A stretch of 34,230 nucleotides of DNA from an uncultured Rubrobacteraceae bacterium. GTDB taxonomy: Bacteria; Actinomycetota; Rubrobacteria; Rubrobacterales; Rubrobacteraceae. The notes beneath the pieces were generated by a model. It was not told the origin of the DNA. It was given only the letters and a program-made list of their open reading frames with translations, and made no database searches. The first letter of the stretch is position 1, and every line of letters begins with the position of its first letter. Shown piece after piece: positions 1-34,230 of this stretch. A program made the translations under genes and the position numbers. The stretch is taken from NCBI GenBank assembly GCA_902806065.1, contig CADCVE010000057.1:1-34230 (forward strand), written 5' to 3'.

Positions 1-18
1 CGTGTGCTCTTCCGATCT
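1..18. other. Illumina adapter remnant at contig edge
   Basis: The first 18 bases, CGTGTGCTCTTCCGATCT, are identical to the 3' end of the Illumina TruSeq-type read-2/index adapter. The homology of the following gene to HisI only begins after this stretch. This is library contamination, not genome sequence, and any protein beginning with residues translated from it (Met/Val-Cys-Ser-Ser-Asp) is artificial at its N-terminus. Confidence 0.95.
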
Positions 19-526
19 CGAGACAGGCGAGGCCTTTTACTATTCCCGGTCTCGCGGGGAGCTCTGGCGCAAGGGGGAGACCAGCGGCAACACCCAAAGA
101 GTCGTCGAGGTCCGCCTGGACTGCGATGGTGACGCGCTGCTTTACAGAATCGAGCCGCGTGGGCCGGCCTGCCATACCGGCGAGAGAAGCTGCTTCTTTA
201 CGCCCCTGGCCGGTGCCCCTCTGGCGGGCTCGGATGAGGAAGTTCCGGACCTCGGACGGACCTTGACGCGGCTCGCCGGGACGATAGTCGAGCGCCGGCG
301 GGAGATGCCGGAGGGTTCGTATACGGCGAAGCTCTTCGGGCGCGGGACGGGGTACATCGCTCAGAAGGTCGGTGAGGAGGCGGTGGAGGTCGTCGTGGCG
401 GCGCTCGAAGGGGATCTACTCGCGGAGGAGACAGCGGACTTGCTGTATCACCTGCTGGTGTTGTTGGAGGAGCAGGGCGTAAGTGTGGGTGAGGTGGCGA
501 GGATACTCGATGAACGGCACCGGTAG
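17..526 (+). CDS. hisIE: Bifunctional phosphoribosyl-AMP cyclohydrolase / phosphoribosyl-ATP pyrophosphatase HisIE, 5' truncated
   Basis: Catalyses steps 2 and 3 of histidine biosynthesis in the cytoplasm. The N-terminal part is the HisI end: a WRKGETSGN motif, a DCDGDALL acidic metal-binding stretch and the [10 protein letters not shown] cysteine/histidine zinc region. After a linker comes the HisE domain with KVGEEAVEV and [14 protein letters not shown], the helical MazG-like acidic motif binding Mg-phosphoribosyl-ATP. About half of the HisI domain is missing because the contig starts here, and the first bases are adapter. Its 3' end overlaps the trpE start by 17 bases, so histidine and tryptophan genes are coupled; both use PRPP-derived intermediates. 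The overlap suggests co-translation. Identity is secure; the true start is outside the window. Confidence 0.93.
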
Positions 527-2042
527 GACCACCGACAAGAACCTCATGCCCTCGCTCTCCGATGCGAGGAGGCTCGCGCGGGAGTACGATGTCGTGCCGC
601 TGTACGCGGAGTTCATCGGAGACCTGGAGACCCCGATCTCCGCCGCGCTCAAGTTCGCGGATGAGGAGAACTTCTTCTTGCTGGAGAGCGCCGAGGCCGC
701 CGAACGCTTCGGCCGCTACTCCTTCCTGGGCTTCGATCCCAAACGCACCCTCTCCTACCGAAATGGTGTCTACACAGTCGTAGACGCTGATGGGGTGCGC
801 GAGGTGGCTGCGAAGGACCCGTTTCGCGGTCTTGCGGAGATAGTAGGCCGGAAGAGCGTCGCGCCGTTGCCGAACCTCCCGGCGTTCGTAGGTGGGGCGG
901 TGGGGTACTTCTCGTATGATGCCGTGCGCTATGTGGAGAGGTTGCCGGATGCTCCTCCGGACGAGCTTGAGGTCCCGGAGGCGTACTTCGCGGTGACAGA
1001 CACGCTGATCGTCTTCGATCACCTGCGGCACAAGGTGCTGGTGATCTCGCTGGTAGACGCCGCGAACCTGCGCGACGTCGAGGGTGAGGGCTTCGCCGCG
1101 GCCTACCGTCGCGCCGCCGACGATATCCGGCGCGTGACGGAGAGGCTCGCTGCTCCGACCCTGCATCGCGCCTTGCCTGACGGAGACGGGGCGAGCCTGG
1201 AGGTCTCCTCAAACTTCACGCGCGCCGGTTATGAGGAGGCGGTGGAGAAGGCCAAGGAGTACATCCGGGCGGGTGATGCTTTCCAGATCGTGCCGTCTCA
1301 ACGTTTCTTTGCCGAGATCGGCGACCTCGACCCGTTTCTCCTATACCGGGGCCTGCGTACCGTCAACCCTTCACCGTACATGACGTATCTGAAGCTGGGT
1401 GACCTGGCGCTCGTTGGAGCCTCGCCCGAGCCGCTGGTGCGCGTCGAGGGCCGCCGCGTGATGACCCGTCCGGCGGCCGGTACGAGGAGGCGCGGCGCGT
1501 CCCCCGAGGAAGATTCTCTGCTGGCCGAGGAGCTTCTGGCGGATGCCAAGGAGCGGGCCGAGCACGTAATGCTCGTGGATTTGGGGCGCAACGATCTGGG
1601 GAAGGTTGCGGAGATCGGGACGGTGGAACTAAAGAGTTTTATGGAGGTGGAGCGTTACTCGCACGTCATGCACATTGTCTCGACTGTCGAAGGGAACCTG
1701 CGCGCGGAGTACACGGCGCTCGACGCTCTTGCCTCGGCGTTCCCCGCCGGGACCGTCTCCGGGGCGCCGAAGGTACGGGCGATGCAGATCATCGACGAGC
1801 TCGAACCGACCCGGCGCGGCCCCTACGCGGGAGCGATGGGATACTACGGCATGGACGGACGCCTGGACACCTGCATCACCTTGCGCACGGCTCTGCTCAA
1901 AGGGAACCGGGCTTACTTCCAGGCCGGCGCGGGGGTCGTCGCGGACTCCGTACCCTCCCTGGAATACGAGGAGACGCGTAATAAGGCGGGGGCGATGGTG
2001 CGGGCGTTGGAGGTCGCGCGGAGCCGGGGGATGTGGCTGTAG
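510..2042 (+). CDS. trpE: Anthranilate synthase component I TrpE
   Basis: Converts chorismate with ammonia from TrpG to anthranilate, the committed step of tryptophan synthesis. About 510 residues, normal for the family. The N-terminal half carries LLES followed ten residues later by Ser, the known tryptophan feedback-inhibition motif, so the enzyme is probably allosterically inhibited. The C-terminal chorismate-binding domain shows [36 protein letters not shown] and [17 protein letters not shown]. The reading frame is open upstream to 483, but ATG 510 has GAGG-rich sequence before it and gives the usual N-terminus; ATG 546 is an alternative. It overlaps hisIE by 17 bases. The glutaminase partner trpG lies 20 kb downstream on the same strand, so the two subunits are made from separate transcripts. 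Confidence 0.95.
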
Positions 2043-2043
2043 A

Positions 2044-2280
2044 CTAGAGTCCTAGCAACGCGCTGATCTTCCGCCAGGCGAATCCTATTATTACCTCACC
2101 GTCTATGACGGTAGTGGGGGTGGACTGGGAGTTCATCCGAAGCAGCTCTTGCAAGGCGTCGGGATCGGCTTGAATGTTCTTCTCGGTAAACTCAACGTTG
2201 TTTTGAGATAGAAACTCTACCTCCGCGTGGCAAGGGCCTCAGCCGGGCTGCGTGTAAATGACTACGTCGTGTGCGGGCAT
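2044..2280 (-). CDS. Glutaredoxin-like selenoprotein candidate (in-frame UGA in U-x-x-C active site)
   Basis: Reading the minus strand from ATG 2280 through one in-frame TGA (2241-2239, codon 14) to TAG 2044 gives a 78-residue glutaredoxin/NrdH-size protein. It begins with MPAHDVVIYTQPG, then the TGA, then GPCHAEVEFL. The TGA sits exactly at the first cysteine of the C-x-x-C redox motif, giving U-G-P-C. The rest is intact: the cis-proline segment STPTTVIDGEVIIGF is present. A strong ribosome site (AGGAGG, 2287-2292) precedes the ATG. Just after the TGA, 2223-2205 can form an 8-bp stem with a GUU loop, as expected for a bacterial SECIS. A single nonsense mutation in a Cys codon is the alternative, but the position at the catalytic Cys, the intact frame and the hairpin favour selenocysteine. 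Thiol-disulfide exchange role is inferred from the family. Divergent from plsY. Confidence 0.82.
2205..2223 (-). promoter_or_regulatory. Putative bacterial SECIS hairpin of the glutaredoxin gene
   Basis: On the transcript, bases 16-34 after the UGA form GAGGUAGA / UCUAUCUC, eight pairs including one G-U wobble, closed by the triloop GUU. The loop begins with G at position 24 after the UGA. Known bacterial SECIS elements place a short apical loop with an early G about 16-37 bases after UGA, and in E. coli fdhF the loop G and U contact SelB. The wobble pair would be an A-C mismatch on the opposite strand, so the fold fits the minus-strand RNA specifically. No compensatory evidence is available from one sequence. 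Confidence 0.7.
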
Positions 2281-2310
2281 TTATCCTCCTGGTCAAGGGT
2301 ACGGTCAATG

Positions 2311-2341
2311 TTAACAAACACGCCGGACGCTGGGCTATACT
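2311..2341 (+). promoter_or_regulatory. Leaderless promoter of plsY
   Basis: TTAACA (2311-2316) and TATACT (2336-2341) are spaced by 19 bases. The -10 box ends exactly seven bases before the plsY ATG at 2349, so transcription should start at or next to the start codon. No Shine-Dalgarno sequence lies before this ATG. The intergenic stretch is only 68 bases and also carries the ribosome site of the divergent glutaredoxin gene. Confidence 0.6.
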
Positions 2342-2348
2342 GGCCGCT

Positions 2349-2978
2349 ATGTTGATAGGTGTTCTCCTGGTGCTTGGCGGATATGTCCTGGGCGCTATTC
2401 CTACTGGTCTCTTGGTGGGATGGGCCTATGGTGTGGACGTCCGCCGGGTGGGTAGTGGGAACATCGGGACGGCGAACGTGATGCGGGCCGCCGGGAAGTG
2501 GGCGGCCGTGCTTACCATGCTCGGGGATATGCTCAAGGGGCTCGTTCCGGTCGTTGTGGCAAGGTCACTGATCGAGAACGAGTGGATCATAGCAGCGGTG
2601 GCTTTAGCGGCGATAGCCGGACATTGCTGGTCGGTGTTCCTCGGGTTCGAGGGTGGCAAGGGGGTCGCAACGGGCGCCGGGACGAGTATTGGGCTCGCGC
2701 CTGTAGTAGGGCTCGGGCTGTTCGCGTTTTGGTGGGTTGTGGTGCTGATTAGCCGGTATACGTCGCTAGGTGCGATCTCGGTGATGGTGCTGAGTCCTAT
2801 CGCCTTTGTACTCTCGGGACAGCCGTGGCCGTACGTGGCGTATGCAGTGGTCGGGGGTGTGCTGGTTCTGTGGAGGCACCGGGAGAACGCGCGGGCGCTC
2901 CTAAGGGGAACGGAACGCAAGATCGGGGAGAAAGCCGTGAAAGAGAAGGCCGTGAAAGAAGATACTCGTGCTGGTTGA
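2349..2978 (+). CDS. plsY: Acyl-phosphate:glycerol-3-phosphate acyltransferase PlsY
   Basis: Integral membrane enzyme that transfers the acyl group of acyl-phosphate to glycerol-3-phosphate, the first step of phospholipid synthesis. About 209 residues with five or so hydrophobic segments. The three family motifs are visible: GSGNIGTANVMR, GHCWSVFLGFEGGKGVATG, and RHRENARALLRGTERKIG near the C-terminus. The tail after that is a short charged repeat (EKAVKEKAVKED) unlike the rest. ATG 2349 was chosen over upstream possibilities because it begins the first membrane segment and has a -10 box seven bases before it. The 3' end overlaps the acyl-CoA reductase start by 11 bases, tying two lipid genes together. 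Confidence 0.93.
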   Translation: MLIGVLLVLGGYVLGAIPTGLLVGWAYGVDVRRVGSGNIGTANVMRAAGKWAAVLTMLGDMLKGLVPVVVARSLIENEWIIAAVALAAIAGHCWSVFLGFEGGKGVATGAGTSIGLAPVVGLGLFAFWWVVVLISRYTSLGAISVMVLSPIAFVLSGQPWPYVAYAVVGGVLVLWRHRENARALLRGTERKIGEKAVKEKAVKEDTRAG

Positions 2979-5247
2979 GGCATATCGCGGAAAGACCGTG
3001 CTTCTCACGGGCGGGACCGGTTTCCTCGGGACGGCGCTCGTGGAGAAGATGCTCCGGAGTCTGCCGGAACTCCAGAGGTTGTACCTGCTCGTCCGGCCGT
3101 CACGCGACAAGGGCGCGAAGGAGCGGTTCGAGAAGGATATGCTCGGCTCCCCGGCCTTTTCGCGGCTGCGGGAGGAGCTTGGAGATGGTTTCGAGGAACG
3201 GGTCGCAGAGAAGGTGCGCGTCCTGGAGGGAGACGTGCACACGGACTCTCTAGGGCTGGGCGCGGAGGACCTGGCGGAGCTGTCGCGGGAGGTAGATGCG
3301 GTAATACACTCCGCTGCTTCGGTGGTGTTTGACGCGCCGTTGGACGCAGCGGTGGACTCGAACGTGCGGGGAACTCTCGGGTTGCTCGCGTTGGCCGGGA
3401 CGTGGGAGAAGGCACCGCTCTTCGTGCATGTCTCGACGACGTATGTAGCGGGAACGAAGCCGGGGCTCATCCCGGAGGAGATACCGGGGGAGCATTCGCC
3501 GAACGGCACGCGTCTGGACCCCAAGGGCGAGGTTGCGTTACTGGGTGGGGTGGTGCGGGAGGTCGAGGAAGCCTCCAGGGAGCGGGGGCTTGCGAGGCAG
3601 TTCGGGACGGAGGCGCGCCGGGAGCTTGGGATGGTGGGGGAGGAGACGGAGGTCGCCGAGAGGGTGGAGCAACTGCGGCGGGCGTGGGTGCGCGAGCGGC
3701 TCGTCGAGCGGGGGAACGAGCGGGCGCGGGAGCTTGGTTGGCAGGACGTCTACACGTTTACGAAGTCTCTGGCCGAGCGGCGGGTATTGGAGGAGCGGGG
3801 GGATCTGCCGCTAATAATATTGCGTCCGGCGATCATCGAGAGCAGTGTAGCGGAGCCTCATCCCGGTTGGATCCAGGGTTCTCGCATGGCTGATCCTATT
3901 ATCATGGCCTTCGCCCGGGGCATCCTGCGCGAGTTCCCTGGGGACCCGGAGAGCATCGTGGACTTCGTCCCCGTGGACCACGTGGTGAATGCTTTGATCT
4001 CCGCGGTCGCCCGGGGGCTCTCCGTTCGCCCCGCCGAACCCGAGGTCTACCAGGTCGCCTCCGGCCAGCGAAACCCCATACGCTACCGTGAGTTCTACGA
4101 ATACGTCCGGGAATTCTTCCTCGCAAACCCCCTGCGCGACTCGGGCGGCCGGCCCATCCCCGTCCCCGAATGGAGCTTTCCGGGACACCGGCGAGTCGAG
4201 GGTAAGCTCAAGGCGGAGCTCGTAGCTCTGAACATCGCCGGTAAACTCACGGCGCGCATGCCCGGTGGTCACCTGAAGACGGACCTGCGCGGCCGCGCGG
4301 CCCGGGCCGAGAAACGCGCCCGCATGAGCCTCTACTTCAGCCGCATCTACGGTACCTACGGCAGCATGGAGAGCATCTTCTCCTCGGCCCGCGTATACGA
4401 GTTGTACCGGAGCCTCCCCGAGGAGGACCGGAGCGTGTTCCCATTCGATATCGCGCAGGTGGACTGGAAGGCGTGGCTGCAGCAAACGCACCTGCCGGCC
4501 ATCACCCACAAGCCCGGGCGCAAGAAGCGGCGTGTCGTCTCGAAGGAGAGGCCGGGAGAGGTCGCGGCTATCTTCGACGTGGACGGAACACTCGTCGCCT
4601 CCAACGTCGTCTCTCACTACGCCTGGCTCAAGATGCGAGACCTGCCCGCCGCTCTGAGGCCCGCGTGGGCGGCCTCGTTTGTCTTGCGCGTCCCGCTGTA
4701 CTGGGCGCTGGACAAGGTCAGCCGCACGCACTTCAACCGTGTTTTCTACAAGAACTATAAGGGTTGGAAGCCCGCTCGCGCCCGCGCTCTTGGCAAGGAG
4801 AGCTTCTCCGGGTACGTCCTGAAGAGACTCTATCCGGAGGCTCTGGCGACCCTGCGTGCCCACAAGGAGGCCGGGCACCGCGTCGTTCTGCTCTCGGGCG
4901 CTCTGGACTTCGTGATCGCGCCGTTCGAAGACCTCGTCGACGACGTACTCACCGCGCGACTGGAAGAGGAAAACGGCGTGTATACCGGCGAGCTTTCGGG
5001 GGCGCCGATCGCGGGAGAGGCACGCGCCAGAATGCTCGCCTCGTTCGCCAGACGCCGCAATCTGGACCTCTCACGCTCCTACGCCTATGCCGACTCCATC
5101 TCCGACCTCCCGATGCTCGAAGCCGTCGGCAATCCGGTCGCCGTCAACCCGGATGGCAGGCTCGCAAAGGCGGCGAGGGAACGCGGGTGGCGTATAAGAG
5201 ACTGGCGCAAGAAAGACGCTCCGGGACCGCTGGACGGCGGCTTCTAG
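2968..5247 (+). CDS. Fusion of fatty acyl-CoA reductase (SDR type) and HAD-IB phosphatase
   Basis: A 759-residue two-domain protein. Residues 1 to about 480 are a fatty acyl-CoA reductase of the NAD_binding_4/male-sterility family: Rossmann motif TGGTGFLG at 14-21 and catalytic YTFTK (Tyr 262, Lys 266). Between them is a highly charged helical insert at roughly 190-255. Residues about 530-740 are a HAD-IB phosphatase: motif I FDVDGT (Asp 537, Asp 539), motif II LLSGALDF, and the late motif YADSISDLPMLE. The reductase would make fatty aldehyde or alcohol from acyl-CoA; the phosphatase substrate is unknown. GTG 2968 overlaps the plsY stop, implying translational coupling and a shared lipid role. 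Similar reductase-HAD fusions occur in actinobacteria, but a function for this one is not established. Confidence 0.85.
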   Translation: MLVEAYRGKTVLLTGGTGFLGTALVEKMLRSLPELQRLYLLVRPSRDKGAKERFEKDMLGSPAFSRLREELGDGFEERVAEKVRVLEGDVHTDSLGLGAEDLAELSREVDAVIHSAASVVFDAPLDAAVDSNVRGTLGLLALAGTWEKAPLFVHVSTTYVAGTKPGLIPEEIPGEHSPNGTRLDPKGEVALLGGVVREVEEASRERGLARQFGTEARRELGMVGEETEVAERVEQLRRAWVRERLVERGNERARELGWQDVYTFTKSLAERRVLEERGDLPLIILRPAIIESSVAEPHPGWIQGSRMADPIIMAFARGILREFPGDPESIVDFVPVDHVVNALISAVARGLSVRPAEPEVYQVASGQRNPIRYREFYEYVREFFLANPLRDSGGRPIPVPEWSFPGHRRVEGKLKAELVALNIAGKLTARMPGGHLKTDLRGRAARAEKRARMSLYFSRIYGTYGSMESIFSSARVYELYRSLPEEDRSVFPFDIAQVDWKAWLQQTHLPAITHKPGRKKRRVVSKERPGEVAAIFDVDGTLVASNVVSHYAWLKMRDLPAALRPAWAASFVLRVPLYWALDKVSRTHFNRVFYKNYKGWKPARARALGKESFSGYVLKRLYPEALATLRAHKEAGHRVVLLSGALDFVIAPFEDLVDDVLTARLEEENGVYTGELSGAPIAGEARARMLASFARRRNLDLSRSYAYADSISDLPMLEAVGNPVAVNPDGRLAKAARERGWRIRDWRKKDAPGPLDGGF

Positions 5248-5255
5248 AGCACGTC

Positions 5256-6464
5256 ATGCTCGCCCTCCGGTACACAAAGAGCGTCCCACGGTACCTACTC
5301 ATGCGCGCTGGCGCGAAGCGTATACAGGGCCTGGAGACCGGCCGTCTCTCCCCGCTGCAACTGGTAAACGTCCCGGAGCCGAAACTCCCCGCTCCCGGGT
5401 GGGTGCGTGTGAGGCCGCTGCTCTCCGGTGTCTGCGGCTCGGACCTCGGGACGCTCTCCGCGGAGAGCTCCCCGTACTTCTCGCCGATAACCTCTCCGCC
5501 TTTTGTGATGGGACACGAAGTCGTCGGGGAGGTCGTCGAGGACAACTCCGGGTTCTCCGCCGGGGAACGGGTGGTAGTGGAGCCGGCTCTGGGTTGCCTG
5601 GTGCGCGGTATCGAGCCTTCTTGCTCCTACTGCGCCTCCGGACGGTATGCGTTGTGTATTAACGTGGCGAAGGGCGATATATCTCCCGGTATTCAGACCG
5701 GCTTCTGCCGCGATACGGGTGGGGGATGGTGCGAGGGGACGCTCGTCGCCCATCCTTCGCAGCTTCATCGAGTCCCGGATGGGGTGATGGATGAGGAGGC
5801 GGTGGTGGTGGAGCCGCTGGCATGCGCCGTGCATGCGGCATTAAAGGTGGACCCGCAGCCGGGGGAGACGGCGCTGGTGATCGGGGCGGGGAGCGTCGGT
5901 CTCTTTGTGGTCGCGGCCCTCAGGCAGCTCACGCGGGCGGGGCGTGTGGTGTGCGTCGCCAAGTATGAGCGGCAACGTGAGGCGGCGTTGCGGCTTGGGG
6001 CGGATGAGGTCGTGCACCCGAAGGAGATGTATGCGAACCTGCCGCGGTTGCTTGGGGCGGAGGTATACGAGCCGGAGATCGGCAAACCCGTCGTAATGGG
6101 TGGTGCCGACGTGACGCTCGAATGCGTCGGCGCCCCGGGGACCATCGAGGACGCGGTTCGCCTGACCCGGCCCGAAGGCGCGGTGGCGCTCGTCGGGATG
6201 CCGGGGGCGCGGAGTTGCCTGGACCTGACCGCCCTTTGGCACGCTGAGGTAGGCCTCGCCGGTACGTATGCGTACGGGATCGAGGAGTACCAGGGTGAGA
6301 GGGTAAAGAGCTTCGAGTTGGCGATGAGGATGGCGCCGGAGCTAGGGCTCGCGTCGCTCGTCGGGCCACACTATCGGCTCGGACAGTACCGCGAGGCCAT
6401 AGCGGCGTCGCGGGCGTCCGGCCCGGGCGGCCACGTAAAGGTAGTCTTCGACCATCGTGGCTAA
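5256..6464 (+). CDS. Zinc-dependent alcohol dehydrogenase (MDR superfamily)
   Basis: A 402-residue medium-chain dehydrogenase. Catalytic zinc ligands are recognisable in GVCGSDL and GHEVVGEV, and a cysteine-rich structural lobe follows (CLVRGIEPSCSYCASGRYALC) with four cysteines. The nucleotide-binding motif is VIGAGSVGLFVV. It therefore should oxidise an alcohol or polyol, or reduce an aldehyde, with NAD(P); the substrate cannot be told from sequence. It starts eight bases after the acyl-CoA reductase fusion, so it may act on the aldehyde or alcohol made there, an inference from position. ATG 5256 gives the MLALRYT N-terminus; the frame is open far upstream as a shadow of the preceding gene. 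Confidence 0.88.
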   Translation: MLALRYTKSVPRYLLMRAGAKRIQGLETGRLSPLQLVNVPEPKLPAPGWVRVRPLLSGVCGSDLGTLSAESSPYFSPITSPPFVMGHEVVGEVVEDNSGFSAGERVVVEPALGCLVRGIEPSCSYCASGRYALCINVAKGDISPGIQTGFCRDTGGGWCEGTLVAHPSQLHRVPDGVMDEEAVVVEPLACAVHAALKVDPQPGETALVIGAGSVGLFVVAALRQLTRAGRVVCVAKYERQREAALRLGADEVVHPKEMYANLPRLLGAEVYEPEIGKPVVMGGADVTLECVGAPGTIEDAVRLTRPEGAVALVGMPGARSCLDLTALWHAEVGLAGTYAYGIEEYQGERVKSFELAMRMAPELGLASLVGPHYRLGQYREAIAASRASGPGGHVKVVFDHRG

Positions 6465-6479
6465 GAGAGGGTTTGGGGA

Positions 6480-7160
6480 GTGTCCTTGAGCGCATCTCTG
6501 ATCTCCCTGAACGTCGGACAGCCTCGACCGCTGGCCTATAGAGACAAACACGTATCGAGCGGCTTCCGCAAGTCGCCCGTACAAGCGGCGGAGGTGCTGT
6601 GGCTCGGGGAGACGGGGCTGGAAGGCGACGCTCAGGCAGACTTGAAGAACCACGGCGGCCCGGATAAGGCTGTATGTGTGTATCCGCTGGAGCACTACCC
6701 ATACTGGTCGGCGCGGCTCGACCGGAGCCTGGAACCGGGGGCTTTCGGAGAGAACTTCTCTACTGAGAGGTTGTTGGAGCCGGAGGTGTGTGTCGGCGAC
6801 GTGTATAGGGTCGGCGGCGCCGTAGTGCAGGTAAGCCAGCCCAGGCAGCCGTGTTTCAAGATGGCGGCCCGTCATGGCGTCAAGGAGCTGGCGTGGTGGG
6901 TGCAGAAGGCCGGGTTTACCGGGTTTTACTTTCGGTGTCTGGAGCCCGGGGAGGTGCGGGTGGGGAGCGATATCGCTTTGCAGGAACGTTCCGCAGCCGG
7001 AGTTACCGTGGAGGAGGCCAATCGAGTGATGCATCACGATAAGCGGGACGTCGCGGGGATCCAGTGTCTGCTGGCGGTCCCGGAGCTGGCCGCGAACTGG
7101 CGGCGGACCTTCGAGAAGCGGTTGGTGGATGCCCGTGAGGATGCACCGTCGCGGCTCTAA
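6480..7160 (+). CDS. MOSC domain protein, YiiM-like
   Basis: About 226 residues. The MOSC core carries GLEGDAQAD, NHGGPDKAVCVYP, GAFGENF and the conserved cysteine in SQPRQPCFKM; the C-terminal 3-alpha region (residues about 170-215) is also present, which marks the YiiM subgroup rather than the short MOSC form. YiiM proteins are molybdenum-cofactor-dependent reductases that detoxify N-hydroxylated bases; that function is transferred by family. GTG 6480 follows the dehydrogenase by 15 bases with a GGGGAG-like site. It is likely in the same operon as the dehydrogenase. A second, broken MOSC gene is at 18969. Confidence 0.87.
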   Translation: MSLSASLISLNVGQPRPLAYRDKHVSSGFRKSPVQAAEVLWLGETGLEGDAQADLKNHGGPDKAVCVYPLEHYPYWSARLDRSLEPGAFGENFSTERLLEPEVCVGDVYRVGGAVVQVSQPRQPCFKMAARHGVKELAWWVQKAGFTGFYFRCLEPGEVRVGSDIALQERSAAGVTVEEANRVMHHDKRDVAGIQCLLAVPELAANWRRTFEKRLVDAREDAPSRL

Positions 7161-7257
7161 GGCTCCGTGCAAGCTCAACCTTCATCTGTCTCGGCTTGTT
7201 CTTGTGGCGGGGAAGATGGACAATAGCTCCTCATCGTTCCACATTTCAGGAGAAACA

Positions 7258-8835
7258 ATGAGCCGACCCGGTTTCACGACCATCCTCGAAAAAGATAGTC
7301 CGCCGATGATGTTCAATGCGGGGGACGGGTTTCACTATGAGAAGTTGCCGGAGGGGACGCGTGTGATCTACCCTCCCGGTCCCGTCGATGCTCTGGCCGA
7401 CCCTAACGTTGCCATCGAACGGGCGCTACTCGAACCGATGGGCATGGAGCCGCTGCACGAGTTGCTGCGTCCCGGGATGAAGTTGACCATCGTCTTTGAC
7501 GATGTGTCGTGTCCCCTGCCGCCGATGCGCCCGCCGGATAACCGGCAGCTCGTGATCGAGAAGGTGCTGGAGAAGGCTTATGCCAAAGGCGTTGAGGACA
7601 TCCACCTAATCGCCGCTCTGGGTCTGCACCGCCGTATGACAGAGAAGGAGCTTCGGTGGGCACTGGGGAAGAAGATCATGGGCAGCTTCTACCCCGACCG
7701 TCTCTACAACTACGACGCCGAAGACGAAGAGGGCAACACCGTTATCGGGGAGACGGATCACGGCGAGCAGGTCCGCATTAGCAAACGCGCCGCCGAGAGC
7801 GACCTCGTCGTCTACGTGAACATAAACCTCGTCGCGATGAACGGCGGCCACAAGTCCGTCCACACCGGCATCTCCCCCTACAGCTCCATCCGTCACCACC
7901 ACAACGCTCATACCCTCCGTAACACCAAGTCTCTAATGGACCCGCCGAACTCGGCGCTGCACGGCTCGGTAAACCGGATGGGCGAGGTTCTGGACGCCAA
8001 TCTCAAGGTGTTTCATATAGAGACCACGCTGAACAACGCGACCTTCCCGGGGGTCTTCAATTTCATGGCGCGCCCGGAGCACGAGTGGAACTCTGTGACG
8101 AAGGCGAACTTCCTCGCCAACCACAAGGCGACGAGTAAGATGCCCCGGAGCGCGGCGCGGCGCATCTTCCAGTCCATCGTCGCCCCGCACAAGATGACTA
8201 GCGTGCAGGCTGGCGCCACCGACCCGGTCCACACCGAGACCCTCAAGCACCTCCATCGCCAGCATCTCGTCCACGTCGAGGGCCAGTCCGACGTGCTGAT
8301 GCTCGGCGTCCCCTATATTGGCCCGTACAACGTCAACTCCATAATGAATCCTATTCTGGTTCACAACATGGTTCTCGGGTATCTCTTCAACCTCTACAAG
8401 GGCAAGCCGCTCGTACGTGAGGGCGGTGTGATCATAGCTACCCATCCTGTTCCAAACGAGTTCGACGACGTCTACCACCCGAGCTACCGACCGTTCTTCG
8501 AGGAGGTACTCTCTCAGACCACAGACCCGCACGAGGCGGAGAAGAGGTTCGAGGAGAAATACATCTACGATCCCTGGTACCGGACTCTCTACCGCAACGC
8601 TCACGCCTACCACGGCTGGCATCCCTTCACGACGTGGCAGTGGGGAGCACACGCCCTGGATCATCTGGGGGACGTAATCTTCGTCGGCGGAGACCCGTAC
8701 ACCACCGCCCGTATGGGCTACAAGCGCGCCGATACCGTAGCAGAAGCCCTTCAGATTGCGCAGGACACCGTCGGCCCGAACCCAAGCAAGACCTACATGC
8801 ACATCCCGCCGCTCTTCATGTGTGAGGTGAGTTAG
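7258..8835 (+). CDS. Divergent LarA-like (lactate racemase, DUF2088) protein
   Basis: A 525-residue protein, about 100 longer than LarA. The N-terminal LarA region shows FDDVSCP (residues 80-86), GLHRRMTEKEL (His 124) and GGHKSVHTG (Lys 199). From the family, LarA binds a nickel-pincer cofactor through a lysine and a histidine sixteen residues later; Lys 199 and His 215 keep this spacing. The arginine of the usual D-x-T-R-P motif is Cys 85 here, and the catalytic histidine ten residues before the lysine is missing. This suggests cofactor binding with another substrate or reaction, which is inference. ATG 7258 has AGGAG five bases upstream. It precedes the UGA-containing binding-protein gene by 193 bases. 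Confidence 0.8.
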   Translation: MSRPGFTTILEKDSPPMMFNAGDGFHYEKLPEGTRVIYPPGPVDALADPNVAIERALLEPMGMEPLHELLRPGMKLTIVFDDVSCPLPPMRPPDNRQLVIEKVLEKAYAKGVEDIHLIAALGLHRRMTEKELRWALGKKIMGSFYPDRLYNYDAEDEEGNTVIGETDHGEQVRISKRAAESDLVVYVNINLVAMNGGHKSVHTGISPYSSIRHHHNAHTLRNTKSLMDPPNSALHGSVNRMGEVLDANLKVFHIETTLNNATFPGVFNFMARPEHEWNSVTKANFLANHKATSKMPRSAARRIFQSIVAPHKMTSVQAGATDPVHTETLKHLHRQHLVHVEGQSDVLMLGVPYIGPYNVNSIMNPILVHNMVLGYLFNLYKGKPLVREGGVIIATHPVPNEFDDVYHPSYRPFFEEVLSQTTDPHEAEKRFEEKYIYDPWYRTLYRNAHAYHGWHPFTTWQWGAHALDHLGDVIFVGGDPYTTARMGYKRADTVAEALQIAQDTVGPNPSKTYMHIPPLFMCEVS

Positions 8836-9028
8836 GTAGGGACGCTTGTAGCCTCCGCTCATCGCGGAATATATGCTTCACTGTTTGGGCGACTGATCCG
8901 TTCCAAGACAAGGTAAGAGGACGACAGCGGTACAGTTCGGATCTTTCGAACGTGCTTTAGGCTGTGTTGCGCGGGACTGGGGCTCTGTTAGCATACTCTC
9001 CGGGAAAAATCGAAGGGAAAGGAGTTGT
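8836..9028 (+). promoter_or_regulatory. Promoter region of the UGA-containing binding-protein gene
   Basis: This 193-base gap carries TTGCGC (8967-8972) and TAGCAT (8989-8994) with 16-base spacing, a plausible housekeeping promoter. Upstream, GTTCG / CGAAC arms at 8935-8939 and 8947-8951 around a seven-base loop could be an operator. A strong AAAGGAG ribosome site (9018-9024) precedes ATG 9029. A weak TCCGC/GCGGA hairpin follows the LarA-like gene without a T run, so I do not call a terminator. Confidence 0.5.
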
Positions 9029-10654
9029 ATGGCGCAGGCTACCAGGCAGGGTGCGACGGAGAGTGGACAGTACACTCCGGTGGGTACGATCCACGTGGTG
9101 GACCCGAACCCGTTGAACTGGTTGTTCATCACCTGGAACACGATGGAAGAGCCGGTGAGGACGGACGCCGAGGGCCATCTCGTGGGGGCGGCCATGGAGG
9201 ACTCACGCTGGGTCGACGAAACGACGTTCGAGGTTACTCTACGCCAGGGCATCCAGTTTCAGGACGGCGAGGAACTCAACGCCAGGAGCTTCGAGCGCGC
9301 TTTCGTCGAGGTGCAGCAGTGGAAGGCGCCGCACCCGCCGGGGACCTCGCTCAACTTCCACCCAGACACAAGGTTGGAGATAGTCGACGATTACACGGTG
9401 CGTATGATCTTCCCGGAGCCTGATGGCACGGTTCTAGGTAAGTTTCGGGGCTTCCACCTTGCGAGCACGCGCTTTTGGGATGAGATCGGCTTCGGCTACC
9501 GAAAGTTAGGCACCGGCGAAGGCCACTGGTGAGTGATCGACGCTCCGGGCCCGTGGGGTACCGGTCCGTTCACCCTCTCCGAGGGCTACTCTTCCCTGTA
9601 CAACGAGGTCGCGATCATAGGCGCCGACCCACTCAACTGCGTGTGGCTCGACACCCGCGAGGACCGCACCGACAAGGTCGTCCTTACGGCCAACACTGAC
9701 CACTGGAACAAGGAGCGCGGCCCGCGCCTCGAGCGCGTCGTGTTCCTCAACGACATCCCGCCCGCCGAGGCCCTGGACCTCGTCTGTACGACCGAGGGCC
9801 AGATCGACATAGTCACCGAAGTCTCCCCGGCCGACGCCGAGAAGGTCGAAAACTCAGAGTACGCGAAGCTCGTGATCATGGACTCCATGCGCGTACTCGT
9901 CGGCATTATCAACCGCGGCGCCGAGGACGCGCCCCTGAACGACGTCCGCGCGCGTAAGGCGCTGAACATGGCCGTGGACCGCGCCCGCTTGGTAAGCGAG
10001 GGCTTTAACGGCTACGCTCACGAGAGCGCCGGGGTCATCCCACAATATGCCGCCGGGTATCCCCAGGACATAGAGCCCTACCCGCACGACCCCGAAGAGG
10101 CCAAACGGCTACTGCAAGAGGCCGGCTGGCCCGAGGGGCGTGCCTTGAAGCTCGCCACGTTGACGGCCACGGAGGGCATAGCTGAGATACTGGCGGATCA
10201 ACTGCGGCAGTCTCTGGGGATGGACGTGGACGTTATAGTCGTCCCGGATGAGGATGTGCTCGCCGCGCAGCACGCGTTGGTCGAGAAGGTGATGCCGCTC
10301 CCGTTCGACGTGTTGCTCTTCAACTGGATCGACCTCTCCTCCGACGCGCCGCCGGCCTTTATGCACGGCTATCTCTACGGCGCCGGGGGCGCGTTCCGCG
10401 CGGGGCCGCCGGTCGAGGAGTTCGACGCGCTCATGGACCAGTTCGCCAAAGAGATCGACGCTGGACGCCAGACCGAACTTTCTACACGAATCGACCAATT
10501 CGTCTATGATGAAGCACTCTCGGTCTTTCTGGTCGCCCCGAAGGCGCTGTACGCTGTGAACCGCAACGTCGACTTCGTTGCTCACGCGACTACGTTGGAG
10601 TTGGCCGAGACCGAGGTGACGGAGGACCACTGGTCGCGCCGTAACGGCGCCTAG
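9029..10654 (+). CDS. Family-5 solute-binding protein, selenoprotein candidate with in-frame UGA at codon 168
   Basis: Read through one TGA (9530-9532), this is a 541-residue SBP_bac_5-type protein (peptide/nickel/haem binding family). The two halves are in the same frame with no indel: the first ends GTGEGHW and the second continues VIDAPGPWGTGPFTL, the conserved GTGPF region of the family. Early family features are LRQGIQFQDGEELNA and later NMAVDRARLV. There is no signal peptide or lipobox, and no permease or ATPase gene is nearby, so it may act in the cytoplasm. A SECIS-like hairpin lies 13-32 bases after the UGA. Selenocysteine, replacing a Cys, is the preferred reading; a premature stop or reinitiation at GTG 9533 are alternatives. 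It sits in a row with the GlcG-like gene. Confidence 0.75.
9545..9564 (+). promoter_or_regulatory. Putative bacterial SECIS hairpin of the solute-binding protein gene
   Basis: Bases 13-32 after the UGA can fold as CCGG-GCCC, loop GUG, GGGU-A-CCGG: eight pairs (one G-U) with a single bulged A. The apical loop starts with G-U at position 21 after the UGA, inside the window known for bacterial SECIS elements and like the loop of the glutaredoxin gene. The hairpin overlaps codons for a conserved PGPWGTGPF motif in a GC-rich gene, so part of the fold could be fortuitous. Confidence 0.6.
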
Positions 10655-10685
10655 CGGTCCAAGAAAAACGAAAGAAAGGAGCAGC

Positions 10686-11090
10686 ATGGAAAGCGTAACT
10701 TTGGAGGAAGCCCAGAGGATCATCCAGGCAGCCATGGATAAGGCTCGGGAGATCGGGCAACCGATGAACGTCGCTGTCGTGGATAACGGGAGGAACCTGA
10801 AGGCGTTCAGCCGGATGGAGGATGCCTGGTTGGGAAGCATCAACATCGCTATAGACAAAGCTTTTACCTCGGCTTCTTTCTTGATGCCCACGCAGGACCT
10901 CGCGGACATGACGCAGCCGGGGCAGCCGCTTTACGGGCTCGAAACGACCAACGGAGGCCGGGTCATCAACTTCGCCGGCGGCATCCCGCTCATGCGTGGT
11001 GACGACGTAGCCGGCGCCGTTGGCGTGAGTGGCGGCACCGTGGATCAGGATCAGGAGGTCGCCGAAGCGGGCGTCGCCGCCTTCGGCTAG
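10686..11090 (+). CDS. GlcG/HbpS-family protein (DUF336, haem-binding-like)
   Basis: A 134-residue single-domain protein of the Haem_degrading/GlcG family. Visible features are LEEAQRIIQAAMDKAREIG at the N-terminus, MNVAVVDNGRNLKAFSRMEDA, the glycine-rich FAGGIPLMRGDDVAGAVGVSGG and the end DQEVAEAGVAAFG. Family members bind haem or cobalamin, or are found in glycolate, diol and other catabolic loci without a known reaction. Its AAAGGAG site and 31-base distance from the solute-binding protein suggest one operon, closed by a strong terminator. A decayed copy of its 3' end follows directly. Confidence 0.88.
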   Translation: MESVTLEEAQRIIQAAMDKAREIGQPMNVAVVDNGRNLKAFSRMEDAWLGSINIAIDKAFTSASFLMPTQDLADMTQPGQPLYGLETTNGGRVINFAGGIPLMRGDDVAGAVGVSGGTVDQDQEVAEAGVAAFG

Positions 11091-11111
11091 AGTAGTACAG
11101 ATCCACCTTTA

Positions 11112-11150
11112 CGGGGGCGGGGCTTATGCTCCGTCCCCGTTTTGCGTTTT
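11112..11150 (+). terminator. Rho-independent terminator after the GlcG-like gene
   Basis: Bases 11112-11123 and 11128-11139 form a 12-bp GC-rich stem (two G-U wobbles) with loop TTAT, followed by TTTTGCGTTTT. It closes the solute-binding protein/GlcG-like operon. Confidence 0.9.
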
Positions 11151-11218
11151 GGGATAGTTGCGTGGGGCCCGGTGCTCTGTTGTTTTGTGTCAAAAGAAGC
11201 AAAAAACAAAAGAAAGAG

Positions 11219-11349
11219 ATGGAGACCGCAAAGATCGCCGAGACCATCCCGCTTGTCCGCAACGGCGGCATAGTAGATGCTATCGGTGTATCATCGGCAT
11301 CATCGAACAAGACCAGGAGGTCGCTGAAGCAGGCGTAGCGGCTTTCTAG
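11219..11349 (+). pseudogene. Decayed GlcG/HbpS-family copy (3' remnant)
   Basis: Starting at ATG 11219 the frame gives IPLVRNGGIVDAIGVSS, matching IPLMRGDDVAGAVGVSG of the intact gene 260 bases upstream. The match then jumps to another frame as EQDQEVAEAGVAAF, matching DQDQEVAEAGVAAF, and ends at TAG 11349. A frameshift lies near 11295-11310 and roughly the first 90 codons are gone. A tandem duplication followed by deletion explains it. Its stop and the stop of the convergent MFS gene share one CTAG. Confidence 0.78.
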
Positions 11350-12509
11350 TTTTCAGCCCTTCGAGTAGACAGACTCTCCCTTCTCAGCAGGAGCAGGGCG
11401 AAGAGACACACGACCGCCAGGGAGAGGTAAGAGAGGGCGTCGCCGCCGAGATCGGCGAGCCCACCGCCGAGAAAGGCTCCGGCCGCGTAGCCGGATGCCC
11501 AAGCGAAGTTGGTAGCGCCGAAGGCAATGGCCGCTTCGATACCGGCTTTCTCCGCGCCGCGGGTGAAGAGCACGGTGCCGGGGACGAGCGGGGCGTTAAA
11601 CGCGACGCTGGCGAGGACGACGAGAGAAGCGAGGAGGAGGGCCATCGGCGCCCAGGGGAGCGTGATCAGGATGGCGATGGAGGCCAGGAGTCCGGTAAGG
11701 ATAGGTGGACGGTAGCCGGCGCGGTCGGACCACCGCCCGAGCATGGGGTGGGCGACGGCCTCGAAGAGGGCCGCGACTAGAAAGACCGTACCGATAGCCA
11801 CGGCGCCCCACCCGAGACGGGCAAGCTCCAGCGGCGCGAGGACGGCGAGCGCGCCGAAGAGCAGCGGCGGGAGGCTGATAAACAAAAGGCCGGTGACGAG
11901 ACTGGGAGCGATACCGGGTTGCGAGAATCCCGCGAGGATCTCCGAGAACGGTCTCTTTACGGTCGAGGGACCGGGCGCGGGCGTACGCCACGCCCACAGG
12001 GCGACAAGGATCCCGCCGGTAGAGAGGAGCGCAAACACGGGCGGGATGCCAAAGATCGCGGCGGCGCTCCCAAGCACGGGACCTAGGAGCACACCCGCGA
12101 CCGCGGCACTGAGGAGCGTCCCTATAGTCTGTCCTCGCCGCTCCTCCGGGACTCGTGCCACGAGCCAGGTGAACGCCGCGACCCACGAGAGGGCGCTCCC
12201 GAACCCCGCCGCAAACCGAAGCACGACCAGCCCCCACATCTCATTCGCAAACCCGAAGAGCAGGCTCGAAACCGACATCAAAACGAGCCCAACGAGAGCC
12301 GTGGGCTTGACCCCGAGCCGGGCCGCCAGATACCCGCCCGGCGCCGACCCCAGCAGCACCCCCACCCCAAACGCCGCGCTCAACACCCCAACCGCCGACT
12401 TCGAGAGCCCTAACGTCTCCGTAAAGTACGGCAAGAGCGGGACGAGCGTCGCGTAGAACACGGTATCCACGAGGACCATCGCGCAGGTGAGGGCGAGCAA
12501 ACGACGCAC
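11346..12509 (-). CDS. MFS transporter (DHA1-like drug/sugar efflux type)
   Basis: About 387 residues with some twelve hydrophobic segments. The MFS loop 2-3 motif appears as GGYLAARLGVKP and the second-half repeat as GRWSDRAGYRPP. It should be a proton-coupled exporter or importer; substrate unknown. The open frame extends to 12557, but GTG 12509 gives the normal start RRLLALTCAMVLVDTVFYATLVPLLP and has a TAGAAT box ending exactly seven bases upstream, so I prefer it as a leaderless start. It is divergent from the small membrane protein gene and convergent with the GlcG remnant. Confidence 0.85.
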   Translation of the reverse strand: MRRLLALTCAMVLVDTVFYATLVPLLPYFTETLGLSKSAVGVLSAAFGVGVLLGSAPGGYLAARLGVKPTALVGLVLMSVSSLLFGFANEMWGLVVLRFAAGFGSALSWVAAFTWLVARVPEERRGQTIGTLLSAAVAGVLLGPVLGSAAAIFGIPPVFALLSTGGILVALWAWRTPAPGPSTVKRPFSEILAGFSQPGIAPSLVTGLLFISLPPLLFGALAVLAPLELARLGWGAVAIGTVFLVAALFEAVAHPMLGRWSDRAGYRPPILTGLLASIAILITLPWAPMALLLASLVVLASVAFNAPLVPGTVLFTRGAEKAGIEAAIAFGATNFAWASGYAAGAFLGGGLADLGGDALSYLSLAVVCLFALLLLRRESLSTRRAEN

Positions 12510-12516
12510 ACCCCTT

Positions 12517-12522
12517 ATTCTA
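12517..12522 (-). promoter_or_regulatory. -10 box of leaderless MFS gene
   Basis: On the minus strand TAGAAT is followed by seven bases and then GTG 12509. No convincing -35 is seen. The spacing equals that found at plsY, the HAD gene and the gene at 12593. Confidence 0.45.
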
Positions 12523-12576
12523 ACCTCGTAGTACACAGCCCCCGGGAGAGCTTTCACGGGTACGCGGCCCCGCGCC

Positions 12577-12585
12577 TGCTAACAT
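12577..12585 (+). promoter_or_regulatory. Extended -10 promoter of the small membrane protein
   Basis: TGC-TAACAT (12577-12585) ends seven bases before ATG 12593, again implying a leaderless mRNA. There is no ribosome-binding sequence before the ATG and no clear -35 box, as is common with extended -10 promoters. Confidence 0.5.
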
Positions 12586-12592
12586 CCCTCTC

Positions 12593-12961
12593 ATGGGAAC
12601 GAAAGCGCGCGAAGGAACTGCCAACACCTTAACCGGCTGGCTCGCCTGGAGGCGTAGGAGAAGGGCGAACAAGGTTCTCTTTGTATTGGCCATCTCTCTG
12701 GCGCTCTTCGTTACGGTGGTCTTTACGTGGGCGACGCTATCCCCGGCGCCCGGGGATACGATGCGGTATTTGATGCTGTACTGGGTGTGGGGGTTGTGCG
12801 CTTTGGGTGTCCTCTTGGGCATGGCCGAGTACAAGACGAGCCCGCTGCGCAAAGGCAAAGAGAGAGGGCACCTCTTTATACTCCTCTACATCGGCTCGCT
12901 TCTCATCGTGACCCGCGCCCTCAACATGTTTCTATACTACGGACCGTCCTACATTCCCTGA
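12593..12961 (+). CDS. Small integral membrane protein of unknown function
   Basis: 122 residues, not recognised. The N-terminus is basic (RRRRRANK) and is followed by three likely membrane segments at roughly 30-48, 58-77 and 94-115, ending at PSYIP. The positive N-terminal patch suggests an inside N-terminus. It lies alone between the divergent MFS gene and the HAD phosphatase, each of which has its own promoter. Confidence 0.7.
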   Translation: MGTKAREGTANTLTGWLAWRRRRRANKVLFVLAISLALFVTVVFTWATLSPAPGDTMRYLMLYWVWGLCALGVLLGMAEYKTSPLRKGKERGHLFILLYIGSLLIVTRALNMFLYYGPSYIP

Positions 12962-12991
12962 AGCGCGCTTTGCGGCCTTCGGCTCTGGGGG

Positions 12992-13021
12992 TTGGAAAAC
13001 AGGGCGCTTTACGTCTATGCT
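12992..13021 (+). promoter_or_regulatory. Leaderless promoter of the HAD phosphatase
   Basis: TTGGAA (12992-12997), an 18-base spacer, and TATGCT (13016-13021) ending seven bases before ATG 13029. The other candidate start, ATG 13017, lies inside the -10 box, so this promoter decides for 13029. Confidence 0.62.
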
Positions 13022-13028
13022 GGCGCTT

Positions 13029-13679
13029 ATGCTCAAGGCTTTGCTCTTCGACCTCGATGGGACGCTCGCGGATACCAACTCCGTGCATCGGCTGTCGTGG
13101 GTGGAGGTATTGGAGCCCCACGGCTACGACGTCACCTGGGACTTCTATCGGGAGAATATCACCGGCCGCGTGAGCGCAGACGTAGTCGAGGACCTGTTTC
13201 CGGATTTTACGCCCGAGCAGGTGAGAGAGATGGACGAGGCCAAAGAAGCCGGCTTCCGCGAGCAGGCCGGGGCTCTGGAGCCCTTCCCGGGCCTCCTCGA
13301 CCTCATCGAGAGAAGCCGGAAAAAGGGGTTGAAGATCTCCCTCGTCACCAACGCTCCAAAGAAGAACGTGCTCGCCGTCTTGCAAGTCCTGGGCCTCGAC
13401 GGGGCATTCGAGCCGGTGATCCTGGCCGACGACTTCGGCCCCGCGAAGCCTGACCCGGCTCCCTACAACGCGGCCCTCGACGCTCTGAGTATCTCCGCCG
13501 ATGAAGCCGTGGCCTTTGAGGACTCGCCCGCCGGAATCTCCTCCTCCGTCGCCGCCAACATCCCCACCGTCGGCATCGCCTCCACCAGCGCGCCCGAGGA
13601 CCTCGAAGGTCTCGGGGTCGAGATGGTCGTCCGGGACTTCGCCGACCCGAGGCTCGAAGCTTTTATCGAGGGTCGCTAA
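13029..13679 (+). CDS. HAD-superfamily phosphatase (beta-phosphoglucomutase-like subfamily)
   Basis: About 216 residues. Motif I is LFDLDGTLADTN at the very N-terminus, followed by an alpha-helical cap typical of subfamily IA; motif II is SLVTNAPKKN, the motif III lysine is in AKPDPAPY and motif IV is AFEDSPAGISS. Such enzymes hydrolyse or transfer sugar phosphates; the EDSPAGI signature fits phosphoglycolate-phosphatase or beta-phosphoglucomutase relatives. Starting at ATG 13029 gives MLKALLFDLDGT, the usual beginning. Substrate not determined. Confidence 0.87.
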   Translation: MLKALLFDLDGTLADTNSVHRLSWVEVLEPHGYDVTWDFYRENITGRVSADVVEDLFPDFTPEQVREMDEAKEAGFREQAGALEPFPGLLDLIERSRKKGLKISLVTNAPKKNVLAVLQVLGLDGAFEPVILADDFGPAKPDPAPYNAALDALSISADEAVAFEDSPAGISSSVAANIPTVGIASTSAPEDLEGLGVEMVVRDFADPRLEAFIEGR

Positions 13680-13837
13680 ACCGGCCGCCAAAGCTCATGA
13701 ATTACAGTTGTATACGTGTTTTGAGGAGCGAACGGGGTTAGCGGAAGAGCTCCGTGCGTGTCATTCTTTTGTTCCTGACACCGGAGAGAGCGGGAGACGA
13801 ACCGGTGAGTAAAGGGAGCTGGGATATGCCATCTCGG

Positions 13838-14127
13838 AAGAGCGGAGTCACGTTACTTGGCGATGCGCACACTCGATACTGCCGACGCTGGGGCAGGGGA
13901 CGTGTCAGGTGATCGAGGACGCCGCCACTCTGGTCCGCTGCCTCTGTTCGTACCAACGCGGAGTCCGCCCTGCGCGCTTACGAGGACCAGCGCTCAAGAT
14001 AGGATACAGCCTTCGTCCACGCGTCACGCCGCTTACCAGACCTCCGGCAAAACACGCCCCGTCGGGACTGTGCGATGCCCTCGTTCGTACCGGTTTCCCC
14101 GCGGCTGCTCTGTTCTTTATTCGGTAG
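13838..14127 (+). pseudogene. Decayed FAD-dependent monooxygenase (C-terminal remnant)
   Basis: The 437 bases between the HAD gene and the hydrolase have no intact gene, but three-frame reading gives successive pieces of a PHBH/zeaxanthin-epoxidase-type flavoprotein: GVTLLGDA (about 13848), then LPTLGQGTCQVIEDAATLVRCL (about 13880-13947) in another frame, then NAESALRAYEDQRS in a third frame (about 13957-14000), and LCDALVRTGFPAAALFF (about 14069-14120). The GDA...P...GQG...IEDA series is the FAD-ribityl-binding signature. At least two frameshifts and a lost 5' end show a dead gene. The stretch 13680-13837 shows nothing I can name. Confidence 0.75.
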
Positions 14128-15046
14128 GATCATTCGTCCGGCAAAGACCCCGAGGTGAATCCCCGGTCAGGCCGGCTCCTTCGAGGAAGCTCAGTAGCCG
14201 ATCTTTGTACTCGGGGTGAGTGTAAGCGCCGACGTGCCCGTAGTCTTCGAGCCGCCACAGCTCCGCCTCCGGGTACGCTTTGGCGAAGAGATCCGCGTGT
14301 AAGTAAGGTACTACCTCGTCGGCCACCGAGTGGATGACGAACAGCGGCGTGCCTTCTCCTCGCAGGCGTGCGACGTCCTCGCCGGGCCGTACCGCCCAGG
14401 GGTCGAAGCCCAGGAAGAGATTCGCCGCGAGGAAGGCGCCGGGTTGGATGAGAGGCGGTAAGACGCCGTCCTCGGAGAGCCGCTGCCGCACCAACAACGG
14501 TAAGTCCGCGTAGCCTGCTTCCGCGACAACGGCTGCGACCCCGGTCTCCGGGGCGGAGCGTACGACCGTAGCGCCACCCACGGACCAGCCGTGAAGCACC
14601 ACCCCTCCAGGCTCGAAACCCTCGACTTTCAACCAGGCCAGTGCCCCGTTTACGTCGCGCGTCTCTTTGTAGCCGAGCGTGCGTATAGATCCGCCGGAAT
14701 CGCCGCTGGCGCGGAGGTCCAGCATGAGAACTCCGTAACCCGCGCGGGTGTAGATCTCCGCTGTCTCGATCACGTACCCGGCGGACTTGTCGCCGCCCCG
14801 GCCATGCACCAGCACTACCGCGCGCGAAGAGCCTTCATCCTCCGGTAGGACCCACCACGCCGATAGCGGCACTCCGTCCGTGCTCTCGAAGCTGATCTCC
14901 TTGTAACCAAGCCCGACGTCACCGGGTGTGTGTTGAGCCGGACGCCGATCAGGAGCCGAAAACCTGGCCGCGACGTAGAGACCAAGCCCGAGGTAGCCAA
15001 CTGCCACCAGCACGAGCACCACCGCGGTCCAAAGGTATGTCGGCAA
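14117..15046 (-). CDS. Membrane-anchored alpha/beta hydrolase
   Basis: 309 residues. One N-terminal membrane segment (about 5-27) anchors a hydrolase domain expected outside the membrane. The catalytic elements are LVHGRGGDKS (oxyanion region), GWSVGG (nucleophile Ser), HSVADEVVP (acid Asp) and EDYGHVGAY (His), the arrangement of bacterial BEM46/dipeptidyl-peptidase-like hydrolases. Start TTG 15046 is the only early one that keeps the membrane segment. It follows the GH31 gene by 17 bases on the same strand and probably shares its transcript. Confidence 0.85.
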   Translation of the reverse strand: MPTYLWTAVVLVLVAVGYLGLGLYVAARFSAPDRRPAQHTPGDVGLGYKEISFESTDGVPLSAWWVLPEDEGSSRAVVLVHGRGGDKSAGYVIETAEIYTRAGYGVLMLDLRASGDSGGSIRTLGYKETRDVNGALAWLKVEGFEPGGVVLHGWSVGGATVVRSAPETGVAAVVAEAGYADLPLLVRQRLSEDGVLPPLIQPGAFLAANLFLGFDPWAVRPGEDVARLRGEGTPLFVIHSVADEVVPYLHADLFAKAYPEAELWRLEDYGHVGAYTHPEYKDRLLSFLEGAGLTGDSPRGLCRTNDPTE

Positions 15047-15063
15047 ACGCCTTGCGCCGCGAC

Positions 15064-17496
15064 CTAAAACTTTACCTCTACCGTCATCTCCCCAGCGCTC
15101 TCCGCCATCCGCACCGTGATCCTCCCGTTTGCCTCCTCATAGTCCCAGTCCGCCTCCTCACCGTTCACCGAAACATTATCGGGACGGGTGTTCACGCCTC
15201 TTAGCTCTAAATGCACTGATTCTCTCCCGGGAGCAAAAGAGCCTTCGCGTTCGGTCAGCCTGACCGCGATGCCACCTCTCAGGACCTCACAGACGATGCT
15301 TCGACGGGCGTATTCGCCGTGCTCGTAGGCGAAGCCGTTACCGGCGTCTTCGTAGAGGTTGGATTCACCCGTGCCGTTGGACGGGTGGATAAGGATCGTC
15401 AAGGGGTCGGCGGGGCGCTCGCCGACGTAGTTCATCTCGGGCCACAGGGGGATGGCGGTGTTGGCGCGGACGTAGATTGCCGGTTCCCCCAGTGGTGCGT
15501 GGGCGAGGATATGAGCTGGCCCTTCTAGATTCTCGCCGGTCCAGTAGTGGGACCAGGTGCCGTGCGGAAGGTAGACGTAACGGTGTTCGATGCCGGGGCG
15601 AGTGATCGGGGCGACGAGGAGGGCGTCGCCGAGCAGGAACTCGTCGTCCATCGTGTAGGTCGTCTCGTCGTCCGGGTACTCGAAGAGGAGGGGCCGGAGG
15701 ATGGGGGCGCCGGTGCGGTGGCACTCCTCAAAGAGGGTGTAGAGGTACGGGAGGAGGCGTTGCCTGAGTTGTATCATCTTGCGGCACACCGACTCATACG
15801 GCTCGCCAAAGGCCCACGGCTCCTGATTCCTGGAACCCTTGATCGAGTGGTTGCGGCAGAACGGCTGAAATACCCCGAACTCCGTGAAGCGCGCCAGAAG
15901 CTCGCCGTCGCAGTCGTCGAAGAAGCCGCCCACGTCTACCCCGGCCCATGCGACTCCGGAGAGACCCATGTTCTGGAGCTGGGGCATGCTCATCCAGATA
16001 TGCTCCCACCACGAGGAGTTGTCCCCGGTCCACTGTAAGGCGTGCCTCTGCAGCCCCGCGTACCCCGCGCGGGTGATGACGAACGGTCGCTCGTCCGGGC
16101 GCAGCCTTAGCAGGCCCTCGCGTACCGCGCGCGCCATAAGGGAGCCGTAGGTGTTGTGGATCTGCCCGTGCAGTTTCGGCTCGTCGCCGCCCCCCGGATG
16201 AACGACCTCGTTTGGGAGCGTGGACCCGAATGGCACGAAGAGCGAGGGCTCGTTCATGTCGCACCAGATCCCGGCTACACCAACATCGAGGAGCGCCCGG
16301 TGGTTCTCTCCCCACCACGCCCGCGTCTCCGGGTTCGTGAAGTCCGGGAAGGCGCACATCCCCGGCCACACCACGTTGTGGTACTCATCGCCCTCGCTGG
16401 TCTTGCAGTACAGGTCCCGCGCCCGCCCCTCGACGTAGACTGGATAGCTCTCGTCTATCTTTACGCCCGGGTCGACGATGGTGACGACGTTGAAGCCCTG
16501 TTCCCGCAACTCGGCCAGTAACTTCTCCGGCTCGGGGAAGCGTTCCTCGTTCCAGGTGAAGACGCGGTAGCCGTCCATGTAGTCGATGTCGAGGTAGAGG
16601 GTGTCGCAGGGGATATCGCGCTCGCGGAAGTTCCGCGCGATCGCGCGTACCTCATCGGCCGTTTCGTAGCTGTACCGGCACTGCTGGTTGCCTAAAGTCC
16701 AGAGGGCGGGCATCGGGGTCCGGCCGGTGAGTTCGGTGTAGCGGTCGAGGACTTCGCGCGGCGTAGGGCCGCAGAAGACGTAGTAGACGACGTTCCCGCC
16801 CTCGGCGCCGTAGTAGGCGAGGTCTGCCCTCTCGTGGGCGAGGTCGAACTCGACGCGGTGAGTATTGTCGAAGAACAGACCGTATGCTCTGCCACCGGTT
16901 ATGGAGAGCACTAACGGCACGGAGGCGTAGATGTTCTTGAAGGAAGCGGTGTGGCCCGGCGGCGGGTCCACGTTCCAGAAGACCTGATATGAGCCGGTCT
17001 TGTCCAGGCCGCTGGTCCGCTCGCCGCAGCCGAAGTACCGCTCGCCCCCCTCGTGCCTCTTGTACAGCCGCACGGGGTTGCCCAGAGGCGCAGAGAAGAC
17101 GTCCGCGCCCGGCTGCTTCACGACGCCCATCCCCAACTCCTCGTCGTCGGCGCAGAACTCGCGGCCTGATGCGTCGGTGAAGCTTACGCGCAGCGGGTCC
17201 AGGGCGATATGGGCGGTCGCGGAGCCGGTGGAGAGCGTTAGAGTACCGTTCGCGGTCTGAATATCCGCTACCAGCGGCTCCCAGTCTTCTTTCGCTATCG
17301 CTTCTGAGCCGTAGCGAGGCGTCCGGTTTTCGGGGAACATTCCGACGCGGAAGAGGTCCGGGGCGAGGGCGGTTATCTCGACGGTCGTAGAGCCCGCCTG
17401 GAGGCGCGCACTCCGGTCGCCGTGGTCCTTTAGCTCAGCTTTGCCTAGTGGCTCGTAGGCTCGAACGTCTGGCGGGTTCTCGAAGATCTCAGCCAA
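15064..17496 (-). CDS. GH31 family alpha-glucosidase
   Basis: About 810 residues, with no signal peptide, so likely cytoplasmic. The GH31 nucleophile motif is WCDMNEPSLF and the acid/base region is QWTGDNSSWWEH; GVAWAGVDVGGF follows, as in alpha-glucosidases. An N-terminal beta-sandwich precedes the barrel. The enzyme should release glucose or xylose from alpha-linked oligosaccharides. The open frame reaches 17610, but TTG 17496 is preceded at nine bases by GGAGG (17506-17510) and gives MAEIFENPPDV, a sensible beginning. It lies between the MFS gene (88 bases upstream) and the hydrolase, forming an apparent sugar-use operon. Confidence 0.92.
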   Translation of the reverse strand: MAEIFENPPDVRAYEPLGKAELKDHGDRSARLQAGSTTVEITALAPDLFRVGMFPENRTPRYGSEAIAKEDWEPLVADIQTANGTLTLSTGSATAHIALDPLRVSFTDASGREFCADDEELGMGVVKQPGADVFSAPLGNPVRLYKRHEGGERYFGCGERTSGLDKTGSYQVFWNVDPPPGHTASFKNIYASVPLVLSITGGRAYGLFFDNTHRVEFDLAHERADLAYYGAEGGNVVYYVFCGPTPREVLDRYTELTGRTPMPALWTLGNQQCRYSYETADEVRAIARNFRERDIPCDTLYLDIDYMDGYRVFTWNEERFPEPEKLLAELREQGFNVVTIVDPGVKIDESYPVYVEGRARDLYCKTSEGDEYHNVVWPGMCAFPDFTNPETRAWWGENHRALLDVGVAGIWCDMNEPSLFVPFGSTLPNEVVHPGGGDEPKLHGQIHNTYGSLMARAVREGLLRLRPDERPFVITRAGYAGLQRHALQWTGDNSSWWEHIWMSMPQLQNMGLSGVAWAGVDVGGFFDDCDGELLARFTEFGVFQPFCRNHSIKGSRNQEPWAFGEPYESVCRKMIQLRQRLLPYLYTLFEECHRTGAPILRPLLFEYPDDETTYTMDDEFLLGDALLVAPITRPGIEHRYVYLPHGTWSHYWTGENLEGPAHILAHAPLGEPAIYVRANTAIPLWPEMNYVGERPADPLTILIHPSNGTGESNLYEDAGNGFAYEHGEYARRSIVCEVLRGGIAVRLTEREGSFAPGRESVHLELRGVNTRPDNVSVNGEEADWDYEEANGRITVRMAESAGEMTVEVKF

Positions 17497-17584
17497 AGCT
17501 CTCGTCCTCCCTCTTGTCGCCTGCCTCTGTGGCGCGGTTTGCTCCGTTCCCGCAGAGCACCTTACACTGTTTCCGGTTTTGCCG

Positions 17585-18745
17585 TCAGGTTTTCGGGGAC
17601 TCCTTCGCATCCGCGCCGCCGACGGTTCGGGCGAGCACGATGATGGCGGCGCTTAGCAAGACGATGACGTAGAGGGCCGCGCCGAGGCCGAGGGCTTCGG
17701 CGATCAGGCCGATAGTAGGCGGCCCGACCAGGAAACCGAAGTACCCGGCGGTGGATACGGCGGCGAGGGCGGGTCCGGCTGCCATGCCTTTCGTACGCCC
17801 GGCGGCGCTGAGAGCTGCGGGGAAGATGATCGAGAACCCCGCACCCGCGCAGGCAAACCCGGCGAGCGCGATATACGGCTCCCCGATCGCTAGCGCGACC
17901 CCGAACCCTACGGCCGCTAAAGCGCCCCCGAGCCGGACGAGCCGTGCAGGCCCGAGGCGCTGCGTGAGCCCGTCGCCAAAGAGACGACCGAAGGCCATCG
18001 CGAGCGAGAACGCCGCGTAACCAGCGGCGGCAAATCCGGGGCCGGTCTCCAGCGTACCCTCCAGGTAGACCGCGCTCCAGTCGGCCATTGCGCCCTCTCC
18101 AAGCAGCACGCAGAAGGAGATGATCCCAAGCCCCAGGAGTGCCCGGGTGGGGCGGGCAAAGGCTGGCGCGCCCTGGCTGCCCGCGTCGGCGCTCGCTGGC
18201 AGAAGGGAGCCGTAAGCGGCGAGGGCGGCGGCTGCCGACAGCACGGCGACCGCGGAGAAGTGGGAGAGTAAGCCGAGCCCCAGAGAGGCGACGATGCCGC
18301 CGCTCGCGGCGCCGGCGAGACCGCCGAAGCTAAATGCGGCGTGGAAGGAGGACATGATCGGACGCGCGTATCCCTTCTCGACCGTGACGGCCTGAGCGTT
18401 CATGGAGACGTCGAGCGCCCCGACGGCGATACCGGCCATTACCAGCGCCGCGAAGAGGAGCGCCAGGTTCGGTGCTAATGCCAGCGGTACAAGCACCAGG
18501 GAGACGAGCATCGCCGTCACTCCTACAACGGGACGGCTGCCTAACCGCGAGACGAACCAGCCCGCGAGCGGCATGGAGACCAGTGCCCCGACAGCAAGTC
18601 CCAGCAACGCCAGCCCCAGCAACCCCTCGCTCAAGGCTAACTTCTCCTGAATGGCTGGTATCCGCACTACCCAGCTCGCGAACCCGAACCCGTTGAGAAA
18701 GAAGATCGCAAGTACCGCCAACCGGGCCGCCCGGAATTCCACCAT
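17585..18745 (-). CDS. MFS transporter (fucose-permease/FucP-YbjJ-like)
   Basis: About 386 residues with twelve hydrophobic segments. The first membrane segment reads FLNGFGFASWVVRIP, typical of the YbjJ-like subgroup of sugar/efflux MFS proteins; the loop motif is FVSRLGSRPVVG. ATG 18745 has a GGGAGAAGG site upstream and starts directly before the first membrane segment, so the longer frame to 18829 is rejected. Placed first in the operon with the GH31 glucosidase, it may import the glucoside, an inference from position. Confidence 0.83.
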   Translation of the reverse strand: MVEFRAARLAVLAIFFLNGFGFASWVVRIPAIQEKLALSEGLLGLALLGLAVGALVSMPLAGWFVSRLGSRPVVGVTAMLVSLVLVPLALAPNLALLFAALVMAGIAVGALDVSMNAQAVTVEKGYARPIMSSFHAAFSFGGLAGAASGGIVASLGLGLLSHFSAVAVLSAAAALAAYGSLLPASADAGSQGAPAFARPTRALLGLGIISFCVLLGEGAMADWSAVYLEGTLETGPGFAAAGYAAFSLAMAFGRLFGDGLTQRLGPARLVRLGGALAAVGFGVALAIGEPYIALAGFACAGAGFSIIFPAALSAAGRTKGMAAGPALAAVSTAGYFGFLVGPPTIGLIAEALGLGAALYVIVLLSAAIIVLARTVGGADAKESPKT

Positions 18746-18811
18746 TGCCCCTTCTCCCTGACGCGTACCTGCCACTGAAATCTCTCCTCCGCGACGGTGA
18801 GGTGTAAGGCC

Positions 18812-18870
18812 GCCGGTGCAGGCTACCACGGCCAGGCCGGCACCGGCATCGTGCGTGTCCCGATCGCACG
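18812..18870. promoter_or_regulatory. Two inverted repeats in the divergent MFS / MOSC intergenic region
   Basis: GCCGGTGC (18812-18819) is repeated inverted as GCACCGGC (18840-18847), and CGTGCG (18850-18855) as CGCACG (18865-18870). They lie in the roughly 220-base gap between the MFS start (18745) and the MOSC remnant (18969). Spacing and symmetry fit operator sites for a regulator of the glucosidase operon, but no regulator gene is adjacent. Confidence 0.4.
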
Positions 18871-18968
18871 GAAGGACGTGTTGATAGCGGGTGATCCTGA
18901 TTGTGGTTATGGTACAGGTCGTCGATCCAGAGGGAGGATTTCACCAGGCCATGCAAGAGAGTGAAGAG

Positions 18969-19435
18969 ATGACTACGTGGAGAGGCATCGTGGTCTCGAT
19001 CCACGTTACGGGCGCGGCGGGCGAGCCGATGTGTACCATGGGGGAGGTTCGTGCGGTAGCGGGTAGGGGACTGGAGGGCGCCGGTACCACGAGGGGAAGA
19101 ACTTCTACTCCTACTACGGCGGGCCGGAGCGTGAGGTGACGTTCATAGAGGAGGAGACCATGGAGTCCTTGAGGCGAGATCACAAGCTGGAGCTGGCGCC
19201 CGGGGAGGCCAGGCGCAACGTCGTTACCAGGGGAACGCCGCTGAACCATCTGGTCGGCAGAGAATTTCGCGTGGGCGAGGCGGTTCTACGCCACGTAGAG
19301 CTGTGCGAGCATCTAGTGAATGCTACCGGCAAGAAGAGCTTGCTCCCAAACCTGATCCACAGGGGCGGGCTGTACGCGCAGGTGTTGGCTAGCGCGGAGA
19401 TCCGTACGGGCAATGAGATCGAAGAGGTGCGCTGA
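18969..19435 (+). pseudogene. Frameshifted MOSC domain gene
   Basis: From ATG 18969 the frame reads MTTWRGIVVSIHVTGAAGEPM and GEVRAVAGRGLEG, a short MOSC protein. At 19080-19082 one base is missing relative to the expected GLEGDRYH; shifting frame restores RYHEGKNFYSYYGG and continues through IEEETMESLRRDHKLELAPGEARRNVVTRG to the stop at 19435. The region normally reading CEPC-x-HL is CEHL here, so about three residues including the second, functionally important cysteine are lost. The frameshift could be a sequencing error, but the missing cysteine supports real decay. Its stop overlaps the ATG of the oxidoreductase. Confidence 0.78.
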
Positions 19436-20454
19436 TGCTCCGGCTAGCCATCCTGAGCTTCTGGCACGTACACGCCTACGACTACGCTCGGGAGGCCGAA
19501 AACCACCCCGGCGCGGAGGTCGTGGCCGTGTGGGACGAGGTCCCCGCGCGAGGCCGGGCGGAGGCCGAAGAACGCGGGACGCGCTTCTATGAGGACCTCG
19601 ACGAGCTGTTGTCCCAGCCGGAGATAGACGGCGTGATCGTAACGACTCCCACAGGCGCTCATCGCAACGTGATACCCGCCGCGGCCAAAGCGGGCAAGCA
19701 CGTCTTCACGGAGAAGGTCATAGCGCCCACTCTGCCCGAGACGGAGGAGATCGTCGCCGCCGTAGACCGCGCGGGAGTCGTGCTCTTCGTCTCGTTGCCT
19801 CGGCTCTACGCTGGCTACACCCGGGCCATAAAGGAGATCATCGATGGCGGCATGCTCGGGGACGTGACGTACCTTCGCGTCCGCGTCTCGCACGATGGCG
19901 CTTTGAGGACGGAGCGGAACCCCGAAGGTTGGCTGCCGTCCCATTTCTTCGACAGGGAAGAGGCCGCGGGGGGCGTGCTCACCGACTTTGGCTGTCACCC
20001 TCTGTACCTGATCCGCTACTTCCTCGGCATGCCCGGGAGTGTGAGCGCGAGCTACGGGCACATCACCGGCCGCGAGGTCGAGGACAACGCGGTCGTAACG
20101 CTACGCTACCCGAGCGGCGCTCTCGGAGTTGCGGAGGCTACCTTCGTCGGAAGGTACTCTCCCTTCGAGATCGAGGCGCACGGTACCAGAGGCAGCCTCC
20201 TGTTCGGTGTACCGGACCGCTCTCTCAGGCTTCGCGGCGAGAGGATTCCGGGCGGAGAGGAAGGCTGGGTTGTCAAAGAAGATCTACCGCTGGACCTGCC
20301 GTCTCCCTTCGAGCAATGGGTAGATCACGCCCGGCACGGGACACCCGCGGACGAGAACGTCCGGATCGCCACGGACCTCAGCGCCCTCGTAGAGGCGGCC
20401 AACCGCGCGGCTGTGGAGTCCCGGGACGAAAAGCCGAAAGCCGCCGGCGTCTGA
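19435..20454 (+). CDS. Gfo/Idh/MocA family oxidoreductase
   Basis: 339 residues. The N-terminal Rossmann domain begins RLAILSFWHVHAYDYA, contains VIVTTPTGAHRNVIPAAAKAGKHVFTEKVIA (written with the nucleotide-binding TPTGAH and the family EK pair) and is followed by the GFO_IDH_MocA C-terminal domain with TDFGCHPLYLIRYFLG, where the histidine is the usual catalytic candidate. The family performs NAD(P)-dependent oxidation or reduction of sugars, inositol and similar compounds. ATG overlaps the stop of the MOSC remnant by one base (TGATG), so translation was once coupled. It converges with the cyclodeaminase gene 14 bases away. Confidence 0.9.
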   Translation: MLRLAILSFWHVHAYDYAREAENHPGAEVVAVWDEVPARGRAEAEERGTRFYEDLDELLSQPEIDGVIVTTPTGAHRNVIPAAAKAGKHVFTEKVIAPTLPETEEIVAAVDRAGVVLFVSLPRLYAGYTRAIKEIIDGGMLGDVTYLRVRVSHDGALRTERNPEGWLPSHFFDREEAAGGVLTDFGCHPLYLIRYFLGMPGSVSASYGHITGREVEDNAVVTLRYPSGALGVAEATFVGRYSPFEIEAHGTRGSLLFGVPDRSLRLRGERIPGGEEGWVVKEDLPLDLPSPFEQWVDHARHGTPADENVRIATDLSALVEAANRAAVESRDEKPKAAGV

Positions 20455-20468
20455 CAAATAGCCCGCTG

Positions 20469-21419
20469 CTAGAAGTCGATCTCCCGTCCCACGTTCTGCT
20501 CCCGCGCCCGGTCGTAGACGATGCGGGCGGCGGCCATGTCCTCCAGCGCCAGGCCCTGGCTGGCGAAGAGGGTTATGTCCTCCGCGCTCCGGCGTCCGGG
20601 AACCTGACCTGCGATGATCTGCCCCAGTTCACGCACGGCTTCGGGCATTACGGCGCCGGTCTCCAGGCCCATGAGGAGGTTACCGGCCTCCAAGCCTAGC
20701 TCCTCGCGGGAGTCCACGGTTACGAGGCTGGCGCGCTTGACTACGTCGCGGTCGATCTCACGCTTGAACAGGAAGTTCGAGCCCGCGGCATTGACGTGGG
20801 TTCCTGGCCGGAGCCACTCCCCGTGCAATACCGGCTGCGAAGACGCGGTTACCGTTACTACGATGTCCTGGGCCGCCGGCTCCTCGGGCGAATGGGTGGT
20901 CTCTATCTCCAGCCCCAGCCGCTCGCTCATCTTATCGGCGAACGCCTTGCGCGACTCTTCGGTGCGGGTGTGGACTACGACGCGGTCCAGCTTTCTCACG
21001 GCGGCTATCGCTTCTAGCTGGCTCTCGGCCTGCCAACCCGCACCGTAGATGCCTAGAGTGTTAGCGTCTTCGCGGGCGAGGTATTTGGTGGCGACGCCGC
21101 TCGCGGCGCCCGTGCGGAGTTGGCCGAGCTTGTCCGACTGCATGATGGAGAGCAGCTCGCCGGACACCGGGTCGAAGAGCATCGTGTAGAAGCGGGCGCC
21201 AGTGCTGGCGACCGTGTAAGCCTTTAGTCCTAGAGCCCCGATATCCGGCGCTCCGGCGAACATTACGTTCAGGCCGCTTCCGGATAGGCCAACGCGGCGG
21301 CGGGCGCGGTTCGTGGCGCGGCCCTCTGCGTGCTGGCGAAGTATCTCCTCGACCGCGTCCAGGGTGGATGCCATGTCGAGGAGGTTCTCGACCTCGTTCT
21401 CTGTCAGGAGCAGGGTCAT
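20469..21419 (-). CDS. Ornithine cyclodeaminase / mu-crystallin family protein
   Basis: 316 residues, the family's normal size. The NAD-binding motif is LGIYGAGWQAESQLEAI, and the dimer/substrate region has SDKLGQLRTGAASGVATKYLA. Members deaminate ornithine to proline, or act as alanine or lysine/arginine dehydrogenases, so the name is a family call rather than a proven reaction. GGAGGAG lies six bases before ATG 21419. The membrane protein gene ends 34 bases upstream on the same strand, so the two are probably co-transcribed. Confidence 0.9.
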   Translation of the reverse strand: MTLLLTENEVENLLDMASTLDAVEEILRQHAEGRATNRARRRVGLSGSGLNVMFAGAPDIGALGLKAYTVASTGARFYTMLFDPVSGELLSIMQSDKLGQLRTGAASGVATKYLAREDANTLGIYGAGWQAESQLEAIAAVRKLDRVVVHTRTEESRKAFADKMSERLGLEIETTHSPEEPAAQDIVVTVTASSQPVLHGEWLRPGTHVNAAGSNFLFKREIDRDVVKRASLVTVDSREELGLEAGNLLMGLETGAVMPEAVRELGQIIAGQVPGRRSAEDITLFASQGLALEDMAAARIVYDRAREQNVGREIDF

Positions 21420-21453
21420 ACGTTCTCCTCCCTACGAAGTTGTACGTGTACTC

Positions 21454-22155
21454 TCATCGCGCCGGTTGCCTGGCCGCGCGAGGGCCGCCGACGAGCCCGA
21501 TGAGCATGAGCACCGAGACCACCGCGACCCAGAGCATCCCCACCAGGGCGGCGAGCAAGGGTACGAGAAAGTGTAGCAGCGCGAGGAGCGCCACCGCGAA
21601 ACCGGCCAACGCCAACCACCGGGGTAGAACGCCGGTCTCGAGCGCTACAAGTGAGGTGGCGCTTACCATCGCCGCCGTGCCTAACTGGCAGAAATGGTAC
21701 AACCACGTGGCGAGCGCCAGCGTCAGAAAGACGAGTTGAGCATCTGGCTCGAAGTCCAAAAAGCGGCCCAGGGTCGCCGGGTAGGAGATCTCGACTGCTA
21801 CCCCCGCCCACGCGAGCGTTACAAACACCACTCCCCCCGCCAACGCGACGGAGGAGAACCACCCCGCCTCTTCCTCGGCGCTTCGCAGTACGCCGTGCAG
21901 CGCTCCCAGGAACCACACGAAGAAAAAGGCGGCGAAGATGCTTAGGGTTCCATTGAAGAAGAGGAACGTCGCCACTTCATCGAAGTAGGCGGCTACGCCC
22001 TGTTCGTTGGAGGCGGGATCCGGCGCGTCCGGGGTACCGACGATGTACGCGGGGATAAACAGAATCACGTACAGGAGGCCGCTGATCCCGCCGAGCCGTG
22101 CCGCCCTGTCCGTAGTTTGTCGGCCTCCTGACTGTTCACTCACCCTCCGACGCAT
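21454..22155 (-). CDS. Polytopic membrane protein, DUF4386-like
   Basis: 233 residues with about six hydrophobic segments, starting near residue 20 (LGGISGLLYVILFIPAYIVG) and ending with LVGMLWVAVVSVLMLIGLVGG. The N-terminal GISGLLYVI and the topology resemble DUF4386/DUF4149-like proteins, but this assignment is by eye. No catalytic motif is visible. GGAGG stands eight bases before ATG 22155. It is divergent from trpG. Confidence 0.7.
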   Translation of the reverse strand: MRRRVSEQSGGRQTTDRAARLGGISGLLYVILFIPAYIVGTPDAPDPASNEQGVAAYFDEVATFLFFNGTLSIFAAFFFVWFLGALHGVLRSAEEEAGWFSSVALAGGVVFVTLAWAGVAVEISYPATLGRFLDFEPDAQLVFLTLALATWLYHFCQLGTAAMVSATSLVALETGVLPRWLALAGFAVALLALLHFLVPLLAALVGMLWVAVVSVLMLIGLVGGPRAARQPAR

Positions 22156-22272
22156 AGGTCTGCCTCCTTACCGCTTGCCTCCAACGCCGGAGCATACTAA
22201 ACGTGGCCGAGGGCCCGTGCAAGAAAGCTCAAACAACCGCGTCCGGCGAAAGCTGTCGCCTCGTTCTCTGGT

Positions 22273-22281
22273 TGCTACAAT
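22273..22281 (+). promoter_or_regulatory. Extended -10 promoter of trpGDC
   Basis: TGC-TACAAT (22273-22281) lies ten bases before ATG 22292, giving a leader of only three or four bases. A small inverted repeat GGCGA/TCGCC (22245-22249, 22256-22260) sits at the -35 region and could be an operator. There is no leader peptide with Trp codons, so classical attenuation is unlikely here. Confidence 0.5.
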
Positions 22282-22291
22282 CCTGGGAATC

Positions 22292-22855
22292 ATGCGGGTT
22301 CTACTTATAGACAACTACGACTCCTTTACGTACAACCTCGTCCAGTACCTCGGGGAGCTCGGGGCCGAGGTGCTCGTGCGGCGCAACGACGAGGTCTCGC
22401 CGGAGGAGGTCGCAGAACTCCACCCGGACAGGATCGTCATCTCGCCCGGCCCCTGCACGCCGAACGACGCTGGGGTCTCCTTGGAGATTATAGAGAAGGC
22501 CCCAACCGGGGTACCGGTACTCGGCGTGTGTCTCGGCCATCAAGCTATAGGGCAGGTTTACGGTGGGAAGGTCGTGCGCGGGGAGCCGGTGCATGGCAAG
22601 ACCGCGAAGATACTGCACGACGGCGAGGGGGTCTACAAGGGACTTCCGCAGGGCTTCGAGGCAACGCGGTATCACTCGCTCGTTATCGAGCCGGAGTCCA
22701 TGCCGGAGTGTCTGGTGGTCACGAGCCGAACCGGAGACGGCGTAATAATGGGTGTCAGGCACAAGGAACTGCCGGTGGAGGGTGTGCAGTTCCATCCGGA
22801 GAGCGTCCTCACGGGCGATGGCAAGGGCCTCTTGAAGAACTTCCTGGAGGGTTAG
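22292..22855 (+). CDS. trpG: Anthranilate synthase component II (glutamine amidotransferase) TrpG
   Basis: 187 residues. Provides ammonia from glutamine to TrpE. The class-I amidotransferase triad is evident: nucleophile Cys in GVCLGHQAIGQ, and His and Glu in GVQFHPES. The start LLIDNYDSFTYNLVQYLGELG is the family's usual N-terminus. The frame is open to 22007, but ATG 22292 with its close -10 box is clearly the start. The trpG product could also serve PabB in folate synthesis, as in many bacteria; no pabB is in the window. It is five bases from trpD. Confidence 0.95.
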   Translation: MRVLLIDNYDSFTYNLVQYLGELGAEVLVRRNDEVSPEEVAELHPDRIVISPGPCTPNDAGVSLEIIEKAPTGVPVLGVCLGHQAIGQVYGGKVVRGEPVHGKTAKILHDGEGVYKGLPQGFEATRYHSLVIEPESMPECLVVTSRTGDGVIMGVRHKELPVEGVQFHPESVLTGDGKGLLKNFLEG

Positions 22856-22859
22856 GCCC

Positions 22860-23891
22860 TTGCTGCGGGAGACCCTGAGAAAAGCCGCGGCTGGTGAGGT
22901 TCTCCCGGCGGGGGAGGCCGAGCGTTCGCTAGAGGAGATCATGTCGGGCACCGTAAACCCGGCGGTGACGGCCGCGCTGTTGACGGCCCTGCGGATGCGG
23001 GGCGAGTCGGTAGGGGAGATCGTCGGCTTCGCCCGCGCCATGCGTCACTTCGCCGAAAAGGTCGAGGCACCTGAAGACGTAGTGGATACCTGCGGCACCG
23101 GGGGTGATGCGAAGGGCACGATCAACGTCTCCACGGCGGCGGCCTTTGTAGCGTGCGGTGCGGGCGTCGTGATCGCCAAACACGGCAACCGGGCCGCCAC
23201 GAGCCAGGCTGGCTCCGCGGACGTCCTGGAGGCATTAGGCGCCGAGATAAGCCTCGGGCCAAAAGAGGTCGGCCAGTGTATAGAAGAGGTCGGCATCGGC
23301 TTCATGTTCGCCCGCACCCACCACCCCGCGATGCGTCACGTCGTGCCCGTCCGCGCCGAGCTTCCGTTCCGAACCATCTTCAACCTCCTCGGTCCTCTGA
23401 CCAACCCGGCCGGGGCCAGACGGCAACTCGTCGGTGTCTTTCATGCTGATTACGTGCGGGTGGTGGCCGAGGCTCTGCGGGAGCTCGAGGCGGAGAAGGC
23501 GCTGGTAGTGCATGGGGCTGACGGGCTCGACGAGATCACCGTCACCGGCCCCACCCTCGTCGCCGAGGTCTCGGGCGGTGAAGTCTCGGAGTACGAGATC
23601 TCCCCGGAACAGTTCGGCCTGAAGATCCACGCTCCGGACGGCTTGCTCGGCGGCGACGCTCACCTGAACGCGCGCGTACTTCGGGGTGTCCTCTCCGGCG
23701 AAGAAAGCGGCGCCGCGCGCGACGTGATCCTGCTGAACGCCGGCGCTGCTATATATGTCTCCGGCAAAGAGAGCCTCGAAGAAGGCATCCGCCTCGCCGA
23801 AGAGTCGATCACGAGCGGGGCCGCCGAGAAGGCTCTCGAAGACTTCGTCCGCGCAACCCGCCGCCTCGCGGGCGTCGGAGGAGCTACGTGA
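22860..23891 (+). CDS. trpD: Anthranilate phosphoribosyltransferase TrpD
   Basis: 343 residues. Transfers phosphoribosyl from PRPP to anthranilate. The PRPP-binding signature is DTCGTGGDAKGTINVST, followed by KHGNRAATSQAGSADVLEALG and the RAELPFRTIFNLLGPLTNPAG loop, all standard. Start TTG 22860 has GGAGGG about ten bases upstream, inside the trpG end. Its stop overlaps the trpC GTG (GTGA), implying coupling. Confidence 0.95.
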   Translation: MLRETLRKAAAGEVLPAGEAERSLEEIMSGTVNPAVTAALLTALRMRGESVGEIVGFARAMRHFAEKVEAPEDVVDTCGTGGDAKGTINVSTAAAFVACGAGVVIAKHGNRAATSQAGSADVLEALGAEISLGPKEVGQCIEEVGIGFMFARTHHPAMRHVVPVRAELPFRTIFNLLGPLTNPAGARRQLVGVFHADYVRVVAEALRELEAEKALVVHGADGLDEITVTGPTLVAEVSGGEVSEYEISPEQFGLKIHAPDGLLGGDAHLNARVLRGVLSGEESGAARDVILLNAGAAIYVSGKESLEEGIRLAEESITSGAAEKALEDFVRATRRLAGVGGAT

Positions 23892-24658
23892 CCACTCGTC
23901 CCACCGTCCTCGACGAACTCGCCGCCGCCGCTCTCGTTCGGGCCCAAGAGCTACGCTCCAGCGTCGACCTCGACAACCTCTACCAAGAGGCGCTTCTCTT
24001 CGACAAGCGCGACTTCACGGGGGCGCTAAACAAGCCCGGCCTCTCCGTAATCGCCGAGATAAAACGAGCCTCGCCCTCGGTCGGGTTCATAAGCGACGCA
24101 GACCCCGCCGAATGGGCCGCCCGCTACGAGGCCGAAGGTGCCTCCTGCCTCTCTGTCCTCACCGAACCCGAGCGCTTCAAAGGCTCCTTGCGGGATCTGG
24201 ACGCCGCCCGCGGCCGCGTCGCCCTACCCGTGATCCGTAAAGACTTCACCGTGGACGAGGCGCAGATACTGGAGGCTGGCACACGCGCCGACGCCGTACT
24301 CCTCATCGCCGCCCTCTTCGAGTCGAGCACTCTCGCCCGCTACATCTCTCTAGCCGTCGAACTTGGCCTCACCCCGCTCGTCGAAGTCCACGACGAAGCC
24401 GAGGCCGACGTCGCGCTAGAGTCCGGTGCCCGAGTTATAGGCGTCAACAACCGCGACCTGCGGGACTTCACCGTGGACCTCGCTACCACCGAGAGGCTCG
24501 CCCCCAAACTCGCGGGCGCTACGCTCGTCGCCGAGAGTGGCGTGAAGACGCCGGAGGACGGGCGTCGCCTGCGGGACGCTGGGGCGGACGCGGTGCTCGT
24601 GGGTGAGGCGGCGATGCGCGACCCGGCGCTGGTTGAGAAGCTCTCCGTAATCCCGTGA
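23888..24658 (+). CDS. trpC: Indole-3-glycerol phosphate synthase TrpC
   Basis: 256 residues. Closes the ring of the carboxyphenylamino-deoxyribulose phosphate to indole glycerol phosphate. The N-terminal lid has SVIAEIKRASPSVGFI (catalytic Lys), then VIRKDFTVDEAQI (catalytic Lys), VEVHDEAEAD, VIGVNNRDLRDFTVD and the phosphate loop VAESGVKTPED. GTG 23888 overlaps the trpD stop by four bases. TrpC is not fused to TrpF; that gene is 5.5 kb downstream. Confidence 0.95.
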   Translation: MTTRPTVLDELAAAALVRAQELRSSVDLDNLYQEALLFDKRDFTGALNKPGLSVIAEIKRASPSVGFISDADPAEWAARYEAEGASCLSVLTEPERFKGSLRDLDAARGRVALPVIRKDFTVDEAQILEAGTRADAVLLIAALFESSTLARYISLAVELGLTPLVEVHDEAEADVALESGARVIGVNNRDLRDFTVDLATTERLAPKLAGATLVAESGVKTPEDGRRLRDAGADAVLVGEAAMRDPALVEKLSVIP

Positions 24659-24671
24659 AGGAGACGTAACC

Positions 24672-25616
24672 TTGCCTATGCACGAGGTACGGGTGGTCCG
24701 TCAAGAGGTCGAGAGGGAAGACCTGGTGGGAACGTTGTTCCATCCAGCCACGCCAGGTCCACACCCGTCAGTAGTCGTCTTCGGAGGATGGGGAGGCGGC
24801 ACCAGGGAGGGTGGCGCCGAGGTGCTAGCCTCGGAGGGATTCGCGGCGCTGGCGCTCGCCTATATAGGGGTCGATCCGCTGCCTCGCGATCTGGTCGAGA
24901 TCCCCCTGGAATATTTCGCCGAGGCGATCGCCTGGCTGAAAGTTCAGCCCGCCATCGATGCGAACCGTATCGCCGTCATGGGAAACTCGAAGGGTGGCGA
25001 ACTGGCGCTCTTACTCGGCGCTACCTACCCGGAAGACGTGAAGGCGGTCGTAGGATACGCGCCCAGCGCGGTCGTCTGGCAGGGAACCCCCTCCGATCGG
25101 TGGTCCTACCGTCTGAACCCCAGGTCGTCGTGGTCTTTGGGAGGAGTTCCTCTACCGTTTGTCCGGTTCGCGGAGCCTCACCCCTCCGAGATACCCCGGA
25201 TATCGGGGTTCTTCGGCAAGCCCCAGGCTACCGGCTCCATCTTCTACGAGCGAGCCCTCAAGGATGAAGCTGCCGTGGCCGCCGCGAGCATCGCGGTGGA
25301 GAAGATCGACGGCCCCGTGATGGTGATCTCCGGCACCGACGACCATCTGTGGCCCTCGACACGTTTCTCCGAGATGGTCATTCAACGCCTCGAAGCCCAC
25401 GGCCATCCCTTTCCCCACGAGCACCTGCGCTACGAGGGCGCGGGGCACATGATCCTGATGCCAAACTCCGAGCCGGAGGGACCTCAGATGCAACGCTTCG
25501 AGGTAGGCGGAAGCAAGGAAGCCAACGAGGTTGCCAACCAGAACTCGTGGCCGAAGGTGCTTGGCTTCCTGAGGAAATCCCTCAGCGTTAGAAACGGGGA
25601 AGACTCAGGTGAGTAA
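24672..25616 (+). CDS. Acyl-CoA thioester hydrolase/BAAT C-terminal-like alpha/beta hydrolase
   Basis: 314 residues. Catalytic Ser is in MGNSKGGELALLLG, Asp in SGTDDHLWPS and His in GAGHMI, with VVVFGGWGGGTREGG forming the oxyanion region. This arrangement matches the BAAT C-terminal hydrolases (acyl-CoA thioesterase/bile-acid transferase relatives); it lacks their N-terminal domain, so the substrate is open. TTG 24672 is preferred because AAGGAG ends eight bases before it; ATG 24678 is possible. It starts 13 bases after trpC and likely ends that operon, without an evident link to tryptophan. Confidence 0.85.
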   Translation: MPMHEVRVVRQEVEREDLVGTLFHPATPGPHPSVVVFGGWGGGTREGGAEVLASEGFAALALAYIGVDPLPRDLVEIPLEYFAEAIAWLKVQPAIDANRIAVMGNSKGGELALLLGATYPEDVKAVVGYAPSAVVWQGTPSDRWSYRLNPRSSWSLGGVPLPFVRFAEPHPSEIPRISGFFGKPQATGSIFYERALKDEAAVAAASIAVEKIDGPVMVISGTDDHLWPSTRFSEMVIQRLEAHGHPFPHEHLRYEGAGHMILMPNSEPEGPQMQRFEVGGSKEANEVANQNSWPKVLGFLRKSLSVRNGEDSGE

Positions 25617-25663
25617 GAGGATCGCATTCGGTGGCGCTTCACCAGCTACCCTGAAGAATAGGC

Positions 25664-26239
25664 TTGTTTACTCCAGAATCCGATAGAAAAAACCTCTGGC
25701 CGTGGCTTGCCGTTGCCATCACCTTGGCTGCCGTTACCTTTCAGCTTTATCACCAGGGGCGTCTGTGGTTGTGCTCCTGCGGCCGATTCTTTGTGTGGGT
25801 AGGCGAGGCCTGGAGTTCTGAAACCTCCCAGCACCTGCTCGATCCCTACAGTTTCACGCACATGCTGCACGGATTCATCTTCTGCTGGTTGATAGGGTGG
25901 TTCGTGCCGCGCCTGTCGTGGGCCTGGCAGCTCTGGCTGGCGGTTGCGGCCGAGGCGTTGTGGGAAGTCGTCGAGAACTCGGAGTTCGTCATTCAGAGGT
26001 ACCGTGAGGCGGGCGCGCTCGGCTATTCTGGAGATACAATCGTCAACTCGCTCGGCGACATAATGATGTGCGGCTTCGGGTTCGTGCTGGCCCGGTATCT
26101 CGGGTTTGTGCGTTCACTGGCGCTGTTCGTCGCGGTGGAGGTAGTGCTGCTCCTGTGGATCAGGGACAGCCTGCTGCTGAACGTCCTGATGTTGATCTAC
26201 CCGGTAGAATGGATCAAGCAGTGGCAGGCTAGCTCCTAG
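25664..26239 (+). CDS. DUF2585 (UPF0314) membrane protein
   Basis: 191 residues with about five hydrophobic segments. The conserved features of the family are visible: WLCSCG near residue 35, SQHLLDPYSFTHMLHGF, WEVVENSEFVIQRYR and GYSGDTIVNSLGDIMMCGFGF. The polar residues in these membrane-border motifs suggest a catalytic or metal site, but no function is known. Start TTG 25664. It lies at the left border of a patch of accessory genes inserted between trpC and trpF. Confidence 0.82.
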   Translation: MFTPESDRKNLWPWLAVAITLAAVTFQLYHQGRLWLCSCGRFFVWVGEAWSSETSQHLLDPYSFTHMLHGFIFCWLIGWFVPRLSWAWQLWLAVAAEALWEVVENSEFVIQRYREAGALGYSGDTIVNSLGDIMMCGFGFVLARYLGFVRSLALFVAVEVVLLLWIRDSLLLNVLMLIYPVEWIKQWQASS

Positions 26240-26264
26240 CTAAAGAGTATCAAGAGGAAGCGCA

Positions 26265-27137
26265 GTGACTAATGATCAGCAGGTGTATTTGCCCTTTTTC
26301 GACACGCCGACGCGGGTACTGCCGTCACTTCCCTCAAAGGAAGTCCTCGAGCGTGTGCAGCTTGAGAAATATCGACTCGATTGTCTAGTTCGGACCGGGA
26401 GCGTGCCCTTCGAGGACGTAAGGCGAGGGGCCGAGCCACCTGATTTTGAAGTGATGTGCGCAGAATCATGGCGCCGTCTCGACTGCGTCGCCCTCACTAT
26501 TAAGCAGAAGAGACTCGCGGAAGCACTCTTCACCAAGCTCATCGAGAAAGTAGCTATCGCCGGTGAGGACCGACCCTTGGAACATCTGGCCGGTACGCAA
26601 GTGGCCATGTGGTTCGGCCATGGGTCACAGCTTCCGCCACGTGCGACCGATCATTCGACCGTCACAGAAATCGTCGACTCCTTAGTACAGGTCGAAGTGG
26701 ACCGCGAAGGAATCGCGAAACTGACTGCAGATATTGCTGCTCATGGTTTCCCTGAGAAATTCCCTAGTGGTTTCACCGTTGTCGATACGCAGAGGTTCGG
26801 GTTCCAGGTCACACCCGTTGATAGTTGGCAGCCTAGCAATGCTCTGTCAGAGCAGCTTGGTTTCGACCTTTCACTTAGTTATACATTAGCCATTACCGAC
26901 ATTTATTCAGAATTGCAGCGACTGGTTTCGGGACACGACAACGGGAAGATCGACGAGCTCCTAGTCGTGGTCGGCGGTCCAAACCGAGATGGGATCTGTT
27001 TTCCTGCGGAGCATCTCTTTGGTCCCTGGCTCAGAGAGAATCCGGTAGAACCACTGACTGCGCAACATATCAGCCGTGTAACGGCGCATGTGTGGCTCAG
27101 CGGCGATGTGCTGGATCTTCCACTGCGTAACCTGTAA
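26265..27137 (+). CDS. Unrecognised protein, lower GC
   Basis: 290 residues, not recognised, although the general look (an alpha/beta fold ending in a DELLVVVGGPNRDGICFPAEHLF-like block) is reminiscent of the TIGR04255-type proteins often found near defence loci; I cannot confirm this. No membrane segment or signal peptide is seen. GTG 26265 follows an AGAGGAAG site. Its base composition is clearly lower in GC, with more mixed third positions than its neighbours, which suggests recent transfer. It stands beside the nucleotidyltransferase/HepT cluster. Confidence 0.6.
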   Translation: MTNDQQVYLPFFDTPTRVLPSLPSKEVLERVQLEKYRLDCLVRTGSVPFEDVRRGAEPPDFEVMCAESWRRLDCVALTIKQKRLAEALFTKLIEKVAIAGEDRPLEHLAGTQVAMWFGHGSQLPPRATDHSTVTEIVDSLVQVEVDREGIAKLTADIAAHGFPEKFPSGFTVVDTQRFGFQVTPVDSWQPSNALSEQLGFDLSLSYTLAITDIYSELQRLVSGHDNGKIDELLVVVGGPNRDGICFPAEHLFGPWLRENPVEPLTAQHISRVTAHVWLSGDVLDLPLRNL

Positions 27138-27421
27138 TTGAGTCTGCGGCTCAACGATGCGTCGAAACTGGCAGTGAGATTGTTAAGCTGCGCTGCCCGC
27201 CTCTATCCTGACCCTGCTTCAAGTTAGCGAGGGCGTTGGGCGCGGTGATCATGCGGGTCTCTAACTTGTCTCGGGAACTGATTACTGATCCCAGCATATC
27301 GACCTCCTCGGAGCTAGTTTACGTCGGTGCGCTTCTGACGGTCGCCGAGGTGGCTGAAGATCTGAATAGAGGTCGAGTCTAAGGCGTCTGAGTTACTATA
27401 TGGAGTGGGAGGTTCGAGGCC
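27138..27421. other. Gene-free stretch before the nucleotidyltransferase cluster
   Basis: No convincing gene. A 43-codon open frame (27251-27382) is not supported by a ribosome site. A short TTGAG/CTCAA hairpin (27137-27153) has no T run. TACTAT (27394-27399) may be the -10 box for the first nucleotidyltransferase gene, and GGGAGG (27407-27412) its ribosome site. Confidence 0.4.
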
Positions 27422-27736
27422 GTGACGAAAAATTCCATCGAGTACAAAAGGCGCGAACTAGAGGCTCTTTGCGAGCGGCGCGGGGTCGAGCGTCTGGCGC
27501 TATTCGGCTCCGCGCTGCGGGACGACTTCGACTCCGAGAAGAGTAACCTGGATTTCTCCGTGACGTTTTCTCCTATGAGTCCGGAGAGGCATGCCGCGGC
27601 GTACTTCGGGCTGTTGGACGACCTCGAAGGGTTATTCGGGTGTCGCGTGGACCTCGTGGAGATCGGGGCAGTCCGCAACCCCTACCTGCGCCGGAGTGTT
27701 GAGGAGGAGCAAGAGACCCTGTATGCTGCGGCGTAG
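27422..27736 (+). CDS. MNT-type nucleotidyltransferase with altered active site
   Basis: 104 residues of the minimal nucleotidyltransferase family. The motif reads FGSALRDDFDSEKSNLDFSV, where the usual G-S...S-D-x-D is S-N-L-D: the first metal-binding aspartate is Asn. It may be inactive or have a changed role. The fragment just after it (about 27722-27776, [17 protein letters not shown]) looks like the beginning of a HepT partner, cut off. GTG 27422 is preceded by GGGAGG. Likely an old toxin-antitoxin unit that has lost its toxin. Confidence 0.75.
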   Translation: MTKNSIEYKRRELEALCERRGVERLALFGSALRDDFDSEKSNLDFSVTFSPMSPERHAAAYFGLLDDLEGLFGCRVDLVEIGAVRNPYLRRSVEEEQETLYAAA

Positions 27737-27765
27737 CTGGGAAGCCTACCTGAAGGGGTTGAGGT

Positions 27766-28056
27766 ATGAGGCTTGACCAACTCTTAGAGGAAAAGCGCGG
27801 GGAGATTCTGCGCATCGCGGCCGAGCACGGCGCGCGGGAGGTGCGGGTCTTCGGGTCCGTGGCCCGCGGGGAGGCCGACCAGGAAAGCGACATAGATTTC
27901 CTCGTGGATCTTGAGGCCGGAAGGTCTCTTTTGGACCTCGGCGGGCTACAGATGGAACTCGAATCCCTTCTCGGACGTCGTGTGGATGTCGTGACCGTGC
28001 GCGGGCTCAAGGCGCGCATTCGCGAGCGCGTGCTGCGGGAAGCGGTACCGGTGTGA
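27766..28056 (+). CDS. MntA-like nucleotidyltransferase antitoxin
   Basis: 96 residues. Complete nucleotidyltransferase motif [21 protein letters not shown], with both aspartates. Members pair with HepT and neutralise it by adding AMP to the toxin's tyrosine. It overlaps the hepT-like gene by four bases (GTGA), the standard arrangement of this pair. Confidence 0.87.
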
Positions 28057-28400
28057 GGGAACCCAAAGAGCGCCTGCTGGACATCCTGGAAGCCATCGCC
28101 GCTATCGAGCGCTATCGCGGCCGGGACAAAGCGGCCTTCGAGCGCGACGAGCTTTTGCAGGTGTGGGTCCTTCGGCACCTGCAGATCATAGGCGAGGCGG
28201 CCAGGGCTCTCCCCGAAGACGTGCGAGCGCTGGCTTCAGAGGTACCCTGGCCAAAGATCGTCGGAATGCGGAACATCCTGGTCCACGGGTATTTTGACAT
28301 CGACACTGACATTGTCTGGGATGCGGCGATACGCGACGTGCCGGCCATCAAGCCTGCCGTGGAACAGCTTCTGAAGACATTGAAAGAAGAGGGCCGATAA
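28053..28400 (+). CDS. HepT-like toxin (DUF86, HEPN domain)
   Basis: 115 residues, all-helical. The HEPN RNase motif R-x4-H-x-Y is present as RNILVHGY, and the conserved [14 protein letters not shown] helix precedes it. HepT proteins are RNases or tRNA-targeting toxins blocked by AMPylation from MntA; both residues needed are present. GTG 28053 overlaps the antitoxin's stop. Function by family. Confidence 0.87.
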
Positions 28401-28432
28401 TCCTCTCTTATCCAGGACGCTGATTCATTGTG

Positions 28433-28579
28433 CAACCGTGCGAGCAAATCGAGGGCTTCCGCAACTGGATCATCCACGAGTACGCGGAGGTAGACACCGA
28501 TATCGCCTGAGCCATCGTCCAGAACGAAGTCCCCCGGCTACTCGAAAGGTCCGAGCTGATACTCAAGGACAAACCGTAA
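28433..28579 (+). pseudogene. HepT (DUF86) 3' remnant with in-frame UGA
   Basis: One frame reads GFRNWIIHEYAEVDTDIA, a TGA (28508-28510), then AIVQNEVPRLLERSELILKDKP and a stop. It is the C-terminal half of a second HepT-like protein with its own R-x4-H-x-Y (RNWIIHEY). The UGA falls where Trp is expected (compare [14 protein letters not shown] of the intact gene), no SECIS-like hairpin follows, and the 5' half is lost, so this is a pseudogene. Confidence 0.8.
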
Positions 28580-28641
28580 GGGAGACAAGATTAGAAGCCG
28601 AGCATCCAGCCAGACCGTAGAGGTGCACCGGACTTCGTAAG

Positions 28642-29358
28642 TCAGGACCGTATGGCGAGGATCTCGCTTCTCTCCGCTAGAAGCTTCTGGATCTCCTCTT
28701 CGTTCTCCTCATAGGCGCCCTCACCGAAGTGCTGAAAGCGGATGAAGCCATCCGCATCTATGAGGTAGCGGGCAGGCCAGTAGCGGTTGTCGTAGGCGTC
28801 CCAGGTGGCGCTGTTGTTGTCGAGGACGACGGGATAGCGGATTCCCGCCTCTTCGACGGCCTTCTGGACGCTGGCCGGGTCCTTCTCAAACTCGAACTCC
28901 GGCTTGTGGACGCCGATGATCAGTAGTCCATCGTCCTCGTACTCCTCGTGCCACTGGTTGAGGTACGGCTGGACGTTTTGGCAGTTGAAGCAAGTGTAGG
29001 TCCAGAACTCGAGCAGGACTACCTTCTCACCGAGGTTCTCGCCGATGGAGACGCCGTCGGTGTTTATGAATCCGGTTGGGGCGAGGATCTCGTTTGCCCG
29101 CGGGAACTCCGCTTCCTTGCGTGCGATCCGCTCCGCCGCATCTTCGCGTTCTGCTTTCCTGGATGCCGCTTTGTCTTCGACCTCCGAACCTGGCTCGGTG
29201 GACGGCTCGCTGGTCTGCGCGACCGGCGCCGGGTCCACCTGTGTCTGCGTTTCATCCGAATTGGCTCTGCCAAACCGGAACTCGATGAAAACGATGGCGC
29301 CGACTATTAGCAGGGTGGCTAGCGTGAGGAGTACGGGTCTGGGTGTCAGAGAGCTCAT
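28642..29358 (-). CDS. Membrane-anchored thioredoxin-like protein (TlpA/DipZ C-terminal type)
   Basis: 238 residues. N-terminal membrane anchor (about 9-27), an acidic/proline linker (about 30-85) and a thioredoxin domain with active site FWTYTCFNCQNVQPYL (C-x-x-C as CFNC) and the later WPARYLIDADGFI. This is the redoxin form found beside CcdA, with its domain outside the cytoplasmic membrane. It would pass electrons from CcdA to extracellular disulfides, for instance in cytochrome c maturation. ATG 29358 overlaps the ccdA stop (ATGA). The frame is open far upstream only as a shadow of ccdA. Confidence 0.9.
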   Translation of the reverse strand: MSSLTPRPVLLTLATLLIVGAIVFIEFRFGRANSDETQTQVDPAPVAQTSEPSTEPGSEVEDKAASRKAEREDAAERIARKEAEFPRANEILAPTGFINTDGVSIGENLGEKVVLLEFWTYTCFNCQNVQPYLNQWHEEYEDDGLLIIGVHKPEFEFEKDPASVQKAVEEAGIRYPVVLDNNSATWDAYDNRYWPARYLIDADGFIRFQHFGEGAYEENEEEIQKLLAERSEILAIRS

Positions 29359-30056
29359 AGCAGTACCTCGTTTAGTAGCTGAAAGTTGGCGAGAAGGGCG
29401 AGCTTGCCGGTGAAGACGAGGATGCCCATGCCGATGAGGACGGCGCCGAAGGCTACGTGCAGATGCCGCGCTCCCCGGCGGTGCTTCTTGATGAACGCGA
29501 ATGTCCGGGAGGGGAAGAGGCCGACGAGAAGGAACGGCGCTCCGAGACCGAACGAGTAGGCGAGCAAGAGGGGGAACGCCGACGCCGGCTGGGATGCCGC
29601 GAGCGCGAGCGTGCTCCCCAAGATCGGGCCGACGCATGGTGTCCAGGCTACGGCGAACGACGCGCCGAAGAGGATGGAGGTAAGGCGTCCTGGCTTGGAT
29701 CTCCCCGGCTTCACGGAATCTTCCCTGTCTAGCAGAGGTATTCGGAGTAGACCCGTCAGGTGCAGCCCGAGGATGATGACGACCGTGCCGGCGAGGCGTG
29801 AGAGCCACACCAGGATTTCCGTTGCAGCTCCTTGCAGCAGTGCGTTCAGCGCCACACCTAAAGCCGCGAATACGGCCGAGAACCCGGCCACGAATAGCAC
29901 GACGTTCGAGAACACGTCTCTCCGCCGGAGGTCCGAGACGCCGAGCGAGGTACCCGCCAACTGCGCGAAGAAAGCGGGGATCACCGGCAGCATGCACGGC
30001 GAGAGGAACGATACGACTCCGGCGGCGAGAGCGAGGGCGAGGGTCGGTTCGGTCAT
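29355..30056 (-). CDS. ccdA: Cytochrome c biogenesis protein CcdA
   Basis: 233 residues with six hydrophobic segments. The two redox cysteines are in FLSPCMLPVIPAFF and VAWTPCVGPILG, both in the membrane as in CcdA/DsbD-beta. It transfers reducing equivalents from cytoplasmic thioredoxin across the membrane to the TlpA-like protein with which it overlaps. ATG 30056 is the start. It is divergent from trpF; a small CCCCG/CGGGG inverted repeat (30072-30087) lies in its leader. Confidence 0.92.
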   Translation of the reverse strand: MTEPTLALALAAGVVSFLSPCMLPVIPAFFAQLAGTSLGVSDLRRRDVFSNVVLFVAGFSAVFAALGVALNALLQGAATEILVWLSRLAGTVVIILGLHLTGLLRIPLLDREDSVKPGRSKPGRLTSILFGASFAVAWTPCVGPILGSTLALAASQPASAFPLLLAYSFGLGAPFLLVGLFPSRTFAFIKKHRRGARHLHVAFGAVLIGMGILVFTGKLALLANFQLLNEVLL

Positions 30057-30090
30057 GCTCTCACCCTAACACCCCGCCGCCTCGGGGAGA

Positions 30091-30120
30091 TTAACAGCCC
30101 CTTAAATAAAGGGATAAACT
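30091..30120 (+). promoter_or_regulatory. Promoter of trpFBA-accDA (leaderless trpF)
   Basis: TTAACA (30091-30096), an 18-base spacer and TAAACT (30115-30120). ATG 30129 follows eight bases later with no ribosome-binding sequence, so the mRNA should be leaderless or nearly so. The -35 box is the same as that of plsY. Confidence 0.65.
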
Positions 30121-30128
30121 CTCTGTCT

Positions 30129-30743
30129 ATGGTTAGAGTAAAAGTATGTGGCATAACCACACCGGATGATGCCCGGACAGCGGCTGGCTCCGGCGCGGAC
30201 GCTATCGGCCTGGTCTTCGCCGAGAGTCCGCGTAAGGTGGGTATCGAGGAGGCGCGGGAGATCGTCGCCGCGCTTCCGGATGGCGTACTCAAGGTTGGGG
30301 TGTTCGTGAATGAGGAGCCGGAAGAGGTGCTCCGCATCGTCCGAGAGGTCGGGCTGGATTACGCGCAGTTGCACGGTGACGAGGGGCCGGAGATTGTAAC
30401 CGGTGTGCGGGAGGGCGGCGTCAAAGTTATAAAGGCTCTGAGGATACGGAGTGAGGAGTCCGTAGAGGCGATGGATGACTATGAGGCGGACCTTTTTCTG
30501 CTGGATGCGTGGAGTGAGAAGGCGCGGGGCGGAACGGGGGAGCGGTTTGATTGGGGAGTGGCGAAATCGCTGAGTGGTCGTGGTAACATCGTCGTCTCCG
30601 GGGGCTTGGATCCCGGGAACGTGCGCGAGGCGATCCGGCTGTTCGAGCCGTACGGGGTGGATGCTTCCAGCTCCCTCGAAGACGCGCCCGGGAAAAAGAA
30701 TAAAGAACGGGTTCGGAGGTTCGTCGTTGCAGCAAAAGAGTGA
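30129..30743 (+). CDS. trpF: Phosphoribosylanthranilate isomerase TrpF
   Basis: 204 residues, TIM barrel. Motifs: [12 protein letters not shown] (catalytic Cys), [42 protein letters not shown] (catalytic Asp) and [13 protein letters not shown]. It isomerises phosphoribosylanthranilate between TrpD and TrpC. Streptomyces and Mycobacterium lack trpF and use bifunctional PriA; this genome has a separate gene, so the lineage is different or PriA is not needed. Overlaps the trpB start. Confidence 0.95.
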
Positions 30744-31950
30744 AGCCGGGTACTATTTCGGGTCCTTTGGTGGCCGCTACGTGCCGGAGACCCTGATCCA
30801 CGCCCTCGAAGAGCTCGAATCGGCCTACGAACGCTACAGATACGACCCGGAGTTCGTCGAGGAGCTGCAAGGACTGGCGAAGGACTTCGTCGGGAGGCCG
30901 ACGCCGCTGATGTTCGCCGAAAGGCTCACGAAGAAGTGGGGCGGGGCGAACGTGTGGTTCAAGCGTGAGGACTTAGCGCATACGGGGGCGCACAAGATCA
31001 ACAACACTCTAGGTCAGATCCTGCTGGCCGACCGGATGGGCAAGGAGCGCATTATCGCCGAGACCGGCGCGGGCCAGCACGGCGTCGCCACCGCTACCGT
31101 CGCCGCCCTCTACGGCAAGGAGTGCGTAGTGTACATGGGCGAGGAGGACACCCGCCGCCAGAAGCTCAACGTAGTGCGGATGAAGCTCCTCGGGGCGGAG
31201 GTACGGCCCGTAACCAGCGGTTCGAGGACGCTCAAGGCCGCGCTCAACGAGGCTATACGGGACTGGGTAACGAACGTCGAGGACACGCACTACATTATTG
31301 GAACGGTAGCGGGACCGGCGCCCTACCCGCGCATCGTGCGGGACTTGCAGACGGTGATCGGCCAGGAGATAGAGGCGCAGGCTCGCGAGCGGTTCGGCCA
31401 GGACCCGGACGCTATAGTCGCCTGCGTCGGGGGCGGCTCTAACGCCATAGGGGCCTTCCACACCTTCGTCGGGCGTGAGGAGGTACGCCTCGTTGGGGTG
31501 GAGGCCGCGGGCCGGGGGCTGGAGTCCGGGGAGCACGGGGCGTCGCTTACCAGGGGGGAACCGGGGGTTTTGCACGGCAACCTTAGCTACGTGCTGCAGA
31601 CGGAGGATGGTCAGATCCGGGAGGCGCACTCGGTCTCCGCCGGCCTCGATTACCCGTCCGTCGGTCCGGAGCACGCCTACCTCAAGGACGAGGGGCTGGT
31701 GGAGTACGCGAGCGTTACCGACGAAGAGGCACTAGCCGCCTTCACCATGACCTCGCGGCTCGAAGGGATCATCCCCGCGCTGGAGACCTCCCACGCCATC
31801 TCGTACGCTGAGACGGTAGCGAAGGAGCTTGGCCCGGGCAAGAACCTCATCATCAACCTCTCCGGGCGGGGCGATAAGGACGTCGAGGTGGTGGCGGATG
31901 CTCTAGGGATAGATGCCCGGGAGGCGGAAGAAGTTTCGGGTGAAGGGTAG
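30727..31950 (+). CDS. trpB: Tryptophan synthase beta chain TrpB
   Basis: About 407 residues. The PLP lysine is in HTGAHKINN, the phosphate loop is GGGSNAIG and the early [12 protein letters not shown] is standard for TrpB1. It condenses indole from TrpA with serine. TTG 30727 is preferred: GGAGG lies about nine bases upstream, within the trpF end, and the protein begins [16 protein letters not shown]. The longer upstream frame is a shadow of trpF. Overlaps trpA by 11 bases. Confidence 0.95.
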
Positions 31951-32761
31951 CGAGCGGCTACAGGCGGCGTTTACGCGGGGGCGAGTGGCGCTCGTGCCAT
32001 ACCTCACGGCTGGCTACCCGACGCTTGAGGGCGCTTACGCGGTGGGGGAGGCGTACATCGAGGCGGGGGCGGACGTGGTGGAGATCGGGGTGCCTTTCTC
32101 GGATCCACTGGCCGACGGACCCACGATCCAGGACACGACCACCCGGGCACTCGAGAATGGTGCGGATCTCGAATATTGTCTGGAGTTGGCGTCTTCGTTC
32201 GCGGATCGGGCGCCGGTGGTGTTTCTGGTCTACTACAACAACATCTTTGCTCGGGGGATAGAGAGGTTTCTCGACGAGGCGGCAGGGGTGGGAGTGACGG
32301 GGCTGGTGATACCGGACCTCCCCATTGACGAGGCCCTGGACTTCAGGGAGATGGCTGCCGATAGGGGGGTGGCGATCTGCCCGCTCGCCGCACCCACCAC
32401 GGACGACGAACGCCTGGATAAGATAGCCGAGGTCGCCTCGGGCTTTGTGTACTGCGTCTCGGTAGCGGGGGTTACAGGGGCGCGGGAGACCCTGCCGGCC
32501 GGGGCGATGGAGATTCTGCGGCGGGTGCGCGAGAAGGTCTCGGTACCGGTGGCGTTGGGGTTCGGTATCTCCACACCCGGGGCGGCGGTCGAGGCAGCAG
32601 GCGCCGGAGCGGATGGCGTCATCATCGGGAGCAAGCTGATGCAACTGGTCACCGAAGAGAGTCCCGAGGGTGCGGGCGCGTGGCTGCGCGAGGTGCGCGA
32701 GGCGCTGGACAGCGAAGCTCGGGATAGAGACGCTCGTGCCAGGGTGGGGAGCAAGAATTAG
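31940..32761 (+). CDS. trpA: Tryptophan synthase alpha chain TrpA
   Basis: About 273 residues, TIM barrel. [10 protein letters not shown], the catalytic Glu and Asp in [16 protein letters not shown], and the phosphate loop GFGIST are present. It cleaves indole glycerol phosphate and channels indole to TrpB. GTG 31940 gives the customary start [10 protein letters not shown] with GGAAG nine bases before; ATG 31913 would add nine residues. The end overlaps the accD start. Confidence 0.94.
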
Positions 32762-33599
32762 GAACTGGATCTACAAGCGGCGGGAGTATTCGCGGAGCAT
32801 TCCGGAGACGGAGAGTGGTCTCGCGTCGATAGACGGCGTCTTTACGAAGTGTGAGGGGTGTGGGCAGCCGATCTACGAGAAGGACCTCGAAGTCCGCTTC
32901 AACGTCTGCCCGCACTGCCAGTTCCACTACCCGCTCCCGGCCCCCAGGCGAGTCAGGCTTCTCGCTGATAGAGGCAGCTTCGAGGAGCGCGACGCCGGTA
33001 TGGTCGCGGGGGACCCTCTTGGCTTCGAGGATTACCAGGAGAAGCTAGATAAGGCGCGCAAGAAGACCGGACTCGATGATGCTGTGCTGAGCGGGACGGT
33101 GAGGATTGGGGGTTATCCGGTCGCTCTGGCGGCGATGGATTTCCGGTTTATCGGGGGGAGCATGGGAAGCGTCGTTGGAGAGCGGATCTCGCGTATCATC
33201 GAGCTCGCGTACGACGAGGAGCTGCCGCTTGTTATTGTCTCGTCCTCGGGGGGAGCGCGGATGTACGAGGGCATCTACTCTCTGATGCAGATGGCGAAGA
33301 CGAGCGTGGCCCTCTCGCGGTATATGACCGGTTCCCGGCCGTACGTCTCCGTTTTGACCGACCCTACCTTCGGAGGGGTAACGGCCTCTTTCGCGACCGC
33401 CGCGGATGTCGTCATCGCTGAGCCGGGGGCGAGAATAGGTTTCGCCGGGGCGAGGGTTATCGAGAGCACGACCAGGGAGCGGCTGCCGGAGGGCTTCCAG
33501 ACGGCCGAGTTCCAGAGAGAGCACGGTCTGGTGGACCGCATCGTCCACCGCCTGGAGTTGAAGAACGATCTGGAGAGATTTCTGGGGTTTCTGGTGTGA
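32736..33599 (+). CDS. accD: Acetyl-CoA carboxylase carboxyltransferase beta subunit AccD
   Basis: About 287 residues. N-terminal zinc finger with four cysteines (CEGCG and CPHC), then the crotonase-like carboxyltransferase domain with GGSMGSVVGERI, SSSGGARMYEGIYSLMQMAKT and DPTFGGVTASFA. With AccA it transfers carboxyl from biotin carboxyl carrier protein to acetyl-CoA, the first step of fatty acid synthesis. GTG 32736 is the likely start, overlapping trpA; earlier starts in the open frame (32670) are shadows. This two-gene AccD/AccA form differs from the single-chain actinobacterial AccD proteins of mycobacteria and streptomycetes. Confidence 0.92.
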   Translation: MPGWGARIRNWIYKRREYSRSIPETESGLASIDGVFTKCEGCGQPIYEKDLEVRFNVCPHCQFHYPLPAPRRVRLLADRGSFEERDAGMVAGDPLGFEDYQEKLDKARKKTGLDDAVLSGTVRIGGYPVALAAMDFRFIGGSMGSVVGERISRIIELAYDEELPLVIVSSSGGARMYEGIYSLMQMAKTSVALSRYMTGSRPYVSVLTDPTFGGVTASFATAADVVIAEPGARIGFAGARVIESTTRERLPEGFQTAEFQREHGLVDRIVHRLELKNDLERFLGFLV

Positions 33600-33609
33600 G
33601 GTGTTTTAC

Positions 33610-34230
33610 GTGAGTCTGGAGTTCGAGAAGCCGGTCAGGGAGTTGGAGGCGCGTATCGCCGAGCTGCACAGGCTCGCCGGTCCCAACGAGGAACTGCGCG
33701 TCGAGATCTCACGTCTCGAAGACGCCCTGGGCGCGGCCAAAAAGCGCATCTACTCCAACCTGACCCCTTACCAGCGGGTGCAGGTCGCCCGCCACCCCGA
33801 GCGCCCCAACTTCCGCGCCTACCGCGACGCCCTGACGGACGATTTCTACGAGCTGTCTGGCGACAGGCTCGGGGCGGACGACCCGGCCATACGCGGAGGG
33901 CTGGCGAAGATAGGGCCGCATCCGGTGGTGCTCCTGGGCCACGATAAGGGCGACGAGGTCAAGAGCCGCGTGAAGACTAACTTCGGAATGGCTCACCCGG
34001 AGGGTTACCGCAAGGCCGGCAGGCTATACGGGCTGGCCGAGAGGCTGGAGTTGCCCATCGTAGTTCTGGTGGATACGCCGGGGGCGGCTCCCGCACGTGG
34101 CGCCGAGGAGCGAGGGCAGGCCTGGGCGATCTCCGGTGACCTTATGGCGCTGGCCCGCGTGCCGGTGCCGGTCGTGGCCGTGGTCGTTGGGGAGGGTGGG
34201 TCAGGGGGAGCGCTCGCGATGTGCATGGCC
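33610..34230 (+). CDS. accA: Acetyl-CoA carboxylase carboxyltransferase alpha subunit AccA, 3' truncated by the window
   Basis: 207 codons are in the window and the frame is still open at its end. The start SLEFEKPVRELEARIAELH with its helical N-terminus, LTPYQRVQVARHPERP, VKTNFGMAHPEGYRKAGRL, and VDTPGAAPARGAEERGQ with EGGSGGALAM identify AccA. GTG 33610 is preferred: GAGGTG (33598-33603) stands before it; GTG 33601 is possible. It follows accD by ten bases; the two subunits form the carboxyltransferase complex. Confidence 0.94.
   Translation, partial: MSLEFEKPVRELEARIAELHRLAGPNEELRVEISRLEDALGAAKKRIYSNLTPYQRVQVARHPERPNFRAYRDALTDDFYELSGDRLGADDPAIRGGLAKIGPHPVVLLGHDKGDEVKSRVKTNFGMAHPEGYRKAGRLYGLAERLELPIVVLVDTPGAAPARGAEERGQAWAISGDLMALARVPVPVVAVVVGEGGSGGALAMCMA

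Follow-up and report, generated by a model that had tools for sequence, protein, structure and literature searches.

The window (the whole 34,230-nt stretch analysed, from an uncultured Rubrobacteraceae bacterium) contains, at 2044–2280 on the minus strand, a predicted selenoprotein glutaredoxin gene of 78 amino acids (MPAHDVVIYTQPG-U-GPC...) that runs from an ATG at 2280–2278 to a TAG stop at 2046–2044. Translation of this frame meets a single internal stop, the TGA at 2239–2241, which is codon 14 and which, if read as selenocysteine (Sec), would supply the first catalytic residue of the CxxC motif; the resolving Cys17 is encoded by TGC at 2230–2232. The Shine–Dalgarno sequence AGGAGG occupies 2285–2290 on the same strand, 4 nt 5′ of the ATG. 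A preliminary description of this DNA had proposed a 78-codon minus-strand frame with its only TGA at the first catalytic Cys, preceded by a strong ribosome-binding site, and both features were found exactly where it had placed them. The flanking genes are trpE (anthranilate synthase I; 483–2042, plus strand), which is convergent and ends 1 nt from the glutaredoxin stop codon, and the divergent plsY (glycerol-3-phosphate acyltransferase; 2352–2978, plus strand, with the start codon chosen in the present analysis). Both are conserved neighbours: trpE, plsY or both lie beside the glutaredoxin gene in many relatives, making trpE–grx–plsY a conserved locus. Adjoining plsY, the interval 2968–5247 (plus strand) encodes a fatty acyl-CoA reductase-like NAD-binding domain fused to a HAD hydrolase domain, which is also conserved in relatives. 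Because 31 frames in this GC-rich window passed a loose filter for a single TGA and a codon-like GC3, a read-through frame is by itself no proof, and the weight falls on homology and conservation; the decisive point is the match to a redox family with the UGA exactly at the predicted catalytic residue.

With Cys in place of Sec, the protein matched Pfam Glutaredoxin (PF00462) at 52.7 bits against a cut-off of 22.9 (5.1e-14), and it carries the UxxC motif, the invariant cis-proline (Pro55) and, according to Foldseek, a thioredoxin-like fold. The AlphaFold model has a pLDDT of 90.3, and Foldseek ranked the selenoprotein glutaredoxin cGrx1 (7c10; TM 0.92, 49% identity) first, followed by BC3987 and NrdH redoxins; together with a match to 7c10 at 6e-18, this bears out the earlier claim that the glutaredoxin fold is intact. 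The best family model was the YruB-type TIGR02196 (70.6 bits, below its cut-off of 88.55), the UXX-star model NF041212 gave 56.3 bits, and none of the curated cut-offs of NF041212, NF041211 and NF041114 (66, 100 and 72, respectively) was reached; the protein also scores against NrdH models. Since its scores fall under the TIGR02196 and NF041212 cut-offs, automatic annotation may miss the gene.

We searched 39 Rubrobacteraceae genomes and found a relative at 1e-6 in 24 of them. Besides the source genome, 13 genomes have a near orthologue (about 55–73% identity) with exactly one TGA, always in the same alignment column, and in two orthologues, those of G027 and G028, the Cys codon TGT stands in its place, which answers the question of what homologues carry at codon 14. 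Among named records, the TGA form occurs in the cultivated Rubrobacter marinus SCSIO 52915 (L056), in Rubrobacter metagenome-assembled genomes (MAGs) and in a Chloroflexi MAG (L057). The in-frame UGA thus aligns with the Cys of homologues, and both the UGA and the coding sequence downstream of it are kept between species, as in selenoprotein genes. The sequence 3′ of the UGA is under purifying selection, with pN/pS of 0.31–0.42 against most near orthologues and extremes reaching 0.55. The tree places the window gene within the Sec orthologues, and three changes of the Sec/Cys label are needed, one of them inside genus g12 (Sec in G026, Cys in G027 and G028). This natural Sec/Cys pair within one genus lends itself to the question of why Sec has been retained.

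A putative bacterial SECIS (bSECIS) hairpin, GAGGUAGA-GUU-UCUAUCUC, lies at 2205–2223 (minus strand), with 8 bp and a loop at 2213–2215. The 19-base hairpin with a triloop starting G-U, previously put at 24 bases after the UGA, is therefore confirmed: 23 nt intervene, and base 24 is the first of the loop. The bSECIS model calls for a loop of 3–9 nt, an upper stem of 4–16 bp, a G within the first two loop positions followed mostly by G or U, a UGA-to-loop distance of 16–37 nt and a minimum free energy of at most −7.5 kcal/mol (PMC13188914). The window hairpin lies within each of these limits, with a 3-nt loop, an 8-bp stem, a spacing of 23 nt and −8.7 kcal/mol over the 24-nt hairpin region (−12.1 over 54 nt), and the loop is GUU or GUA in every clade-1 UGA member. 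Folding of the single 54-nt sequence gave z = −0.54, which is not significant alone, and comparison with 2000 synonymous recodings, drawn with window codon usage, gave p = 0.059 for the energy and p = 0.0085 for the 8 pairs. The hairpin is convincing because relatives keep it; in the window sequence alone it is not beyond chance. In the same recoding test, 13 distinct Rubrobacteraceae orthologue sequences gave p values of 0.001–0.059 for energy and 0.002–0.035 for pairing, so that the orthologue hairpins are mostly stronger than synonymous recoding gives. Across 14 orthologues, pairing was kept in 98.2% of cells, with one compensatory change (U-A to C-G) plus G-U/A-U exchanges, and fell to 25–73% in a control in which the partner was slid by 1–3 columns. 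In most UGA members, two codons that are uncommon in the window genes, CTA (38 of about 586 for Leu) and TCT (35 of about 320 for Ser), complete the stem; the Cys orthologues of genus g12 have CTC TCC instead, and their stem is broken. The Chloroflexi member retains 7 of the 8 pairs, and its energy is not lower than expected by chance (p 0.24). An Rfam scan of the hairpin matched no family in a library that may lack a general bacterial SECIS model.

The source genome (3.75 Mb, 95% complete) encodes the machinery for Sec insertion. On contig C94, selA (20356–21684; profile match of 500 bits, over the cut-off) and selB (21716–23521; 354 bits, over the cut-off) are followed directly by tRNA-Sec (at 23565; Rfam 66.5 bits against a cut-off of 47; ARAGORN anticodon tca), forming one cluster. 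The selD gene (L018; G000:C48:5196–6113, minus strand) has one in-frame TGA of its own, at KAG-U-ASKFAP. This is the known Sec site of SelD, which is thus predicted to be a Sec-containing selenophosphate synthetase. With selA, selB, selC and selD all accounted for, as expected of a genome with a selenoprotein gene, the absence of Sec machinery that would have told against the preliminary description does not apply. Among the 18 Rubrobacteraceae genomes with any UGA member, selA is present in 17 and tRNA-Sec in 16. The exceptions are both drafts: G037 (75% complete) has neither, and G019 (about 640 contigs) lacks tRNA-Sec. In one relative, tRNA-Sec scored over the cut-off at two loci (G016:C49:139475 and G016:C19:10563).

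Other redoxins were encountered in the course of these searches. A second candidate Sec glutaredoxin of the source genome (G000:C14:1912–2142, minus strand; L051, 1501–1740, minus strand) has an in-frame TGA in place of the first active-site Cys (VQKPG-U-LFC), with the hairpin CGGAGG-AGUU-CCUCCG 3′ of this codon; the protein is about 40% identical to the window protein and belongs to a separate, well-supported Rubrobacteraceae Sec clade. Two Sec glutaredoxins and a Sec-containing SelD would give the Sec machinery its clients within one genome. In G016:C56 and G026:C4 (L043 and L050), a Cys glutaredoxin frame shows an apparent frameshift after KGVFF and is near-identical in these genomes of two genera. 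Within the window, 28642–29997 (minus strand) encodes a protein with a Redoxin (AhpC-TSA) domain and the motif WTYTCFNC; its translation probably begins within the frame, near MSSLTPRPVLL, because the upstream part of the open reading frame looks non-coding. A phylum-wide search returned one-TGA matches to the redoxin alignment in other families (for example, G040:C23, G055:C13, G261:C5, G341:C84 and G115:C78), which suggests further Sec glutaredoxins there, these matches being counted whatever their TGA position.

Three other accounts of the UGA codon were weighed. The first extends Sec insertion rather than replacing it: at low selenium the UGA would terminate translation, and Cys paralogues (contigs C8 and C74) would replace the Sec forms (C57 and C14). 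The source genome does have at least two Cys paralogues beside its two Sec ones, in keeping with such a dual output, but these Cys proteins may belong to separate families and serve other functions, and we consider dual output rather unlikely. It is far less probable that UGA is read as another residue, Cys or Trp, through a suppressor or stop-codon reassignment: any read-through would yield a glutaredoxin and a Cys-inserting tRNA would suit the catalytic site, but none of the 14 window genes examined has an internal TGA, so there is no general reassignment, the genome has a tRNA-Sec with anticodon tca together with selAB, and the SECIS-type hairpin tracks UGA, not Cys. Least credible, to the point of being negligible, is a pseudogene, codon 14 of a Cys glutaredoxin having become a stop by ordinary mutation or through an error of sequencing; the single internal stop, the draft state of the genome and the Cys paralogues elsewhere in it might suggest this, but it is refuted because 13 orthologues from other genomes share the TGA with purifying selection behind it (pN/pS as above), while the hairpin is conserved, the start and Shine–Dalgarno sequence are intact and the Sec machinery is full. 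The reading first put forward, a selenoprotein glutaredoxin with a UxxC site, is upheld by the machinery, the shared TGA, the Cys orthologues and the hairpin kept in TGA members. Insertion of Sec is strongly supported by comparative genomics, and 2044–2280 is almost certainly a functional gene for a selenoprotein glutaredoxin.

We propose that translation of this selenoprotein would initiate at the ATG at 2280, and that the hairpin 3′ of UGA codon 14 would recruit SelB and Sec-tRNA(Sec), so that Sec is inserted without termination. The product would be a small oxidoreductase of thioredoxin fold, with UGPC as its active site, carrying out selenol-based thiol–disulfide exchange in which, by analogy with the family, Sec14 may act as the nucleophile on substrate disulfides and Cys17 may then resolve the selenenylsulfide. 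Glutathione was considered as the electron donor and set aside: GCS2-type ligases are present, but GshB (PF02955), looked for in the source genome, gave no match, which makes this donor doubtful. Against the MshC model, the best match in the source genome reached 269 bits, where the cut-off is 485, and could be a cysteinyl-tRNA synthetase. Thioredoxin reductase is the reductant of NrdH proteins, against whose models the window protein scores. It is conceivable, if tentative, that this is a Rubrobacteraceae-centred Sec redoxin group outside current family models, in a host apparently without glutathione synthetase, that draws on a non-glutathione reductant (thioredoxin reductase or another thiol) and perhaps serves desiccation and radiation tolerance. 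MsrA, which is a selenoprotein partner in Alkaliphilus, was also considered for that role here and rejected, the one MsrA match in the source genome being without TGA.

Glutaredoxin selenoproteins were reported in 2005–2006 from Geobacter, Alkaliphilus, Moorella and Sargasso Sea metagenomes (PMC1088965, PMC1794560), and UxxC glutaredoxin selenoproteins are listed with experimental references (PMC13188914). Selenoprotein glutaredoxins having been known since 2005, the window gene adds to an established UxxC family. A literature search for a Rubrobacter selenoprotein glutaredoxin returned only PMC1794560, the main text of which reports none and mentions Rubrobacter only once, as R. xylanophilus with 5 selenoproteins. 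What is new here is the Rubrobacteraceae orthologous group, the Sec/Cys exchange inside one genus and the second predicted Sec paralogue in the genome; the gene represents a conserved redox enzyme of a stress-tolerant actinobacterial family that standard annotation is likely to overlook.

The Geobacter, Alkaliphilus, Moorella and Sargasso Sea proteins are likewise glutaredoxins with Sec in the active site, a bSECIS-type element and Cys homologues, whereas the gene described here belongs to a Rubrobacteraceae orthologous group with trpE–plsY synteny. The UXX-star families NF041212, NF041211 and NF041114 are also glutaredoxin-like with Sec at the first active-site position; in the window protein the second Cys is retained (UxxC), whereas the motifs UxxT and GxGU listed for the UXX-star families suggest that others do without it (PMC13188914). 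BC3987 (3zij), the second-best structure match, is Cys-based, not Sec-based. The closest solved relative is cGrx1 of Alkaliphilus (Clostridium) oremlandii (PDB 7c10 and 7c12), and a UGA-bearing Alkaliphilus relative (L067) has its UGA at the same codon as the window gene. We take 7c10 to be the protein of Kim et al. 2011 (reference 85 of PMC13188914), who reportedly described cGrx1 as a selenoprotein glutaredoxin of this organism. It differs from the window protein in host (Bacillota for cGrx1, Actinomycetota for the window gene), in the residues after Sec (PHC in cGrx1 in place of GPC, GAC or PAC), in the QPG before Sec, which the window protein has and cGrx1 lacks, and at the cis-proline site, where cGrx1 reads MAVP in place of STPT.
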